Shown here in pieces: positions 1 through 64,000 of a stretch of DNA of 64,000 bases. The notes beneath the pieces were generated by a model that saw only the letters and a program-made list of their open reading frames with translations, had not been told where the DNA came from and did not search any database. Numbering within the stretch: the stretch's first letter is position 1; every line of letters starts with the position of its first letter. Source of the stretch: Acetobacterium woodii DSM 1030 (GTDB lineage Bacteria > Bacillota > Clostridia > Eubacteriales > Eubacteriaceae); contig NC_016894.1 of the NCBI RefSeq assembly GCF_000247605.1, forward strand, positions 2,221,732 to 2,285,731, in the 5' to 3' direction. The position numbers and the translations under genes are program-made.

Positions 1-1
1 G

Positions 2-136
2 GTGACCACCGAAAATATGCCGGAAAGTGTCATTGAAGCGGTTAAAGCAGGGGTGACTCAATACATCACCAAGCCCTTTTCAATTGAAGAACTGATGAAA
101 AAAATCATCGACAGTTTGGGCGGGGAGGTAAATTAA
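2..136 (+). CDS. Response-regulator receiver domain, C-terminal fragment
   Basis: Only the last 44 codons of this gene lie in the window; it begins before base 1. The peptide reads through the end of a CheY-like receiver: an alpha4 region (ESVIEAVKAGVTQYI) followed by T-K-P-F, where the conserved lysine and cis-proline of the receiver fold are seen, then the final helix with IEELMKKIID. The usual phosphoacceptor aspartate would lie upstream. The TAA stop shares its last A with the ATG of the next gene (taATG), so the two are translationally coupled. Since the next gene is a CheX-type phosphatase, the natural inference is that CheX dephosphorylates this receiver. Whether further domains precede the receiver cannot be seen. 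Confidence 0.85.
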   Translation: MTTENMPESVIEAVKAGVTQYITKPFSIEELMKKIIDSLGGEVN

Positions 137-618
137 TGAAAACTGAACAGGATATTAAAAAATATGACGTGCTTCCCGGGCATGTTTTTGTTGCCGCATT
201 ATTAGATAGTGTTGAACAGATGAGTGGCTTTGTTTTGAATGAAGTTCAAAACGATCCGGAATCGATGCCGGATCACGAAATTATTGGTGCGATGGTGTTG
301 CAAGGAGAAAATGCCATGCTCCTGACTCTGGAGACCAATAAAAATAGTGCCGCCCCACTGGTGTCCTTTATGACCGGAATTGAAACCGAAGCGTTAGATG
401 CGGAACTGTTAAATGACGGAATTACAGAACTGATTAATATGGTGGGCGGTTCGGCCCGGGCCCGTTTGGAAGCGACAAATTATAAATTCTTTTTATCGGT
501 CCCCTTCACTCTGGTTGGTGAAGGGGTCAAAATTGTTGTCAAAAAGCGAACCGACTGCTTTATATCCAGACTGGTTTGTGACGAGATTGATGTGATGTTA
601 AGGGTTTATAAATTATAA
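136..618 (+). CDS. cheX: CheX-like chemotaxis phosphatase
   Basis: 160 residues, the usual size for single-domain CheX. The family removes phosphate from CheY-type receivers. The central helix carries the family signature E-x-x-N: ITELINMVGG, with Glu98 and Asn101 being the residues that in CheX/CheC insert into the receiver active site. The second half (SVPFTLVGEGVKI) matches the beta-sheet edge typical of CheX dimers. It overlaps the preceding receiver by one base and is followed after 3 bases by the REC-GGDEF-REC protein, so all three probably form one operon feeding a phosphorelay into cyclic-di-GMP synthesis. Assignment to CheX rather than CheC rests on the single E-x-x-N motif and is fairly secure. 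Confidence 0.8.
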   Translation: MKTEQDIKKYDVLPGHVFVAALLDSVEQMSGFVLNEVQNDPESMPDHEIIGAMVLQGENAMLLTLETNKNSAAPLVSFMTGIETEALDAELLNDGITELINMVGGSARARLEATNYKFFLSVPFTLVGEGVKIVVKKRTDCFISRLVCDEIDVMLRVYKL

Positions 619-636
619 CAAGTGCGGAGCTATATG

Positions 637-2310
637 ATGAATAATAATGAACAAAGTAAATTAGCAGTATTGAACCAAATAAAAAATCAGCTCAATCAAG
701 CCCTGCAAGATTTAGTCGTGTTAAGTATTGAACCTAAAAGTAGCAGGCGACAGTTAATGCTCGCTTTTTTTGCGGAAATCAAGGGCCTGGCGCTCCAGTA
801 TAATTTCCGTGAATTGGGATACCTTTGTATGAAAAATGAAGAATTTTTAAAACAAACCGATATCAATTTAGCAGTTGATCATACTGCCTTTATCAAGTTG
901 GCACAAAGATTTGGTGAGCTAACACTATGCGTAGAAAATCTTTTGGCAGTTGCGACGCGTCAGGAAGGTAGCCTCGAAAATTTAGTCTGTAATCCCCATA
1001 CCCGTGAGGTGATTAAACTTACGGATCATAACTATGAAATCAGCAGCCAGGTATTGGGACGCGTTTTGGTGCTTGATGATGAAATGCTGGTCTTAAATAT
1101 TATCGAAAGTGTTTTACGTAATCGCGGTTACGATGTCCGGATTACGAATAATTCAAGTCAGGCCATGGAGATATTAAGAGCACATGAAGTGGATATTCTG
1201 ATTCTTGATTTAATCATGCCGGACAAAAGCGGGATCGAATTTTACCGCGAGTTAAAACAGAACAAAATTGTGATTCCAACCATTATTTTAACGGCATCCA
1301 CAAACAAAGAGGATCATATATTGGCCCTTCAGGAAGGGATTGATGATTTTCTACGCAAGCCTTTTGAAGCCGACGTGTTAGTTGCAAATGTTGAAAAGCT
1401 GATCAAAAAAGAGAAGAAACACAAAAATGCCTATATGAGAGATCCCTTAACCTCCGCCTATAGCAGATGTTATTTTGCCGAGCGATTTGCCCAGGAAAAA
1501 GCAAAGTTTCAACGCGACGGTATCGTTTTTTCAGTCGTATTTATCGACTTGGACCATTTCAAAGAGATCAATGATACCTATGGGCATTTGTTTGGCGACA
1601 TAGTGCTAAAAAGTTTTGTGGATGAATTTAAGAAAAGTCTAAGGCCATATGATCAAATTTCCCGCTATGGCGGTGATGAGTTCTTATTGCTTTTACCTGA
1701 AACAGATGCGGTCGAAGCGTATCGAGTTGTCGAAAGAATTCGCCAAAAATTTCAACGCAAAGCATTTAATACGCCAGTTAATTTGCGCCGAATTTATGTC
1801 ACGTTTAGTGCCGGCATTACCGAGTACAATAGCAGTGACAAAACTCTTGAAGATGTCCTGGAAAACGCCGACTGCCAGTTATATCGGGCGAAAGAACGGG
1901 GCCGGGCCTGTACCAGCTTTTTGACAGATACGATTGATACCGGCACTGAAAAGTACCGCATCTTAATTTGCGATGACTCCTCAACCGTCAGCCAGTTAAT
2001 CGACAGTCGACTCAGTCGCTTAGGTCTGGAGACACAAGTTGTCGCTACCGGAAAAGAAGCCCTTACAATTTTTCCTGATTTTCATCCCCATTTATTGATA
2101 TTAGATATTATTCTACCTGATATAAGTGGTGAAATAGTCCTTAAAAAAATTCGGGAAATTGAGACAGAAAATCAAGTAAAGGTTATCCTGATTAGTGTTA
2201 AAAGCTTAGGAGAAAAGAAGCCCTTACTTAATGAATTAAGCTATGATGACTTTATCAAAAAACCGATTTCTTTAGAACAACTTGAACAAAGTGTGAAGCG
2301 CTTACTTTAA
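637..2310 (+). CDS. REC-GGDEF-REC response regulator (diguanylate cyclase)
   Basis: Predicted cytoplasmic diguanylate cyclase making cyclic-di-GMP under control of phosphorylation. Order: a helical N-terminal region of about 140 residues (Hpt-like in look, but I find no clear H-x-x-K-G motif), a receiver at about 145-260 (LVLDDE acidic pair, phosphoacceptor in ILDLIMPD, K-P-F), a GGDEF domain at about 275-430 with intact SRYGGDEF and an RxxD inhibitory site five residues upstream (RPYD), and a second receiver at about 440-555 (ICDDSS, ILDIILPD, KKPIS). The frame is open from GTG 622, but the GGAG at 626-629 sits 7 bases before ATG 637, which I take as the start. Having receivers on both sides of the GGDEF is uncommon. 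It follows cheX with 18 bases between them. Confidence 0.85.
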   Translation: MNNNEQSKLAVLNQIKNQLNQALQDLVVLSIEPKSSRRQLMLAFFAEIKGLALQYNFRELGYLCMKNEEFLKQTDINLAVDHTAFIKLAQRFGELTLCVENLLAVATRQEGSLENLVCNPHTREVIKLTDHNYEISSQVLGRVLVLDDEMLVLNIIESVLRNRGYDVRITNNSSQAMEILRAHEVDILILDLIMPDKSGIEFYRELKQNKIVIPTIILTASTNKEDHILALQEGIDDFLRKPFEADVLVANVEKLIKKEKKHKNAYMRDPLTSAYSRCYFAERFAQEKAKFQRDGIVFSVVFIDLDHFKEINDTYGHLFGDIVLKSFVDEFKKSLRPYDQISRYGGDEFLLLLPETDAVEAYRVVERIRQKFQRKAFNTPVNLRRIYVTFSAGITEYNSSDKTLEDVLENADCQLYRAKERGRACTSFLTDTIDTGTEKYRILICDDSSTVSQLIDSRLSRLGLETQVVATGKEALTIFPDFHPHLLILDIILPDISGEIVLKKIREIETENQVKVILISVKSLGEKKPLLNELSYDDFIKKPISLEQLEQSVKRLL

Positions 2311-2438
2311 GTAGCGATATCCGGACTTTTGACTTTTATCTATTGAGGCACCTCTGCTTCAAGGATTCAGAAGTAATAATCTCCAATTGATTACACTGTT
2401 AATCAAAAAAACAAAGTTAATACTTAAAACTGTTTACT

Positions 2439-2485
2439 AACAAAGAAAAAAGTCCAATCAACGACTTTTTTCTTTGTTTTTTTGA
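2439..2485. terminator. Bidirectional intrinsic terminator
   Basis: A perfect 16-bp inverted repeat (2439-2454 and 2463-2478) with an 8-base loop, ending in CTTTGTTTTTTT. Because the arms are A-rich and T-rich it can work on both strands, and it lies between the convergent REC-GGDEF-REC gene and the NRPS gene. Confidence 0.85.
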
Positions 2486-2549
2486 TTGTTTCAGTATACC
2501 GGTTCAATTTTTTGCCGCCCTACCAAGTGAATTAAAGCGGGCTGTTTTT

Positions 2550-5500
2550 TCAATTCTCGTCAATATCAAAGAAGCCCAGCCCATCCAGAGCTTGAATTGA
2601 TTTATGCATATAGGTTTCGTTAGTAATCGGCCAGCTGTGGCCAATCCGATACAGCACCTCGGTGGTAAACTGGTTATTGGGATCAATCGGATAAACCGTG
2701 TTGACGGTATCACTGGTCAAATAAACAATCAGGCCGGAAATCGCCGGGGCCATTTCCGGGTCTGCCATTCCGGCTTTAAGCGCTGCTTCAAATTCCTCAT
2801 CGTTGACAACCGCTATATCAAACCCGTAGGCGTTCATTTCCTGTAATACATCGGCCATAAATACATTGTGGTTGTTATAGGGATGAAAAACGGTAAAGTC
2901 CGGGTTGGTTTCAGCTAGCTTTAAAATCGCATGGGCAGTGGCGTCAATCGGTGAAAACTCAACCGGCTGATTCATCGCACTAACCGGGAATTTCTTCAGA
3001 ATCTTATAACCTTTAAGGCCACGCATAAAGCCGTTATGGAGAAAGTTAATCTGGAACTCGCCATCACTGTTACGGCTCATCAGATTGCCCACGCGCATGA
3101 TTTTACCACGCAAACCTTGCTCGGCCACGGCCGCTAAAACCGCTCGTTCGGCCAAAAATTTGGAGTGAACATAGGCATTCTCGAGGCTTTGGTTGAAGTA
3201 TAACTCATCTTCGCTAATTCGTTTATCCCGCGGTGGAACCCCGTTGATGCCTTCTCCGGCAATGCTGACAGTGGAGATCTGAATTAACTGTTTGGCAGTT
3301 TGCTGACATAATTCAATCAGGTTTTCCACCCCCCGAACGTTGATTTTCTCGAGGGTGTCATCGGCCACAAAATGTTTGACACAGGCGGCACAATTGATGA
3401 CAGTGTCGGCCGCCACTGTAGCGAGGTTAGCGACACTGGCTTGATTAGTGATATCGCCTTCGACACAGAAAATCCGTTTTTCGAAAAGTTCTTCGTAGTC
3501 CTGATCAAAATAGTAGACCAACATCGTTTTAATCCGTTGTTCCAATGAACGGGCTTTGCCTTTGCGGATAAAGCAGGTGACCTTGCCGTCATAATGATCC
3601 AGATATTCTTTGAGGACATGGGCGCCCAGAAAGCCGGTCGCGCCGGTTAAAATAATATCTCCAAGGGGATGGTGCTTGATCGTATTAAGATACTTCACAT
3701 TATTTTTTAACAGCACCGAGCACAGTTTGGGATAATCAAAATTCTTAATGACATCTTCGGGATTGATGCTTTCAGCCTCATGTTTTTCGATAAACTCGGC
3801 CAGTTGCCTTACCGTTTTATACTCGAAAATATCGGCATAGGCCAACGGTATCTGTTGCGTCATACATTTCATCGCCACCTTGGTAGCCGAAATTGAAGTC
3901 CCGCCGATGGCAAAAAAATCATCCAGTACGCTGACCGTTTCCAGTCCCAGCGTAGTCACAAAAATTTCGGTCAATTGTTTTTCCAGCGTGCTTTCCGGAG
4001 CTACATATTCAGCCGATTTTAAACCCGTTTCGGGTTGCGGCAGGGCCTTTTTGTCGATCTTCCCACCAGGGGTCACCGGCATTTTATCCAGATGCACATA
4101 AAAAGTTGGAATCATATATTCGGGCAGCTGCGATAACAGCAGATGATGCCAGACCTTAGGATCGATCTCGCCTTCGGGGCGAGTATAATAACCGACAATA
4201 TACTGGTTACCAGCCTGTTCCAGCACAGTCACAGCGGTTTCCTTGATACCAGGGTGGGCGATCATCGCACCTTCAATTTCACTTAGTTCAATCCGGTAGC
4301 CGCGGATTTTAACCTGGGAATCAATCCGGCCGATATATTCAATCAGGCCGTCGCCGCGGCGTCGGACCATATCTCCGGTACGGTACATTAACTGATCATC
4401 GGAACCGCTCGCAAAAGGGTTGGGCACGAAGGCGGCCGCGGTTTTTTCGGGCAGATTGTGATAGCCCCGGGCAATCTGTCGGCCGGCATGGCAGAGTTCG
4501 CCCGGCATACCTATCGGAACCGGATTCATCTGCTCATCGACGATATAAGAACGGACATTGATCAGCGATTTCCCAATCGGGATGTTACGGTATTCCTGAT
4601 CGACATTAAAAATGGTCGACTCAACGGTACTTTCAGTCGGGCCATAGGCATTAACTACCGTATAAGGGCGGTCGTAGTAATGTTTCAATTTTTCCCCACC
4701 AACAACGATGTGGGTCAGGCTGGAGTCCGCCGTCATATTGTCAATAATAATTTCGCCCATCTGGGTGGGGAAGACGGCGACGTTAATAGCTTCATCTGTT
4801 AAAATCTGACAAACTTTGACCGCATCTTTCCGATCCTCTTCGGCAAACAGATAAAGGGAGGAACCGCTGGCCAGATAGGGGAAGATCCCGACCACCGAGG
4901 CATCAAAGCAGAAGCTCGAATACTGGGCACAGTGGGTCTGTTCAGTAACCTGCTGATTAACAATTTCGTTGAAAATCATATTGGACAAATTGCCGTGGCT
5001 GATCATTACACCTTTGGGTTTACCGGTCGAGCCAGAAGTGTAAATCATGTAAGCCAGATCATCGGACGACGGTTTCGTTGTCATCCAGCTTTTGTCCGGT
5101 TGATGTGATGTGGCCGTGATAACATCCAGATTAATGAGTGTTTTCGAAAAAAAGCGGGTCAGCTCCTGATATTCGTTCACATAAAGCAAAATGTCGGCAG
5201 CGGAATCTGCCAGCATGTAACGCAACCGGTCTTCCGGATATTCCGGGTCCAGAGGAACATAAGCTGCACCAGCCTTCATGGTTGCTATCACCCCGATGAT
5301 GAATTCCCGGGTCCGACCGGACAGAACCCCGATAAAATCTTCTTTGTGAACTCCAGCGGCCAACAACTGCACCGCTAAAACATCAGATGCGGCATCCAAT
5401 TCGGCATAGCTGATACTGCCTTTTTTATCCTTGACGGCAATGTGATCGGGAAATTTCGCGGCGGTCGCCCCAAAAAGATCGACAAAAGTCTGGCCGTAAA

Positions 5501-8500
5501 AGCGAGGATCATTGACCATCTCCCGCTCTTCGTCAAAGAGCAACGTAATTTGGGACAGGTCATTGCCAATCAGCACCTGGCTGGCGGCCAGTGCGAGATT
5601 GGTCAGCAGCGCCGTAATCGAACTGTCTTCATACATATCGCTTCGGAAAGCGGAGTTGAAATGGTAGACCCCTTCCTTGATAGTTATGGCGACGGAAATC
5701 GGGGCGATGGCCCCTTCGCTAATCACTTCCTGGCATTCACAGGGCAGCCCGGCGAGCGTATCAAATTCGAAATCGTCGCCCTGGTAAGCCAGCAGGATAT
5801 CCGGGGTGACCCCGAAGTTGCGGCTAATTTCAGCAAAAGAATAAAGGTCGTGATCCATGCTGTCCATCAGCTGGTTTTTAGTGGCCGTTAACAGTCCGGC
5901 AGCAGTGGTATCCAGATTGCAATAAACCGGTAGGGTTTTAACGTACATCCCCAGCGATCGGGCCAACCGCGAATCATTACGTCCGTTATAAATGGTCGTA
6001 AAAACGCTATGGTTTTTGTGATGATAGCGCCCCAAAACATAACCGAAGATACCCACAAAAAAAGCGTTGGGGGTGATCTGCTGAGCCTGACAGTAGGCAC
6101 TGACCGCGGCTACATCAAGATTTTCGGGGATCACCGTCAATTCTCCCAAACTGGCGGTTTCATTGCTTTTATCGGGACCGGGCAAAAAGTGACTGTCGCA
6201 GCCCTCAAAGAGCGCAGCGTAATAAGCCTTGGCCCGGGTATATTCGTCCGAGTTACGACGCATTTGTTCATCCAGGGCCGCTTCAAAGCCGGTATAGCTT
6301 TCCGGTTCCAACGTTTCGCCGCTATAGGCTTTGTTGATATCATCAACGAGGATCGCCAGCGAGGTACCATCACAAATCATATGGTGGATATCAATAAAGA
6401 AATAATTTCCGGTTTTGGTCTGGTAAATGGCGGTGTTAAACAGTCGCCCGTCAATCAATTTAAAAGGTGTAATGAGTTTGTCCATCTCCAGATAATCTTT
6501 AAACCGCACCGTGTAGGGGCTATCATCCCGACGTTTCTGCATGATTTCCCCGGTTTCGTCCATAAAAAACCGCGTTTTGAGATAGGCATGGGCCGAAATA
6601 GCGGCTTCAATGGCAATCTTCAGGCGATCCAGATCGACATCCTCATGAAGCTTAAATAAAAAGGGGATATGGTAAAGCAATTCCTGCGGTTTAGCCATCG
6701 ATTCGACAAAAACACCCATCTGAGTTTGTGAAACCGGATAAACATCACGTTTGTTTTCCGCCGTTACCGGAAGGATCGTAGCCGCGTTGGCAAGGAAAGT
6801 TTCCAGTTTCGAAATAGTGTTATGTTCTTTGAGATCCCGAGTTCTAACAACCACCCCAAAAACTTTGGACAAGCTAACATTCAAAGAAACCGTGCCAATC
6901 GAGGTCAGCCCGGCATCTTGAAGATCAGTGGTAATGCCGAACTGCTCATGGCCGAGAATCTTGGCGACGCAAGCAAAGATCTGTCGCTGAGTGTCATTTT
7001 CTGGGGGAACGATAGTAACCAGTTTTTTGACGGGAACCGGCAGCTCTTTTTTATTGACTTTCATGTTCTGATTCAATGGAATTTTGTCAATCTGCATGGT
7101 CACGGCAGGCACCATATATGGTGGTTTTTCCGCTTCGATAAAGGTATTGAGGGCAGAAATATCAACCGGTTCAGCGGCCACCACATAGGCGACAATGTAC
7201 TTCACGCCACTGGGGTCATCATAAGCAACCACGGTGACGTCATGAATACCGGGGAATTGGCGGATTACCGTTTCAATTTCAGTCAGTTCAACCCGGAAAC
7301 CGCGGATTTTGATCTGAGCATCGCGGCGGCCGACAAATTCAATGTTGCCGTCAGGCAGATAGCGAACGATATCACCGGAATAATAGATCCGGTCATTGGG
7401 GGCGATGGCGCAAAAAGGGTTAGGACCAAAAGCCGCGGCGGTGGCGTCTGGCCGGTTAAGATAACCCCGAGCTACATGCACCCCGGCGATGCACAGTTCA
7501 CCGGGCACGCCAATCGGCACCTGCCGTTTGAAGCGGTCAAGAATATAGATCTTGACATTATCCAACGCCTTACCAATGGGAATATTGTCGTAGTTGTCAT
7601 CGAGCAAAAAACTGGTAGCAATGACTGTTGTTTCGGTCGGGCCATAAAGGTTGTAAAAAGGATAACTAGGCGGACGAATGGCAGCCAGTTTTTCGCCCCC
7701 GGTGGACAAATGTTTCAGGGTATGGTTTTCAATATTTTCGGCAAACTGGCGGCCCACTTGAGTGGTCATAAAGGCATGGGTAATCCCATTGGTTTCAAAA
7801 TAATCGTTGAGGCGCAGCAAGTCGAGGCGGATCTCATCGGCAATAATATGCAAGGTCCCCCCGACCGTTAGAACGGGATAGGTATCCATGATATTGGCAT
7901 CAAAGCCAAAGCTGGCGTAGGCAATCACATTGGCGGTTGCATCCAAACTATAATAGCGGTTATACCAATGACAGAAAGATACAACATTGCGGTGTTCCAG
8001 CATCACGCCTTTAGGAACACCAGTCGAGCCAGAGGTATAAAGCATGATAAATAAATCCTCGGGCTGCGGGTCTTCCAGGACGGTATCACTGTCGGGCAGG
8101 GTGCTGATATCTTTGGTCAGGATAACTTGACTGCTATAGTCAGGCACCAGTGCTAGCATCGCGTCATCAGCAATCAGCAGGTTGGCATTGGTATCCTTGA
8201 TCATAAATTCCAGCCGCTCCATCGGATAAGTAGGGTCCAGCGGCTGATAGCCGGCCCCGGCTTTGAGCACCCCAATAGCTGCGATGGTCATCATTTCACT
8301 TTTGGGCAACAGAATCGGGACGATATCTTTCCGGCCGATCCCGAAGCTTTTGATATGCTTAGCCAGGCGGTCAGTGACGTCATCCAGTTCCTGATAGCTC
8401 AGCCGGACATCCTGATAAACCAGGGCGGTTTGAGCGGGTGATTTTTTTGCCTGGTTGCGCAACATCGAAACCATTGTCAGGGTCGTATCGTAGGGCATCT

Positions 8501-9263
8501 CGGTGCGATTGAAAACGTCGCAGGCCTGTTGGTCCTTAGCTGAGATCAGAGGGATTTCAAGCAGCTTGTTGTTGTTCAGGAATCCCTGAATGACGGCTTC
8601 ATAAAGATCGCCGAAGCGATCGATGGTTTCTTGTTTATATAAATCTTCACGGTAATACAAATCAATTTGAAATCGGTCCCCGTTGGGGAAAACGGCAGCG
8701 GCCAGCTTGGCAGCACCGAAATCGATAGATGCTGGGCCATCAGCCTGATAAATAAAAAGTAAATCAGCTTTGATCTCCAAATCTCGGGCTAGTTTTTCAA
8801 ATGAACAGGCCGTGTGGGCAAGGGTTTGTTGATAATTATCTTGAACCCCGGCCAGGAAGTCTGAAATCAGGTCGGTTTCATCAATTTTAAGATAAAGCGG
8901 CAGCAGATCAGGGTTGTTTTCCTGATAAAAGCAAAAGACACTTTCATCCTGTCCGCTGAATTTAGCCAGGGAATAAGCAAACGTTGCCATAAAAAAAACA
9001 GTCGGACTGATGTGGTTTAACGTCAGATAAGCAGTCAGCGCGGATGATCCGCTGCCATAGTCTAAAGTGCGGCTGACACAGCCAGTGGGAGCAGCTTCGC
9101 GATTACTGTTTTCAGGATAATCATAAAGTGGGTTCACATCGGTTTCGAGTCCGGAAAAAATTTGGTCGAAATAATTAAAGCACCGGGTGACTGATCGTTC
9201 GTCGTTTTCTTTGGAAACAGCAGTTGAAATTTTTTTTGGATAACTGTCATTAAAGTTTTTCAT
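2550..9263 (-). CDS. Two-module non-ribosomal peptide synthetase with terminal reductase
   Basis: 2237 residues. Domains in order: a partial condensation domain (1-245), A1 (about 255-750, LYTSGSTGVPKG), T1 (Ser in DAGLTSIG, about 786), a full C domain (about 845-1280, HHMICDG intact at about 961), A2 (about 1285-1745, IYTSGSTGKPKG), T2 (IGGTSIS, about 1789) and a thioester reductase (about 1850-2237, TGATGFLG nucleotide site and YVHSK catalytic pair). It should build a dipeptide and release it reductively as an aldehyde, which in related systems cyclises to a pyrazinone or dihydropyrazinone. The first C domain lacks its N-terminal lobe and the HHxxxDG motif. By eye, the ten-residue specificity codes are D-A-M-F-S-G-L-V-I-K (A1) and D-A-V-V-V-G-A-V-E-K (A2); the second is nearest to aromatic codes, but substrates cannot be assigned. 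AAAGGA lies 10 bases before the ATG. A PPTase gene is directly upstream in the same direction. Confidence 0.95.
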   Translation of the reverse strand: MKNFNDSYPKKISTAVSKENDERSVTRCFNYFDQIFSGLETDVNPLYDYPENSNREAAPTGCVSRTLDYGSGSSALTAYLTLNHISPTVFFMATFAYSLAKFSGQDESVFCFYQENNPDLLPLYLKIDETDLISDFLAGVQDNYQQTLAHTACSFEKLARDLEIKADLLFIYQADGPASIDFGAAKLAAAVFPNGDRFQIDLYYREDLYKQETIDRFGDLYEAVIQGFLNNNKLLEIPLISAKDQQACDVFNRTEMPYDTTLTMVSMLRNQAKKSPAQTALVYQDVRLSYQELDDVTDRLAKHIKSFGIGRKDIVPILLPKSEMMTIAAIGVLKAGAGYQPLDPTYPMERLEFMIKDTNANLLIADDAMLALVPDYSSQVILTKDISTLPDSDTVLEDPQPEDLFIMLYTSGSTGVPKGVMLEHRNVVSFCHWYNRYYSLDATANVIAYASFGFDANIMDTYPVLTVGGTLHIIADEIRLDLLRLNDYFETNGITHAFMTTQVGRQFAENIENHTLKHLSTGGEKLAAIRPPSYPFYNLYGPTETTVIATSFLLDDNYDNIPIGKALDNVKIYILDRFKRQVPIGVPGELCIAGVHVARGYLNRPDATAAAFGPNPFCAIAPNDRIYYSGDIVRYLPDGNIEFVGRRDAQIKIRGFRVELTEIETVIRQFPGIHDVTVVAYDDPSGVKYIVAYVVAAEPVDISALNTFIEAEKPPYMVPAVTMQIDKIPLNQNMKVNKKELPVPVKKLVTIVPPENDTQRQIFACVAKILGHEQFGITTDLQDAGLTSIGTVSLNVSLSKVFGVVVRTRDLKEHNTISKLETFLANAATILPVTAENKRDVYPVSQTQMGVFVESMAKPQELLYHIPFLFKLHEDVDLDRLKIAIEAAISAHAYLKTRFFMDETGEIMQKRRDDSPYTVRFKDYLEMDKLITPFKLIDGRLFNTAIYQTKTGNYFFIDIHHMICDGTSLAILVDDINKAYSGETLEPESYTGFEAALDEQMRRNSDEYTRAKAYYAALFEGCDSHFLPGPDKSNETASLGELTVIPENLDVAAVSAYCQAQQITPNAFFVGIFGYVLGRYHHKNHSVFTTIYNGRNDSRLARSLGMYVKTLPVYCNLDTTAAGLLTATKNQLMDSMDHDLYSFAEISRNFGVTPDILLAYQGDDFEFDTLAGLPCECQEVISEGAIAPISVAITIKEGVYHFNSAFRSDMYEDSSITALLTNLALAASQVLIGNDLSQITLLFDEEREMVNDPRFYGQTFVDLFGATAAKFPDHIAVKDKKGSISYAELDAASDVLAVQLLAAGVHKEDFIGVLSGRTREFIIGVIATMKAGAAYVPLDPEYPEDRLRYMLADSAADILLYVNEYQELTRFFSKTLINLDVITATSHQPDKSWMTTKPSSDDLAYMIYTSGSTGKPKGVMISHGNLSNMIFNEIVNQQVTEQTHCAQYSSFCFDASVVGIFPYLASGSSLYLFAEEDRKDAVKVCQILTDEAINVAVFPTQMGEIIIDNMTADSSLTHIVVGGEKLKHYYDRPYTVVNAYGPTESTVESTIFNVDQEYRNIPIGKSLINVRSYIVDEQMNPVPIGMPGELCHAGRQIARGYHNLPEKTAAAFVPNPFASGSDDQLMYRTGDMVRRRGDGLIEYIGRIDSQVKIRGYRIELSEIEGAMIAHPGIKETAVTVLEQAGNQYIVGYYTRPEGEIDPKVWHHLLLSQLPEYMIPTFYVHLDKMPVTPGGKIDKKALPQPETGLKSAEYVAPESTLEKQLTEIFVTTLGLETVSVLDDFFAIGGTSISATKVAMKCMTQQIPLAYADIFEYKTVRQLAEFIEKHEAESINPEDVIKNFDYPKLCSVLLKNNVKYLNTIKHHPLGDIILTGATGFLGAHVLKEYLDHYDGKVTCFIRKGKARSLEQRIKTMLVYYFDQDYEELFEKRIFCVEGDITNQASVANLATVAADTVINCAACVKHFVADDTLEKINVRGVENLIELCQQTAKQLIQISTVSIAGEGINGVPPRDKRISEDELYFNQSLENAYVHSKFLAERAVLAAVAEQGLRGKIMRVGNLMSRNSDGEFQINFLHNGFMRGLKGYKILKKFPVSAMNQPVEFSPIDATAHAILKLAETNPDFTVFHPYNNHNVFMADVLQEMNAYGFDIAVVNDEEFEAALKAGMADPEMAPAISGLIVYLTSDTVNTVYPIDPNNQFTTEVLYRIGHSWPITNETYMHKSIQALDGLGFFDIDEN

Positions 9264-9438
9264 CTAATGTTATTCCTTTCTGAATATACTGTATGAATGT
9301 TGAATCAATAAAGCAATCGTCTATTATTTGAAATGATCCTGTTTAATTTGAGAAACGAAAAATTGGGATAATTAATTAAATATGGCTTTAAATTTAAACA
9401 TCAGGGATATGTCCAACTGGGAGAAAACAAAGTAGTTT

Positions 9439-10098
9439 TTACAAAAATCGCAGTTTTATCTCCGGTTGATCACCTTTGGTACAAACCGCCAGTTTGTAGG
9501 ATTCAAATACGGTGGCGATATAAAAGCTGTAGGGCATTAACATGCTACCCTGATAAACCCGAAGCTGATCTTTAAGTAGAACCACTTCCCGGGCAATGCG
9601 AAAACCATTTAATGGTAACTTTAACCCCCATCCGGTAGCCTTCATATAACTTTCTTTTAGCACCCAATAATTATAAAAGGCTTCCTCGGGACAGTCGGCA
9701 GCGATAATCTCCCGGTACTCCGCGTTATCAAAAAGTCGTCTGGCAATCTCAAGATCAATATTGCTCACCTTTTCCACATCAGCGCCAATTTCCCGATTGG
9801 AAAATACACAAATGGCCAGCTGCTCCGAATGTGAAATATTAAAAAAAAGCTCTGGATATTGGGGCAAATAGGGTTTACCGTTTTGATGATGGGCAATGAT
9901 CAGATGTTGTTCCTGAAGACCATAGTCGGCAAGTCCCGCCTGAAACACCAACCCAGCGGCCAAACTCAGCTTTTTATCTTTGGAAAAGATAAGCTGATCA
10001 ATCTTTTTTTGCCGGGCCGGGGATAGGGTATGATATCGATTCCAAAAAAAGGTATCATCATCCAGCGGTGTAGTTAGCATTAAATAGATCAAACACAT
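9439..10098 (-). CDS. Sfp-type 4'-phosphopantetheinyl transferase
   Basis: 219 residues, normal for the Sfp group, which transfers phosphopantetheine from CoA to the serine of carrier domains. Motifs are complete: GKPYLPQYPELFFNISHS (70s-91), the magnesium-binding GADVE with Asp107 and Glu109, and WVLKESYMK with Trp145, Lys148, Glu149 and Lys153. It lies 175 bases upstream of the NRPS on the same strand with no terminator seen between them, so it very likely activates the two T domains of that enzyme. AGGA stands 10 bases before the ATG. As the fatty-acid ACP at 59860 also needs this modification, a separate AcpS is expected elsewhere in the genome. Confidence 0.93.
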   Translation of the reverse strand: MCLIYLMLTTPLDDDTFFWNRYHTLSPARQKKIDQLIFSKDKKLSLAAGLVFQAGLADYGLQEQHLIIAHHQNGKPYLPQYPELFFNISHSEQLAICVFSNREIGADVEKVSNIDLEIARRLFDNAEYREIIAADCPEEAFYNYWVLKESYMKATGWGLKLPLNGFRIAREVVLLKDQLRVYQGSMLMPYSFYIATVFESYKLAVCTKGDQPEIKLRFL

Positions 10099-10480
10099 GG
10101 CAGATCGTTCCTTTTACTTTTGTATTTAAATGTAAAATATCTTATTATTTTAACAAGTGAAGAATTTAATGTAAAGAAAAACAAAGCAGATAAAAAAAAT
10201 AAAATGATTTAAACAAGATTTATCTCAAAAGTTAAGATCAACCCCAATATTTTGTTTGCAGTAGCAGAGAAAAAAGTGTTTAATTAAAAGCCAACGATCA
10301 AAACAAATCAACATCCAAATCCGTTTGCCCCGACACAAGAAATGCAATAACAAATAATACTAAAATGAATCGAAAATCAGATGCAATTGTAGTACAATTA
10401 ACAAATAATGTCCCCTTTGGTAAAGGTGTTCATTATCGCTTCGCGTTTAAAATATAGAAGTAATCAAGGAAGTGAATAAA
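10099..10480. other. Divergent intergenic region, no gene seen
   Basis: About 380 AT-rich bases between the divergent PPTase and esterase genes. It must hold promoters for both sides, but I see no near-consensus pair. One feature stands out: the inverted repeat AATTGT-agt-ACAATT at 10385-10399, a possible operator placed about 90 bases before the esterase start. Confidence 0.4.
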
Positions 10481-11152
10481 ATGAAAAAACAAATTATGCA
10501 AATTGGAACACGCCAGGTTTCAATCTTCTCTGGTAATAATACTGACAGTGACACCATTGTTTATATGCATACGTCTTTAAACGACGGCGAACAGTTGGCC
10601 TCGGAACTAGAGGATGTGAATGCGGTAATAGTGACAATTGATGGGGTGGATTGGAACCGCGAATTGACCCCCTGGCCTGCTAAACGCGCTTTTAAGGGAG
10701 GCAAGGATTTTGCCGGTGGCGCGGATCTTTATCTGAAAGAGCTAACCGAAACCCTTATTCCGATGATCGAAGAACGGATTGGGTTGGCGCCATCTTCCCG
10801 GTTTCTTGCCGGCTATTCGCTGGCTGGTTTATTTTCTATTTATGCCATATACAAAACCAATATTTTCAATCGGATTGGGTCGATCTCCGGCTCTTTATGG
10901 TATGATGGTTTCCTGGAGTTTATGGAGACTAATCACCCGTTGCTGATACCGGAGCGCGTGTATTTTTCCATTGGAGACCGAGAGAAAATTAATCGAAATC
11001 AGCGCTTTAGCGTTGTTGAAGAACGCACTATCCAAACCAAGCAACAATTGCAAAGGTTAGGATCAGACACATTATTTGAGTTAAATCCCGGAAACCATTT
11101 TGACGAAGCCATTTTGCGTATGGCCAAAGGATTAAGATGGATTTGCGATTGA
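10481..11152 (+). CDS. Alpha/beta-hydrolase esterase (IroE/Fes-like family)
   Basis: 223 residues, no signal peptide. The nucleophile elbow is GYSLAG with Ser113, and a late His (NPGNHFDEA) can complete the triad; a GDREK stretch before it matches the acid-residue region. The fold family (putative esterase, COG2819) includes trilactone siderophore esterases and S-formylglutathione hydrolase relatives. The frame opens at GTG 10472, but AAGGA at 10468-10472 is spaced correctly for ATG 10481. It is divergent from the PPTase/NRPS operon, so a role in trimming or hydrolysing an NRPS product or a siderophore is possible, but this is context only. No siderophore genes are seen nearby. Confidence 0.75.
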   Translation: MKKQIMQIGTRQVSIFSGNNTDSDTIVYMHTSLNDGEQLASELEDVNAVIVTIDGVDWNRELTPWPAKRAFKGGKDFAGGADLYLKELTETLIPMIEERIGLAPSSRFLAGYSLAGLFSIYAIYKTNIFNRIGSISGSLWYDGFLEFMETNHPLLIPERVYFSIGDREKINRNQRFSVVEERTIQTKQQLQRLGSDTLFELNPGNHFDEAILRMAKGLRWICD

Positions 11153-11429
11153 TCGCTCAAAGGGATAATAAAGAGTAACCCAAGGACATAACCGATTTGG
11201 GCACCTGATACCGGCTCAGTAAAAAAAGATTTATTTGTTCAAGTCAACACGCTCGCGTTGTTTTTAACCAGTGCTAATGGGCCGACTCATTACCGAGTTT
11301 ATCGCAGCAGGACAGTTTGATAATGCTTAATCAAAAAAGATAATCGTGGCAAAAGCAGTGCATTCTATGTTAAAATTCAATAGAATTATATTCAAATAAT
11401 AAGTGAAACAGGAATATGAGGATAAATCA

Positions 11430-12677
11430 ATGTTAAGTAACGATGCAAAAGCCATGATCAACTATGTTAACGAAATCCTAAATAACAAAAAATTAAATCA
11501 TGAAACACCTAAAATAGCCGAAAGTGATGCTGATTTCATGGAACTGGACCACAGTATAAGAACCATCAGGGATATAGCTGCGGCAGCAAGCAACGGCGAT
11601 GTATTTCATAATATTCAAGGCAGTGGATTTGTTTTGGACTCTTTTAAAATGTTTCAAAAGACATTTAAACTATCGAATAAGGAAGTACTTGGAAACATCG
11701 TCCGCTCCAAAAAGATTATTGTAAAAGGCAAAAAGCTACGTCCGCATGGCAACCATGAACTTATAACTGTCAAAAAAAAAGCTAAAACAATTGTCGAAAG
11801 TGAAGAAAGATATCGTTTTATGACAGATAATGCCTGTGACATTATTGCAACCATGGATCTATCGGGTAATTTTACCTATATTAGCCCGTCGGTTGAAAAA
11901 ATAACCGGATATTCTCAGGAAGAAGTGCTGAGAAACTACCGAGAGTTAGGTTATTTTCTGCCGGGCGTTCAAAAAGAGATGGACCGAAGACGTGAAATTA
12001 TAAAAGAAATGATACAAAATGGCGAACATTTTGATCCCGTGAATTTTGAGCAACGGCAAGTTCGCAAAGATGGTGAAAACATTTATACCGATACGGTCGT
12101 CTCCGGAATTTATGATGACGAAAATAAATTTATAGAGTTATTGACGGTCACCCGGGATATCACTGAAAAAGTTAAAAAACGCCGAGAAATTAAAAGAATT
12201 TCGGAAACCGATAAACTTACCCAACTTTATAATCGGGTAAAGTTAGATAATGCTCTGGAAAATGAATTAAATCTTGCTAAAGAAAAAGCACTGAACTTTA
12301 GTTTGATAATGATCGATATTGATGAGTTTAAAGAGATCAACGATTGCTTTGGACATATGGCCGGTGATGAGGTTCTCGTGGCGTTATCTTCGCTTTTCAA
12401 AACCTGTATCCGATCAACGGATATCATTGGCCGATGGGGAGGAGAGGAGTTTTTAGTGATTCTCCCAGATACCAACGAGCATGACGCAATAGAATTAGCA
12501 GAAAAAATCAGAAGACAAGTAAATGAGATCCTTTTTTTGAATCACGAGCATATCACCGTCAGTTTGGGTGTTTCAGTCTATAATCAGGATATTACCGTCG
12601 ATAGTGTTATCTATCGGGCAGATCAGGCTCTTTATCGAGCGAAAAATAATGGTCGAAACCAGGTTCAAGTGCTGTAA
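11430..12677 (+). CDS. PAS-GGDEF diguanylate cyclase
   Basis: 415 residues, soluble. The first 120 residues are unassigned. A PAS domain follows at about 135-250 (ERYRFMTDNACDIIATMD at its start, TVTRDITEK at its end), then a GGDEF domain at about 275-415. The active-site motif is GRWGGEEF, a functional variant, and an RSTD inhibitory site lies five residues before it, so product feedback is expected. The frame is open from GTG 11403, but GAGG at 11417-11420 stands 9 bases before ATG 11430. It is monocistronic, downstream of the esterase by 277 bases. The ligand of the PAS is unknown. It is one of five GGDEF proteins in the window counting the degenerate one. Confidence 0.88.
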   Translation: MLSNDAKAMINYVNEILNNKKLNHETPKIAESDADFMELDHSIRTIRDIAAAASNGDVFHNIQGSGFVLDSFKMFQKTFKLSNKEVLGNIVRSKKIIVKGKKLRPHGNHELITVKKKAKTIVESEERYRFMTDNACDIIATMDLSGNFTYISPSVEKITGYSQEEVLRNYRELGYFLPGVQKEMDRRREIIKEMIQNGEHFDPVNFEQRQVRKDGENIYTDTVVSGIYDDENKFIELLTVTRDITEKVKKRREIKRISETDKLTQLYNRVKLDNALENELNLAKEKALNFSLIMIDIDEFKEINDCFGHMAGDEVLVALSSLFKTCIRSTDIIGRWGGEEFLVILPDTNEHDAIELAEKIRRQVNEILFLNHEHITVSLGVSVYNQDITVDSVIYRADQALYRAKNNGRNQVQVL

Positions 12678-12801
12678 AACGATCAACAAGTGCCTATAAA
12701 AAAATCATTAAATCCTGCCACGCTTATGGTACTACCCGTTACCCTAACATAACAACTGGTGGAGTTAAATGATAAAAAAGTCAAGCATGACTTGAAAACG
12801 G

Positions 12802-12830
12802 TTGAAATAAGGTTGTTTTAATAGTATAAT
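12802..12830 (+). promoter_or_regulatory. SigA-type promoter for comFB-like gene
   Basis: TTGAAA at 12802-12807 and TATAAT at 12825-12830 are separated by exactly 17 bases. It lies 83 bases before the start of the ComFB-family gene. Confidence 0.75.
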
Positions 12831-12913
12831 AAGAATAAGAGTATATTGTTAAGAAAATAGTTGACTGAATTAAAAATCTTAAGTCTACTAATGAAAAGCT
12901 TTGGAGGAAAGAG

Positions 12914-13189
12914 ATGTTAAAAAATTATATGGAGGATACGGTGGATGCTTTTTTACCCCACCTGCTTGAAAAGTATCCAGATTTATGTCGATGTGAACTC
13001 TGTATTGAAGATGTGAAAGCCATAGCTTTAAATAAGCTTAAACCAGCATATTTTGTTACTCATGAAGGATTGTTATTCTCAAAAATTGAAGAAATGACGA
13101 CTCAATATCGTGCCGATCTGACAAGCGAATTAACTCGCGCGATCGAAATTGTGACAAAAAATCCGAGACATCCTAAATCAATTACATAA
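12914..13189 (+). CDS. ComFB-family small cysteine-rich protein
   Basis: 91 residues matching the late-competence ComFB family: MEDTVDAFLPHLLEKYPD, then a CRCELC cluster (Cys25, Cys27, Cys30), then IALNKLKPAYFVTHEG, which is the family core. Family members bind zinc through the cysteines, and some have been reported as cyclic-dinucleotide receptors, which would fit a window so rich in diguanylate cyclases; that link is inference. GGAGG stands 7 bases before the ATG. It has its own promoter at 12802 and a terminator at 13220. It is not in a comF operon here, so a direct competence role is not supported by context. Confidence 0.85.
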   Translation: MLKNYMEDTVDAFLPHLLEKYPDLCRCELCIEDVKAIALNKLKPAYFVTHEGLLFSKIEEMTTQYRADLTSELTRAIEIVTKNPRHPKSIT

Positions 13190-13218
13190 TTTTGTTCGTT
13201 TTTAAAGTTTTTAAAATA

Positions 13219-13268
13219 GAAAGCTAGCCAACTAAACCACTTACGGATTTGTTGGTTAGCTTTTTTAA
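13219..13268. terminator. Bidirectional terminator
   Basis: AAAGCTAGCCAAC (from 13220) pairs with GTTGGTTAGCTTT (13251-13263) with one G-T wobble, followed by TTTTTT. It separates the convergent ComFB-like and lysC genes. Confidence 0.75.
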
Positions 13269-13291
13269 TTAGCTTCTTTATAAGCAAAAAA

Positions 13292-14497
13292 CTATAGCTC
13301 GAATGCTTCAGCCGTTGCACTGACGGCGATATCTTTGTCTTTAGATTTGATAATACAACTAATTCGTATTTCCGAGGTGGTGATCATCAGCATTTGAATA
13401 TCATTATCCGCTAAAAGTTGAAAAAACTTAGCGGCGACGCCAGACTGGCTTCGCATACCAATACCAACGACAGATAACTTGGAAATGCTTTCATTAATCA
13501 ACACCCCAATGCTTGGATGTTTTTCCTGAAAAGCCGATAAAATTTTATTCGCATCATTAAGATCGGATGATGGCGCCGTAAATGAAATATTAATGAGTCC
13601 ATCTATTGGAGCACTTTGACTAATCATATCAATATTGATACTTTTATTGGCAAACTGATAAAAAAAGTGTGATGTAATATTCATATCAAAGGGAATATCA
13701 CGTATGGTGATCATAATTTGATCATTATCAATTGCCACGCCGGTTATGGATTGTCCTTCCATGCCTTTTTCTCCTTTTTTTATAATTGTACCAGGTACAT
13801 CAAATTCACTGGAAGCAACCCAGATATTGGTGTCATATTTACTGCCGAGCTCAATCGCCCGAGGATGCATTACACCAGCACCAAGACTTGCCATTTCCAA
13901 CATTTCTTCATAGCTGACCGAATCCAACTTTTTCGCAGCTGGATACAATCGTGGATCGACACCATAAATCCCTTCAACATCGGTGTAAATTTCACAAGGA
14001 GCATCCAGAACACAAGCCAGTGCTACAGCACTGGTATCTGATCCGCCGCGCCCCAATGTTGTTACATCATCATTATCATTGACACCCTGAAAACCAGCAA
14101 TAATAACTATTTTATCTTCATTTAAAGAGTCTAAAATTTTGGTGGTGTCAATGCCTTCGATCCGAGATTTTGTATGAAGTCCGCTGGTTCGAATTCCAAT
14201 CTGTGGGCCGGTAAAAGAAATGGCGTCATGTCCCATTGACTGCAATGCCATCGACAGCAGCGAAATGGAAATCTGCTCACCCGTCGATAACAGCCGATCC
14301 ATTTCCCGTTTTGATGGTGAAGGGTTAATGGCATAGGCAAGTTTTACCAGATCATCGGTGGTTTTCCCCATCGCGGATACCACAACCACGATCTGATGAT
14401 TATTTTTTTTCTTTTCAATAATTCGTTTTGCAACGTTTTGTATCCGTTCGACGGACCCCACTGAAGTTCCGCCATATTTTTGGACAACAATATTCAT
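13292..14497 (-). CDS. lysC: Aspartate kinase
   Basis: 401 residues, the length of a monofunctional class II aspartokinase. It phosphorylates aspartate, the first step to lysine, threonine and methionine. The N-terminus has KYGGTSVGS (residues 7-15), the nucleotide/aspartate site; GFQGVNDNDDVTTLGRGGSDTSA and EIYTDVEGIYGVDPR follow as in the family. Two ACT domains occupy about 255-401, the usual site of lysine or threonine feedback. It is the last gene of asd-dapA-dapB-lysC on the minus strand, with AAGG before ATG, and 190 bases separate it from dapB, so it may also have some independent expression. The lysine riboswitch at the head of the operon is expected to control it. Confidence 0.95.
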   Translation of the reverse strand: MNIVVQKYGGTSVGSVERIQNVAKRIIEKKKNNHQIVVVVSAMGKTTDDLVKLAYAINPSPSKREMDRLLSTGEQISISLLSMALQSMGHDAISFTGPQIGIRTSGLHTKSRIEGIDTTKILDSLNEDKIVIIAGFQGVNDNDDVTTLGRGGSDTSAVALACVLDAPCEIYTDVEGIYGVDPRLYPAAKKLDSVSYEEMLEMASLGAGVMHPRAIELGSKYDTNIWVASSEFDVPGTIIKKGEKGMEGQSITGVAIDNDQIMITIRDIPFDMNITSHFFYQFANKSINIDMISQSAPIDGLINISFTAPSSDLNDANKILSAFQEKHPSIGVLINESISKLSVVGIGMRSQSGVAAKFFQLLADNDIQMLMITTSEIRISCIIKSKDKDIAVSATAEAFEL

Positions 14498-14578
14498 GGA
14501 TTAACCTTTAAAATCAGTAGCAGCTTGATAAAGCGACTGTTTATTGATCCTTTCTAAAGTAGAGTAGTAGGGGAGATA

Positions 14579-14594
14579 TAACAATTGTCGGTAC
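14579..14594. repeat. 16-bp repeat shared with the 22079 repeat element
   Basis: TAACAATTGTCGGTAC here is the exact reverse complement of bases 22079-22094. In the other copy this sequence is the end of a large inverted repeat, so this may be a solo remnant of the same element in the dapB-lysC gap. Confidence 0.5.
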
Positions 14595-14687
14595 TTTTCT
14601 GTTTAATTAAAAAGTTTTTCATTGTTGTATCTGAAAATTTCACACCTATCGGCAGGATGACGATAACCATCGCCCTCAGCAGCCAAC

Positions 14688-15443
14688 TTAATCATTAACG
14701 ACCATCGACATGTCGTAGAGACCGGCTTCTTTGCCGACCAGGTATTGGGCAGCGCGGACCGCTCCTTCGGCAAACACTTTTTTTGATAAAGCCATGTGGT
14801 TGACCTCAATTATTTCGTCATTGCCGGCAAAAATTACCGAATGTTCGCCGGCAATGGTCCCCCCGCGAATGGCATGAATGCCTAACTCATTTTCACTCCG
14901 TTTGGCATCGCGGCCATAGCGACCGTAAATATAGTCTTTTTTTGTTTCTAGCCCATCGTTAATGGCATCGGCTAAAAGTAAGGCTGTTCCGCTAGGGGCA
15001 TCAAGCTTTTTATTATGATGTTTTTCAATAATTTCGATGTCAAAACCGCTCTCCAGCTTACCGACCATTTCTTTGAGCATTTTTGCAATTAAATTGATTC
15101 CCAGCGACAGGTTAGCTGTTTTAAAAACAGGGAACTCTTTGGCACCTTCCTTAATTGTCATCAAATTTTCATCCGACAAACCAGTTGTCGCAATGACAAT
15201 CGGAATTTTCTTGCTTCGCGCAAAACCAAAAATACTGGGAAATGCCGCAAAATGAGAAAAATCAATGATCACATCCACTATTTCATTACAATTTTTTAGA
15301 TCGCTATAAACCGGAAAGGGGAGGGTCGTGATTTCCTGATGATCAAACCCGGCTACTACCTGAGTATTCGGATTAGCGGCAATGATTTGTTGGAGTGTCG
15401 TTCCCATGGCTCCGGAGACGCCGCTGAGTAAAATATTTATCAT
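14688..15443 (-). CDS. dapB: 4-hydroxy-tetrahydrodipicolinate reductase
   Basis: 251 residues. It reduces the DapA product with NAD(P)H in diaminopimelate and lysine synthesis. Seen: the N-terminal dinucleotide site (LLSGVSGAMG), VIDFSHF, the ATTGLS loop, and the catalytic region EIIEKHHNKKLDAPSGTA, with the paired His and the Lys of the family signature E-x-H-H-x-x-K-x-D-x-P-S-G-T-A. It starts 10 bases after the dapA stop, so the two are cotranscribed. The Clostridia typically send the DapB product through either the acetylase or aminotransferase branch; no later dap genes lie here. Confidence 0.95.
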   Translation of the reverse strand: MINILLSGVSGAMGTTLQQIIAANPNTQVVAGFDHQEITTLPFPVYSDLKNCNEIVDVIIDFSHFAAFPSIFGFARSKKIPIVIATTGLSDENLMTIKEGAKEFPVFKTANLSLGINLIAKMLKEMVGKLESGFDIEIIEKHHNKKLDAPSGTALLLADAINDGLETKKDYIYGRYGRDAKRSENELGIHAIRGGTIAGEHSVIFAGNDEIIEVNHMALSKKVFAEGAVRAAQYLVGKEAGLYDMSMVVND

Positions 15444-15453
15444 TACCGACCTC

Positions 15454-16332
15454 CTACAATAAACCGTATGTTTTTAGATCAGCAACCAGTTTTTCTTTAT
15501 TACTATCTTCCATTTCGACCAGTGGAAGACGCATTTCGCCACTATCCAAGCCCATCAATCCCATTGCCGTTTTAATTGGAATCGGGTTGGTTTCATAAAA
15601 CATCGCCAGATTAATCAAATTTGTTTTAAATTGAAGTTCCTGCGCTTTTTTCAGATCTCCGGCCATAAAGCTGGCAACCAGATCGTGCATGTCTTCGGGA
15701 ATGATGTTGGCCGACACAGAGATCACACCTTTGCCACCAACTGACAGAATCGGAAGCACCTGATCGTCATTACCACTGTAAATATCAATATCATTGCCGC
15801 AAACCCGAGCGATTTCAGTCACTTGACTGATGTCGCCGCTAGCTTCTTTGACCGCTGCCACATTAGGGATTTTACTCAGTTCTTTAATCGTATTAACCGT
15901 GATATTCATACCGGTACGGCTGGGAACATTATAAATAATGACGGGAATCGTAATCGCATTGGCAATCGCAGATATATGCGCAATGATCCCTCGTTGGGTT
16001 GATTTATTATAATAAGGATTAATGATCAGTGCCGCATCGGCACCTGCTTTTTCCGCCTCTTTCGACAGCATAATGGAATAAGCGGTATCATTACTGCCGG
16101 TACCGGCAACATATGGCACCCGGCCATTAATATATTTGCCAGCATCACGAAGCAGCGCTAAATGTTCATCATCGGTAAGGGTTGAAGTTTCACCAGTGGT
16201 TCCGGCAATTAAGATCGCATCGGTTTTCTTTTCAATGTGCCAGTCAATCAGTTGATGAAAACGTTCATAATCAACTTGGCCATTTTTAAATGGGGTAACC
16301 AGTGCAACACAGCTTCCTGTAAAAATACTCAT
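15454..16332 (-). CDS. dapA: 4-hydroxy-tetrahydrodipicolinate synthase
   Basis: 292 residues, a typical class I aldolase of the DHDPS family condensing pyruvate with aspartate semialdehyde. Seen: VTPFKNG near the N-terminus, the GTTGE loop, YNVPSRTG carrying the catalytic tyrosine, and AAVKEASGD with the Schiff-base lysine, then YSGNDD. AAAGGAGATTGAA lies before the ATG. Position between asd and dapB agrees with the order of pathway use. Lysine feedback residues cannot be judged by eye. Confidence 0.96.
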   Translation of the reverse strand: MSIFTGSCVALVTPFKNGQVDYERFHQLIDWHIEKKTDAILIAGTTGETSTLTDDEHLALLRDAGKYINGRVPYVAGTGSNDTAYSIMLSKEAEKAGADAALIINPYYNKSTQRGIIAHISAIANAITIPVIIYNVPSRTGMNITVNTIKELSKIPNVAAVKEASGDISQVTEIARVCGNDIDIYSGNDDQVLPILSVGGKGVISVSANIIPEDMHDLVASFMAGDLKKAQELQFKTNLINLAMFYETNPIPIKTAMGLMGLDSGEMRLPLVEMEDSNKEKLVADLKTYGLL

Positions 16333-16476
16333 TTCAATCTCCTTTGATTTCGTTTTTTGTTAAATACCACAGACCAATTGTTAATCTGTCGTTTGTCGCA
16401 AAATCAAACGCTCGATCATTTTTGGTACTGGGTTAATACATTATTTATTTATAACCAACAATACTTATGCGGTGAA

Positions 16477-17475
16477 CTAAATCAATCCTCGTTTAATCAG
16501 TTCAAAAGCGATTTGAACAGCATTTGATGCGGCGCCTTTGCGAATATTGTCGGCAACCACCCAAAGGTTCAGGCCATTGTCAACACTAAAATCGCGGCGG
16601 ACACGACCAACATAAACTTCATCGGTATTTTCAGCAACCCGAGCTAACGGATAGAGATCATTGGTGGGATCATCCTGGAGAATGATTCCCGGTGCCTGCG
16701 TAAATAGATGCCGTACAGCATCCAGTTCAAAAGCTTTTTTTGTCTCAACATTGATACTTTCACTATGGCTGTAAAAAACCGGTACACGAACCGTGGTGGC
16801 GGTGATGCGCAAGCTGTCATCGTGTAGAATTTTCTGCGTTTCATTCACCATCTTCATTTCTTCTTTGGTATAGCCATTATCTAAAAACGAATCAATATGT
16901 GGTAGGCAATTGTATGCAATCGGATGGGGATAAAAAGTATTTTCTTCACCTTTAATTCCATTTTCCAGATCAGAATAACCTTTCACTCCCGAACCGGAAA
17001 CAGCCTGGTAGGTAGAATATACAATCCGATTGATGCCAAAGGCATCATACAAAGGTTTTAATGCTACGACAGCTTGAATGGTCGAACAATTAGGATTGGC
17101 AATGATATTCTTATGCCAGTCCAAATCTTCCGGATTGACTTCCGGAACCACCAAAGGAACGCTTGGGTCCATTCTAAAAGCACTGCTGTTGTCGATCACG
17201 ATCACACCTTTTGACGCGGCAACTGGTGAGAACCGAGCGCTCGTATCACCCCCGGCTGAAAACAAGGCAATATCAATCTCTTGATCAAACGCTTCATCAC
17301 ATAATTCTTGAACAACATAAGGTTTTCCATTAAATACAATTTCTTTTCCGGCAGAACGTTTTGATGCCATGGGATACAGGTTATTAACCGGAAATTCAAG
17401 TTCGGCCAGAACCTGAAGCATTTTTTGTCCAACCATGCCGGTGACTCCAACAACTGCAACATTATAAGATTTCAT
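16477..17475 (-). CDS. asd: Aspartate-semialdehyde dehydrogenase
   Basis: 332 residues. It reduces aspartyl phosphate to the semialdehyde. Seen: VAVVGVTGMVGQ nucleotide site at residue 5, SAGGD, NPNCSTIQ holding the active-site cysteine, and the late HSES and RRDFS stretches of the substrate site. TGGAGG stands 4 bases before the ATG. First gene of the lysine operon. Its leader is long: between the riboswitch terminator at about 17687 and this start lies a 170-bp palindromic repeat, so transcripts that escape the terminator must read through a very large hairpin. Confidence 0.96.
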   Translation of the reverse strand: MKSYNVAVVGVTGMVGQKMLQVLAELEFPVNNLYPMASKRSAGKEIVFNGKPYVVQELCDEAFDQEIDIALFSAGGDTSARFSPVAASKGVIVIDNSSAFRMDPSVPLVVPEVNPEDLDWHKNIIANPNCSTIQAVVALKPLYDAFGINRIVYSTYQAVSGSGVKGYSDLENGIKGEENTFYPHPIAYNCLPHIDSFLDNGYTKEEMKMVNETQKILHDDSLRITATTVRVPVFYSHSESINVETKKAFELDAVRHLFTQAPGIILQDDPTNDLYPLARVAENTDEVYVGRVRRDFSVDNGLNLWVVADNIRKGAASNAVQIAFELIKRGLI

Positions 17476-17501
17476 AATACCTCCAAAAATTTTAAATTGA
17501 C

Positions 17502-17671
17502 TAGGTAATTGCGAAAGTGTCCTGAGCTTTGTGCTCAGTTTCCACGAAACAATTTCTACACTGTACGGCGGACAGTTCGATGAACTGTTCGCCTACACGT
17601 TACGAAATCGTTTGTGGAAACTGCACCCAAAGCAACCCTTGTTCGATGTTTTTTAATTTCGCAATTACCTA
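17502..17671. repeat. 170-bp near-perfect palindromic repeat element (copy 1)
   Basis: TAGGTAATTGCGAAA (17502-17516) and its exact complement TTTCGCAATTACCTA (17657-17671) close the element. Inside, CAGTTTCCAC pairs with GTGGAAACTG, and the centre GGCGGACAGTTC-gat-GAACTGTTCGCC forms a further stem, so almost the whole length can fold back. A second, diverged copy sits at 63820. No open reading frame is present, so this is MITE-like or a large REP-type repeat. It occupies the leader of the asd operon. Confidence 0.8.
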
Positions 17672-17686
17672 TTTTTAAATTACCTA

Positions 17687-17715
17687 TAAAAAAAAGCCAG
17701 TATCAAGTACCAGCT
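17687..17715 (-). terminator. Riboswitch-controlled terminator
   Basis: On the minus strand AGCTGGTA-cttga-TACTGGCT forms an 8-bp stem (two G-T pairs) followed by eight T. It lies about 42 bases after the lysine aptamer and before asd, so it is the likely expression platform. Confidence 0.75.
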
Positions 17716-17756
17716 AAAAATCAAGAAAACTCAATTTGAGAATCCATTGGGTTTTA

Positions 17757-17917
17757 GATAGCACCCCATCACTGTTGTGATGACAGTCTTACTGTTCTTA
17801 ACAGCAAGCCCAGGAAAATGGTGGCGAAACATCATCCTTCGGCGATCTTTCCTTTCGCAACGTATCATCCCATTTGCCATGGTCTTCGTTGTTAGTTATA
17901 AAGCTCGCGCCTCTATC
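17757..17917 (-). promoter_or_regulatory. Lysine riboswitch (L-box)
   Basis: On the minus strand the RNA starts GATAGAGGCGCGAGC (complement of 17903-17917) and ends with GTGATGGGGTGCTATC (from 17772 down to 17757), the two halves of the L-box P1 stem and core. Between them are the other conserved blocks: GCCGAAGG before GGATGATG, CTGGGCTTGCTGTTAAG, and ACAGTAAGACTGTCATC. It is followed by an intrinsic terminator and then asd-dapA-dapB-lysC. Lysine binding is expected to favour termination, reducing lysine synthesis. Confidence 0.95.
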
Positions 17918-17977
17918 ATAATTATTATATTCGGTCATTATAGCAATTATGGTTACTAATTTCAAGTAGTTTTAATA

Positions 17978-18014
17978 ATAAAAAAGCAACGTATTTAATA
18001 ACTAAATACGTTGC
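17978..18014 (-). terminator. Terminator after the DUF1858 gene
   Basis: On the minus strand GCAACGTATTTA and TAAATACGTTGC (17986-17997 and 18003-18014) form a perfect 12-bp stem with a 5-base loop, followed by TTTTTTATTATT. Confidence 0.8.
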
Positions 18015-18029
18015 TCAAGCAGTGCTAAC

Positions 18030-18245
18030 TTAATTTTTAGTTAAATCAACTGCGTCTAACGCATCATTAATTGATCTTATTAAAGCGTCAACATCAATAC
18101 CATGCGCAATTGCACCTGCTTCAATACTTTCAAAACGTGCCGCCATACAGCCAAAACAATGCATGCCATACGCCTGAAATACGTTGACTGAATCCGGATA
18201 TGCATTAACAGCATCTAATATGCCCATATCTTTTGTTACTTTCAT
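18030..18245 (-). CDS. DUF1858 redox-disulfide domain protein
   Basis: About 71 residues, a stand-alone DUF1858 domain (hybrid-cluster-protein-associated redox disulfide family). Seen: VTKDMGILDAVNAYPDSVNVF, then the C-F-G-C pair (Cys30 and Cys33 from the chosen start) in GMHCFGC, and a helical tail. Its role is unknown; the motif suggests a thiol-disulfide or metal-binding function. GCGGAGG lies 8 bases before ATG 18245, which is a better start than GTG 18254. It is a single gene with its own terminator, divergent from HPr. Confidence 0.85.
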   Translation of the reverse strand: MKVTKDMGILDAVNAYPDSVNVFQAYGMHCFGCMAARFESIEAGAIAHGIDVDALIRSINDALDAVDLTKN

Positions 18246-18345
18246 TTTTATCACCTCCGCAAAGTGTTAGTCTCTCTTTAGATATCATACATTATAAAAC
18301 TTAAGTTTAGATTTTACAACAAAAAAAAGAAATAATGTCTGTTGC

Positions 18346-18374
18346 TTGCTAAAATAGCATTCTAAGGTTATAAT
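18346..18374 (+). promoter_or_regulatory. Promoter of the HPr gene
   Basis: TTGCTA (18346-18351) and TATAAT (18369-18374) separated by 17 bases, about 40 bases before the GTG start. Confidence 0.6.
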
Positions 18375-18414
18375 AATACCATAGGGGAATTTTATAGTAA
18401 AGGGGTGGATTATT

Positions 18415-18690
18415 GTGATAGTTGATAAAGTAATCGTTAATAATAAGGCCGGACTCCATGCAAAACCAGCCTCTCTTTTTGTTCAACGAGCCAATGATTT
18501 CAAAAGTGAAATCTATATCAAAAAAGAAGCAACTCGAGTTAATGCCAAAAGCATTATGGGTGTTATGATTTTGGCAGTTCAAAAGGGCGATGAAATACAA
18601 ATTGAAGCAACTGGTGATGATGAAAAAAGAGCGGTTGAACAATTAAAATTATTAATTGAAAATCGTTTTGATTTTGTCGATGAAGTTTAA
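18415..18690 (+). CDS. ptsH: HPr phosphocarrier protein
   Basis: 91 residues. NKAGLHAKPAS contains the phosphorylated His15 and NAKSIMGVM contains the regulatory Ser46, both at exactly the canonical positions, so this is an HPr able to work both as a PTS phosphocarrier and as a target of HPr kinase in carbon catabolite repression rather than a Crh (which lacks His15). GGGGTGG lies about 7 bases before the GTG start. It stands alone, without ptsI, as is common in Clostridia. A promoter and terminator bracket it. Confidence 0.92.
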   Translation: MIVDKVIVNNKAGLHAKPASLFVQRANDFKSEIYIKKEATRVNAKSIMGVMILAVQKGDEIQIEATGDDEKRAVEQLKLLIENRFDFVDEV

Positions 18691-18747
18691 GTTTATATTA
18701 AACATTTGAATTTTGAAAACATAAATTCAGAAAACAGTGAAGAACAT

Positions 18748-18780
18748 AAGTATGAATGCAAATTCATGCTTTTCTTTTTT
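18748..18780 (+). terminator. Terminator after HPr
   Basis: AAGTATGAAT and ATTCATGCTT pair across a GCAA loop (18748-18771, one G-T pair), followed by TTTTCTTTTTT. Confidence 0.8.
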
Positions 18781-18825
18781 CTGAATAATTTGTAATGCAT
18801 TATATTATGATATATGGAGAACAGC

Positions 18826-19599
18826 ATGCGAAAATTATTAATAGCAATTTCTTTTTTTACCCGGATACCGATTAAATTAAGTGACGTAACCAATGAAGAG
18901 TTTTATGACAGTATGATTTTAATCCCCGTAGTCGGGCTCTTTATTGGATTGATCTTATACGGTGTTGCAATCGTATTATCGTTAATCCATTTTATCTCGC
19001 TGCAGGCGCTATTGATGGTAATTGCCTATATCTGGTTAACCGGAGGATTACATCTTGACGGCTTTGCCGATACCACTGATGCTCTGTTCAGTGCCAGAGA
19101 TCAAAAAAAAATGATGGAAATTATGAAAGACAGCCGCTTGGGCGCTTTTGGCGCCATTGGTCTAATTCTACTTATTTTAACCAATTGGATGTGTTATACC
19201 ATAATATTACCGGAGCATAGTGCTGTTCTCCTGGTTGTTCCCTTATTTGGCAGGGTCGCAGCAATAATGTCAACCTGTTTTTCTACCTATGCGCCAGGCG
19301 GCGGCGGATTGGGAAAACGATTTGTTGAGATGACAAAGCTACACCATTTCATCATCTATATCGTGTTATTGTTTGTTTTTGCAACCATTATTCTTGGGTT
19401 ACCGGGACTGATCACAGCGGTTATCTGTTTGCTTCCGGCGCTGATCTTAATGAAAAATCTGCAACATAAAATCGGGGGAATGACTGGCGATACAATTGGC
19501 ATGACGATCGAACTCAATCAAACCTTTTTTATGGTTGTTTTCAGTGTAATTCTTATCAATTTCCCAATCTATTTTAAACTTTTTAAAGGATTGTTGTGA
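18826..19599 (+). CDS. cobS: Cobalamin synthase (adenosylcobinamide-GDP ribazoletransferase)
   Basis: About 257 residues, integral membrane. It joins adenosylcobinamide-GDP to alpha-ribazole, the last stage of cobalamin assembly. Seen: FFTRIPI at the N-terminus, the metal/substrate motif GGLHLDGFADTTDALFS, DSRLGAFGAIGL, and GGMTGDTIG, all family hallmarks, with some six to seven hydrophobic segments. GGAGA lies 5 bases before ATG 18826, so I prefer it over ATG 18814. No other cob genes are nearby; acetogens need corrinoid for the methyl branch, which fits but does not prove the host type. It is followed 32 bases later by the YgiQ gene. Confidence 0.95.
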   Translation: MRKLLIAISFFTRIPIKLSDVTNEEFYDSMILIPVVGLFIGLILYGVAIVLSLIHFISLQALLMVIAYIWLTGGLHLDGFADTTDALFSARDQKKMMEIMKDSRLGAFGAIGLILLILTNWMCYTIILPEHSAVLLVVPLFGRVAAIMSTCFSTYAPGGGGLGKRFVEMTKLHHFIIYIVLLFVFATIILGLPGLITAVICLLPALILMKNLQHKIGGMTGDTIGMTIELNQTFFMVVFSVILINFPIYFKLFKGLL

Positions 19600-19631
19600 A
19601 AAGTGTTGAATTATTTTAAGAAAGGGTATGA

Positions 19632-21587
19632 ATGAAGAAATCAGTAACCAATAAGGATAACAAATGCCGCGATCAAAATCATCGCTTTTTGCCAATGTCA
19701 ATCGATGAAATGAAAAATTTGGGAATCAATCAATGCGATTTCATTCTTGTAACCGGGGATGCCTATGTCGATCATCCTTCTTTTGGCACCGCTATTATTG
19801 GTCGAGTGCTTCAATCAAAAGGTTATACGGTTGGAATCATTGCCCAGCCAAACTGGCAAAATAATGATGATTTTAAAAAACTAGGCCCCCCACGTCTGGG
19901 ATTTCTTGTCACTGCAGGTAATTTGGATTCGATGGTAAATCATTTCACCGTGAATAAAAAACGTCGCCGGGAAGATGTTTATGCCCCAGGTGGAAAAGCG
20001 GGTCTAAGACCCGACCGAGCAACAATAGTTTATTGCGGAAAAATTCGTGAAATATTTGGCGCTATTCCCTTGATTATTGGTGGCATTGAAGCCAGTTTAC
20101 GGCGCTTTGCCCATTACGATTACTGGCAGGATAAAGTGCGTCGACCGATTCTTTTTGATTCCAGGGCTGATCTTCTGGTTTATGGTATGGGTGAACTGGC
20201 GATGATTGAGATTGCCGAACGTTTAAACGCTGGTATCCCGATTGATCAGTTAACGGATATCAATGGAACTGCGTATATCAGTAAAGAACCAAATCTTGAC
20301 GGAGCTGTTATCTTACCCTCAGTTGAAACGGTAATGGCCGATAAATCTGATTATGCTAAAGCAACAGCGCTGATCTACCAGAGCAACAACGCCTATGATC
20401 ATCATTCCTATCTTCAACAATCGGGAAATCGCTATTTATGTCAGAATCCGCCGCAAATGCCTTTATCTCAAAAAGAATTTGACGCATTGTATAATCTGCC
20501 TTTTACTTATTGCTGGCATCCCAGCTATGAACAAGCTGGTGGTGTTCCGGGTTTGGAAGAAGTGAAATTCAGCATTACCGCCAACCGCGGCTGCTATGGC
20601 AATTGTACTTTTTGCGCGCTGGCAATCCATCAAGGTAAATATGTCCAGACTCGTAGTAAAGACTCCATTATCCGAGAAGCTATCCAGATGACAAAAAACC
20701 CGGATTTCAAAGGATATATTCATGATATTGGCGGTCCAACGGCTAACTTCAGCCATCTTGCCTGTAAACAACAAGAAACGCGAGGATATTGCAAAAACAG
20801 AGAGTGTTTATCCCCAGAAGCCTGCAAAAACATTGATGCCGACCATAAACCTTATTTGGAAATGCTCCGGGCAGTCCGAAAACTCCCTGGTATCAAAAAA
20901 GTTTTTATCCGATCTGGAATTCGCTACGACTATTTACTTTTAGATAAGGATAAGACCTTTCTCAAAGAATTAGTTGAATATCATATCAGCGGCCAACTTC
21001 GAGTTGCACCGGAACATGTGTCTGAAAATGTATTACATTATATGGGAAAACCGGCGTTTAAAGTTTATGAAACGTTTGAGCGTAATTTCAAACAAACAAA
21101 TGAACGTTTAGGTAAAAAACAGTTTGTTTTACCATATTTTATTACTGGTCATCCCGGTTGTACCTTAAATGATGCCATTAAATTGGCTGAATATATTCGC
21201 GATATGGGATTTTTCCCGGAACAGGTTCAAGATTTTTACCCAACTCCCGGTTCAGTAGCGACTGCAATGTATCATACGGGCATTAATCCTCTGACTATGA
21301 AACCAGTATATGTACCAAAAGGACGCGAAAAAAATATGCAACGCGCGCTCGTGCAATACAATAAACGAGAAAACTATTTGTTGGTTCATGAAGCACTGAC
21401 AAAAGCATATCGAGACGATTTAATCGGTCATGGCAAAAAAGCACTAATCCCGGAAAAGGTTAAACGAAACGAGTCTAAGCAAACGAAATCTAAAATCGTA
21501 ACGACCTCAAAGACGTTGTCAAATAGAAACTCCAAAAAAAATATTAAAGATAAAAACAGAGGTAAAAATGGAAATAAAATTAACTGA
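19632..21587 (+). CDS. YgiQ-family radical SAM protein
   Basis: 651 residues. The family (UPF0313) has an N-terminal B12-binding-like region (PMSIDEMKNLGINQCDFILVTGDAYVDHPSFG), a radical SAM core with the cluster motif CYGNCTFCAL (C-x3-C-x2-C) at about 320, and a C-terminal extension. The substrate of YgiQ enzymes is unknown. Two further cysteine sets (CKQQETRGYCKNREC) follow the core as in homologues. The last 50 residues are lysine- and arginine-rich and look disordered. The gene overlaps the following regulator by 20 bases, so the two are translationally coupled. Confidence 0.93.
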   Translation: MKKSVTNKDNKCRDQNHRFLPMSIDEMKNLGINQCDFILVTGDAYVDHPSFGTAIIGRVLQSKGYTVGIIAQPNWQNNDDFKKLGPPRLGFLVTAGNLDSMVNHFTVNKKRRREDVYAPGGKAGLRPDRATIVYCGKIREIFGAIPLIIGGIEASLRRFAHYDYWQDKVRRPILFDSRADLLVYGMGELAMIEIAERLNAGIPIDQLTDINGTAYISKEPNLDGAVILPSVETVMADKSDYAKATALIYQSNNAYDHHSYLQQSGNRYLCQNPPQMPLSQKEFDALYNLPFTYCWHPSYEQAGGVPGLEEVKFSITANRGCYGNCTFCALAIHQGKYVQTRSKDSIIREAIQMTKNPDFKGYIHDIGGPTANFSHLACKQQETRGYCKNRECLSPEACKNIDADHKPYLEMLRAVRKLPGIKKVFIRSGIRYDYLLLDKDKTFLKELVEYHISGQLRVAPEHVSENVLHYMGKPAFKVYETFERNFKQTNERLGKKQFVLPYFITGHPGCTLNDAIKLAEYIRDMGFFPEQVQDFYPTPGSVATAMYHTGINPLTMKPVYVPKGREKNMQRALVQYNKRENYLLVHEALTKAYRDDLIGHGKKALIPEKVKRNESKQTKSKIVTTSKTLSNRNSKKNIKDKNRGKNGNKIN

Positions 21588-21942
21588 ATCCATTGAGGAT
21601 TATATTGAAACCATTTATCTGGAAAGTCAAAAACATGGAAAAGGCGTACGAATTACGGATCTTGCCTTAGGATTAAATGTTAGTAAAGCCAGCGCAAATG
21701 ATGCCGTAAGGAAACTTAAAGATCTAGGATATGTGGAACATGAACGTTACGGACAAATCTATCTGACCGAAACAGGTACGCAGCGAGCGGTAAAAGTATA
21801 TGAAAAGCATCGTATTATTACCGAATATCTTGTCAAAGCTCTTAATGTTTCCCTTGCAAATGCTGAAAAAGACGCATGCAGTATCGAACATATCATTTCT
21901 GAAGAAACCTTCAATCAAATGAAGGCTTATCTAGAGTTGTAA
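21568..21942 (+). CDS. DtxR/MntR-family metal-dependent regulator
   Basis: 124 residues: a winged helix (TESIEDYIETIYL, VRITDLALGLNVSKASANDAVRKLKDLGYVEHE) and a short dimerisation domain. Metal ligands fit the family: Asp and Glu in SIEDYIE, His in YEKHRIITEYL, and a C-x-x-E-H motif (ACSIEH). The Cys there is as in iron-sensing DtxR, whereas manganese-sensing MntR has Glu, so iron is the more likely signal; this is inference. There is no SH3-like domain. The gene overlaps the YgiQ gene by 20 bases. No metal transporter is adjacent. Confidence 0.88.
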   Translation: MEIKLTESIEDYIETIYLESQKHGKGVRITDLALGLNVSKASANDAVRKLKDLGYVEHERYGQIYLTETGTQRAVKVYEKHRIITEYLVKALNVSLANAEKDACSIEHIISEETFNQMKAYLEL

Positions 21943-22384
21943 TTGTCTTATAAGCAAACTCGTACCGATCAATACTTACGTTTAGTCCGTTATTGTGCGA
22001 TTTATTAAACGTAGTTTAGCGGCTAAAAGAAAAGGCATTGATGTAATTAATGTCTCAGATTGTCAAAAAAGATACCGTAGTACCGACAATTGTTAGATCA
22101 TGTTGTGTGCCTCAAGGCGAACAGTTGCAGCAAAAATGCTGTCTTTAGCCAAAGCTTTGATTGCAACTGTACGAATTGCGTGCATACAACAGATTAACAA
22201 TTGATCGGTACGGTCGTTTATCGACAACCTCAGGCATTGATGTAATCAATGTCTTTCTTAATGATTACGGAGTTGGAAAAGCATCGGTTTCCCACTCTTT
22301 ATAAAATTTTTTTGCTTTCAATTGATCGCAAATGCTTAACGATTTTTAAGTACAAACACAAATATGAAATTAAAGGATGAAACA
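21943..22384. repeat. Repeat-rich intergenic region with nested palindromes
   Basis: About 440 bases without a gene. Two 23-base near-identical copies of AGGCATTGATGTAATYAATG (22033 and 22232; each internally palindromic as CATTGAT-gta-ATCAATG) lie about 199 bases apart. Between them a large inverted repeat runs from GTACCGACAATTGTTA (22079) to TTAACAATTGATCGGTAC (to 22211), with an inner stem GAACAGTTGCA / TTGCAACTGTAC. A further GTACCGATCAAT at 21962 repeats the outer end. The layout is that of a non-coding mobile or REP-like element with direct repeats on both sides. Confidence 0.7.
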
Positions 22385-23749
22385 ATGAACGAAAACACAA
22401 ACCAGATTAAAATTGGCGAAAAATATACCATCGATCTGATCGATATCACTCACAGTGGCGAAGGCGTCGGTCGACTGAATAATATGATCGTCTTCGTTGA
22501 CGGCGGAATTCCCGGCGATGTAGTAGAAATTGAGATTATTAACGTAAAAAAAACGTATGCCCAAGGAAAACTTTTGTCCATAATTGAAAGTTCCCCAGAA
22601 CGAGTAAACCCCGATTGTCCTTATTTTAATGAATGTGGCGGCTGTCAGATCTTACATATGAGCTATCAAGGTCAGTTGCGCGCCAAATCAAAAATGGTAA
22701 AAGATGCTCTCGAACGAATTGGCGGATTTAAAGAAATACCGATATCACCAATTATAGGCATGGAAGAGCCGCTTCGTTACCGAAATAAGGCTCAGTTTAA
22801 ATTGGATAAAAACGGAATGGGTTTTTATGCTAAAAAATCCCATCATCTGGTTCATATTGAGGATTGCCTCAATCAACCTGACAGTGCGGCAAATGTGATT
22901 AAAACTGTTAATAATCTGGTTAAAGAACTGAATTTAAGTATTTACGATGAACGAACTAACAAAGGTTATGTACGCGGAGTACTTCAACGAACTAATCTTC
23001 AAGGTGAAAATATGATCACCCTGATTATTAACGGAAAAGATTTAAGTCAACGACAAGCCATCGTAGAAGGAATTCTGGCCGGGGTTCCCAATGTCAAAAG
23101 TATTTATGTGAATATCAATCGGGAAAAGGGGAATGTTATTCTGGGGAAAAAAAGTCTGTGTGTTCATGGCGCAGCACGTCTTGTCGAAAAAATAGGGGAT
23201 CTGAGTTTTTCTATTTCTCCAAATTCGTTTTTTCAGGTTAATTCCAAACAAACTGTTAAACTATACGATAAAATCAAAGATCTTGCCGCTCTAACAGGAA
23301 CCGAAACAATCTTTGATCTGTATTGCGGAACTGGAACAATTGGTCTTTATCTAGCCAATAAGGCTAAAAAAGTTGTTGGAATTGAAAGTGTCGGAGATGC
23401 TGTGTTGGATGCCCGCGAAAATGCCGGATTAAACCAAATTGAAAATGCGACCTTTTATCAAGGCCGAGTTGAAGAAGAAATGATGCGTATTATTAAAGAA
23501 GAAGCTCTTAAACCAGATCTGATTATTCTTGATCCACCAAGAAAAGGATGTGAAGAATCGCTGCTTTCAACAATTAATAATATGCAGACACCACGAATCA
23601 TTTACGTTTCCTGTAATCCAGCTACGTTATCCAGAGACATGAAAATTATGACTGAATCCGGTTATACAATTAACGAAATCCAACCAATTGATTTATTTCC
23701 AGGCACTGGCCACGTTGAGACGGTAGTATTGATGTCACGAGAGAAATAA
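22385..23749 (+). CDS. rlmCD: 23S rRNA (uracil-5-)-methyltransferase, RumA/RlmCD family
   Basis: 454 residues. It methylates uracil C5 in 23S rRNA (U747 and/or U1939 in homologues) using SAM. Seen: an N-terminal TRAM domain, a four-cysteine iron-sulfur motif (CPYFNECGGC plus a later Cys in IEDCLNQ), SAM site FDLYCGTGTIGL, DPPRKGC and the nucleophile VSCNPATLSRD. ATG 22385 has AAAGGA 7 bases upstream and is preferred to ATG 22364. Monocistronic, with a strong terminator. Clostridia often have more than one paralogue, so the exact target base is not certain. Confidence 0.92.
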   Translation: MNENTNQIKIGEKYTIDLIDITHSGEGVGRLNNMIVFVDGGIPGDVVEIEIINVKKTYAQGKLLSIIESSPERVNPDCPYFNECGGCQILHMSYQGQLRAKSKMVKDALERIGGFKEIPISPIIGMEEPLRYRNKAQFKLDKNGMGFYAKKSHHLVHIEDCLNQPDSAANVIKTVNNLVKELNLSIYDERTNKGYVRGVLQRTNLQGENMITLIINGKDLSQRQAIVEGILAGVPNVKSIYVNINREKGNVILGKKSLCVHGAARLVEKIGDLSFSISPNSFFQVNSKQTVKLYDKIKDLAALTGTETIFDLYCGTGTIGLYLANKAKKVVGIESVGDAVLDARENAGLNQIENATFYQGRVEEEMMRIIKEEALKPDLIILDPPRKGCEESLLSTINNMQTPRIIYVSCNPATLSRDMKIMTESGYTINEIQPIDLFPGTGHVETVVLMSREK

Positions 23750-23760
23750 ACGATGTGTGG

Positions 23761-23797
23761 AAAGCCCGGTATTACTGGGCTTTTTCTTTTTTTGTGC
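23761..23797 (+). terminator. Terminator after rlmCD
   Basis: AAAGCCCGGTattACTGGGCTTT hairpin (23761-23783), one internal G-T pair, followed by TTCTTTTTTT. Confidence 0.85.
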
Positions 23798-23989
23798 TAT
23801 AATTTTATTATCTGAAAACAGGTGAATTATTGCTTTGTGGAAATTGATCCAAAGGGTTGATTTTTAACCGTACAGTGCAATTTAGATGTCAGCGCTTAAT
23901 CGGTTTTTTGGGCTTATTGAGTGGTTGATTTAGATCTTTTTTAAAAATGCTTTTTATTGAATTTCGAGATAAGAAAGGCGAGGTGCTAT

Positions 23990-24217
23990 GTGAATTTAGT
24001 AGATCAATGTAGATCATCAGATATGGAAGGGCTGAAAAAATGGGCAAAAATACCCGTGGACATGCAGCAACGGCTCTTAAATAATGTGTTTTGCTCAAAA
24101 TGTGGGGTAACGACAATTGTCGATTATGGTATTCAAAATGATCAATTCGGTTTGGTTTTACAAGGTCACTGTAAGAAGTGCGGTGAGAGCGTCGCAAGAT
24201 TTGTCGAAAATGACTAA
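23990..24217 (+). CDS. Small zinc-ribbon-like protein of unknown function
   Basis: 75 residues from GTG 23990, which has GAGG 6 bases upstream; an in-frame TTG at 23957 is less likely. Two CxxC pairs (FCSKCG and HCKKCGE) some 30 residues apart suggest one structural zinc ribbon. The N-terminal 30 residues (MEGLKKWAKIPVDMQQRLLNN) are helical. I do not recognise the family. It opens the accessory island and is 33 bases before the Fic gene, so they may be cotranscribed. Confidence 0.7.
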   Translation: MNLVDQCRSSDMEGLKKWAKIPVDMQQRLLNNVFCSKCGVTTIVDYGIQNDQFGLVLQGHCKKCGESVARFVEND

Positions 24218-24250
24218 AGGTAGCCAATGAACTGATCGGGGGTGATTGAG

Positions 24251-25168
24251 ATGAGCAAAATCTCCATTCGTTTTTTTGATGATAAAGAAGTGCGGGCTGT
24301 CTGGGACGATGAAAAAGCCAAGTGGTGGTTTTCTGTGCTTGATATCATCGGTGTTTTGCGTGGCGAGGACGACTACACAAAAAACAGAAATTATTGGAAA
24401 TATTTAAAGACGAAACTTAAAAAAGAAAATAACGAGTTGGTTAGTGCCGCTAACCAACTGAAACTGACTGCTGCTGACGGGAAAAAATATCGAACTGATA
24501 CATTTGATTATGACGGCATCATTGAACTTGCGAAAAATTTTCCCAGCAAACAAGCAAATCGTTTTATTGAATGGTTTAGCTATAGCGATGAAACGATCGA
24601 TGGGAAAAGCAAATCAAAGGCATATGCTCTTTTTGACAGTTCCTTGTTTGATACAATCGAAGGCGGTACGGTCAAAGGCTTGCAGCAGATTCACGGCTAT
24701 TTATTCGGAGGGTTATATGACTTTGCCGGGCAAATCAGGGCTCTTAATATTGCAAAGGGTGGTTTTCAATTTGCGATGGCGCGTTTTTTGCCTGAAACGC
24801 TGAACAAAATTGAAAAAATGCCAGAAACATCTTTTGAAGAAATTGTAGATAAGTATGTAGAAATGAATGTTGCTCACCCCTTTATGGAGGGCAATGGCAG
24901 AAGTATGCGCATATGGCTTGACCTGATTCTGAAAAAGAATCTGAAATTGTGCGTGGACTGGAGCAAAATTAATAAAAAAGACTATCTTTCCGCAATGGAA
25001 AAAAGCGTGACGGATTCCTCGCAAATAAAAGCACTGTTGCAGTTTTCTTTGACAGATAAGATAAACGACCGTGAACTGTTTATGAAGGGTGTCGATTATT
25101 CATACTATTATGAGCAGGAAAATGAAATCACTGAAGGGGAAAGGGGAATGGTGAATGATGTCACTTAA
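24251..25168 (+). CDS. Bro-N/Fic fusion protein (AMPylase-type)
   Basis: 305 residues. Residues 1-110 resemble the Bro-N (phage antirepressor-like) domain: [30 protein letters not shown]. Residues 110-280 form a Fic domain with a complete active-site motif [10 protein letters not shown] (catalytic His209 from the chosen start). Fic enzymes usually transfer AMP to proteins and many are toxins. Just before the core, FDTIEGGT sits where class II Fic proteins have the (S/T)xxxE(G/N) inhibitory motif; the Glu-Gly is kept but the first position is Phe, so autoinhibition is uncertain. ATG 24251 follows GGGGGTG by 7 bases. The pentapeptide-repeat gene overlaps its 3' end by 14 bases. Confidence 0.88.
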
Positions 25169-25553
25169 GGGAAAGAATCGTGCCATCTTTAGTTATAGTA
25201 ATATAGCTAGAAATGGTAGTAATTTTATGTATAAGGATTTTGAAAAAACAAAGTCATATCGTTCAAATTTCAAAAATGCCATATTTGACTATGCGTCACT
25301 TAGGGCAGCGCATTTGAAATTTTGTAACTTTGATGAAGCAAGCTTTGTTGAAACAGAATTTATTGGTACAAATCTTCGAGATTTCGGAGGAAGATTTCTT
25401 GAAAATGGCTTTAAACTAATGCTTGATGAACTTAATGGTAAATATTCTGATCGAGTATATCAGAAGCTTTGCTGGCATATGAATTACGTAAATAAAGAAT
25501 TAGATAAAAAAAACGAGCGTGGAGAAAGTAAGTATAGATTATCTATTGATTAG
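25155..25553 (+). CDS. Pentapeptide-repeat protein, apparently shortened
   Basis: 132 residues. Residues 25-75 read as A(N/D)xLx-type pentapeptide repeats ([20 protein letters not shown], then [16 protein letters not shown]), i.e. about eight turns of a right-handed quadrilateral helix. Then the pattern stops abruptly and a helical, charged tail of about 55 residues follows ([17 protein letters not shown]). Homologues I know of this type usually continue the repeats much further, so an internal deletion or fusion is likely. Its start overlaps the Fic gene by 14 bases, so the two are translationally coupled and may work as a pair. No enzymatic motif is visible. Confidence 0.7.
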
Positions 25554-25559
25554 AAAATC

Positions 25560-25600
25560 CAGAGACATTGAGATAGAAAAACCTTGATGTCTCTGTTTTC
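25560..25600 (+). terminator. Terminator after the Fic/pentapeptide pair
   Basis: CAGAGACATTGAG pairs with CTTGATGTCTCTG (25560-25572 and 25583-25595, two G-T pairs), followed by TTTTCAT. The T tract is short, so it may be moderate. Confidence 0.55.
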
Positions 25601-25895
25601 ATATAAACTCAAAATAGAATTTCATAAATCTGCCATCGGGCAAAACAACCATGAGGTTATGTTCTTCGTTACTGAAAAACATAGCCTCATTTTTTGTTGT
25701 CCGATTTGCAGAAAATGAAAGAGCCGCCCATGGATATTCTTGAAATAAAACCCATGGAATATTGGAAAATTTGTTAATGCTATACATATTGAAGTCTATT
25801 ACTTTCACGGGATTAAATATAAAGTGAGGTGTCCACATATGTCCAAGGGTGATAACCAGCTGAGGCCGGGAGAACTGACACAAATATATATGCAT
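25599..25895 (-). CDS. Hypothetical protein
   Basis: 98 residues from the ATG at 25895 (minus strand), which has AGGAG 9 bases upstream, a good reason to think it is real. The protein is rich in Phe and Trp, with stretches such as SRPQLVITLGHMWTPHF and VVLPDGRFMKFYFEFI. I do not recognise it. It is convergent with the pentapeptide gene and could be a remnant of a larger gene. No hydrophobic signal or known motif is present. Confidence 0.4.
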   Translation of the reverse strand: MHIYLCQFSRPQLVITLGHMWTPHFIFNPVKVIDFNMYSINKFSNIPWVLFQEYPWAALSFSANRTTKNEAMFFSNEEHNLMVVLPDGRFMKFYFEFI

Positions 25896-26044
25896 CTTTC
25901 TCTTCTCCTGTGGAAGAGACAAAAATTAAAAAATTGAAATAGGTGATTTATAAATGCTGCAATAAAAAAGTGATCATGATTATCATGGTTTCTTTTTTTT
26001 ATATTAATTCAGAAGAAACTTTAATAATTTTACTATATATGCAA

Positions 26045-26073
26045 TATATACTTTAATATTATTAAAGTATATA
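26045..26073. promoter_or_regulatory. 13-bp-arm palindrome, putative operator of the DUF2089 operon
   Basis: TATATACTTTAAT-att-ATTAAAGTATATA is a perfect inverted repeat with 13-base arms. It lies about 36 bases before the DUF2089 start in very AT-rich sequence with several possible -10 hexamers, so it is well placed for autoregulation. Confidence 0.6.
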
Positions 26074-26108
26074 ATAAATATATTAAAATTACTGTTTGGG
26101 AGGTTGCT

Positions 26109-26402
26109 ATGAAAGAACTGCCACACTGGTTGATTGGGTTAGAAAATGGAGACTTGAATTTTATTAAACAATTTATTGTCGCATCAGGATCACTTAAGGA
26201 TATTGCTAAGTATTATGATGTAACCTATCCAACTATTCGTTTGCGTTTAGATAAACTTATACAAAAAATTGAGGTTAGCGAAACAGAAGAGGAAAAACCG
26301 TTCATTACACTAGTTAAACAACTTGCCATTGAGGATAAAATGGATCTTGAAACTGCTAAATTGCTTATTGATTCTTATAAAAAGGATTTGGAGGTGAAAT
26401 AG
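26109..26402 (+). CDS. DUF2089-like helix-turn-helix regulator
   Basis: 97 residues. ELPHWLIGLENGDLNFIKQFI followed by ASGSLKDIAKYYDVTYPTIR and LRLDKLIQKI is the DUF2089-type HTH: a short N-terminal segment, then a helix-turn-helix whose recognition helix is YPTIRLRLDKL. The C-terminal helix (MDLETAKLLIDSYKKDL) is a likely dimerisation element. GGGAGG stands 5 bases before the ATG. A perfect palindrome lies just upstream and two membrane-protein genes follow closely, so it is the likely regulator of its own three-gene operon. The signal sensed is unknown. Confidence 0.8.
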   Translation: MKELPHWLIGLENGDLNFIKQFIVASGSLKDIAKYYDVTYPTIRLRLDKLIQKIEVSETEEEKPFITLVKQLAIEDKMDLETAKLLIDSYKKDLEVK

Positions 26403-26403
26403 A

Positions 26404-26691
26404 ATGGGTGGTGTGATTATACTATTTATTTTAATCATAATTATAGCTGTCTGTCAGGTCGTTTTATCGTTACAAAAGAATAGGTACTTAGGATATTTTA
26501 TCCCTGGTTTAAACATATTAGGCGCGATGATTTTGGGTATGCTTACAACAGACTATTTTGTGGCTTACTTAATTTTTGGCATTGTTCTATTACCAACAAC
26601 TATTTGGCTTGGGATATATAAACTATGCAGAAACCGAGTTAATGATAAAGCTAGACGAGACATGAAAAAGCTAAATATCAAAAATTTATGA
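26404..26691 (+). CDS. Small three-helix membrane protein
   Basis: 95 residues with three hydrophobic segments (about 3-22, 29-47 and 50-72) and a basic C-terminal tail (KLCRNRVNDKARRDMKK), so the C-terminus is likely cytoplasmic. GGAGGTGAAATAGA precedes the ATG, one base after the stop of the regulator, so cotranslation is expected. No family is recognised. Placement between a DUF2089 regulator and a single-pass protein suggests an envelope-related role. Confidence 0.75.
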   Translation: MGGVIILFILIIIIAVCQVVLSLQKNRYLGYFIPGLNILGAMILGMLTTDYFVAYLIFGIVLLPTTIWLGIYKLCRNRVNDKARRDMKKLNIKNL

Positions 26692-26699
26692 GGTGTATT

Positions 26700-27188
26700 A
26701 TGAAAAAATTATTTGGAATAAATATAAAACATATAATTATTGGACTGATATGTATTTTAGCCTTGATTTATGTCGGAGTGACAATTAATCAGCGACTTAT
26801 GGACAAGTGGCAACCAGATGGAAATATTGTAGGAATCTGGTCAGGACTTGGTGAAACTAGAGAATTTGGAGAACTTGAGCATATTGAAGTAACCATTAGT
26901 ATCGATGAAAAAGGAATTGTTACTGGTACAATTGGAGACGCTTTTATAGAAGAATGTACTATTGATTTGAATAGAAATGATTTTGAAAGATTACTTAGGA
27001 TTAAAACTGATTATATCATACATGAGGGGTATATAAATGGTAAGATTACTTCTAGTGATGAATTAACATATCGAAACATTTCTATACCGTTTGACATTGA
27101 AGAAGATGTACTTGGTGGAACCATCTTCACAGTTGAAGGGTTAACATACCCTGATCCACTTATACTGCATTTAGAATTGATGAAATAG
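26700..27188 (+). CDS. Single-pass membrane-anchored protein of unknown function
   Basis: 162 residues from ATG 26700 (GAGG 6 bases upstream; ATG 26688 overlaps the previous stop and is less likely). An N-terminal membrane segment (IKHIIIGLICILALIYVGV, about 8-27) anchors it, with the rest outside the cell. The exposed part alternates beta-like stretches (VTISIDEKGIVTGTIGDAFI, INGKITSSDELTYRNISI) like a small beta-sandwich or lipocalin-like fold. No catalytic motif. Last gene of the DUF2089 operon; a transposase remnant abuts its 3' end, so the last few codons could come from the insertion. Confidence 0.7.
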   Translation: MKKLFGINIKHIIIGLICILALIYVGVTINQRLMDKWQPDGNIVGIWSGLGETREFGELEHIEVTISIDEKGIVTGTIGDAFIEECTIDLNRNDFERLLRIKTDYIIHEGYINGKITSSDELTYRNISIPFDIEEDVLGGTIFTVEGLTYPDPLILHLELMK

Positions 27189-27573
27189 TTCTATAATCTC
27201 CTTTTGTTCTGCCAGTGTCAGTTTATTGGATGGCGCAGGTCGAATGGCACTGAGCTGCTGATCTCCCAGGGGAGTTGTCTGATTTTTCCAACGCGAAAAA
27301 GTCCGTTCACCGATATTCAATTTATGGCATACCATAACTTGACGGGCTCCATTTTGAATCGCCTCATTAATTAGTTTTACCGCTGTTTTGCGATCTGCGT
27401 ACCGGGATCATTCGTCCTCGGGCCAGATCGCTTGTGCCTTTTTTGAGCCCCAGTAATGTCGCCGTTTCAGCTAGAGTGGCTTCCTTTCGTTTTAATTCAC
27501 GATTGAGCTGCGTTACCTGTTTTTTTGTTTCACTCAGATCTTTTTTAAGTCGCTTTGATTCTTTTGCAACCAC
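27189..27573 (-). pseudogene. IS3-type transposase remnant, frameshifted and truncated
   Basis: On the minus strand the first part (from 27573) encodes a coiled-coil start: ESKRLKKDLSETKKQVTQLN followed by RELKRKEATLAETATLLGLKK, as in the leading ORF of IS3-group transposases. Near 27400 the frame is lost, but a neighbouring frame continues with ADRKTAVKLINEAIQNGARQ, HKLNIGERTFSRWKN, a second helix-turn-helix, then NKLTLAEQKEIIELF. It is cut off at the 3' end of the preceding gene; the DDE catalytic part is missing and I see no terminal inverted repeats. It marks a past insertion at the edge of the accessory island. Confidence 0.75.
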
Positions 27574-27759
27574 TGTGTGTTAGGATAGTGATATCTGAAT
27601 TACCTTCTATCAGTAATACCCATTTTGAGGCACCTACAGTAAAAGTATTGTGAATCGCAACCAAAAAGTTTATAATTAAATAATATAGCGGAATAATAAT
27701 GGAACTAAATAAAAAATTAAATTTTAGAATTTAAAAACTTGCATTAGGAGAATAAACGC

Positions 27760-28626
27760 ATGTATGAATTAATACAGGTTGGCAAAAAAACTTATTACAT
27801 AAACTGTCCTGCAAAAATGGGTATATATAAAATCAATGAGACTGAGGTGTGCCTTATTGACAGTGGCAACGATAAAGATGCCGGCAAAAAAGTCCTTAAA
27901 ATTATAGCAGCAAATGGTTGGACACTGAAAATGATTCTAAATACACATTCTCATGCTGATCATATCGGTGGAAACAACCTTTTACAGCAGCGAACGAACT
28001 GCGCAATTTATACTGTTGGTATAGATACTGCCTTTACTCAGTTTCCCATTCTAGAGCCATCTTTCCTTTATGGCGGTTATCCTTGCAAAGAACTTCGCAA
28101 TAAATTCCTGACTGCACAACCTAGCAATGTGCAGAAATTAACAGAGGATGTTCTACCTAAGGGATTAGAAATGTTACCACTTAATGGGCATTCCTTTTCC
28201 ATGGCAGCTTTTAAAACTGATGATGAAGTGTGGTTTTTAGCAGATTGTCTTACCAGCGAAAGGATTATTGAAAAATATCATGTGTCATTTTTATATGATG
28301 TTGATGAATATATTAACAGCTTACACACGGTGAATAAACTGACTGGGAAATGCTTTATTCCTGCTCATGCCGAGGTAGTTGAAGACATTCGCCCGCTTGT
28401 AAAAATAAATTTAAATAAAGTTGATGAAATCATGATGTCTTTAAAGGAAATTTGTGTTAAGCCAATTGCTTTCGATAATATTTTAAAAGCTGTGTTTGAC
28501 AGATATGCACTAACAATGGATTTTAATCAAAACGTCCTTGTTGGTAGCACAATACGATCCTATCTTGCCTATATGCATGACAATCAGATTTTGGATACTG
28601 CTTTTGATCATAACAAATTGTTATAG
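27760..28626 (+). CDS. Metallo-beta-lactamase-fold hydrolase
   Basis: 288 residues, no signal peptide. The metal motif THSHADHIGG (about residues 65-75) is complete for a two-metal site, with later His in NGHSFS, Asp in FLADCLTS and His in IPAHAEV as further ligands. The glyoxalase II-like MBL core covers about 1-215, followed by a helical C-terminal domain of about 70 residues (VDEIMMSLKEI and on) resembling the winged-helix tail of some MBL proteins. Substrate unknown; it could be a thioesterase or similar. AGGAG lies 9 bases before the ATG. It appears monocistronic, next to the IS remnant. Confidence 0.85.
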   Translation: MYELIQVGKKTYYINCPAKMGIYKINETEVCLIDSGNDKDAGKKVLKIIAANGWTLKMILNTHSHADHIGGNNLLQQRTNCAIYTVGIDTAFTQFPILEPSFLYGGYPCKELRNKFLTAQPSNVQKLTEDVLPKGLEMLPLNGHSFSMAAFKTDDEVWFLADCLTSERIIEKYHVSFLYDVDEYINSLHTVNKLTGKCFIPAHAEVVEDIRPLVKINLNKVDEIMMSLKEICVKPIAFDNILKAVFDRYALTMDFNQNVLVGSTIRSYLAYMHDNQILDTAFDHNKLL

Positions 28627-28790
28627 TGTGTGCATCCTTTATAAATATAATCCACAATGGAAAATTAACATAATACTAAGTTCTAAATTTTTAAATAAAA
28701 AATATTAAATCACAGTAAAAGAGCTGAAACAGGTATCGACATCTAAAGAAAATATTCTAAAAAATTAAAAAAGCGAAAGAGGTTTTTAAT

Positions 28791-30086
28791 TTGAGAATTT
28801 GGAATAAAAGAAACGTAATCAATAGTTTGATCACTGTCATTATCCTGGTGGCTTTATACATCATCAGTTTAAATAACTATTTGCTATTTCATACCAGTGC
28901 GGAGATTTTTAGTATTTGTATCGCTGTAACCATATTTTTAATTGTCATTAATTCACAAGAATTTATCGATAATAATTTTTTGATCATTATCGGAATTGCT
29001 TATTTATTCATTGGTTTTCTTGACTTGCTTCATGCCCTTTCATATGTGGGGATGAATATTTTTACCGATTATGATTATTACGCAAACCAACTTTGGATTG
29101 CAACCCGATTCATGGAAAGCATTACTTTAGTTATCGCTTTTATTTTTATGAATTATAAACGCAAACTAAATACAAATTTGATTTTTATTACTTATTTTAT
29201 TGCAACAATTGCCATTGTTTTATCTATTTTTTATTGGAAGATTTTCCCGATTTGCTTTATTGTGGGCGAAGGACAAACAAAGTTTAAGATAATTAGCGAG
29301 TATATTATTTCATTTATTTTACTCATTTCATTAACTCTTTCCTATATTAATAGGAAACGTTTTGATAAAACCTTGTATAAATATGTTGTTTTCTCAATAA
29401 TATTTACGATTTTTTCGGAACTTGCGTTTACTTTTTATATTAGTAATTATGGCTTACTAAATATTCTAGGACATTTTTTTAAGATCCTGTCCTTTTATTT
29501 AATCTACAAAGCCATCATTGAAAAAGCCATCAAAGAACCGCAAAAGGCTATCTTTACAGAACTTCAAAATCAGGTTAATACCGATGGTCTTACCAGTTTA
29601 TTTAACCATAGATATTTATATGACCAGCTCGAAGCAGAAATAACATATACATTTCAAACGAAGAAAACTTTTTCGATTATAATTTTTGATATCGACCATT
29701 TTAAAAAAGTTAATGATCGATACGGACATGTTATCGGAGATAAAGTCTTATTAAGCGTTGGAACTATTATCACTAAGTTGACTAGATCTATTGATACTGT
29801 TGGACGATACGGTGGCGAAGAATTCATGGTAATTTTACCCAACACTGGTATTGAAAATTGTTATCATATTGCTGAAAAAATCAGAATTGAAATTGAAAAA
29901 ACAGATTTTTGTCAAAAAGGAATAAATATCACCGTAAGCGCAGGAATTGCGCAGTTTGACAATCCGAGTATCGGAGAAAAATATGAACGAATTTCAATTC
30001 TGGCAAATGATTTTGTTAATATTGCCGACGTTAACCTGTATAATGCTAAATCAAATGGCCGGAATATGACAATTGGTTTAAAATAG
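28791..30086 (+). CDS. MASE3-GGDEF membrane diguanylate cyclase
   Basis: 431 residues from TTG 28791 (GAGG about 8 bases upstream). The first 250 residues form seven to eight membrane helices with the MASE3 sensor signature (IGIAYLFIGFLDLLHALSY and, after a loop, ANQLWIATRFMESITL). The GGDEF domain (about 275-430) has GRYGGEEF with an RSID inhibitory site five residues before it, so active cyclic-di-GMP synthesis with feedback is likely. The signal sensed by MASE3 is unknown. It sits upstream of the chemosensory locus but is separated by 590 bases and is probably independent. Confidence 0.9.
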   Translation: MRIWNKRNVINSLITVIILVALYIISLNNYLLFHTSAEIFSICIAVTIFLIVINSQEFIDNNFLIIIGIAYLFIGFLDLLHALSYVGMNIFTDYDYYANQLWIATRFMESITLVIAFIFMNYKRKLNTNLIFITYFIATIAIVLSIFYWKIFPICFIVGEGQTKFKIISEYIISFILLISLTLSYINRKRFDKTLYKYVVFSIIFTIFSELAFTFYISNYGLLNILGHFFKILSFYLIYKAIIEKAIKEPQKAIFTELQNQVNTDGLTSLFNHRYLYDQLEAEITYTFQTKKTFSIIIFDIDHFKKVNDRYGHVIGDKVLLSVGTIITKLTRSIDTVGRYGGEEFMVILPNTGIENCYHIAEKIRIEIEKTDFCQKGINITVSAGIAQFDNPSIGEKYERISILANDFVNIADVNLYNAKSNGRNMTIGLK

Positions 30087-30685
30087 CATACGAATGAATA
30101 TCATCGCATAAATTTATAACTATCAAAGATTCATTCAATAAATTGGTCACCACGCTCTGCCGATATAGGCTTCGTAGTTTTTAACAAACACCTCCAACTG
30201 ATCAAATTTACTATTATCTTTCTTTCAAATATCAAAACCACCTTTAAAATGTTTCTATTATGCATTACTATGATCGAATACAAATTTAATATCTACAATC
30301 ATCTACTAAATCTTTTACAACCTTAAGTCCGTTATTTTACAGCTTAATCCTTTTAATCCTTCGTTGAATTTGCTTTTTTTATTTATTGATGTTATTATTT
30401 TATACATATTAGTGTTTTGCAATATACTTTGAAAACTTAAATTTTTTACTAACATCCGTAATAATAAAAATCAAAGTAAAAATCGTATTTTTGTTTAAAA
30501 AAACAAAATATGTGTATAACATATAGCATAAGGGAATAAGACAAATAATTTTAATTAAAAATCCTTTTGGGCTAATTTATAGTTATTAAAATCGGTTAAT
30601 AACTATAACCTGGCAACTATTTTGTGATTTTAGTAGCAAAGAAACGACGTCACAAAAAATATCAATATTAAATGAGGTGGAAAAT
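30087..30685. other. Long AT-rich leader region before cheA
   Basis: About 600 bases without a gene. Near its end, TTATAGTTATTAA-aatcgg-TTAATAACTATAA forms a perfect 13-bp hairpin (30577-30608). It is followed by GGCAACTA...TAGTAGCAAAG (30612-30640), where ACTA and TAGT can pair. The rest shows no gene, no consensus promoter and no terminator I can support. Confidence 0.5.
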
Positions 30686-32779
30686 GTGACAATGAATTTT
30701 GAAAATGAACCGATGTTAGAGGTGTATATTTTTGAAACAACCCAAAATCTCGAACAATTAGAACAGGTTATTATTTATAGCGAAAAAAATGGTGGCTTTT
30801 CTGCCGAAGATGTAAGTGAAATCTTTCGTTTCATGCATACCATCAAGGGATCTTCTGCAATGATGTTATTTAATAATATTGAGATGGTTGCACATTCGAT
30901 GGAAGACATTTTTTATTTTATCCGAGAACAAAAACCCGAAGGATTAAATTATTCGGCAGTATCCGATTTAGTATTAGCATGCGTAGATTTTATTAAGGAA
31001 GAAATCGATAAAATCATACAAAAAAACAACGCCGATGGTGATCCAAGTTTTTTAATCGAATCTCTTAAATTATTTCTGGATGAGTTGCGGAATCTATTTG
31101 GCGAAGAAAAGACTCAACTTAAAGACCCCCAAAAGCAGCAGTATTATATTTCTCAGGAAAAAAAACAACCGTCTTCATCCGAAGCAAATTTCTATTATCA
31201 TATTAATGTATCTTATGAAGATGATTGCATGATGGAAAATATTCGCGCCTATACATTAATTTTTGGTCTGACAGAATTAGTTGATGAGCTTTATTTTTTT
31301 CCCGCAGATATTACCGAAAATTCTGAAACTGCTGAATACATTCGGGAAAATGGCTTTGATATCTATCTCAAAGCAGCAATTGAGGATGAAGAATTAGAAG
31401 CTTATTTAAATAAGATCCTTTATATTGAAAAATTTTCAATTAATAATATTGACAAAACAGTATTTGATGACTTTAAAAAAGAACAAACAGAAATAAAATC
31501 GGTCGAAAGCTTCATTTTAAATCCTAATGAAATTTGTAAACCTGACCTGACACCACCACCCATATCTTTTACTGAAAAAAACACTAAAAATGACAATGTC
31601 AATGCTCAAAAAATGATTAGCGTAAACGTTGACAGACTTGATAACTTGATGAATTTGGTCGGAGAATTAATGATTACCGAATCGATGGTGACGCAATGTC
31701 CCGAAGTTGAAGTTATTGAGTCAGAAAATTTTCACAAAGCTTCCATTGAACTTCATAAAATAACCGAAGAACTTCAGGATATGGTAATGTCCATCCGAAT
31801 GGTGCCCTTATCAACCACTTTTGTCAAAATGAATCGTATCGTTCGGGATATGTGTAAAAAGCTAACTCGAGAAGTTATTTTAGACTTGCATGGGGAAGAA
31901 ACCGAAGTCGATAAAAATATAATTGAGCATATCTCTGATCCACTTATGCATATTATTCGAAATGCTATTGATCATGGTATTGAGAATGAATCAGAAAGAC
32001 TTAAAAAAGGAAAAGAAAAGGCTGGTCGAATTATTCTCGAAGCTAAAAATATTGGTAGTGATGTCTTAATAATCATCAAAGATGATGGCCGCGGACTAGA
32101 TAAAATACGCATTATCGAAAAAGCTCAACAAAACGGATTATTAACGAAATCGGTCGAAGAAATGTCGGATCGGGAAATTTTCAAACTTATTCTATTACCA
32201 GGTTTTTCGACTAATGAAAGTGTCACAGAATTCTCCGGTCGCGGAGTTGGCATGGATGTGGTAACTAAAAATATTGAGGCAATTGGCGGAACTGTTTTAA
32301 TCGACAGTGAAAAAGATAAAGGAACCATTATTACCCTGAAAATCCCGTTAACTCTGGCAATCGTAGAAGGAATGAATATTCGTGTGGGGAGATCACGATA
32401 TACCATTCCAATTAATACTATTTCAGAATCATTCAGGCCCGAAAAAAAAGATTGTATCATCGATCCTGATGACAATGAAATGGTCATGATCCGTGGTGTT
32501 TGCTATCCGATTCTCCGGCTTCACCAATACTATCATATCAAAAATGCTGAAACAGATTTAACCAAAGGAATTCTGATCATGGTCGAGCAAGAGGAAAAAG
32601 TCATCTGCATTTTTGCCGATGAATTGCTAGGACAGCAGCAGGTGGTGGTTAAAGCACTTCCAAATTATGTTAATTCAATAAAAAACATCCTTGGATTAGC
32701 CGGCTGTACGCTTCTCCCTGATGGCAGCATCAGCCTGATCATGGATATCAGCGGTTTAACTGGCTTACGAATTATGTAA
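30686..32779 (+). CDS. cheA: Chemotaxis histidine kinase CheA
   Basis: About 697 residues. P1 Hpt domain with the phosphorylated His in MHTIKGSSAMM (His51 from GTG 30686); a P2-like region about 165-270; P3 dimerisation (VNVDRLDNLMNLVGELMI); P4 kinase with IIRNAIDHGIE, DDGRGLD and GRGVGMDVV boxes; and a CheW-like P5 (about 560-697). It passes phosphate to a receiver protein; the nearest candidates are at 38429 and the tandem receivers elsewhere. GAGGTGG stands 5 bases before GTG 30686 and 11 before ATG 30692. First gene of the chemosensory cluster, followed by cheW. Confidence 0.94.
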   Translation: MTMNFENEPMLEVYIFETTQNLEQLEQVIIYSEKNGGFSAEDVSEIFRFMHTIKGSSAMMLFNNIEMVAHSMEDIFYFIREQKPEGLNYSAVSDLVLACVDFIKEEIDKIIQKNNADGDPSFLIESLKLFLDELRNLFGEEKTQLKDPQKQQYYISQEKKQPSSSEANFYYHINVSYEDDCMMENIRAYTLIFGLTELVDELYFFPADITENSETAEYIRENGFDIYLKAAIEDEELEAYLNKILYIEKFSINNIDKTVFDDFKKEQTEIKSVESFILNPNEICKPDLTPPPISFTEKNTKNDNVNAQKMISVNVDRLDNLMNLVGELMITESMVTQCPEVEVIESENFHKASIELHKITEELQDMVMSIRMVPLSTTFVKMNRIVRDMCKKLTREVILDLHGEETEVDKNIIEHISDPLMHIIRNAIDHGIENESERLKKGKEKAGRIILEAKNIGSDVLIIIKDDGRGLDKIRIIEKAQQNGLLTKSVEEMSDREIFKLILLPGFSTNESVTEFSGRGVGMDVVTKNIEAIGGTVLIDSEKDKGTIITLKIPLTLAIVEGMNIRVGRSRYTIPINTISESFRPEKKDCIIDPDDNEMVMIRGVCYPILRLHQYYHIKNAETDLTKGILIMVEQEEKVICIFADELLGQQQVVVKALPNYVNSIKNILGLAGCTLLPDGSISLIMDISGLTGLRIM

Positions 32780-32847
32780 AATCAAATAATTAATCATTAT
32801 AACTTTTACAATTTAACCAGATATTGTGTTGTGATAGGAGTGTAAAT

Positions 32848-33342
32848 ATGGGAAAAGAACGTGAAGAAGATATTGTTCTTGAAGATGAAGAGAAAGGCAT
32901 GTATTTGACCTTTGAACTGGCACATGAATATTACGGATTATGGATCGGATATGTAACAGAGATTATCGGAATTTTGCCATTTACCGAAGTTCCGGAATTG
33001 CCCGATTATGTTCGAGGCATCTTTAATCTCAGAGGTCGAATCATTCCGTTAATGGATATGCGACTTCGCTTCAAAAAAGAATTTGTTGATTATGATGAAC
33101 GTACCTGTGTTATTGTCATTGATGTTTTAGATAATACCGTCGGTTTAATCGTTGATAGTGTTTCTGAAGTAGTATCCTTTGACGAAGATGATATTATTGA
33201 TCAACCAATGCTCAGTTCAGAGTATTCAAACCAATTTATTAAAAGTATCGGTAAAGTTGGCGATGAAGTAAAACTATTGTTAGATTGTGATCGGTTGTTA
33301 GCTAGTCAGACAATTGGAATTCTAAATACAGAAAAAGAATAG
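32848..33342 (+). CDS. cheW: Chemotaxis coupling protein CheW
   Basis: About 164 residues from ATG 32848, with AGGAG 7-8 bases upstream. Two SH3-like subdomains as in Che[41 protein letters not shown] (coupling face with RG), [11 protein letters not shown] and [11 protein letters not shown]. It bridges receptors and CheA. The N-terminus ([14 protein letters not shown]) is acidic and longer than usual. It lies between cheA and an MCP gene, which strongly supports the role. Confidence 0.93.
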
Positions 33343-33356
33343 GAGTTAGAAAGCAG

Positions 33357-35084
33357 ATGAAATGGTTTTATAATTTGAAAATTGGAACAAAGTTAATTTT
33401 GGGATTTATTATTGTAGCCTTAATTGCTGGTGGTATTGGTTTGATAGGGGTCATCAATATAAAGACGATTGATAGCCAGGATAATTATCTTTATCAAAGG
33501 ATGACGGCACCTTTAGGTGAACTTATATTTATCGCCGAATCGTTTAAAGGAACCAGTTCTGATGTTGCAGACTTGGTTTTGTCAACGGACAACGCTGAAC
33601 GAAAAAAACTAGAAGAAAGCATCCAAGAAAAAAACACCATTTTTGACACAAATATGAAAAGCTTTCAAACGACATTGATTTCGGATGAAGGCGAACAATT
33701 GATGGCTGATATTTTTGACCAAAAAGAAAAAATGGACCGGGCCGTTACGCAAATAATTACCTTATCTAATGAGGGCAAGCAATCTGAAGCGATCGCATTA
33801 ATGAAATCTGGAGATTATGAAACAGCTCGGGAAAAAATAGAAACCGATTATCAAAGAATACTGGAAATTAAATTACAAGCCGCTGAAGGAACGTCGGTAG
33901 CTAACACTGCTATTGCCAATTCATCAACAGTAATGACAATTATTTTAATTATCATTGGCATGATCATCTCAATACTACTTGGTGTTTTTATTTCGACAAC
34001 GATTAAGAATCCGATCAATAAAATGGTAACGGCTTCTAAACGTATGGCTGATGGGGATTTGGATGTCGATATTGATATTCATACTAAAGATGAAATGGGT
34101 TTATTGGCTGATGCCTTTAATCGCATGGCAACGAATATCAATGAGGTAATGGTTAATATCAATGAAGCCACCGAGCAGGTGGCAGCCGGCTCCAGGCAAG
34201 TCTCTGACTCAAGTATTTCTTTATCTCAAGGCGCAACTGAGCAAGCCAGTTCAATTGAAGAATTAACCGCATCAATCGAAGAAATAGCTTCTCAAACCAG
34301 ATTAAATGCTGAGCATGCTGAGCAGGCGAATCAACTGGCAGCTAATACAAAAGAAAATGCCAACCAGGGAAACGATCGAATGAATCAAATGCTGGGATCA
34401 ATGGAAGATATCAGTGAATCATCTAACAACATATCTAAAATAATCAAAGTAATTGATGAAATAGCTTTTCAAACAAATATTTTAGCACTTAATGCTGCTG
34501 TAGAAGCTGCCAAAGCCGGACAAAATGGAAAAGGGTTTGCGGTCGTGGCCGTTGAAGTCAGAAATCTTGCCGCTCGTTCAGCCAGTGCCGCGAAAGAAAC
34601 AACCGCGCTTATTGAAGGTTCAATTAAAAAGGTTGAAGGTGGTACTAAAATAGCTAAAGAAACAGCCACTGCCTTAGTTCAAATCGTTGACTCCATTGAA
34701 AAGGTCTATACTTTAATCAATAATATTTCATTAGCCTCTAACGAACAGGCCGTTGGCGTCGATCAGATTAATCAGGGGGTTAATCAGATCGCAAATGTCG
34801 TTCAGTCAACATCCGCAACATCTCAAGAAACAGCAGCGGCCAGCGAAGAATTAGCCAGTCAGGCTGAAATGCTCAAAGAACAGGTTTCTCGCTTTAAATT
34901 AAAGCGGGGAGGTTTTATGGGGATGCAAGGAAATTATGAAAATATCAGTCCTGAAATGATGCGAATGTTTGAAAATATGAAAGAACAAAATCTACGTTCT
35001 CTCAAAAGTAGAGCAAATCAAGAGACGAGCACCCCGATTGCTAAAAAAATTATGCTTAGCGATGATGAATTTGGTAAATATTAA
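33357..35084 (+). CDS. Methyl-accepting chemotaxis protein
   Basis: 575 residues. A membrane segment at about 10-32 and another at about 190-212 bracket a four-helix-bundle sensor (4HB_MCP type) of about 155 residues. A HAMP domain follows at 213-265 and a long coiled-coil signalling domain at about 280-520 with the hairpin tip [20 protein letters not shown] (EAARAG-type tip with Lys). The last 60 residues are flexible. There is no C-terminal pentapeptide for CheR tethering. AGGAG lies 11 bases before the ATG, and the gene is 14 bases after cheW, so cheA-cheW-mcp form one operon. Ligand unknown. Confidence 0.94.
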
Positions 35085-35107
35085 AAATAATTGCATGGAG
35101 AAATCTG

Positions 35108-38100
35108 ATGGATGAAATGAGAGCACAAATCATTAATAAGGATAAAGCATGGCTGGTTTCGACCCTTAATAGTGCCGGAGATGCCATTATGACCTGTGAA
35201 CAGGATGATCGCCTAGATTTTGCAAATGCCGAAGCGTTGAATATTTTAGGGCTCAGCTTATCCGAAATTATCGGAAAACCATTTCAAGATATTTTTAAAA
35301 TCTATCAGGATGGTTGCAATCAGCCTGTCCAATTTTGGAAAGATGACACAAAAAATCAATTTTTAGAAAGCGTCGGACTGCCGAAACGATCTTATTATTT
35401 AAGACCAGATGGCGTAAAATGCTATTTATCCGCTCATTTATCACCGCTTTTGTCTGATGATGAAAAATATCTTGGAAAAGTGGTCGTGTTCCGAAATATT
35501 ACTCGGATTATTGATGCTGAGATAACCATAAAAAACGAACGCAATAATCTTAAAATGATGTTCGATTTATTACCGACAAGTATGTTGGTTGTTGATGAAG
35601 AAATTATTATTCGTCAAGTCAACCAGGCTTTTTTAAGAACATTTAATTTAGAAGAAGAAATGATTATCGGAAAAGTCTTTGGCGATGCGATGGGTTGTGT
35701 TTTTGGTCAGAATGACGGATGTGGACATTCGCAAAATTGCAAATTTTGTCGTTTTAGAAAAATTATTAGTGATGTTCTGGAAAATAAAAAGATGATGAAC
35801 GATAAATCCATAAAAGTGAAATTCTTAAAAGAGGAAAAAGAGGAGGTTCGTTATTTAAACGTAAGTATCATCCCAATTATCACATCAAATCATTCAGAAT
35901 ATATTTTAACAATGGAAGATGTTACAGAACAAGTTTATTATGAAAAAAGTTTAAAAGAAGCAAGAGAATCCAGTTTATTAATTTTAGACACGCTACCCGT
36001 TATGATTTATCGAATCGACTGCGAGCATTACTGCGATTTTATCAATCAGACCTTCAGAAATTATATGAATATCGATCGCGATACGTTTTGGAAAGGTTTG
36101 AGTACTCGGATGAAACCAAATGATTATTCACAGTATCTGGATTCATTAAAACGATCACTTAATGAGAAATCGAATTTTGATATTGAGCTGGAACTTCTAG
36201 CCCCAGATAATACATATCGTATCTTTCGCGGAATGGGCAGACCTTATTTTGATAAAAACCTTAAATATTCTGGGATGATCGGTTTATTCCTGGATATTCA
36301 TGATGAACGAGTTGCTGAAGAATTATCTGCCAAAAACCAAAAAAAATATTTTTCGTTATTTAAATATATGGAGAACAGCATCTCATATTACAAAGCTATT
36401 TTCGATGAAAACAAGCATCTTATCGATGTCAAACTTGAAGAAATGAATCTGGCAACGGAAAAAATGTTTAATGTAAAACGTGAGGCAGTGCTTGGAAGAA
36501 AATTATCTGACGTGAATATTTTTGAGATGGAAGAGATTCAAAAACTACTTACACACTTTGAAGAAGTCCTCTTGACTGGAGAAAATATACATCTGAAAGA
36601 ATATTTTATGATTAAGCAAAAGCGTTGGGTCGAGACATCAATTTATAGCCCGGAACCCGGATATATAGCCGTGTTAGCTTCAGACATAAATTTGAAAAAA
36701 AAGACCGAGTTAAAATTAAAAATGGCCATTAAACGGTCCGAAGAAGCCAATCGGGCGAAAAGTGAATTTCTAGCAAATATGAGCCATGAAATCCGTACTC
36801 CACTAAATGGGATTGTTGGTATGATTGACTTAACAGCACTGGAACCACTTTCTGAAGAACAAAAAGATAACTTGCGAACTGCCAAAGGTTGCGTTCAATC
36901 ATTAATTGACATCATCAATGATATTCTTGATTTTGCTAAAATTGAAGCTGGAAAACTGATGATGAATCCGATGAGTTTCAACTTGATCGATCTTGTTGAA
37001 AACGTCACAAAAACTCATAAAAAACATGCCCTTGAAAAATGCCTGGAACTTTTTGTGAATTATGAAAATTTAGTCTCAACATTTATTATCAGTGACAGTA
37101 TGCGTCTCAAACAAATTTTAAATAATCTCATCAGTAACGCCATTAAATTTACAAATCAGGGGTCCATTGAAGTGTTGGTTAATCAAACGCTAATCCCAGG
37201 AAAGATTAATGAGGTAATGCTGGAAATTTCGATTACCGATACCGGGATTGGTATAGATCCTAAGAATTACTCCATGCTGTTTAAAAGTTTTACCCAAATT
37301 GACGGCTCATACACCAGAGAATATGGCGGAACCGGTTTGGGACTGGTTATTACAAAGCAACTCATTGAAATGATGGGGGGAAAAGTATCATTTCACAGCC
37401 AATTAGGAGTCGGTAGTACTTTCAGTATTCATTTACCGGTAGTTATAACCAGAAAACCTGGCGAATCTGCTATTGATTCTGAGGCTGATATAAGTTTTAC
37501 CGGTGGTCAAATATTATTAGTAGAAAATGACCAAGTTAATCAAATTGTTATATCTAAACTTGTAGAAAGTTTAGGTGCTGAGATTGATGTGGCTAAAAAT
37601 GGTGTGGACGGTGTAAAAATGGCATCAAATAAAAAGTATGATATTATTTTGATGGATATTCAAATGCCAAAGATGGATGGTATTCAGGCTACACAAATAA
37701 TTCACGGTTTTGAGGATAAAAAAACAGACCATTTCAAATCGCTGGAAATAGGGGAATCACTAAATATGGAAACACCAATTATTGCTTTAACAGCATTTGC
37801 GCTGGAAGGGGATGAGGTAATCTTTAAAACTGGTGGAATGGATGGGTATTTATCCAAACCCGTCGACCGTTATCAACTGCAAATGCTTTTAGAAAAATAT
37901 CTTGATAAACAAATTAAGCTATCAATCATGAATAGTAAAGATCCCTGTAATAAATTCATCCCAAATCTTAATGTAAACAATGAACAAAAGTTGACTCAGG
38001 AGGAACCTGTAAAGGCAACCCAAAAACAGGAGGCAGACCAGAAAATAAATAAACTTAAGTTTTTTTTAGCACATGGCAATTATAGTTTAATGGAAGTAGT

Positions 38101-38263
38101 CGCTCATCAGCTAAAAGAAATATTTGAAAAAATGAATGCGGAAGAATTAAAAAATCTGGTATTTAAAATGGAATTGGAAATAAGAAAAGATCGTTTTGAA
38201 AAAGCGAAGGAATATTTAGGACAAATCGAATCCGTCTGGTTAAAAAAAAATACGGGTAGCTAA
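35108..38263 (+). CDS. Multi-PAS hybrid histidine kinase with C-terminal receiver
   Basis: 1051 residues, apparently soluble. Four PAS-type regions (about 15-137, 148-275, 285-405, 425-530) precede HisKA (SHEIRTPLNG, His560), an HATPase domain (TDTGIGIDP, GGTGLGLVI) and a receiver (about 800-935, phosphoacceptor Asp in ILMDIQMPK, Lys in LSKPVD). The second PAS contains a cysteine cluster CGHSQNCKFCRF seen in some PAS sensor kinases, possibly metal- or redox-linked. The last 115 residues hold a helical segment that could be a degenerate Hpt domain; I see no H-x-x-K-G motif. It starts 23 bases after the MCP and belongs to that operon. Confidence 0.9.
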   Translation: MDEMRAQIINKDKAWLVSTLNSAGDAIMTCEQDDRLDFANAEALNILGLSLSEIIGKPFQDIFKIYQDGCNQPVQFWKDDTKNQFLESVGLPKRSYYLRPDGVKCYLSAHLSPLLSDDEKYLGKVVVFRNITRIIDAEITIKNERNNLKMMFDLLPTSMLVVDEEIIIRQVNQAFLRTFNLEEEMIIGKVFGDAMGCVFGQNDGCGHSQNCKFCRFRKIISDVLENKKMMNDKSIKVKFLKEEKEEVRYLNVSIIPIITSNHSEYILTMEDVTEQVYYEKSLKEARESSLLILDTLPVMIYRIDCEHYCDFINQTFRNYMNIDRDTFWKGLSTRMKPNDYSQYLDSLKRSLNEKSNFDIELELLAPDNTYRIFRGMGRPYFDKNLKYSGMIGLFLDIHDERVAEELSAKNQKKYFSLFKYMENSISYYKAIFDENKHLIDVKLEEMNLATEKMFNVKREAVLGRKLSDVNIFEMEEIQKLLTHFEEVLLTGENIHLKEYFMIKQKRWVETSIYSPEPGYIAVLASDINLKKKTELKLKMAIKRSEEANRAKSEFLANMSHEIRTPLNGIVGMIDLTALEPLSEEQKDNLRTAKGCVQSLIDIINDILDFAKIEAGKLMMNPMSFNLIDLVENVTKTHKKHALEKCLELFVNYENLVSTFIISDSMRLKQILNNLISNAIKFTNQGSIEVLVNQTLIPGKINEVMLEISITDTGIGIDPKNYSMLFKSFTQIDGSYTREYGGTGLGLVITKQLIEMMGGKVSFHSQLGVGSTFSIHLPVVITRKPGESAIDSEADISFTGGQILLVENDQVNQIVISKLVESLGAEIDVAKNGVDGVKMASNKKYDIILMDIQMPKMDGIQATQIIHGFEDKKTDHFKSLEIGESLNMETPIIALTAFALEGDEVIFKTGGMDGYLSKPVDRYQLQMLLEKYLDKQIKLSIMNSKDPCNKFIPNLNVNNEQKLTQEEPVKATQKQEADQKINKLKFFLAHGNYSLMEVVAHQLKEIFEKMNAEELKNLVFKMELEIRKDRFEKAKEYLGQIESVWLKKNTGS

Positions 38264-38333
38264 GGTGCCAAAAAATCGCGAGTACCTACATTTCACGTTT
38301 TGGTTAAATAAAGAAATTTTATGTGCAGTTAAA

Positions 38334-38369
38334 CCTGTACTTTTAAAAACCACTTTGTTTAAAAGTAGG
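38334..38369. other. Inverted repeat between kinase and receiver genes
   Basis: CCTGTACTTTTAAA pairs with TTTAAAAGTAGG across a 10-base loop (one bulged G or T). No T tract follows, so it is not a usual terminator; it may be a processing or attenuation hairpin. Confidence 0.45.
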
Positions 38370-38428
38370 TGCAAGCTTAAGCTATTTTAAAAGTTACCAA
38401 GATGCCTGTAAATAACGGGAGAGATAAA

Positions 38429-38836
38429 ATGAAACGAATTCTAATTGTAGAAGATGATATGGTAAGTCGAAAATTTCTGTCAAAATTTTTGAGCAAATAT
38501 GGTGAATGCGATCTAGTAGTTGACGGTCTTGAGGCTATTGACGCCTATCTTTTAGCTGTCAATGATGGTTTGCCCTACCACCTTATCTGTCTGGATGTAA
38601 TGATGCCAAAAATTGATGGAATTAAAGTTCTAAAAACGATCCGCGACTTAGAAAAACAAAATGGATTAACCGAAAAACAGCAATGTAAAATAATTATTAC
38701 CACCGTTTTAGGTGACACTCAAATTGTTCAGTCAGCTTTTGATTACGGCTGTAATGCTTATGCCTCGAAACCCATTAATATAGAAAAAATGACCGAAGTT
38801 TTGCATAAAATTGGATTTGTTGACAATATCGATTAA
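38429..38836 (+). CDS. Single-domain response regulator (CheY-like)
   Basis: 135 residues from ATG 38429, with GGGAG 8 bases upstream (ATG 38402 is less likely). Complete receiver: ILIVEDD acidic pair, phosphoacceptor in ICLDVMMPK, Thr in IIITTVLG and Lys in ASKPINIEK. There is no output domain, so it probably works as a CheY-like partner of CheA or of the hybrid kinase upstream. It closes the first part of the chemosensory locus and is followed by a bidirectional terminator. Confidence 0.9.
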   Translation: MKRILIVEDDMVSRKFLSKFLSKYGECDLVVDGLEAIDAYLLAVNDGLPYHLICLDVMMPKIDGIKVLKTIRDLEKQNGLTEKQQCKIIITTVLGDTQIVQSAFDYGCNAYASKPINIEKMTEVLHKIGFVDNID

Positions 38837-38840
38837 AGTT

Positions 38841-38876
38841 AAAACCTCAAACTCACTTTTGAGATTGAGGTTTTTT
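38841..38876. terminator. Bidirectional terminator
   Basis: AAAACCTCAA-aCTCActtttGAGa-TTGAGGTTTTTT: a nested hairpin, A-rich on the left and T-rich on the right, between the convergent receiver and hemerythrin genes. Confidence 0.85.
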
Positions 38877-38879
38877 ATC

Positions 38880-39281
38880 TTAAAGAGTTTTAGCATAAAC
38901 TCCAATTTTTTTATCCATTAAAGAAATATGTTGCGTCAGCCAGTTAATGATCATCTGATTTGCGTTGATAATCAGAGAAATATTTCCACCGGATTCCTGG
39001 TAATCCTTTTTCAACTTAGCCAGTTCAGCAATAAAATTCCTATGAAGTTTCTTTTGTTCTTCAATACCGGGATATTTAATTTTTGTCATATACGCTTCTT
39101 CATCTTTAAAATGCAGTTTCGTATAATCATCAAGGAAATCAAACATTTGAGCGATATAATCTTTGGATTTTCCACTTTTACCTGCCTCAAACAATTGATC
39201 TGCTTTTTCAAACCATACTTTATGTTGAGAATCGATATTTTCTACGCCGACTGTTAAATCTGGTGTCCATACAATAGCCAT
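38880..39281 (-). CDS. Bacteriohemerythrin with a substituted iron-ligand histidine
   Basis: 133 residues, a stand-alone four-helix hemerythrin that would carry a diiron oxygen-binding site in the cytoplasm. Ligands seen: His20 (IDSQH), His57 and Glu61 (HFKDEE), His80, His118 and Asp123 (HISLMD). The seventh, normally the first His of an H-x3-H pair (as in YPGYEEH), is Gln76 here (GIEEQKKLH), from a CAA codon. One fewer His ligand may change oxygen affinity or the redox state. The gene is convergent to the receiver and divergent from cheR, so oxygen sensing or handling in a motile anaerobe is plausible. Confidence 0.92.
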   Translation of the reverse strand: MAIVWTPDLTVGVENIDSQHKVWFEKADQLFEAGKSGKSKDYIAQMFDFLDDYTKLHFKDEEAYMTKIKYPGIEEQKKLHRNFIAELAKLKKDYQESGGNISLIINANQMIINWLTQHISLMDKKIGVYAKTL

Positions 39282-39311
39282 AATTTTCTCCTTCTAAGTT
39301 AGATTAGTTCT

Positions 39312-39340
39312 ATTATAGAACTTATTGACAGGGTTGACAA
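39312..39340 (-). promoter_or_regulatory. Hemerythrin promoter
   Basis: On the minus strand TTGTCA (39335-39340) and TATAAT (39312-39317) are separated by 17 bases, 31 bases upstream of the hemerythrin ATG; AGAAGGAG follows as RBS. Confidence 0.75.
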
Positions 39341-39519
39341 GAAAAATTAGTAATCGCACATTCACCAAGGTATATTTTGTAGTATTAAAGCCCTACTGCT
39401 CAATGGATTTTATATTCAAACTCGCATATTTCAAATAATTTCAGTTTTGAGAACAGTTGAATTCATAAAATCTGTATTTACATTACCTCCTTACTAGGGT
39501 AAACTTAACCTATGTACTT

Positions 39520-39553
39520 ATCCATCCTACAGAACTACTGTAAGTGGATGGAT
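39520..39553 (+). other. Leader hairpin before cheR
   Basis: ATCCATCC-TACAG-aacta-CTGTA-agt-GGATGGAT forms 8 + 5 bp with a 3-base bulge in the cheR leader, 31 bases before the ATG. The rest of the 303-base gap (39282-39584) shows the hemerythrin promoter but no clear cheR promoter. Confidence 0.5.
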
Positions 39554-39584
39554 TTTAGATAAAAAGATTGAGGATGGGTAAGAA

Positions 39585-40418
39585 ATGATTCAAATAACCG
39601 AGCAGGAATTTGCAAAATTAACTGCATACATACATACTGAATATGGAATAGAATTAAAAAAAGAAAAACAACTGCTACTGATGGGCCGACTTCATAAATT
39701 GCTTGTCGAACTGGGTTTTAAAACATTTACTGATTATTATAATTATTTAACATCTGATAAAACGGGTGAAGCCAGCTTGGTATTAATTGATAAGGTATCA
39801 ACAAACCATACTTTTTTTATGCGTGAACCTGACCATTTTGAATATCTTAAAAATACGGTATTACCTAACCTTAAGCCCAAAAAAGAGCAAGCAAATAACC
39901 GTGATATCCGATTATGGTGTGCGGCCAGTTCCACTGGTGAAGAACCTTATACCTTAGCGATGATTTTAGCAGAATTTTTTGGATCGGAAAGCAAACTCTG
40001 GGATAAAAAGCTTTTAGCAACAGATATTTCAAATAAAGTATTAGAAATTGCCAAAAAAGGGGTTTATGAAAAAGAACGTATTCAACCACTGCCACCAATG
40101 TGGAAATTAAGGTACTTTCAAAAGTATGATGACAATCATGTAAAAGTGACAGACGACATTAAAAAGGAAGTTATTTACAGACGTTTTAACTTAATGACAC
40201 CAAACTTTGTCTTTAAAAAAAAGTTTGACATTATTTTCTGCCGAAATGTCATGATTTATTTTAATCAACTTACCAAAGATCAATTGGTTGAAAAAATGTA
40301 TCAGTGTACAGAACCGGGGGGATACTTATTTATCGGACATGCGGAATCCCTTAATCTTAAAAATACTAATTATAAATTTATTATGCCCGCCGTTTATCAA
40401 AAACCTTTATCATCATAA
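39585..40418 (+). CDS. cheR: Chemoreceptor methyltransferase CheR
   Basis: 277 residues. It methylates glutamates of chemoreceptors using SAM. Seen: an N-terminal helical domain (EQEFAKLTAYIHTEYGIELK), STNHTFFMREPDHF, the SAM site LWCAASSTGEEPYTLAM, LATDISNKVL, FDIIFCRNVMIYF and the end GYLFIGHAESL. GAGGATGGGTAAGAA precedes the ATG. CheB is not seen in the window, so either demethylation is encoded elsewhere or this path adapts differently. It is 150 bases before the PAS/LRR chimera. Confidence 0.95.
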   Translation: MIQITEQEFAKLTAYIHTEYGIELKKEKQLLLMGRLHKLLVELGFKTFTDYYNYLTSDKTGEASLVLIDKVSTNHTFFMREPDHFEYLKNTVLPNLKPKKEQANNRDIRLWCAASSTGEEPYTLAMILAEFFGSESKLWDKKLLATDISNKVLEIAKKGVYEKERIQPLPPMWKLRYFQKYDDNHVKVTDDIKKEVIYRRFNLMTPNFVFKKKFDIIFCRNVMIYFNQLTKDQLVEKMYQCTEPGGYLFIGHAESLNLKNTNYKFIMPAVYQKPLSS

Positions 40419-40567
40419 CAAAATAATCTGTAATTAAGTAATAACTTTCAAAATAATAGTCAACTTTTATACATGTGGCTGATAAATTATACTGTCATAA
40501 AAGATGACATATTAATTAATTCAGTTTTTTAAATAAATATTCTAAAGTGTAGTGAGGAAAAATCAGT

Positions 40568-42379
40568 ATGGAAATAAACAATGTAACTATTCGAAATATT
40601 TCTCAGAAAAGATATCTTTTGAAAAATCGTTATCTGCCATCGGCTGGTGACCTTGATTGGCCGCTCTTTTTAACAGTTGTTCGAGTCGTAAAACCTAAAA
40701 TAAAAACTGACCAAGAATTAACTGAAATGACGTTACTTAAGAGATATTCACCAGCTGCCGCAATCTTAGTTGATGAAGCTGGAACTATCCGTTATATTTA
40801 TGGAGAAACACGTTTCTATCTTGAAACAAAACAAAGTTATTCGGGTGTAAGTGTCAATAACGTGCTTAAACTTGCCAGAAATCGATTGCGCCGAGATTTA
40901 AATATAAGTCTTCATAAAGCAATAACAAAACAAGTAGTGGTCTCATCCTCGGATTTGTCATTAAAAATGAACGATCAAACCATGATTGTTAAACTAACGA
41001 TTCTGCCACTTTTGAAAAAAAACTTAATTGGTCAATCTGATGATTTGTATTTGATAGTTTTTGAGAAAAAAAATAACCAGATCAACCAGCAATCAATGAT
41101 TGCTGAAGAAGCATTTAAACAAAAGGAAGTCACCCTTGAACTTACAGCCAAAACCAATGAGCTACATTCCCGAGAAATGGAATTAGCAAAGATCAATAAG
41201 GACCTTGACGATGCTAAAATCGATTTTGAAACGGTCAAATCTGAGCTTGAAACATCTCGAATTAAACTACGTTCTGTAAAAGAAAATATTTTCGAATCCG
41301 AAACTGAACATAAAAAGATTAATGAAAATATAAAATTATCAAATCAGGAATTACAAATTTTAACAGATAAATTAACTGAATCACGCAACGAACTTGAAAA
41401 GATCAAACCAATTCAAGAAAAATCGAACCAAGAATTAACACCCATTGGACATGAACTAAAAACCATAAAATCCGAACTCTTGATTGCAAATCAAGAATTA
41501 AACGAACGAAAAGAAGAGCTCGAAAAATTGAATCAGGATTTTACAAAACCAACCCAAGACCTAAATCCAACCGATTATTTGAAGCTTACTGATGATGAAG
41601 TTGATTTCTCAACTTTTGGCGTTGATAATTATGGAAGTGTGATTCTGGATGAAGAACAGAATTTTGAAAAAGAAACAACTCCTCTGAATCAAAATTTAAT
41701 GCCATCAACCGAAACAAAGCTTGCAAATAATGTGTTGGTATTTAAAGACGCCTTAGATTTCCAGGAGGCCGCAAGTCACGGCTTCAGGCATGATAATGAC
41801 ATCATTTCAGTTCGTATACCCGAGGGTGTCGAGATTTTAAAAAGAAGCATGTTCTACAAATGCTCACAATTAGAAGAGGTTATCTTCCCTGAAAGTCTGA
41901 AACATATTGAAGATTTTGCATTTTATGGATGTGAAAAACTGATATCAGCAAAATTAAATCAATGTTTCGTTCTTGAAACCATTGGAACCTCAGCATTTGA
42001 AGGATGCCGTTCACTGAAAGAACTCGTTATTCCTGATTCCGTTGTTGAAATTGAGGAAGCCTCTTTTTTAGGATGTCAAGGGCTTATTACCGTTAACTTT
42101 CCAGGGAACAGCCAACTAGAAATTATCGGAAGTCATGTTTTTAAAGATTGTGTTCGACTAGAAAAAATTGCTTTACCGGATCATTTGAAACACATTGGAA
42201 TCAGTTGTTTTTATAACTGCCATAACCTAACAGAAATTTTATTACCCAAGGAATTGGAAACAGTTGGTGAATATGCTTTTTGGGGATGTGATTCATTAAT
42301 TAAAATTAGTGTTATCAATAAAAAAATACAAAAACAACCTGGTTTTAATATTGGCTTTCCCGAAGGAATTAACCTTTAA
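40568..42379 (+). CDS. PAS - coiled-coil - BspA-type leucine-rich-repeat chimera
   Basis: 603 residues. Residues about 56-165 (LLKRYSPAAAILVDEAGTIRYIYGETRFYLE) match the PAS region found in the middle of CheB-CheR fusion proteins, but no CheB or CheR domain is attached. A long coiled coil follows (about 170-340, many E-L-x-x-x-x heptads), then an acidic linker, then a BspA-type LRR_5 domain (about 390-595) with units such as LKHIEDFAFYGCEKL, LETIGTSAFEGCRSL, IEEASFLGCQGL and VGEYAFWGCDSL. BspA repeats are normally on secreted surface proteins; here there is no signal peptide. GAGGAAAAATCAGT precedes the ATG. Function unknown; likely a scaffold in the chemosensory cluster. Confidence 0.85.
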   Translation: MEINNVTIRNISQKRYLLKNRYLPSAGDLDWPLFLTVVRVVKPKIKTDQELTEMTLLKRYSPAAAILVDEAGTIRYIYGETRFYLETKQSYSGVSVNNVLKLARNRLRRDLNISLHKAITKQVVVSSSDLSLKMNDQTMIVKLTILPLLKKNLIGQSDDLYLIVFEKKNNQINQQSMIAEEAFKQKEVTLELTAKTNELHSREMELAKINKDLDDAKIDFETVKSELETSRIKLRSVKENIFESETEHKKINENIKLSNQELQILTDKLTESRNELEKIKPIQEKSNQELTPIGHELKTIKSELLIANQELNERKEELEKLNQDFTKPTQDLNPTDYLKLTDDEVDFSTFGVDNYGSVILDEEQNFEKETTPLNQNLMPSTETKLANNVLVFKDALDFQEAASHGFRHDNDIISVRIPEGVEILKRSMFYKCSQLEEVIFPESLKHIEDFAFYGCEKLISAKLNQCFVLETIGTSAFEGCRSLKELVIPDSVVEIEEASFLGCQGLITVNFPGNSQLEIIGSHVFKDCVRLEKIALPDHLKHIGISCFYNCHNLTEILLPKELETVGEYAFWGCDSLIKISVINKKIQKQPGFNIGFPEGINL

Positions 42380-42639
42380 ATTAATAAAAACCGTGAAATC
42401 CAAATCAAATATTCTTCCGCTGCAAACTTGAATATTCTAGAAAATCACCTATCTTTTTTGTGATAAACTGATATTTTATTTATAATAATATTTGTGTCAA
42501 TAAAATATTGCTGAAAAATGTAGAATCTTAAGCACAGAAATGATACAATATATTAAGTATTTCCTAGTATTCTAAAATCTTTATGGATTGAATACAACAT
42601 GGAATTTAAGATTAAATTAAGTTGAGAAGGTGAGGCTTA

Positions 42640-43635
42640 GTGAAAAATCAAATGGATGTTATTAATATTGAAACCATGAAAGCAGATAATAGAAAAAGAC
42701 TTGAAGAACAGGCATTTGAAGAGGGTGTACTGGCTTTATCTGAAAAGTTGGAACTAGCAAACAGTTTGCTGACAACAATCCTTGAAGCAACTCACGAATT
42801 TATTATTTTCGGCTTGGATAAAGAATTGCGATATCTCAGCTATAATAATAAACATAAAGAAGTGGCAAAAAATCAATGGGGAGCTGATATTGCTATCGGA
42901 ACCAGAATTCTGGATATCATTGATAGTCGTGAAGAACGCGAAAACTTGAAGGTTTTTTTTGATCGTGTTCTGGCCGGTGAACAGTTTACTTCACTTGAAG
43001 AGTATGTAGGGGAAAACGGAACCGTTGTGATTGGGAAAAATCATTGGTCGCCGATAAGAAATAGTGATAACGAAATTATTGGAATTGTTTGTTTTATTCA
43101 GGATGTCACCGAAAACAAACAATTTATTAAGGAAATGTTGGATGAAAAAAATAGTGAGGACAAAAATATAGAGTCCTTGACTTTTTTAGATCAACTAACG
43201 GGTGTTTATAATCGCAAGTTTTATGAAAAAGAATTAGCAAGACTGGATGATAGCCAATATTATCCGTTATCAATTATTTTTGTAAACATTAATGGCATTG
43301 AAAAAGTTAATAACCAATATGGACATGCGATAGGAGATATTTTAATCAGAAAAGCCGTTCAGGTTTTAAAACAAGGTTGCCGTGGTGATGATGTCGTTTC
43401 TCGCTACGACGGGGATGAATTTGTTATTCTTATGCCCAGGACCGAAGGCGCCAAAGTTGAGCGAGCATTGGAGCGATTTAAGATAAACATGGACGAAGTG
43501 AAGGTTAAGTCCATTAAAGTATCCGTTTCATTCGGATTTTCGACTAAATATGAAGAAACAGAAAAAATTGAAGTTGTTACCAAAATGGCGCAACGCCACT
43601 TAGAACGCCAAAAAGAATTTGATTATATTTATTAA
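42640..43635 (+). CDS. PAS-GGDEF protein with DGDEF variant motif
   Basis: 331 residues from GTG 42640 (GAGG 6 bases upstream). A coiled region (about 10-40), a PAS domain (about 45-165, TILEATHEFIIFGLDKE to IVCFIQDVTENK) and a GGDEF domain (about 180-330). The active-site motif is SRYDGDEF: the first glycine is Asp. A potential inhibitory RGDD lies five residues before. Variants at the first Gly can be active or inactive, so catalysis is uncertain. The gene is last of the chemosensory region, 260 bases after the LRR chimera, and followed by a strong terminator. Confidence 0.85.
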   Translation: MKNQMDVINIETMKADNRKRLEEQAFEEGVLALSEKLELANSLLTTILEATHEFIIFGLDKELRYLSYNNKHKEVAKNQWGADIAIGTRILDIIDSREERENLKVFFDRVLAGEQFTSLEEYVGENGTVVIGKNHWSPIRNSDNEIIGIVCFIQDVTENKQFIKEMLDEKNSEDKNIESLTFLDQLTGVYNRKFYEKELARLDDSQYYPLSIIFVNINGIEKVNNQYGHAIGDILIRKAVQVLKQGCRGDDVVSRYDGDEFVILMPRTEGAKVERALERFKINMDEVKVKSIKVSVSFGFSTKYEETEKIEVVTKMAQRHLERQKEFDYIY

Positions 43636-43725
43636 GCAAGATCACCTACTAATTAACTTATGGTTTTAAGAGATCTGATAATCTTTATAAAGACAAAATA
43701 ATTGAATGTAAAATAGAAAAGTAAT

Positions 43726-43774
43726 TACAAAAAAACATTCGTGGCTCCGGCCCGAACCGGAATGTTTTTTTGTA
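43726..43774. terminator. Strong bidirectional terminator
   Basis: ACAAAAAAACATT (43727-43739) pairs with AATGTTTTTTTGT (43761-43773), with an inner CCGG-cccgaa-CCGG stem. Apart from this and the operator at 43989, the 400-base gap to the next gene shows no gene. Confidence 0.8.
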
Positions 43775-43988
43775 GTAGGAGCTGTCAAGTTATCCGATAT
43801 TAAACAAGAAATTTTGGCAGAAACTAAAAATAACGACATAAAATTTGCCACATCCAGTCTCAACATAACAGTATATCCAATAATTATTATGACGACAAAG
43901 CCTAATTAAATTTATTATAGTGACACGTAAAATGTTCGCTTTGATAACATTAAAAGATCTTCTTGAATAATTAATTAGAATGTGATAA

Positions 43989-44013
43989 TGTTTAATTAAC
44001 TAGTAATTAAACA
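43989..44013. promoter_or_regulatory. Perfect 10-bp inverted repeat, putative operator
   Basis: TGTTTAATTA-actag-TAATTAAACA, about 23 bases before the start of the next gene and next to its ribosome binding site. An ArsR-, MarR- or Fur-type dimer could bind such a site; the nearby ArsR and PerR-like genes are candidates. Confidence 0.5.
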
Positions 44014-44036
44014 CAAATTTGAGGAGGAAAAAGGTT

Positions 44037-44555
44037 ATGGCACTTCAAGAGGTTAAACGTTTCATCAATTATTTAAATGAGAATCGTAAAGCTTTGGAAA
44101 AATACAATCAACAATTACAGATCAGTAACACTTTTTTATATTCTGAACCAGTAATTGTTTCGACCGGATATTATGTATCTCCGATGATTCCAGAAAGCGT
44201 TGAGGATGATTTACTGCAAAAGATCATTAAAATAGATGAAATCGCTACAATTAAATTAAAAAAATTAAACGACGCACAAGGCATAGAGAATAGTTTTAGT
44301 GAAAAAGTTTTAAGGAAATTTGATGAAATGTTTCATCCAAATGAAAATATCGAAGACCGGATACTCGATCGTGAAGAAGCAAAACGTCACAAACTTTTTG
44401 AAAAACTCGCCGAGTTAGCAAAAGAAGATGGCTTTGATATATCAACGGATGATCTGCTTTATTTTATTGGAAAAGCTGTTTTAGTTGAAATTAAAGAACA
44501 TCCCGATTACGACGAAACTCAGATTTTTGATGAAATTTTAAAAACATTTAATTAA
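44037..44555 (+). CDS. Hypothetical protein with Nif11-like end segments
   Basis: 172 residues from ATG 44037, with GAGGAGGAAAAAGGTT just upstream. I do not recognise it as a whole. The N-terminus (LQEVKRFINYLNENRKALEKY) and a later segment (KLFEKLAELAKEDGFDISTDDLLYFIG) each look like one half of a Nif11 leader-type domain, with about 95 residues inserted between them. No transmembrane segment or cysteine pattern. The operator at 43989 suggests regulation. It is 160 bases before an ArsR gene in a redox/metal-type neighbourhood. Confidence 0.55.
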   Translation: MALQEVKRFINYLNENRKALEKYNQQLQISNTFLYSEPVIVSTGYYVSPMIPESVEDDLLQKIIKIDEIATIKLKKLNDAQGIENSFSEKVLRKFDEMFHPNENIEDRILDREEAKRHKLFEKLAELAKEDGFDISTDDLLYFIGKAVLVEIKEHPDYDETQIFDEILKTFN

Positions 44556-44645
44556 AACAAAGAAAATTTAGGTGCTGTTCTAAATAAATATTTATAGTTG
44601 TCGATATAACAATATGTAGCTTAAGTATTATACAAAAAATAAAAC

Positions 44646-44695
44646 TGACATATTTGAAAAATCCAATTAAATTATATTTTTATTTCAATATGTCA
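44646..44695. promoter_or_regulatory. Long inverted repeat before arsR-type gene
   Basis: TGACATATTTGAAA (44646-44659) and TTTCAATATGTCA (44683-44695) are complementary apart from one extra base. The repeat lies just before the ArsR-type RBS and could be its operator or a leader hairpin. Confidence 0.5.
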
Positions 44696-44713
44696 ACACG
44701 AGGAGAAAATTTC

Positions 44714-44998
44714 ATGGAAATGGACTTAAAAGATCACGAAGTAACTGCCGAAATTTTAAAAGCGCTTGGACATCCAGTTCGTCTATGTATTACGAAGGGG
44801 TTAATTGAAAAAGGACGCTGTAATGTATCTTATATGGAAGAATGTTTAGAAGTATCTCAGTCTGGCGTTTCTCAACATTTATCCAAACTAAAAAATGCCG
44901 GAATTGTTAAAGGTTATCGAACGGGTAATGAAATTTATTACGAAGTTATCAGTAAACCAGCCCAACAAATTATTAATGCTTTGTATGGTGAAGATTAA
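44714..44998 (+). CDS. ArsR-family transcriptional regulator
   Basis: 94 residues from ATG 44714, with GAGGAG 8 bases upstream. Winged helix typical of ArsR: ILKALGHPVRLCITKGL, then the recognition region VSQSGVSQHLSKLKNAGIVK and the wing GYRTGNEIYYEV. Three cysteines (Cys in RLC, RCNV and EECL) near the helices could sense metal or redox; the classical ELCVCD motif is absent. An inverted repeat lies directly upstream. It stands 200 bases before the PerR-like gene and about 1.1 kb before the cooS-like operon, so it may be one of its regulators. Confidence 0.85.
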   Translation: MEMDLKDHEVTAEILKALGHPVRLCITKGLIEKGRCNVSYMEECLEVSQSGVSQHLSKLKNAGIVKGYRTGNEIYYEVISKPAQQIINALYGED

Positions 44999-45133
44999 AA
45001 ATAGATTATTTATTAAAAGTAAATTTACAGTATGCGTCATTTATTATTTAAATCGGGTTTGAGTGATAACACATAATCTCCTGCTAAAATAATGTCTGAT
45101 CGCATACTTTTTATTTTGGTAATAAAAAGACGT

Positions 45134-45162
45134 TTGACAAAAATTAATAAACGTACTATAAT
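45134..45162 (+). promoter_or_regulatory. Consensus promoter of the PerR-like gene
   Basis: TTGACA (45134-45139) and TATAAT (45157-45162) are both perfect consensus with a 17-base spacer. The downstream TATAA-taag-TTATA could be part of a Fur/PerR-type box overlapping the start site. Confidence 0.85.
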
Positions 45163-45197
45163 AAGTTATAAATTACTATTTAGGAGTTATTCTAATC

Positions 45198-45611
45198 ATG
45201 AAAAATAAAAAAATACAAATATACACAGATATGATTCGTAATGTTGGATTAAAAGCGACACCACAACGTATTAGTGTTCTAAAAGTCCTCTCTGAGATGT
45301 CATCACATCCAAGTGCTGATATGTTAATGGATGCACTTGGTGACCAAGGGTATGTTATGTCGGTAGGAACAATTTATAATATTTTGGAAACTTTTTCTGA
45401 AAAAGGTTTGATTTTAAAATTAAAGGATAATCATGAAGTGATGCGTTTTGATGCAAATACTAAGTTTCATGTGCATATCTACAATAATGAAGACAATGGA
45501 ATTTGTGATTTTTTTGATCCTGAATTAGAAGTTTTACTCGCTAACTATTTTAAGAATAAATTACCTGAGGAAGTTTTATTGAATCGAATGGAAGTTTCTA
45601 TTTTTGCTTAA
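45198..45611 (+). CDS. Fur/PerR-family regulator lacking the structural zinc cysteines
   Basis: 137 residues. The DNA-binding part (LKATPQRISVLKVLSEMSSH, VGTIYNILETFSEKGLI) and dimer part fit Fur-family proteins. Regulatory-metal ligands like those of PerR are visible: His in SSHPS, Asp in MRFDAN, two His in KFHVHIY and Asp in CDFFD. The two CxxC pairs that hold structural zinc in PerR/Fur are absent; there is a single cysteine. PerR-type proteins sense peroxide via metal-catalysed His oxidation. It precedes the cooS-like operon by about 490 bases and has a perfect consensus promoter. Confidence 0.87.
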   Translation: MKNKKIQIYTDMIRNVGLKATPQRISVLKVLSEMSSHPSADMLMDALGDQGYVMSVGTIYNILETFSEKGLILKLKDNHEVMRFDANTKFHVHIYNNEDNGICDFFDPELEVLLANYFKNKLPEEVLLNRMEVSIFA

Positions 45612-45662
45612 ATGTAATAATATCTATTGTTACCCAAACATTTTTGAATATAATTAATATTT

Positions 45663-45697
45663 AAAAGGCTGTCATCTAAATGTCAGTCTTTTTTTTA
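45663..45697 (+). terminator. Terminator after the PerR-like gene
   Basis: AAAGGCTGTCAT-ctaa-ATGTCAGTCTTT hairpin (one T-T mismatch, one G-T pair) followed by TTTTTT. Confidence 0.75.
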
Positions 45698-45730
45698 TTC
45701 AGTAAAGAATATTTTTATCGTGAATCATTC

Positions 45731-45759
45731 TTGACAAATATTAATTCTATATTTATAAT
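45731..45759 (+). promoter_or_regulatory. Consensus promoter of the cooS-like operon
   Basis: TTGACA (45731-45736) and TATAAT (45754-45759) are perfect with a 17-base spacer. If used, it gives a leader of about 330 bases before the cooS-like start; that leader (45766-46098) holds no gene and no known riboswitch I can recognise. Confidence 0.8.
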
Positions 45760-46098
45760 ATAAATATAATTTTAACAAGTGATTCTTTCAAAGAAACTAG
45801 AATGTTTTCAACATAATCAATTTAGAGTCATGGTAGCGATCTCAAGACTAGCTATTTAAACATTGCAACCATTTAATCAGTTATGCAATTACTCCAATAA
45901 TTCTCTATACATTCTTAAACAAGTAATATTAACTCTAACAGTATCACTGTTTAGAAATTCTATTATCTGCAGGTCTGTTTTTGTGAAAATAGTCATTTGA
46001 TTGAAATTTTGCGTTTAAGGCAGTTTAAAAGTACAATTGTATGGAATTATTGAATTGCTCGTTTAATTGCCAAATTTAAAATTACTGGAGGGTATCAT

Positions 46099-47982
46099 AT
46101 GAATTCAAATTTTAGCTGTAAAACCTGTGCAAGTGCGGACAAAAATCTCGAAACATTCATTGCTGATCTAAGTGTTGAAACATCTCATCACCGCATGGAA
46201 GGACAAAATGTTAAATGTGGTTTCGGGTTACAAGGCATTTGCTGCCGTTTATGTTCAAACGGACCATGTCGAATTACCCCAGATGGACCAAAAGGTGTCT
46301 GCGGCGCTACCGCAGATACAATTGTTGCTCGTAATTTCTTAAGAGCAGTATCAGCCGGATCAGGATGTTATATTCACATTGTTGAAAATACAGCCCGCTT
46401 ACTTAAAAAAACTGCGGCTAGTAAAGGCCTGTTAAAAGGGAAAATTGCACTGGCAAAACTGGTTGAGATTTTTGAAATCGATGAAACTGATGAACATATT
46501 TGTGCCGAAAAAATCGCTGATCTGGTTTTAGCTGATTTGTATAAACCTGATTATGAAAAAATGGAACTTGTTGAAAAGATGGCCTATAAACCGCGTTTTG
46601 AACGTTGGAAAGAACTGGGTATCTTGCCTGGTGGAGCAAAATCCGAAGTTTTTGCGGGAGTTGTTAAAACCTCAACGAATCTTAACTCTGATCCAGTTGA
46701 TATGTATCTAAATTGCTTAAAACTGGGAATTTCAACCGGTCTTTATGGTTTAACACTGACAAATCTTCTTAATGATGTTATTTTAGGTGAACCATCGATC
46801 CGATTAGCTCCCGTTGGTTTACGCGTTATTGATACCGATTATATTAATATCATGATTACCGGTCACCAGCATTCATTGTTTTCCTATCTACAGGATCACC
46901 TGATTGACGAAGCAGTTATTGAGAAAGCTAAGGCTGTAGGTGCAAAAGGGTTTAAACTAGTTGGCTGTACCTGTGTTGGACAAGACCTTCAACTACGTGG
47001 CGAACATTACCAAGAGGTATTTAACGGACATGCGGGAAATAACTTTACCAGTGAAGCGATTCTTGCTACTGGCGCAATTGATGCCGTATTATCCGAATTC
47101 AATTGTACTTTACCAGGCATTGAACCAATCTGTGACGAATTTAAAATTAAACAAATCTGTTTGGACGACGTTTCTAAAAAGGCTAATGCTGAAATGAAAC
47201 CTTTTATTTTTGAAGAAAGAGAAAGCCAGGCTGACGAAATTATTAACGAAGTGATTGAGGCTTATCAAGCGCGACGTGGCAATGTTCCTTTGAATATGGA
47301 TCCAGAGCATGGGAATGACGATACCTTAACCGGTGTCAGTGAAGGGTCATTAAAATCATTTTTAGGTGGAACCTGGAAACCACTGATTGATTTACTAGTT
47401 AGTGGCGATATCAAAGGGATTGCCGGTGTTGTTGGATGTTCAAGCTTAACAGCCGGTGGACATGATGTCTTAACGGTTGGGTTGGTAAAAGAACTGATTG
47501 CTAAAGATATTCTTGTTTTATCTGCCGGATGTTCATCAGGCGGACTCGAAAATGTTGGTTTAATGTCACCTTCCGCGGCTGCGCTGGCAGGGCCAAAACT
47601 ACGGGCAGTTTGTGAAAGTCTGGGAATTCCACCAGTTTTAAACTTTGGTCCATGTCTCGCCATTGGCCGTCTGGAATTAGTTGCTACGGAACTGGCCGAA
47701 GCTATCGGTGTTGATCTTCCGCAATTACCACTCGTTTTATCGGCGCCGCAATGGTTAGAAGAGCAAGCTTTAGCTGATGGAGCGTTTGGTTTAGCCCTTG
47801 GTTTACCATTACATCTCGGACTTCCACCATTTGTAACTGGTAGTCCAGTAGCTGTTCAGGTCTTTACTCAAGACATGCTTAATCTTACTGGCGGTCAATT
47901 AATTATAGATGATAATGCAAAATCAGCAGCCGAAACACTCGATGGAATCATCGAAAAGAAACGAAAAGAATTAAACATCTAA
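46099..47982 (+). CDS. CooS-like carbon monoxide dehydrogenase homologue with altered active site
   Basis: 627 residues. The metal-cluster scaffold of anaerobic CODH is present: Cys40 and Cys48 (D-cluster), Cys49, Cys52, Cys57 and Cys68 (B-cluster), and by alignment with C. hydrogenoformans CODH-II all six C-cluster ligands, His256, Cys292, Cys336, Cys447, Cys478 and Cys519. But the catalytic Lys563 position is Gln556 (WLEEQAL), and the histidine channel His93/96/99/102 reads Tyr91, Ile94, Asn97, Arg100. The C-cluster surroundings also differ (GCTCVGQ, NFGPCLAIGR). So the protein may not oxidise CO; a CODH-V-like role with a modified cluster and hydroxylamine- or oxidant-type substrates is an alternative. 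GGAGG lies 7 bases before the ATG. Confidence 0.92.
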   Translation: MNSNFSCKTCASADKNLETFIADLSVETSHHRMEGQNVKCGFGLQGICCRLCSNGPCRITPDGPKGVCGATADTIVARNFLRAVSAGSGCYIHIVENTARLLKKTAASKGLLKGKIALAKLVEIFEIDETDEHICAEKIADLVLADLYKPDYEKMELVEKMAYKPRFERWKELGILPGGAKSEVFAGVVKTSTNLNSDPVDMYLNCLKLGISTGLYGLTLTNLLNDVILGEPSIRLAPVGLRVIDTDYINIMITGHQHSLFSYLQDHLIDEAVIEKAKAVGAKGFKLVGCTCVGQDLQLRGEHYQEVFNGHAGNNFTSEAILATGAIDAVLSEFNCTLPGIEPICDEFKIKQICLDDVSKKANAEMKPFIFEERESQADEIINEVIEAYQARRGNVPLNMDPEHGNDDTLTGVSEGSLKSFLGGTWKPLIDLLVSGDIKGIAGVVGCSSLTAGGHDVLTVGLVKELIAKDILVLSAGCSSGGLENVGLMSPSAAALAGPKLRAVCESLGIPPVLNFGPCLAIGRLELVATELAEAIGVDLPQLPLVLSAPQWLEEQALADGAFGLALGLPLHLGLPPFVTGSPVAVQVFTQDMLNLTGGQLIIDDNAKSAAETLDGIIEKKRKELNI

Positions 47983-47994
47983 GGAGGTGTAATC

Positions 47995-48444
47995 ATGAAA
48001 CGAATCATCATTGATCGTGAAAAATGCGATGGTTGTCTAAACTGCAATGTCGCCTGTATCAGTGCCCATGAAGAAGGCAGTAATTTTTACACCGTTAACT
48101 TGCAAAGCATCGATTCTGAAACGCGTAACTTTATTAAATTTGATCCTAAAACTGGTTACACGCCAATTTTCTGTCGCCATTGTGACGAACCGGAATGTGT
48201 CTTATCCTGTATGAGTGGAGCGCTTGAAAAGGATCCGAAAACTGGTCACGTACAATATGACGAAACAAAATGTGCGGCTTGTTACATGTGTGTAATGAAT
48301 TGTCCGTACGGCGTTTTGAAACCAGATAATAAAACCCATACCAAAGTTATCAAATGTGATTTTTGTGAAGATAAACCCGATGGCCCAAGTTGTGTCAAAG
48401 CATGTCCTAAACACGCCATTGAAGTGAAAGAGGTAAGTTTATGA
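47995..48444 (+). CDS. CooF-like 4Fe-4S ferredoxin
   Basis: 149 residues with four cysteine clusters typical of the CooF/HycB/DmsB group: CDGCLNCNVAC, CRHCDEPECVLSC, CAACYMCVMNCP and CDFCEDKPDGPSCVKAC, enough for four [4Fe-4S] centres. It carries electrons between the cooS-like protein and a partner. AAGGAGG stands 6 bases before the ATG, 12 bases after the cooS-like stop, and its end overlaps the next gene by 4 bases (ATGA), so the three are one operon. Confidence 0.93.
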   Translation: MKRIIIDREKCDGCLNCNVACISAHEEGSNFYTVNLQSIDSETRNFIKFDPKTGYTPIFCRHCDEPECVLSCMSGALEKDPKTGHVQYDETKCAACYMCVMNCPYGVLKPDNKTHTKVIKCDFCEDKPDGPSCVKACPKHAIEVKEVSL

Positions 48445-49673
48445 AAATTGTGATTATCGGCGCCAGCGCTGCTGGAATCAGTGCGGCGAAAACAATCAAA
48501 TCAACAAAACCGGACACTGAAATAGTGATTATTTCTAAAGAAGATCGTATTCATTCTCGCTGTATGCTACATAAATTTTTAGGGCATGAACGCGATGCTC
48601 AAGGTATCAGCTTTGTTAATGAAGATTTTTTTGAAAAAAATAATATTACTTTGCTAAATAACACAACGGTTATTGGTCTAGAGCCCGATAAAAAGATTGT
48701 AAAAACACATGACAACCAGGATATTTCTTATGATAAATTACTGATTGCCACCGGGGCATCTTACTTCATTCCACCAATTCCAGGATTGCGAGAATCCAAA
48801 AATGTTTATGGTTTTAGGGATTTAAAAGATGCTCAACTACTGGATACCGAATGTTTAACCGCCAAAAATGCGGTAGTCATTGGTGCCGGACTCGTTGGAA
48901 TGGATGCTGTCGCCGCTTTATTGGAACGCGGTTTGAAAGTGACTGTTATCGAAATGACTGCAGATATTATGAGCTTGCAGCTTGATAAAAAATCAGCCCA
49001 GGCGTATCAACAGCTTTTTGAAAAAGAGGGTGCTGAATTTATCTTAAATGATAAGGTGGTATCGGTAGATGTTAACGCTGTGGGAAGAGGTGAAATGGTT
49101 CATCTTGCCAGTGGTAAAGCGGTTCCCGCCGATGTTATAGTGATCGCTGCTGGGGTACGTCCGGCTTTTAGATTTGTGGAAGAATCTGAGATAAAAACTA
49201 ATCATGCGATATTGGTTGGCGATGACTTACAAACAAATATCAATGGTATTTATGCGGCTGGAGATGTAAATGGGATCGCTGGAATTTGGCCCAATGCGAT
49301 GAAACAAGGAAAAATTGCGGCCCTTAATATGCTTGGTGAGAATCTTCGTTATGATGATCGTTATGCCCTTAAAAACACCATGAATTTCTATGGTCTCACG
49401 ACTCTTTCCTTGGGAAATATTAATCCCGAAGACGAAGAAAAATGTGATATATTTACTCGCGAAGACCGCAATAATTATCAAAAAATCGTCATCCGAAATG
49501 GAATCATTCAAGGCGTTATCATGCAGGGGAATATTAACGGAAGTGGTTTCTGGCAATATCTGATTAAAAATAAAATTGATGTTTCCGGAATTAATAAAGA
49601 TATCTTTGATCTAAGTTTTGCAGATTTTTATGGTATCAACCAGGAAAATGGCGAGTACAACTATGCTGTTTAA
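48441..49673 (+). CDS. FAD-dependent NAD(P)H oxidoreductase
   Basis: 410 residues. FAD site at the N-terminus (IVIIGASAAGISAAKTI), a second dinucleotide site at about 150 (AVVIGAGLVGMDAVAAL, with VTVIEMT after it) and the FAD-distal motif NGIYAAGDV. This is the NirB/rubredoxin-reductase type of pyridine-nucleotide oxidoreductase without a redox-active disulfide. It would pass electrons between NAD(P)H and the CooF-like ferredoxin. In some acetogens similar genes follow cooS-cooF. The C-terminal 90 residues are a typical extra domain. Overlaps the ferredoxin gene by 4 bases. Confidence 0.93.
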   Translation: MKIVIIGASAAGISAAKTIKSTKPDTEIVIISKEDRIHSRCMLHKFLGHERDAQGISFVNEDFFEKNNITLLNNTTVIGLEPDKKIVKTHDNQDISYDKLLIATGASYFIPPIPGLRESKNVYGFRDLKDAQLLDTECLTAKNAVVIGAGLVGMDAVAALLERGLKVTVIEMTADIMSLQLDKKSAQAYQQLFEKEGAEFILNDKVVSVDVNAVGRGEMVHLASGKAVPADVIVIAAGVRPAFRFVEESEIKTNHAILVGDDLQTNINGIYAAGDVNGIAGIWPNAMKQGKIAALNMLGENLRYDDRYALKNTMNFYGLTTLSLGNINPEDEEKCDIFTREDRNNYQKIVIRNGIIQGVIMQGNINGSGFWQYLIKNKIDVSGINKDIFDLSFADFYGINQENGEYNYAV

Positions 49674-49736
49674 ATCCAAGACTCTATTTAAGATTATTTG
49701 ATATTTACTATCTGAAATAATCTTGTAAAAATTATT

Positions 49737-49803
49737 AGGTGTGTGCCTTCTCAAAGCGTTATGCATTAATTGACGCGCCGGGGTGGAGCACGCCTTTTAT
49801 TTT
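49737..49803 (+). terminator. Terminator after the cooS-like operon
   Basis: AGGTGTGTGCC pairs with GGAGCACGCCT (one mismatch, two G-T pairs) around a structured loop that itself pairs GCGT/ACGC, followed by TTTATTTTA. The loop is long, so the call is moderate. Confidence 0.55.
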
Positions 49804-49927
49804 ATTGATTTACAAACTGATATTAAGAAATTTAAGATCGAAAGCAATCTTCTTTTCATTTATGATGTTATAGTGTATAGTATAGTGAGACATAAATATA
49901 ATAGAAATGAAATTTTTGGAGGTTAAA

Positions 49928-50437
49928 ATGTCAGAAAACGAAACTAAAATAGCAACTAATCCAATTGTTAAAATTGAAATGGAAAATGGTCAAACCATGG
50001 AAATTGAACTATATCCTGAGATTGCGCCAATTACTGTTGAGAATTATTTAAAACTAGTTAATGATGGTTTTTATAACGGGCTAATTTTTCACCGCGTCAT
50101 TCCCGGTTTTATGATTCAGGGTGGATGCCCACAGGGAACCGGAATGGGCGGACCCGGACATAACATTAAGGGCGAATTTTCGGGAAATGGTGTTGTTAAT
50201 GATCTCAAACACGTAAAAGGTGTTATTTCCATGGCCCGTTCAGGAATGCCCGATTCAGCTGGATCACAATTCTTTATAATGGTTGATGACGCACCCTTCC
50301 TGGATGGTCAATATGCCGCTTTCGGCAAAGTAATTTCCGGAATCGAAACAGCAGATGCAATCGTCTCAGTCGATCGGGATCGTTCTGATAAACCGTTTGA
50401 AGATCAGGTTATTAAAAAAATTGAAGTGTTGTCTTAA
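49928..50437 (+). CDS. Cyclophilin-type peptidyl-prolyl isomerase
   Basis: 169 residues, cytoplasmic. Catalyses proline isomerisation in protein folding. Hallmarks: IFHRVIPGFMIQGG with the catalytic Arg, GVISMARSGMPDSAGSQFFI and FLDGQYAAFGKVI. TTTGGAGG is 5 bases before ATG 49928, which is better than the in-frame ATG 49907. It stands alone between the cooS-like operon and a zinc-ribbon protein. Confidence 0.94.
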   Translation: MSENETKIATNPIVKIEMENGQTMEIELYPEIAPITVENYLKLVNDGFYNGLIFHRVIPGFMIQGGCPQGTGMGGPGHNIKGEFSGNGVVNDLKHVKGVISMARSGMPDSAGSQFFIMVDDAPFLDGQYAAFGKVISGIETADAIVSVDRDRSDKPFEDQVIKKIEVLS

Positions 50438-50497
50438 ACAATATTTTGAAATCACGATGTTTTTATGATAAAATAAAATAAAAAGGATGTGAGCGCA

Positions 50498-51037
50498 ATG
50501 GCAAAGTATTGTCCAAAATGTTATGCCGGCATTGGTCCCGATGATGTAGTTTGTGGCAATTGCGGTAATGTTTTAAAAGAAAATAGTGTCGTCGACAACA
50601 ACCTTACCGATCAATTTTCTGGTGAGGAAGAGCATTCTAACGATATTTCTATTCAGGAAACTTCTGCTGAACATCACGATGAAGAACCGATTGTCCAGGA
50701 AATGATTGCTGAAGAAACGATTATTGTCGCTGAACCGATTAAACAAGATCCTGTCCCGAATCAAACCGCAACCTCAAAGAAAATCGAAAGCGAAAATTCT
50801 GAGATTCCGATGACCTTGGGTGACTGGCTATTGACACTTTTATTGTTGTCTCTACCGATTGTTAATCTTGTCATGCTTATTATCTGGAGTGTTGATTCGA
50901 ACACCAAAACTACAAAAAAACATTTTGCTTGGGCAACATTGATTTTTATGGGAATCGGTATTGTTCTCACCATCATCTTTTCAAGTCTGATGTTTGCAAT
51001 GATCGCTTCGATGATGGGCTCGTCATTTTATTATTAA
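50498..51037 (+). CDS. Zinc-ribbon membrane protein
   Basis: 179 residues. An N-terminal zinc ribbon (CPKC at 5-8 and CGNC at about 19-22), an acidic, proline- and threonine-containing linker of about 80 residues, then two membrane helices (about 112-133 and 145-175). The last part (WLLTLLLLSLPIVNLVMLIIW) resembles small membrane proteins of unknown function often annotated zinc-ribbon domain-containing. AAGGATG is 6 bases before ATG 50498. A strong terminator follows. Confidence 0.8.
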   Translation: MAKYCPKCYAGIGPDDVVCGNCGNVLKENSVVDNNLTDQFSGEEEHSNDISIQETSAEHHDEEPIVQEMIAEETIIVAEPIKQDPVPNQTATSKKIESENSEIPMTLGDWLLTLLLLSLPIVNLVMLIIWSVDSNTKTTKKHFAWATLIFMGIGIVLTIIFSSLMFAMIASMMGSSFYY

Positions 51038-51121
51038 TACCGCTTTGTTTTAACATAAAAAAGAATATAAACAAATGTCTTTTGAAATAAATTTGTTTGA
51101 TTCTATTTTATCTCGACAATT

Positions 51122-51149
51122 AAAAAGAACCGCCGAAGCGGTTCTTTTT
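51122..51149. terminator. Strong bidirectional terminator
   Basis: AAAAAGAACCGC-cgaa-GCGGTTCTTTTT: a perfect 12-bp stem with a tetraloop between the convergent zinc-ribbon and EutL genes. Confidence 0.92.
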
Positions 51150-51162
51150 AATTGAATTAATT

Positions 51163-51807
51163 TCAATAATCAAGAGGATCTTCTACACAGTCTATAATAG
51201 CCTTCTTAAAGGCCTCGCAAGCAGTTCGACAATTCGATTGAGTCCCGGTTAAAATCGCACCACTTAGATTCGAATGCGTTGGCGGGCCAAAGAATTTAAC
51301 AACTTCAACATCGGCAACAGTTAGCGCTTCATCAACACCAACAACACCTTCCAAGGCAGGAGCGAACAAAAAAGCGATCGAAGAACCAATCGGTAAATCA
51401 TAAGTTTTAGAAAAATATTTCCCGATTTTCGGCACTAGTTGAGCATAAATCAGATTACTGTTATCTTCATTGGCACTGTAGACACTGGATTTATTTTCAG
51501 CGTAATCGCGGATATATCGTAACCCGCTTTCTACATCAGAAACAGTAGGACCGGTGATGACACCAAAAACCTGACCGTCATTTAAACCAGCCCCGGCTCC
51601 GTAAAGAGTTTTGATGTAGACGACATCAACATTAGCTGTCTTGGTAGCTTCATCAGCTGCACAGTATCCGACCCCATCGTATTGGGTTGTAAAAATTCCG
51701 ATATCGATACACCCTTCCGGTAAATCAAATTCTTCTAACATGATGTCTTCAACATCGGTCAACATTTTACTATAAACGATATTACATTTAACTCTGTCTC
51801 CAGTCAT
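51163..51807 (-). CDS. eutL: EutL-type bacterial microcompartment shell protein
   Basis: 214 residues with two tandem BMC domains, as in EutL of the ethanolamine microcompartment, whose trimers form pseudohexameric shell tiles with a gated pore. Matching stretches are CAADEATKTANVDVVYIKTLYGAGA in the first half and AFLFAPALEGVVGVDEALTVADVEVV with GAILTGTQSNCRTACEAFKKA in the second. AGGAG is 6 bases before the ATG. No other shell protein or eut enzyme is near; the next gene is accA with a terminator between. A lone EutL may serve a locus elsewhere. Confidence 0.88.
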   Translation of the reverse strand: MTGDRVKCNIVYSKMLTDVEDIMLEEFDLPEGCIDIGIFTTQYDGVGYCAADEATKTANVDVVYIKTLYGAGAGLNDGQVFGVITGPTVSDVESGLRYIRDYAENKSSVYSANEDNSNLIYAQLVPKIGKYFSKTYDLPIGSSIAFLFAPALEGVVGVDEALTVADVEVVKFFGPPTHSNLSGAILTGTQSNCRTACEAFKKAIIDCVEDPLDY

Positions 51808-51878
51808 AGCATCATCTCCTTTTCCGAATTATAAATATTTATATGCTTTATAATACCATTATTTCAGTCATAGGTAAA

Positions 51879-51913
51879 TAAAAAAAAGGCAGATAACTTG
51901 TCTGTTACTCTGC
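51879..51913 (-). terminator. Terminator of the fatty-acid operon
   Basis: On the minus strand GCAGAGTAAC and GTTATCTGC pair (one bulge) and are followed by nine T. It lies just after accA. Confidence 0.75.
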
Positions 51914-51941
51914 ATTTTAATTATCCTAAATACTGATAAAA

Positions 51942-52733
51942 TTATTCGATGCTATTTTCAATTGAACCATATTTGCGAAATCGATCATAGCGGTTTTGAG
52001 TTAGTTCCGAGGCACTCATTGTTTTGCTTTTTTGAAAACATTTAAATAAATTGATTTTTAATTCCCGATAGACATTTTTGAAGTCACGATGATTTTCAGA
52101 AATTATTTTATCAACAACTTGAAGTTCCAACAAATCCTCAGCTGTTAATTTAAGACAATTAGCGGCTTCTTTTATTTTAGCAGGATCTTTCCATAAAATG
52201 CTCGCACATCCTTCCGGCGAAATAACGGAATAAATGGCATTTTCCAGAATCCAAACTTCATCGGCTACACCAAGAGCCAGTGCTCCACCGCTGCCGCCTT
52301 CACCAATAATAATTGAAATAATTGGGACCTGAAGACTCATCATCTCCATTAAATTCATGGCAATGGCATGGCCTTGGCCACGTTCTTCAGCTCCGATTCC
52401 ACAAAACGCTCCAGAGGTATCAATAAAACAAACAATTGGTCGATTAAATTTTTCTGCCAGTTTCATTTGCCGAAGCGCTTTTCGATAACCTTCCGGATGT
52501 GACGAACCAAAGTTTCGTTTTACCCGGGTTTTGGTATTTTTACCACGTTCCTGAGCAATAATCGTTACCGGCATATCCATCAGAAATCCTAACCCGGTAA
52601 TCATCGCAGGATCATCACCAAAACTACGATCACCATGAAGCTCAATAAAATCGGTAAAAAGATTATCAATATAATCTTGTCCGGTGGGACGATTTTTTTT
52701 TCGTGCCAACGTAACGTGTTTATAAGCTTCCAT
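51942..52733 (-). CDS. accA: Acetyl-CoA carboxylase carboxyltransferase alpha subunit
   Basis: 263 residues from ATG 52733 (AAAGGCGG upstream; the open frame begins at GTG 52742). It transfers the carboxyl group from carboxybiotin to acetyl-CoA together with AccD. Seen: ARKKNRPTGQDYIDNLFTDFIELHGDR, RNFGSSHPEGYRKALRQMKLAEKF, IIGEGGSGGALALGVADEVWILEN and YSVISPEGCASILWKD. It overlaps accD by 14 bases and is the last gene of the fab operon. Confidence 0.96.
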   Translation of the reverse strand: MEAYKHVTLARKKNRPTGQDYIDNLFTDFIELHGDRSFGDDPAMITGLGFLMDMPVTIIAQERGKNTKTRVKRNFGSSHPEGYRKALRQMKLAEKFNRPIVCFIDTSGAFCGIGAEERGQGHAIAMNLMEMMSLQVPIISIIIGEGGSGGALALGVADEVWILENAIYSVISPEGCASILWKDPAKIKEAANCLKLTAEDLLELQVVDKIISENHRDFKNVYRELKINLFKCFQKSKTMSASELTQNRYDRFRKYGSIENSIE

Positions 52734-53607
52734 TATCTTCACCGCCTTTTGAGATTGAGTGGAGGGTTAATAATCGATTAAGGGTTTCTTTTTGAATTTT
52801 TCGGGGGGTAATCCCATCAATGAACCCTTTTTCAAGTAAAAACTCGGCCCGTTGGAATCCTTTTGGCAGTCGTTGACGGATCGTCTGTTCAATAACCCGT
52901 GGTCCGGCAAAAGCAATTAAGGCTTCCGGTTCGGCCAGAATAATATCACCTTCCATCGCAAAGCTAGCTGTCACGCCACCGGTAGTCGGGTCGGTTAACA
53001 TGACTATATATAAAAGACCGGCATCACTATGACGTTTTACCGCACCGCTGGTTTTCGCCATTTGCATTAAAGCCAGCATACCTTCCTGCATCCGGGCACC
53101 GCCGGAGACGGTATATCCAATCACCGGTAACTGATGTTTTAAAGCGTATTCAAAAAGAAGCGTGACTTTTTCTCCCACAACCTGGCCCATACTTCCCATC
53201 ATAAACGCTGCTTCCATAACAAAAAAAGCCGTTTTATGGTGGTCTAATTCGCCGACCCCAATAATGACACCTTCCGATTCGTGACTCAATAAAGCAGCCT
53301 GTTCCAATTTTTCATCATAGCCAGGAAACGCCAGTCGATTTGTTGAAACCAATTCAGAATGTAGTTCCTGAAAAGTATCTGAATCAACGATCATATTTAA
53401 ACGCTGTCGGGCATTGATTCGGAAATGATAACCACATTTAGGACAAACATGAAAGTTATTTTCTAGATCTGAAGTAAAACTTAGTTGTTTGCAAGATGGA
53501 CAGCTGCGGCATAGTTCTGAAGGAATAGCTGGATCATTTAAACGACTTGTCCGATGCTGGGCTTCAAGTTCATTTTTTGGTTTTTTAAATAAACCTTTAT
53601 TAAGCAT
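52720..53607 (-). CDS. accD: Acetyl-CoA carboxylase carboxyltransferase beta subunit
   Basis: 295 residues. An N-terminal zinc finger (CPSC and CPKC, some 19 residues apart) and a crotonase-like core with GYTVSGGARMQEG, DPTTGGVTASFAMEGDIILAEPEALIAFAGPRVIEQT. Works with AccA. It overlaps accA and is 15 bases after accC. The start (ATG 53607) follows AATGGAG. Order accB-fabZ-accC-accD-accA is typical of Firmicutes. Confidence 0.96.
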   Translation of the reverse strand: MLNKGLFKKPKNELEAQHRTSRLNDPAIPSELCRSCPSCKQLSFTSDLENNFHVCPKCGYHFRINARQRLNMIVDSDTFQELHSELVSTNRLAFPGYDEKLEQAALLSHESEGVIIGVGELDHHKTAFFVMEAAFMMGSMGQVVGEKVTLLFEYALKHQLPVIGYTVSGGARMQEGMLALMQMAKTSGAVKRHSDAGLLYIVMLTDPTTGGVTASFAMEGDIILAEPEALIAFAGPRVIEQTIRQRLPKGFQRAEFLLEKGFIDGITPRKIQKETLNRLLTLHSISKGGEDNGSL

Positions 53608-53622
53608 TCAAAAACTCCATTT

Positions 53623-54975
53623 CTAATTTAACAAGGGTTTGTCAAATTCGTTTTCCATAAAATCTGTGTAATAGTCGCCTTTAATAAACAACGGGTGGCT
53701 AAGAATATCTAATTGTACCTGACTGGTATGATCGATCCCTTCGATGACCAGTTCGCATAAGGCGGCTTTCATTTTACGAATGGTCAATTCTCGTGTTTTC
53801 GAATGTACAATTAATTTCCCAACCATTGAATCATAGTAGGGGGGGATTGTATAGCCTTGATAAAGCAAGGTATCAAAGCGCACCCAAGGACCACCGGGAA
53901 CATGGAGAAATTCAATGGTTCCGCAATTAGGGCGAAAATTCAGTAGTGGGTTTTCGGCATTAATTCGACATTCGATGGCATGCCCACGAATAATTACATC
54001 TTCCTGTTCAAAGGTCAGGGGAAGATCGGCAGCAATTCGAATTTGCCATTTAACAATATCGATGCCAGTAACCATTTCGGTAATTGGATGTTCGACTTGC
54101 AATCGGGTATTCATTTCCATAAAATAAAAATGTCCATCAGTATCCATTAAAAATTCAATCGTCCCCGCATTTTCATAACCAATCGTGAGTGCTGCTTGGC
54201 GGGAAACTGCAATCATCTTATTTCGAATTTCCGGAGTAATCGAAGGGGAGGGGCTTTCTTCCAGCAATTTCTGATTTTTTCGTTGGATCGAACATTCGCG
54301 CTCACCCAACGCTACCACATTCCGATGTCGATCACAGAGGAGTTGAATTTCAATATGCTTTACTTTAGTAAGAAACTTCTCCAGATAAACACCATCGTCA
54401 TTAAAGGTATTTTGGGCTTCCTGTCTTGCTAGCGCGTATTCATTTAAAAAATCCTCAGACCGTTCAACCAAACGGATACCTTTGCCACCACCACCGGAAC
54501 GAGCCTTAACCAAGAGGGGATAGCCGATTTCATCGGCTTTTTTATGTGCTTCATTGGAATCATTTATGATATCAGAACCGGGGACGACCGGGACACCAGC
54601 CGCTTTCATTGTCGAACGGGCCTGATCTTTATCGCCCATTTTTTGAATAAGTTCCCAGCTTGGACCGATAAAACTGATACCACATTGCGTACAAAGTCGA
54701 GCAAATTTATGATTTTCGGAAAGTAGACCATACCCCGGGTGGATCGCTTCGGCCCCAGTTAATACGGCCGCCGATAAAATAGCTGAAATATTCAAATAAG
54801 AGTCACTAACTGAAGCAGGACCTATACAAATACTTTCATCGGCGAGGCTGACGTGCAGACTATTTTCATCGGCTGTTGAGAATACCGCCACCGTTGCAAC
54901 TCCCATTTCCTTACACGCCCGGATAATTCGCAGTGCTATTTCGCCGCGGTTTGCGATAAGTATTTTAGAAAACAC
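53623..54975 (-). CDS. accC: Biotin carboxylase
   Basis: 450 residues. Charges biotin on AccB with CO2 using ATP. Seen: the N-terminal FSKILIANRGEIALRIIRACKE, SGGGGKGIR (ATP loop), LECSIQRKNQKLLEESPS-type loop as ERECSIQRKNQK, FYFMEMNTRLQVEHPITEMVTG and RINAENP. AGGAGG is about 9 bases before the ATG. It lies 11 bases after fabZ. Confidence 0.97.
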   Translation of the reverse strand: MFSKILIANRGEIALRIIRACKEMGVATVAVFSTADENSLHVSLADESICIGPASVSDSYLNISAILSAAVLTGAEAIHPGYGLLSENHKFARLCTQCGISFIGPSWELIQKMGDKDQARSTMKAAGVPVVPGSDIINDSNEAHKKADEIGYPLLVKARSGGGGKGIRLVERSEDFLNEYALARQEAQNTFNDDGVYLEKFLTKVKHIEIQLLCDRHRNVVALGERECSIQRKNQKLLEESPSPSITPEIRNKMIAVSRQAALTIGYENAGTIEFLMDTDGHFYFMEMNTRLQVEHPITEMVTGIDIVKWQIRIAADLPLTFEQEDVIIRGHAIECRINAENPLLNFRPNCGTIEFLHVPGGPWVRFDTLLYQGYTIPPYYDSMVGKLIVHSKTRELTIRKMKAALCELVIEGIDHTSQVQLDILSHPLFIKGDYYTDFMENEFDKPLLN

Positions 54976-54986
54976 GGGAAGCCTCC

Positions 54987-55403
54987 TTATTCAATGAGTG
55001 CAAATGAAAAATCACCAACAACTGCCGTCTTACCATTAACCGAACCTGAACCACTGGCGAAATAAAAAGGCGGTTTAGACCGGGTAATACTACAAGTGAT
55101 TTCAATGGTGTCCCCAATAAGGACTTTTTCTTTAAATTTGACTTTATTCAATCCGGTAAAATAAGGTGTTTTTTTTGAATCACTCATATCTGCCAACAAT
55201 ACACAACAGGTCTGAGCCATAATTTCACATAGAATTACCCCAGGAACAACAGGGTTTCCAGGAAAATGCCCCTGTAAAAAAAACTCGTCTCCAGTTACCG
55301 TATAACGCCCAAGAGCAGTATTAGAATCTATTTTTTCAGCCTCATCAATCAGCAGCATAGGCTCCCGATGAGGTAAGATGTTTTTTAATTCGTCACGTTT
55401 CAT
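54987..55403 (-). CDS. fabZ: 3-hydroxyacyl-ACP dehydratase
   Basis: 138 residues, one hot-dog fold. Dehydrates beta-hydroxyacyl-ACP. Seen: LPHREPMLLID near the start, the catalytic His in GHFPGNPVVPGVILCEIMAQ with Glu as partner, and TGLNKVKFKEKVLIGD. 99 bases separate it from accB; no terminator seen there. Confidence 0.95.
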   Translation of the reverse strand: MKRDELKNILPHREPMLLIDEAEKIDSNTALGRYTVTGDEFFLQGHFPGNPVVPGVILCEIMAQTCCVLLADMSDSKKTPYFTGLNKVKFKEKVLIGDTIEITCSITRSKPPFYFASGSGSVNGKTAVVGDFSFALIE

Positions 55404-55502
55404 TCTGATTTCCTTCTGAATTTCTATTTGTGAAAATTCTATTTAGTTACATTGAGATCATGATCGCAGCTAAAAAGTCCTGATTAACGGTCAAGTTAAT
55501 TA

Positions 55503-55976
55503 TTAATCTTCAACAATCCGATAAAGAACCTGTCCGAACTCGACAATTTGTCCGTTACTTACACAAACTTCCATGATCGTCCCTGGCGTTTCAGCCGTAA
55601 TTTCGTTCATCAACTTCATGGCTTCGATAATACAAAGTGTATCACCTTCTTCAAAACGTTGACCTTTTGTAACATAGGGGGGATTTTCCGGCTGACTACT
55701 CTGATAAAAAATACCCACCATCGGAGATTTGATCTCTTTCCAATGACCATTAATAGGCATTTCGATTGATTCCGACGCAACTATCTCACTATTATGGGCA
55801 AGTGGTTGGGAAATTTCTGTAGCTGCTTTACTCACGGTAATATCGGCGGACTGCAACTGTCCGACTTCTCTTTTTATTTCAATTTTTAAGTTTCCCTGAT
55901 CAAGGACAAGACTCGTGAGATTTTCATTCGTCATAATCCTAGCCAGGTTTTGGATTGTTTCGGTTGTTAATTCCAT
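55503..55976 (-). CDS. accB: Biotin carboxyl carrier protein of acetyl-CoA carboxylase
   Basis: 157 residues. The C-terminal biotinyl domain holds EAMKLMNE with the biotinylated lysine, preceded by an IKSPMVGIFYQ region with the thumb. The N-terminal helix (TIQNLARIMTNENLTSLVL) and a polar linker complete the family pattern. It overlaps fabF by 10 bases, so the two are coupled. Confidence 0.96.
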   Translation of the reverse strand: MELTTETIQNLARIMTNENLTSLVLDQGNLKIEIKREVGQLQSADITVSKAATEISQPLAHNSEIVASESIEMPINGHWKEIKSPMVGIFYQSSQPENPPYVTKGQRFEEGDTLCIIEAMKLMNEITAETPGTIMEVCVSNGQIVEFGQVLYRIVED

Positions 55977-57229
55977 GCTGATTCTCCTGTGTACTTGGCA
56001 AACGCAAGACAGGCATTGTGTCCGCCGAATCCGAGTGAAATGGATAACGCAACATCACTTTGCACCTTCCGTTTTTGATTGGGAACATAATCTAAATCAC
56101 AATTCGGATCGGGTACTTGATAACCGATGGTAGGGGGAATAACGCCGTCCCTTAATGCCAGAATCGAAGCAATCGCTTCAATTGCTCCAGCGGCGCCAAG
56201 CATGTGTCCAGTCATCGATTTAGTCGAACTCACAAGCGTTCTGGAAATATTATCACCCAATGCGTTTTTAATGGCAATGGTTTCCGATTTATCGTTAAGT
56301 GGGGTACTAGTCCCATGAGCATTAACATAAATTTGTGATGTTTCAAATTGAATCCCGCCGGCTTTAGCTTCGTCCATTGCCAGACTGATTGCGCGCGTAC
56401 CGCCAATTGCATCTGGATGAGGCGCAGTAATATGATAAGCATCACAGGTATTTCCATATCCTACAATTTCACCGTAAATTTTAGCCCCACGTTTCAGTGC
56501 TGAATCTAAATCTTCTAATATAAGGGCCCCGGCACCTTCGCCCATGACAAACCCGCTTCGTCGTTGATCAAACGGAATCGATGCTTGAGCGGGATCATTA
56601 ACAGTTGTCAACGCAGTTAAGTTGGTAAAGCCGGCAACCGATAAGGGTGAAATACTGGCTTCCGTACCACCAGCTATAATAACATCCGCGTACCCATGTT
56701 TAATATTCCGATAGGCTTCCCCAATGGAATGGGTTCCAGTCGCACAAGCTGTCACAATTGGCAAACAAGGTCCTTGAGCATTATAACGAATGGCAATACT
56801 GCCAGCCGCAATGTTTGAAATCATCATCGGGATAAAGAAAGGTGAAATTCGACTTGCTCCTTTCGTCTCCATTTTTTGACATTCATTAATAAAGGTATGA
56901 ATACCACCAATACCCGAACCCATATAAACACCCAGCCGGGTCGGATCAACATGTTCTTTAACACCGCTATCTTCCATCGCCTGAACGGCAGCCGCGATTC
57001 CATATTGTGTAAACATATCGGTTTTTCGAAGCTCACTTTTTTTAATATAATCAAGCGGTTCAAAATCACGAACTTCACCTGCAATTTTTACTTTTAGATC
57101 AGCGGTATCAAATTTTTTTATAAAATCGATTCCGCATTTTCCGTTTTTCAGGTTTTCCCATAAACTCTCTACGGTATTACCCACTGGTGAAACGGCACCA
57201 CATCCTGTTATGACTACTCGTCGATTCAT
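55967..57229 (-). CDS. fabF: 3-oxoacyl-ACP synthase II
   Basis: 420 residues. Elongating ketosynthase. Seen: VVITGCGAVSPVGN at the start, the nucleophile in TACATGTHSIG, His in NAHGTSTPLNDKSE and KSMTGHMLGAAGAIEA for the Cys-His-His triad. It starts 9 bases after fabG. GGAG upstream of the ATG serves as RBS. Confidence 0.97.
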   Translation of the reverse strand: MNRRVVITGCGAVSPVGNTVESLWENLKNGKCGIDFIKKFDTADLKVKIAGEVRDFEPLDYIKKSELRKTDMFTQYGIAAAVQAMEDSGVKEHVDPTRLGVYMGSGIGGIHTFINECQKMETKGASRISPFFIPMMISNIAAGSIAIRYNAQGPCLPIVTACATGTHSIGEAYRNIKHGYADVIIAGGTEASISPLSVAGFTNLTALTTVNDPAQASIPFDQRRSGFVMGEGAGALILEDLDSALKRGAKIYGEIVGYGNTCDAYHITAPHPDAIGGTRAISLAMDEAKAGGIQFETSQIYVNAHGTSTPLNDKSETIAIKNALGDNISRTLVSSTKSMTGHMLGAAGAIEAIASILALRDGVIPPTIGYQVPDPNCDLDYVPNQKRKVQSDVALSISLGFGGHNACLAFAKYTGESAWN

Positions 57230-57238
57230 TGATTACTC

Positions 57239-57979
57239 CTATATATAAAGACCGCCATCTATTTTAATGACTTCTCCTGTAATGTAGCCTGCTAACTCAC
57301 TCCCTAAATAAACACAGAGATTAGCAATATCATCTGCATCTCCTAAACGTTTCAAAGGAATTTGTTTGAGAATTTCTGCTTTTATCTCCGGTTTCAGTTC
57401 TTTGGTCATATCGGTATCGATAAAACCTGGTGCTATGGCATTGCAAGTTACTCCGCGCATGGCCATTTCTTTAGCTGTTGACTTTGTTAAACCAATCAGT
57501 CCGGCTTTTGCGGCGGCATAATTACATTGACCGACATTACCCATCAGACCTGAAATTGAGGAAATGTTGATAATCCGACCTTTCCGTTTTTTTAAGAGGT
57601 AGGTACCCGCATGTTTGGTCATATTAAATGCGCCTTTAAGATTTGTGGCAATCACTGAGTCAAAATCTTCTTCTTTCATGGCAATTAATAACTTATCATT
57701 GGTAATGCCAGCATTGTTAACAAGGATATCCAAATCACCAAAATCTTGCACGACTTGGGTAACAATAGTTTTGGTCGCGTTAAAGTCGGATACATCACAT
57801 TGATAACTTCTAGCTTCAATACCTAAATCCGACAGCTCTGCAACTGTATCCTCGGCATTTTTTTGACTGCCACGGTACATTAAGGCAACATTACCGTGTG
57901 ATTGGGCAACTTTAAGAGCAATCGCCCGCCCAATCCCTTTAGCTCCGCCTGTGATTAATGCTGTTTTTCCGGTTAACAT
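57239..57979 (-). CDS. fabG: 3-oxoacyl-ACP reductase
   Basis: About 246 residues, a short-chain dehydrogenase using NADPH. Seen: TGGAKGIGRAIAL, the catalytic Ser (SSISGLMGN), Tyr and Lys in YAAAKAGL, and PGFIDTDMT. The open frame begins at ATG 57991; ATG 57979 has GGAAAGGA about 12 bases upstream and matches family starts better. It overlaps the fabD end by 7 bases. Confidence 0.95.
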   Translation of the reverse strand: MLTGKTALITGGAKGIGRAIALKVAQSHGNVALMYRGSQKNAEDTVAELSDLGIEARSYQCDVSDFNATKTIVTQVVQDFGDLDILVNNAGITNDKLLIAMKEEDFDSVIATNLKGAFNMTKHAGTYLLKKRKGRIINISSISGLMGNVGQCNYAAAKAGLIGLTKSTAKEMAMRGVTCNAIAPGFIDTDMTKELKPEIKAEILKQIPLKRLGDADDIANLCVYLGSELAGYITGEVIKIDGGLYI

Positions 57980-58914
57980 ACAAAAGACCATTCCTTTCCC
58001 GCGTTTTTTGCATCAAGATAATCAGTAAAAAGCGTTTCAACATGGTAATAAGTAACTGATTTATCAATTTTTCTGATGAAGCCTCCCAGTGTTTTACCCG
58101 GACCACATTCAATAAAGGTACTAAAACCATCATTAATCATGGTATTCATCGTTTGTTCCCACAATATTGGGTGATTGATTTGATGAAGAATATATGAACG
58201 AACGTCAACTGGGGATTCAGGGTAGGGTTTAGCATAGGCATTGGAATACAATGGAATTGTTCCTTTTAAAAAGGTCAGTTCATATATTTTAGACTCTAAC
58301 TGATTGGTTGCATAGGTCATGAATGGAGAATGGAATCCCCCTGATAAAGTCAGCGGAATTCCGCGTCCGTCCATTTCTTTCACTCGTTTTAAAAATAACG
58401 CCTGATCTTCCTTCAAAAGAGAAACAACTAGTTGTCCGGGACAATTATAATTTACTGGGTAACATTGATTGAATTCTTTACAAATAGCTTCTACTTTTTC
58501 ATGGTCAAGCTTTAAAACGGCAATCATTACGGCTGGAACCATTTGGGCCGCTTCTTGCATCGCCTGTCCACGTTTTATAACAAATTTCAAGCCATCTTCC
58601 AACGAAAAAACACCAGAAGCAACCAGACCAGAAACTTCACCAAGAGAAAATCCGGCAATGCCTTGAGGTTCAACACCAATACAATTTAAGGCCGAGAGAG
58701 CTGCCAATTCCACTGCAAAAATGCATGGTTGGGTATTATGGGTTTGATTAAGTTCTGTCGTTGGTCCTTCAAAACAAAGTTTGGAAGTTCCGTGATGAAG
58801 TGAATCAATCTGATCAAAAACATGTCGTGCAGTTGGGCTTAAGTCATAAAGCGGTTTTCCCATTCCAACAAATTGCGAACCTTGACCAGGGAATAGCAGT
58901 GCTATTTTACCCAT
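57973..58914 (-). CDS. fabD: Malonyl-CoA:ACP transacylase
   Basis: 313 residues. Loads malonyl groups onto ACP. Seen: LLFPGQGSQFVGMG, the active Ser in GFSLGEVSGL, an Arg in IKRGQAMQEA and the His in SGGFHSPFM. It overlaps fabK by 13 bases and fabG by 7. Confidence 0.96.
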   Translation of the reverse strand: MGKIALLFPGQGSQFVGMGKPLYDLSPTARHVFDQIDSLHHGTSKLCFEGPTTELNQTHNTQPCIFAVELAALSALNCIGVEPQGIAGFSLGEVSGLVASGVFSLEDGLKFVIKRGQAMQEAAQMVPAVMIAVLKLDHEKVEAICKEFNQCYPVNYNCPGQLVVSLLKEDQALFLKRVKEMDGRGIPLTLSGGFHSPFMTYATNQLESKIYELTFLKGTIPLYSNAYAKPYPESPVDVRSYILHQINHPILWEQTMNTMINDGFSTFIECGPGKTLGGFIRKIDKSVTYYHVETLFTDYLDAKNAGKEWSFVC

Positions 58915-59849
58915 CGTAATCCTCCTTTTAAAACAGTTTCAGTTTCTTTAGCCAGTGTTAAAATTATGTCTTTTACACTTTGCTTATGTTTAATCATTCC
59001 AGCAATCTGTCCAGCCATAAAGCAGCCTTTTTGAGAATCACCTTCCTGAGCAGCAATGCGCAAGGCACCGCGACCATATTCTTCTAAAACTTCTTTAGGG
59101 GTGGTCGGATCATTTTCGGCCCGGATAAAGTCCTTTGAAAAGGTAGTTTTTAAAGAACGCACCGGATGTCCTAAGGAACGTCCACTTAAGGTTGTATCAA
59201 TATCTTTGGCTTTGATAATTTTATCTTTATAATTCTCGTGAATATTTGTTTCATGAGCGACTAAAAAGCGCGTACCTAATTGAACCCCAACCGCACCCAG
59301 CATTAAAGCGGCCGCAATTCCACGCCCGTCACCAATGCCACCGGCCGCAATTACCGGGATCGAAACCGCATCACAAACCTGCGGAACTAACGGCAGAGTC
59401 GCCATTTCACCGACATGACCGCCTGATTCGCCACCTTCAGCAATGACCGCAGTAGCACCCGCTCGTTCTGAAAATCGGGCTAACCCCGTTGAAGGTACTA
59501 CGGGAATAACTTTAATTCCAGCATCAATCCATAATTTCATAAATTTCCCCGGGTTCCCGGCACCGGTTGTAACAACCGCGACATGTTCGTCAATGAGAAC
59601 CTGTGCAATTTGATCGACATGGGGATTCATCAACATCACATTAACACCAAAAGGCTTATCTGTGAGACTTTTGGCTTTTTGAATTTCCTGACGCAACCAA
59701 TTTTCATCAGCGTTCATTGACGATATAATCCCTAAACCACCTGCATTTGACACGGCAGCTGCAAGCTGAGCATCGGATATCCATGCCATTCCTCCTTGAA
59801 GAATGGGAAATTCAATGTTTAAAAGTTCGCAGAGGGGAGTTATAATCAT
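58902..59849 (-). CDS. fabK: Enoyl-ACP reductase II, FMN-dependent
   Basis: 315 residues. FabK type of enoyl reductase, a TIM-barrel flavoprotein typical of Firmicutes lacking FabI. Seen: FPILQGGMAWISDAQLAAAVSNAGGLGII, VTTGAGNPGKF, EGGESGGHVG with the active His, and GGIGDGRGIAAALMLGAVGVQLGTRF. It lies between acpP (10 bases) and fabD (overlap). Confidence 0.95.
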   Translation of the reverse strand: MIITPLCELLNIEFPILQGGMAWISDAQLAAAVSNAGGLGIISSMNADENWLRQEIQKAKSLTDKPFGVNVMLMNPHVDQIAQVLIDEHVAVVTTGAGNPGKFMKLWIDAGIKVIPVVPSTGLARFSERAGATAVIAEGGESGGHVGEMATLPLVPQVCDAVSIPVIAAGGIGDGRGIAAALMLGAVGVQLGTRFLVAHETNIHENYKDKIIKAKDIDTTLSGRSLGHPVRSLKTTFSKDFIRAENDPTTPKEVLEEYGRGALRIAAQEGDSQKGCFMAGQIAGMIKHKQSVKDIILTLAKETETVLKGGLRWVK

Positions 59850-59859
59850 ATCATTTCAC

Positions 59860-60081
59860 CTAAGCGATTGCTTTTTCAATGAGGTTGACTACGTCCCCGA
59901 TGGTCTGAATTTCGCCATCCATTTCAATACTGGTATCAAACGACTCTTCGATTTCCATCACCAATTCCACCGTATCGAGAGAATCCAACTCTAGTTCTTC
60001 AAATGTTGAGTCAATTGTAACTTCTAAATCTTGTTCGTCTTTATAATTCCGTAAAATTTCCACTACTTTTTCTAATACCAT
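59860..60081 (-). CDS. acpP: Acyl carrier protein
   Basis: 73 residues. The phosphopantetheine serine is in ELELDSLDTVELVMEIEE; helix II with acidic residues follows as usual. AGGAGG is 7 bases before the ATG. It lies 77 bases after fabH in the same operon. Confidence 0.96.
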   Translation of the reverse strand: MVLEKVVEILRNYKDEQDLEVTIDSTFEELELDSLDTVELVMEIEESFDTSIEMDGEIQTIGDVVNLIEKAIA

Positions 60082-60158
60082 TTAATTAATCCTCCTAAGA
60101 TTATGACTAAATTTATTTTGTTTTGGATTTAATTCTTTTTATAATTGCAAACGGACCG

Positions 60159-61118
60159 TTAGGACCATTCGATGATGCAAGCGCCAGTTGTCAGGCCACC
60201 GCCAAAAGCTGTTAACGCAATTTTGGTCCCTGGTTTAAAAACATTATTCCGATTGAGTTCATCCAAAACCAATGGAATACTGGCAGCAGAAGTGTTGCCG
60301 CAATTGTTTACTCTCAGGACAAATTTTTCAATCGGAATCTTTAACCGCTTTGCCGCTCCTTCGATGATCCGAAGGTTTGCCTGATGAGGGATAATATAAT
60401 CTATCTCAGTCAATTTAAGACCAGCTTGAGCTGACACCGTACGTAAATCCTTACAGATGGCTGAAACTGCAAAACGATAAACTTCTGGCCCATCCATTTT
60501 AAGATAGGGCAACGGTTTTACTTGGTTTTCTGTCAGGGGATGATTTCCTTTAGGCCAAGGAATGCTTAAGGCATGCTGATTTCCAACCGCCGTAAGCAGA
60601 ATCGCTTTTAAATCATTTCCAGAAGAAAGGACCACAGCGCCGGCACCATCTCCGAATAAAACCGCTGTTGAGCGATCTTGCCAATTGACAAATTTGGACA
60701 TGGCATCGACAGCAACCACAAGAATTTTCATTTCCTGATTTCGACTAAAGTATGCATCAGCAACGTCCAGGCCATAAACAAAACCTGAACAAGCTGCGTT
60801 CAGATCGAAACAAGGACAGCTGGCAGCTAATTTTTCTTGAAGCAGACAAGCTAAAGAAGGGGTGACTGTATCGCCGCCGAGAGTTGGACAGATAATCAAA
60901 TCTATCTCTTCTGGTTTTAGTTGAGCATTTTCGAGCGCATTAAAACTGGCCTTTAGGGCAATCTCCAAAGTGGATTCTGCCACGCAGATATGTCTTGACT
61001 CAATACCAGTTCTCGAAACAATCCATTCGTTCGATGTGTCAAGAAATTGTGCGAGGTCTTTGTTATTCTGAACTGTTTTAGGCAATGCAGAACCAGTTCC
61101 AATAATTGAAAAGGACAT
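60159..61118 (-). CDS. fabH: 3-oxoacyl-ACP synthase III
   Basis: 319 residues from ATG 61118, with GGAGG 5 bases upstream (an in-frame TTG 61130 overlaps that RBS and is rejected). Starts chain synthesis from acyl-CoA and malonyl-ACP. Triad: Cys in DLNAACSGF, His in IPHQANLRI, Asn in NNCGNTSAAS. Other family stretches: TSNEWIVSRTGIESRH and GAGAVVLS. First enzyme gene after fabT. Confidence 0.96.
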   Translation of the reverse strand: MSFSIIGTGSALPKTVQNNKDLAQFLDTSNEWIVSRTGIESRHICVAESTLEIALKASFNALENAQLKPEEIDLIICPTLGGDTVTPSLACLLQEKLAASCPCFDLNAACSGFVYGLDVADAYFSRNQEMKILVVAVDAMSKFVNWQDRSTAVLFGDGAGAVVLSSGNDLKAILLTAVGNQHALSIPWPKGNHPLTENQVKPLPYLKMDGPEVYRFAVSAICKDLRTVSAQAGLKLTEIDYIIPHQANLRIIEGAAKRLKIPIEKFVLRVNNCGNTSAASIPLVLDELNRNNVFKPGTKIALTAFGGGLTTGACIIEWS

Positions 61119-61133
61119 TTGTTCCTCCAAACA

Positions 61134-61616
61134 TCAAGATTCAGACGTTTCATTATCGTCGGATAATCGTGATAATTTTTTTTGAAAAAAACCATTTAGT
61201 TTTTCCATACCATGAATCAAAACTTCTTTTTCTTCATCTGACATTTCTTTAGAAATATCTTTTACCATTTTGCGATGAAAATATTGGTGAATTTTGTCGA
61301 TCCGTAAACCTTTGTCAGTTAACCGGACAAAAACAACACGACCATCAGATTGACTTTTCTCTTTCTTTACGTACCCTTTTTTAGCCAGTTTATTAATAGC
61401 AATTGTTACTGAAGGAAGAGTGATGTTAAGTCGTTGAGCTAGGTCGCTAATGGTTCTTCCGTTATTTTGGTTTTTTCCCACATGCTCAATGAGGTGCATT
61501 TCGTTGATCGTTAAATCAATATTTGTTGATTGCTTCAGTAAATCTTCTTCAAATTTTAAAATATTGTTAAATGTATCAACCAGAATTGCATTAAGTTGCG
61601 ACGAAAAAGAATCCAT
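61134..61616 (-). CDS. fabT: MarR-family regulator of fatty-acid synthesis (FabT-like)
   Basis: 160 residues. Winged helix of MarR type: TINEMHLIEHVGKN, ISDLAQRLNITLPSVTIAINKLAKKGYVKKEKSQSDGRVVFVRLTDKG. Placement at the head of the fab operon, 15 bases before fabH, is the classic FabT location; FabT represses the operon with long acyl-ACP as corepressor. A perfect palindrome overlaps its promoter (61632). GGAGGT is 7 bases before the ATG. Confidence 0.9.
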   Translation of the reverse strand: MDSFSSQLNAILVDTFNNILKFEEDLLKQSTNIDLTINEMHLIEHVGKNQNNGRTISDLAQRLNITLPSVTIAINKLAKKGYVKKEKSQSDGRVVFVRLTDKGLRIDKIHQYFHRKMVKDISKEMSDEEKEVLIHGMEKLNGFFQKKLSRLSDDNETSES

Positions 61617-61631
61617 AAATTCACCTCCACT

Positions 61632-61679
61632 TTAGTTAGATAGTCTAACTAATTATAGCTCTAAAAAAATATTTGTCAA
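61632..61679 (-). promoter_or_regulatory. fab-operon promoter with overlapping FabT-type operator
   Basis: On the minus strand TTGACA (61674-61679) and TATAAT (61652-61657) are separated by 16 bases. Directly after the -10 lies TTAGTTAGA-tag-TCTAACTAA (61632-61652), a perfect 9-bp inverted repeat over the start point. Binding there would block transcription. Confidence 0.85.
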
Positions 61680-61727
61680 GGTGAGCAAAGATTCATCGTG
61701 CTATTTTATGATTTTATTAAGTTTTGT

Positions 61728-62798
61728 TTATTCTAAGTTTTCTGTCAATTCGTCGATTAACGCTTTTACAGTCGTTATTTCAGATATTTTATAAGCATTC
61801 GCACCCGAAAAAACGTAGCCATTTTTAAAATCGCCCTGTTTACCGGCAATCAGTGCTGAGGCAATACAATAAGGTGCTGTTTTATAATCACAAGACTTAA
61901 TACAATTAGTGGGGCAGTGTTTAGGATGTCGCATCCCCGCTTCTGCTTCTTCAAGAAACTTGCTGTTAATAGCGCGGCCTGGTAAACCAGCCGGACTAAC
62001 GATAATTTTGATATCGGTTTGTTTGGCCTTAACTATTGCTTCTTTAAATTTCAAAGAAGCATCACATTCTTTGGTTGCGACAAATCGAGAACCAATTTGC
62101 GCGGCATCTGCGCCAGCTGTCAAAACTTCTTTGACATCGGTCGCTGTCGTAATCCCACCACCAGCAATTAACGGAATATGTCGTCCTATCAAATCCTCAT
62201 AGGGTTTGATTTCTTCGAGTACTCCAGGTATCAGATCCGGCAAATGTTGGTCAGCCAATCGTTCAGGAGTCAGTTCGTCTTTTTTAAACCCTAAATGCCC
62301 ACCGGCCAATGGACCTTCTAGGACAATGGCATCGGGAGCGATTTCATAATGTCGCCACCAGTGTTTTAAAATCAGTTTAGCAACGCGTTTCGACGAAATG
62401 ATTGGCGCAATTTTAGTTAAAGAATTACGGGTCAGTTCGGGTAGGGTTAATGGCAGACCCGCACCAGCAAAAATAATATCAAAGCCGGTTTGCACCGCAT
62501 CTTTTACAAGCTGCTCATATTGTGTGAGCGCAACCATGATATTAATACCAATCGGGCGATTATCGGCAATTTCTTTAGCCCGTTTAAAATGATCTTCCAT
62601 CGCCTGCCTGTTGGTTGTTTTGGGAGAATATTGATAGTTGGGATAGTCGCAGCCCATTTCTACCGCTGACAACACGCCAAGGCCGCCACATCTTGAGACA
62701 TTTCCGGCCAGGCTGGAAAGGGAAACACCAATGCCCATGCCACCTTGAACGATCGGTTTGGAAAATTTCATACTTCCAATATTAAATTGAGTTTTCAA
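61728..62798 (-). CDS. Nitronate-monooxygenase-like flavoprotein (FabK paralogue)
   Basis: 356 residues from TTG 62798, which has AGAGGAGG 6 bases upstream. A FMN TIM-barrel: PIVQGGMGIGVSLSSLAGNV, FAGAGLPL, EGPLAGGHLG (His) and AGGGITTATDVKEVLTAGADAAQIGSRF. Unlike FabK it carries a cysteine cluster near the C-terminus, CPTNCIKSCDYKTAPYC. It could be a nitronate monooxygenase or an enoyl-reductase-like enzyme; placement just upstream of the fab operon gives no proof. It is separated from fabT by its own promoter region. Confidence 0.83.
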   Translation of the reverse strand: MKTQFNIGSMKFSKPIVQGGMGIGVSLSSLAGNVSRCGGLGVLSAVEMGCDYPNYQYSPKTTNRQAMEDHFKRAKEIADNRPIGINIMVALTQYEQLVKDAVQTGFDIIFAGAGLPLTLPELTRNSLTKIAPIISSKRVAKLILKHWWRHYEIAPDAIVLEGPLAGGHLGFKKDELTPERLADQHLPDLIPGVLEEIKPYEDLIGRHIPLIAGGGITTATDVKEVLTAGADAAQIGSRFVATKECDASLKFKEAIVKAKQTDIKIIVSPAGLPGRAINSKFLEEAEAGMRHPKHCPTNCIKSCDYKTAPYCIASALIAGKQGDFKNGYVFSGANAYKISEITTVKALIDELTENLE

Positions 62799-62874
62799 AA
62801 AAAACCTCCTCTGCAATTAATCATGCGATTGGAGGTTATCATAGCATAATGATAATTAATCTGTAAAGAAAAAG

Positions 62875-63789
62875 CTAAATCTCAGAGATTTTTTCCGGAT
62901 TTTTTTGCTTTGATTTAAGAAAAGACCACTTTGTTTCAGCAGTTATTATTCCCAGAAAAATGATCAGACAACCAAGAAACATGATTACTGTAAAATGATC
63001 CCCCAGCATAATAATGGCTAAAAGACTTCCAAACACCGATTCGAGACTCATAATTATGGCCGCATGGGTTGAGTTCGTATGTTTCTGAACGATAGTTTGA
63101 CCTAAAAAAGCCAAAAATGTGCAAAAAACTCCAAGATACACCCCATTTAAAAGTCCTGGGATGGGAATCTCCAAAGTAACCTCACCAGCAATAAAAACAT
63201 CTGCTAATGATATAATTGCCGCAAAACTAAGTTGAATAACCGTTAATGCAATAGGATCATGTTTTTTGGAATAGATTCCTACCGTCACAATGTGACAGGC
63301 GAATAAAAATGCACATAATAAAGTTAAGATATCCCCAGCGTTAAATGAAAAACCAACCGAAAAGTCAAAGGTCAAAAGAGCCAACCCCAGGAGCATAATA
63401 AAGGCGGCAATAAAGTTATATTGATCTGGTTTGTGTTTCTTGACAAACCAATAAATAAAGGGCACCATAATCACATTGGTAGCGGTTAAAAACGATTGTT
63501 TTCCGGCTAGAATGTACTGCAGTCCAATCATCTGAGCTGCAAATGCGGTAAACAGAAAAAAACCAATCAGACAACCAGCCTTAAAGGTTTCTTTAGAAAT
63601 ATTCCGCATTCTTTTTCGAAATAATAATCCTGATAAAAGTGCTGCGACAGTAAACCTGATTGCCATAAGCATCATCGGTGATATGGAACTTAACGCATTT
63701 TTAGAGGCAACAAAACCACTTCCCCAAACAAATGCCACGGCAACTAAGCCGAGATCAGCCAAAAACGCTTGTTTTTTTATTTTATCCAT
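62875..63789 (-). CDS. EamA/DMT-family transporter
   Basis: 304 residues with ten hydrophobic segments in two EamA halves (about 8-140 and 150-285), the usual 5 + 5 layout. The first half includes VAFVWGSGFVASKNAL, the second FCTFLAFLGQTIVQKH and SLESVFGSLLAIIMLGD, both typical. The substrate of this drug/metabolite exporter cannot be told; relatives export amino acids or nucleosides. The C-terminal tail is basic and cytoplasmic. A palindromic repeat lies 30 bases upstream. Confidence 0.88.
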   Translation of the reverse strand: MDKIKKQAFLADLGLVAVAFVWGSGFVASKNALSSISPMMLMAIRFTVAALLSGLLFRKRMRNISKETFKAGCLIGFFLFTAFAAQMIGLQYILAGKQSFLTATNVIMVPFIYWFVKKHKPDQYNFIAAFIMLLGLALLTFDFSVGFSFNAGDILTLLCAFLFACHIVTVGIYSKKHDPIALTVIQLSFAAIISLADVFIAGEVTLEIPIPGLLNGVYLGVFCTFLAFLGQTIVQKHTNSTHAAIIMSLESVFGSLLAIIMLGDHFTVIMFLGCLIIFLGIITAETKWSFLKSKQKNPEKISEI

Positions 63790-63819
63790 GATGACTTCCT
63801 TTCAAGTGTTGGGTGTGAT

Positions 63820-64000
63820 TAGGTAACTACGAAACTGCCTTGAGTTTTGTGATCAGTCTTCACAAACAATTTTGTAACGTTAGGCGAACTATATAGCAAA
63901 CTGTCCACCATAAAGTGTAAATAGTGTAAAAATTGTTTCCTGCGAAACTGATCACAAAGCAACGACTAATTTTATGAGCGATTTTATTTAAATAGGTGAC
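63820..64000. repeat. Palindromic repeat element (copy 2), cut by window end
   Basis: It starts TAGGTAACTACGAAACTG, like the 17502 copy, and shares CCTTGAGTTTTGTGATCAGT and ACTGATCACAAAGCAAC with it. TTGTGATCAGT pairs with ACTGATCACAA and AAACAATTTT with AAAATTGTTT, so the long hairpin design is kept although the centre has diverged. The outer 3' end is not clear before the window ends. Confidence 0.7.

Follow-up and report, generated by a model that had tools for sequence, protein, structure and literature searches.

Inoue et al. 2019 (PMC6344411) reported that all four groups of clade C of the carbon monoxide dehydrogenase (CODH) homologues keep the C-cluster residues but have the acid-base His and Lys replaced by Tyr and Gln. 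The Tyr/Gln replacement is thus already published as a hallmark of the whole clade, and the residue observation is not new. For a group likewise called "clade C," which we infer to be the clade C of Inoue et al., a CooS-CooF-FNOR neighborhood, a likeness to NarB and NarC, and an Rrf2 regulator have been described (PMC3082573). The activity of clade C was left open by Bohm and Land 2026 (PMC13056359), who suggested that clades C and D act in regulation or redox sensing, with low or no CO activity expected, and who placed the CooS of T. kivui (TKV_c08080) in clade C. The purified T. kivui CooS-CooF1 nevertheless showed activities of 13.9 U/mg (CO:MV) and 0.5 U/mg (CO:Fd) and a Km for CO of 5.0 μM, and deletion of cooS in the CO-adapted strain abolished growth on CO (PMC8683389). 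Set side by side, the published residue table and the T. kivui activity raise the question of how a CODH turns over without the supposedly essential Lys and His.

Two Acetobacterium woodii papers (one of them PMC7533326) draw the CooS of this organism as the CO oxidizer, or as one of two, and the passages in which they do so make no mention of its pocket residues. If the A. woodii enzyme does not oxidize CO, models of acetogens on CO need correction, as does the annotation of a clade that numbered 168 operons in the 2026 analysis (PMC13056359). The gene is named Awo_c19050 in PMC7533326, and this name would belong to the open reading frame at 46099 to 47982 of the window, the whole 64,000-nucleotide stretch of A. 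woodii DNA analyzed here. The features of the locus are as follows.

45198..45611 (+): Fur-family regulator, 137 aa, possible regulator of the cooS unit (ORF plus profile match)
45731..45759 (+): promoter-like TTGACA-17-TATAAT upstream of cooS, 12/12 matches (consensus match only)
46099..47982 (+): CooS, CODH homologue of 627 aa, assigned to clade C (structural group C-1) by ORF call, TIGR01702, alignment, signature, and tree
46117..46128 (+): N-terminal CKTC (Cys7, Cys10), matching the extra Cys motif of group C-1 (sequence)
46366..46377 (+): codons 90 to 93, with Cys90 (private to clade C), Tyr91 (CODH-II His93), and His93 (CODH-II position 95) (alignment)
46972..46974 (+): Cys292 codon (C-cluster ligand Cys295; Glu in CooS-V) (alignment)
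47101..47103 (+): Asn335 codon (CODH-II Gln332, CooS-V Asn337) (alignment)
47758..47778 (+): codons 554 to 560, with Glu554 (CooS-V Glu556, HCP Glu494), Gln556 (catalytic Lys563), and Asp560 (Ile567) (alignment)
47995..48444 (+): CooF-like electron-transfer protein, 149 aa, 16 Cys in four groups of four; starts 12 bases after cooS
48441..49673 (+): FNOR, FAD/NAD(P) oxidoreductase, 410 aa, Pyr_redox_2 plus Rubredoxin_C; 4-base overlap with the end of cooF

The equivalence of Glu556 in CooS-V and Glu494 in HCP is taken from the CooS-V paper (PMC9311411).

Pocket residues and clade membership

The A. woodii genome encodes three members of the prismane family, namely HCP (699 bits against TIGR01703), a CODH beside CooC, which was taken for AcsA, and the window CooS. 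The last scored 756 bits against TIGR01702 (cutoff, 478) and 20.6 bits against the HCP model TIGR01703 (cutoff, 360.8). We aligned it by MAFFT with five solved CODH-fold chains, the A. woodii AcsA and HCP, and 80 relatives kept from 93 found by a scan of genome contigs. As an earlier note on this DNA had claimed from an alignment by eye, the six C-cluster ligands of CODH-II (His261, Cys295, Cys333, Cys446, Cys476, and Cys526) have counterparts in the window protein (His256, Cys292, Cys336, Cys447, Cys478, and Cys519, respectively), and the B- and D-cluster cysteines (Cys40, Cys48, Cys49, Cys52, Cys57, and Cys68) are also in place. Every replacement that it had listed was likewise right: the acid-base residues Lys563 and His93 correspond to Gln556 and Tyr91, and the other channel positions, His96, His99, and His102, correspond to Ile94, Asn97, and Arg100. 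Gln and Tyr kept these positions when CODH-II, CooS-V, and the CODH relatives were aligned together.

The window CooS is of CODH type in sequence and predicted fold and has full sets of B-, C-, and D-cluster ligands. Its AlphaFold2 model (pLDDT 92.6) retrieved CooS-V (7b7q) first in Foldseek (TM 0.94) and the Thermococcus CODH next (0.92), with CODH-II also at 0.92; these scores are too close between CooS-V and the other CODHs for the ranking to be an argument on function.

All 80 relatives share Tyr91, Gln556, and the full set of cluster ligands (80/80); the nearest named ones are Acetobacterium species at 90 to 93% identity. Two Acetobacterium orthologues gave dN/dS values of 0.032 and 0.023 at dS above 1.5; in three other comparisons dS was unusable. 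This agreement and the strong purifying selection rule out a sequencing error, decay, or a pseudogene.

The earlier note had also written of a lost histidine channel. Among the relatives, window position 94 is Ile (43) or Val (37), position 97 is Asn in 78/80, and position 100 is variable. In 44 rows with a canonical pocket, His93 and His96 were present throughout (44/44 each), whereas His99 was found in 33/44 and His102 in 22/44, so that only the loss of His93 and His96 is informative. Clade C has an invariant His at CODH-II position 95 instead (window His93), seen in 101/101 clade C rows and 0/44 canonical rows. Two clade D-like groups have it as well, in 15/15 and 34/42 rows. Cys90 and Cys354 are more specific, both occurring in every clade C row (100% of 101) and in no more than 7% of the rows of any other group.

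These counts come from a survey of 203 rows (reference chains, the window protein, and CooS-like ORFs from 209 loci) that included matches of at least 150 bits and more than 480 residues, copies identical over the final 500 residues having been removed. It covers mostly Bacillota and, of the archaea, a few bins near the window's type, archaeal clade C groups such as C-3 being absent. A pocket signature was read at CODH-II positions 93, 295, 332, 561, 563, and 567. Clade C reads YCNEQD in 101 rows, which count the window gene twice (WIN and L114) and so represent 100 genes; YENEKD (42 rows) includes CooS-V, YCNEKD accounts for 15 rows, and HCQ[S/H/A]KI is the canonical type (44 rows). The single HCP row has Asn, Glu, Lys, and Ile at the last four positions. 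Among loci added later, two read NCNEKD and one was of a clade B-like type.

Asn335, Glu554, and Asp560 are thus common to clade C and CooS-V, and the Glu554 and Asn335 positions also match one HCP. The Glu of CooS-V ligates iron, and the Asn contacts a cluster-bound water (PMC9311411). Judging by the solved relatives to which they align, Glu554, Asn335, and Asp560 of the window protein would likewise lie at or near the cluster. We found no statement of this sharing in the parts of the clade C literature consulted, and Figure 2 of Inoue et al. may show it. The clade C-private cysteines, these three matches, and the CooC trend described below are the additions that we did not see in print.

On sequence grounds, the window CooS falls in clade C, group C-1. 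It combines Tyr at the His93 position and Gln at the Lys563 position with six C-cluster ligands, and it has a type II D cluster, Cys-(X)7-13-Cys-Cys (C40-x7-C48-C49). Its N terminus carries Cys7 and Cys10, in line with the two to four extra Cys of the group (an aligned Cys10 occurs in 97% of clade C rows and an aligned Cys7 in 83%), and CooF and FNOR are its neighbors (the CooF of the group is COG0437-type in print). The difference from group C-1 as described by Inoue et al. lies in the nearby regulator, which is Fur-like; a phmmer search (E up to 0.01) found no ORF in the window resembling the NsrR/IscR-like (Rrf2) regulator of the group, which in print is an association rather than a requirement (PMC6344411).

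The other types fit less well. Canonical CooS proteins of clades E and F (CODH-II, CODH-IV, and the Thermococcus CODH) share the fold and all cluster ligands but have His93, Lys563, Gln332, Ser/His/Ala561, Ile567, and His96, each in 44/44 rows; the window protein has the six C-cluster ligands of a catalytic Ni,Fe-CODH without the acid-base Lys563 and His93. CooS-V of Carboxydothermus (7b7q; group D-1) shares the pocket Tyr, Asn, Glu, and Asp, the Glu at the HCP Glu494 position being Glu554 in 80/80 relatives. It differs in having Glu for Cys295, Lys at 563, and a [2Fe-2S] D cluster; the window protein has neither this Glu (it has Cys292) nor a type III D cluster, and direct membership in the CooS-V group is ruled out by the retention of Cys295. 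HCP belongs to the same Pfam family (PF03063) and has the Asn and Glu positions in common (in the one HCP compared, that of A. woodii itself) but keeps Lys where the window CooS has Gln.

In a tree of 60 chosen rows out of the 203, built by a quick method, clade C rows including the T. kivui CooS, the published clade C member with which the window CooS groups, were set apart from all other rows by a branch with SH-aLRT 100, and a single change suffices for Gln at position 563. The T. kivui CooS and its neighbor formed the deepest branch among the clade C rows. With HCP as the root, the root branch reaches a length of 10; such a long branch leaves the order of the remaining groups uncertain, and the tree allows no conclusion on the ancestral pocket.

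Comparison with the CooS of T. kivui

A search in the Thermoanaerobacter family turned up a locus (L116, genome G401) that exactly matches the forward primer for cooS cloning and one of the deletion primers published for T. kivui (PMC8683389); a related locus (L115) matches only the cloning primer. By the exact match of two published primers, L116 is the T. kivui CooS (TKV_c08080). Its pocket (Y93, C295, N332, E561, Q563, and D567) is identical to that of the window protein at the six tabulated positions, it agrees with the clade marks at 20 of 21 positions hand-picked from the survey, and a CooF neighbor is also present. It differs in that it keeps His96, has no FNOR beside it, lacks the N-terminal CxxC, and branches deepest, and it is 51 to 52% identical to the window protein.

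The earlier note had reasoned from a need for Lys563 and His93 in CO oxidation by known CODHs. That premise does not extend to clade C, because the T. kivui CooS has the same pocket and oxidizes CO slowly; the missing Lys563 and His93 are therefore no proof of a non-CO role. Since the replacement is known for the whole group and a related enzyme with the same pocket is active, the window CooS is probably unusual rather than dead. Contamination with AcsAB, which has activities of 213.9 U/mg (CO:MV) and 111.5 U/mg (CO:Fd) in the same organism (PMC8683389), is unlikely as the sole source of the T. kivui CooS activity, given MV:Fd ratios of 27.8 for CooS and 1.9 for AcsAB. Were all of the Fd activity due to AcsAB, contamination would be ~0.45% and would bring ~1 U/mg of MV activity, which explains only ~1 of the 13.9 U/mg, so most of the MV activity is CooS's own.

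The words "residue" and "clade" are absent from the main text of the T. kivui paper, and a search mostly by title and the start of the abstract found no publication joining the activity of this CooS with the missing Lys and His. The passages on the enzyme give its iron content and no nickel content (PMC8683389), Bohm and Land noted that the T. kivui allele tested may not be wild type (PMC13056359), and in the CO-adapted strain CO-1, cooS and cooF1 were lower on CO than on H2/CO2 (PMC12056078). Structures of the K563A and H93A variants of CODH-II appear in the Foldseek listing; for their kinetics, we recognized no publication among 12 listed of the 167 that matched a literature search.

Genetic data come from C. 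autoethanogenum, whose cooS1 is clade C (PMC13056359, PMC6344411). Loss of cooS1 lengthened the lag on pure CO by 2.9 days and lowered the OD by 42% but gave faster growth on H2 and CO2, and an acsA mutant that retained cooS1 and cooS2 showed no CO oxidation and produced 2.03 mmol CO (PMC4895105). The CO production and the faster growth on H2 and CO2 would suit a unit that works towards CO, for reductant disposal or to provide CO for ACS, a direction that we nevertheless consider improbable. The CO/CO2 potential, about −0.52 V, is far below that of NAD(P)H, about −0.32 V. The acsA mutant also has CooS2, and T. kivui needs the enzyme for growth on CO (PMC8683389).

Our best explanation, held at about even confidence, is that the A. 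woodii CooS is a slow CO-oxidizing redox enzyme linked to NAD(P), forming a unit with CooF and FNOR. By analogy with the T. kivui CooS, it would still hold a cluster that oxidizes CO slowly and with high affinity. The acid-base work may have been taken over by other residues, for which Glu554, Asp560, and His93 are candidates. The proposed electron path leads from CO by way of the B and D clusters and the four CooF clusters to FNOR and NAD(P)+. To judge by the neighboring regulators and the published expression data, the unit may be a side path in redox balance or stress, and the main CO route into acetate would be served by AcsA. We counted for CO oxidation the T. kivui activity and deletion phenotype, the behavior of the cooS1 mutant on CO, the invariant ligands, and the conserved gene triad described below. 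Against it, we counted the distance of the T. kivui CooS (its identity of 51 to 52%, deepest position, retained His96, and missing FNOR), the failure of the acsA mutant to oxidize CO with cooS1 and cooS2 present, the lack of a CooC match at 1e-10 in 15 of 19 genomes (below), and, on the published side, the missing nickel figure, the doubt about the allele, and the lower cooS and cooF1 levels on CO in CO-1.

Partner genes, regulators, and CooC

Among 88 loci examined, the CooS-CooF-FNOR triad was present in 71 of the 77 with at least 2.2 kb downstream. We take the earlier description of this neighborhood to be that of Matson et al. 2011. The conservation of the electron-transfer partners bears on the suggestion that the protein has no catalytic task and instead senses redox state or gas, or is a relic. 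The regulatory or redox-sensing roles and low or no CO activity proposed by Bohm and Land for clades C and D (PMC13056359) would fit it, but the conserved partners, the purifying selection on an invariant pocket, and the activity of the T. kivui CooS (PMC8683389) all speak against it, and we regard it as very improbable.

Upstream of cooS, a Fur-family gene occurs within 4 kb in 9 of the 76 loci with at least 2.5 kb upstream, all of them at least 91% identical to the window (Acetobacterium type), and an ArsR gene occurs in 3/76; the window has both. An Rrf2 gene lies within 2.5 kb upstream in 29 of the 78 loci with at least 2.0 kb upstream. The earlier note had read a PerR-like and an ArsR neighbor as signs of a stress or redox role. 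The Fur-family gene is indeed there, but the PerR label was rejected, as the best NCBIfam matches are far below the cutoff, and with ArsR in only 3/76 loci that link is weak. A promoter-like site similar to that of the window was seen upstream of cooS in the 11 other Acetobacterium-type loci examined.

A search with the A. woodii CooC covered 44 clade C-bearing genomes, of which 23 were hand-picked from the 80 loci (named strains plus one MAG); the 21 others were the window's own genome, all 18 phylum-draw genomes whose match reached 58% identity or more, and 2 from the Thermoanaerobacter family. At least one CODH has a canonical pocket in 25/44 genomes, and 19/44 have clade C without a canonical CooS. 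The clade C gene of one genome (G276) is a fragment that reads CNEQD at the five positions covered. CooC matched at E 1e-52 or better in 24/25 canonical-CODH genomes; the exception (G360) is 89% complete, its canonical CODH is a fragment located where a contig ends (3/6 positions read), and its CooC match is weak (1.1e-17). Of the 19 genomes without a canonical CooS, 3 had a strong match (G426, G271, and G050, the last beside a clade B-like gene) and 1 a weak one (G420, 2.3e-13), and in 15/19 no CooC was found at 1e-10. In G425 and G344, which are complete or in one contig, clade C is the sole CooS and CooC had no match. The line between strong and weak was set after the scores had been seen, and because some genomes are incomplete, species are related, and archaeal-type CdhA was left out of the search, the pattern is a trend rather than a statistic: clade C genomes without a canonical CooS mostly lack the Ni insertase CooC.

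The main rival to slow CO oxidation is a reductase fed by NADH, in which FNOR and CooF would supply a Ni-free or Ni-poor Fe-S(-O) cluster, bound by the C-cluster ligands and Glu554, that reduces hydroxylamine, NO, or peroxide under stress; we consider it possible and hold it tentatively. It would account for the rarity of strong CooC matches (3/19), for the Rrf2 gene upstream in 29/78 loci, and for Glu554 and Asn335 at the positions that bind or touch the hybrid cluster in CooS-V (Glu556 and Asn337). It also agrees with the resemblance of CooF and FNOR in a related group to NarB and NarC, which serve nitrate reductase (PMC3082573), and with the finding, cited by Inoue et al. (PMC6344411), that O2 induces C-1 genes in C. 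ljungdahlii and C. acetobutylicum. However, Cys295, whose exchange is tied to the hybrid cluster (PMC9311411), is kept, and CooS-V and HCP retain the Lys that is Gln in the window CooS. Moreover, CooS-V is itself poor at hydroxylamine reduction (PMC9311411), and the T. kivui CooS oxidizes CO (PMC8683389).

The non-CO role like that of CooS-V proposed in the earlier note thus goes further than the evidence allows. The shared Tyr, Asn, Glu, and Asp support it, as do the Fur-family and Rrf2 genes upstream, the 19/44 genomes without a canonical CooS and mostly without CooC, and the acsA mutant that made CO instead of oxidizing it. On the other side stand the retained Cys295, Gln in place of the Lys of CooS-V and HCP, CO oxidation by the T. 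kivui CooS, and the slower growth on CO upon loss of cooS1. A broader proposal, which we think unlikely though conceivable, is that clade C represents a third active-site type among CODHs and HCPs, with the C-cluster ligands, the Glu and Asn of the hybrid cluster, Gln for Lys, acid-base chemistry on new residues, and CooC-free assembly; it might even switch between a Ni,Fe form that slowly oxidizes CO and a Ni-free reductase according to host or metal supply.

Other observations at the locus and in the window

A. tundrae and A. paludosum (L079 and L081) have a palindrome, AATTATAATGATTATAATA, ~293 bases upstream of cooS; it overlaps the −10 of the cooS promoter and resembles a PerR box. The window has a perfect 9-1-9 palindrome at the −10 of its cooS promoter, with a sequence different from AATTATAATGATTATAATA. 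The promoter-like sites of the Fur gene (45134 to 45148) and cooS (45731 to 45745) share TTGACAAA(A/T)ATTAAT in 14/15 bases, perhaps a common operator.

Clade C CooS proteins of 70 to 73% identity occur in archaeal bins (L061, L068 to L073, L034, and L074) assigned to Bathycorpusculum, a termite-gut genus, and others, which suggests either interdomain transfer or wrong binning. In Extibacter (L075/L232), the clade C gene matches the profile in two stretches that leave part of it uncovered, and in a Lacrimispora genome (L270, G430) a CooS-V-type gene is split over two frames.

Elsewhere in the window, a lysine riboswitch lies at 17751 to 17923 (−; 112.6 bits). The gene for a 603-aa protein at 40568 to 42379 (+), which by eye has a coiled middle and an end resembling leucine-rich repeats and which has a weak HupY match, adjoins a CheR-like methyltransferase gene. 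An EutL-like microcompartment shell protein is encoded at 51163 to 51807 (−), with no other microcompartment gene among the few window genes annotated; it scored 207.6 bits against one model, under the cutoff, and 203.7 bits against another, over the cutoff.
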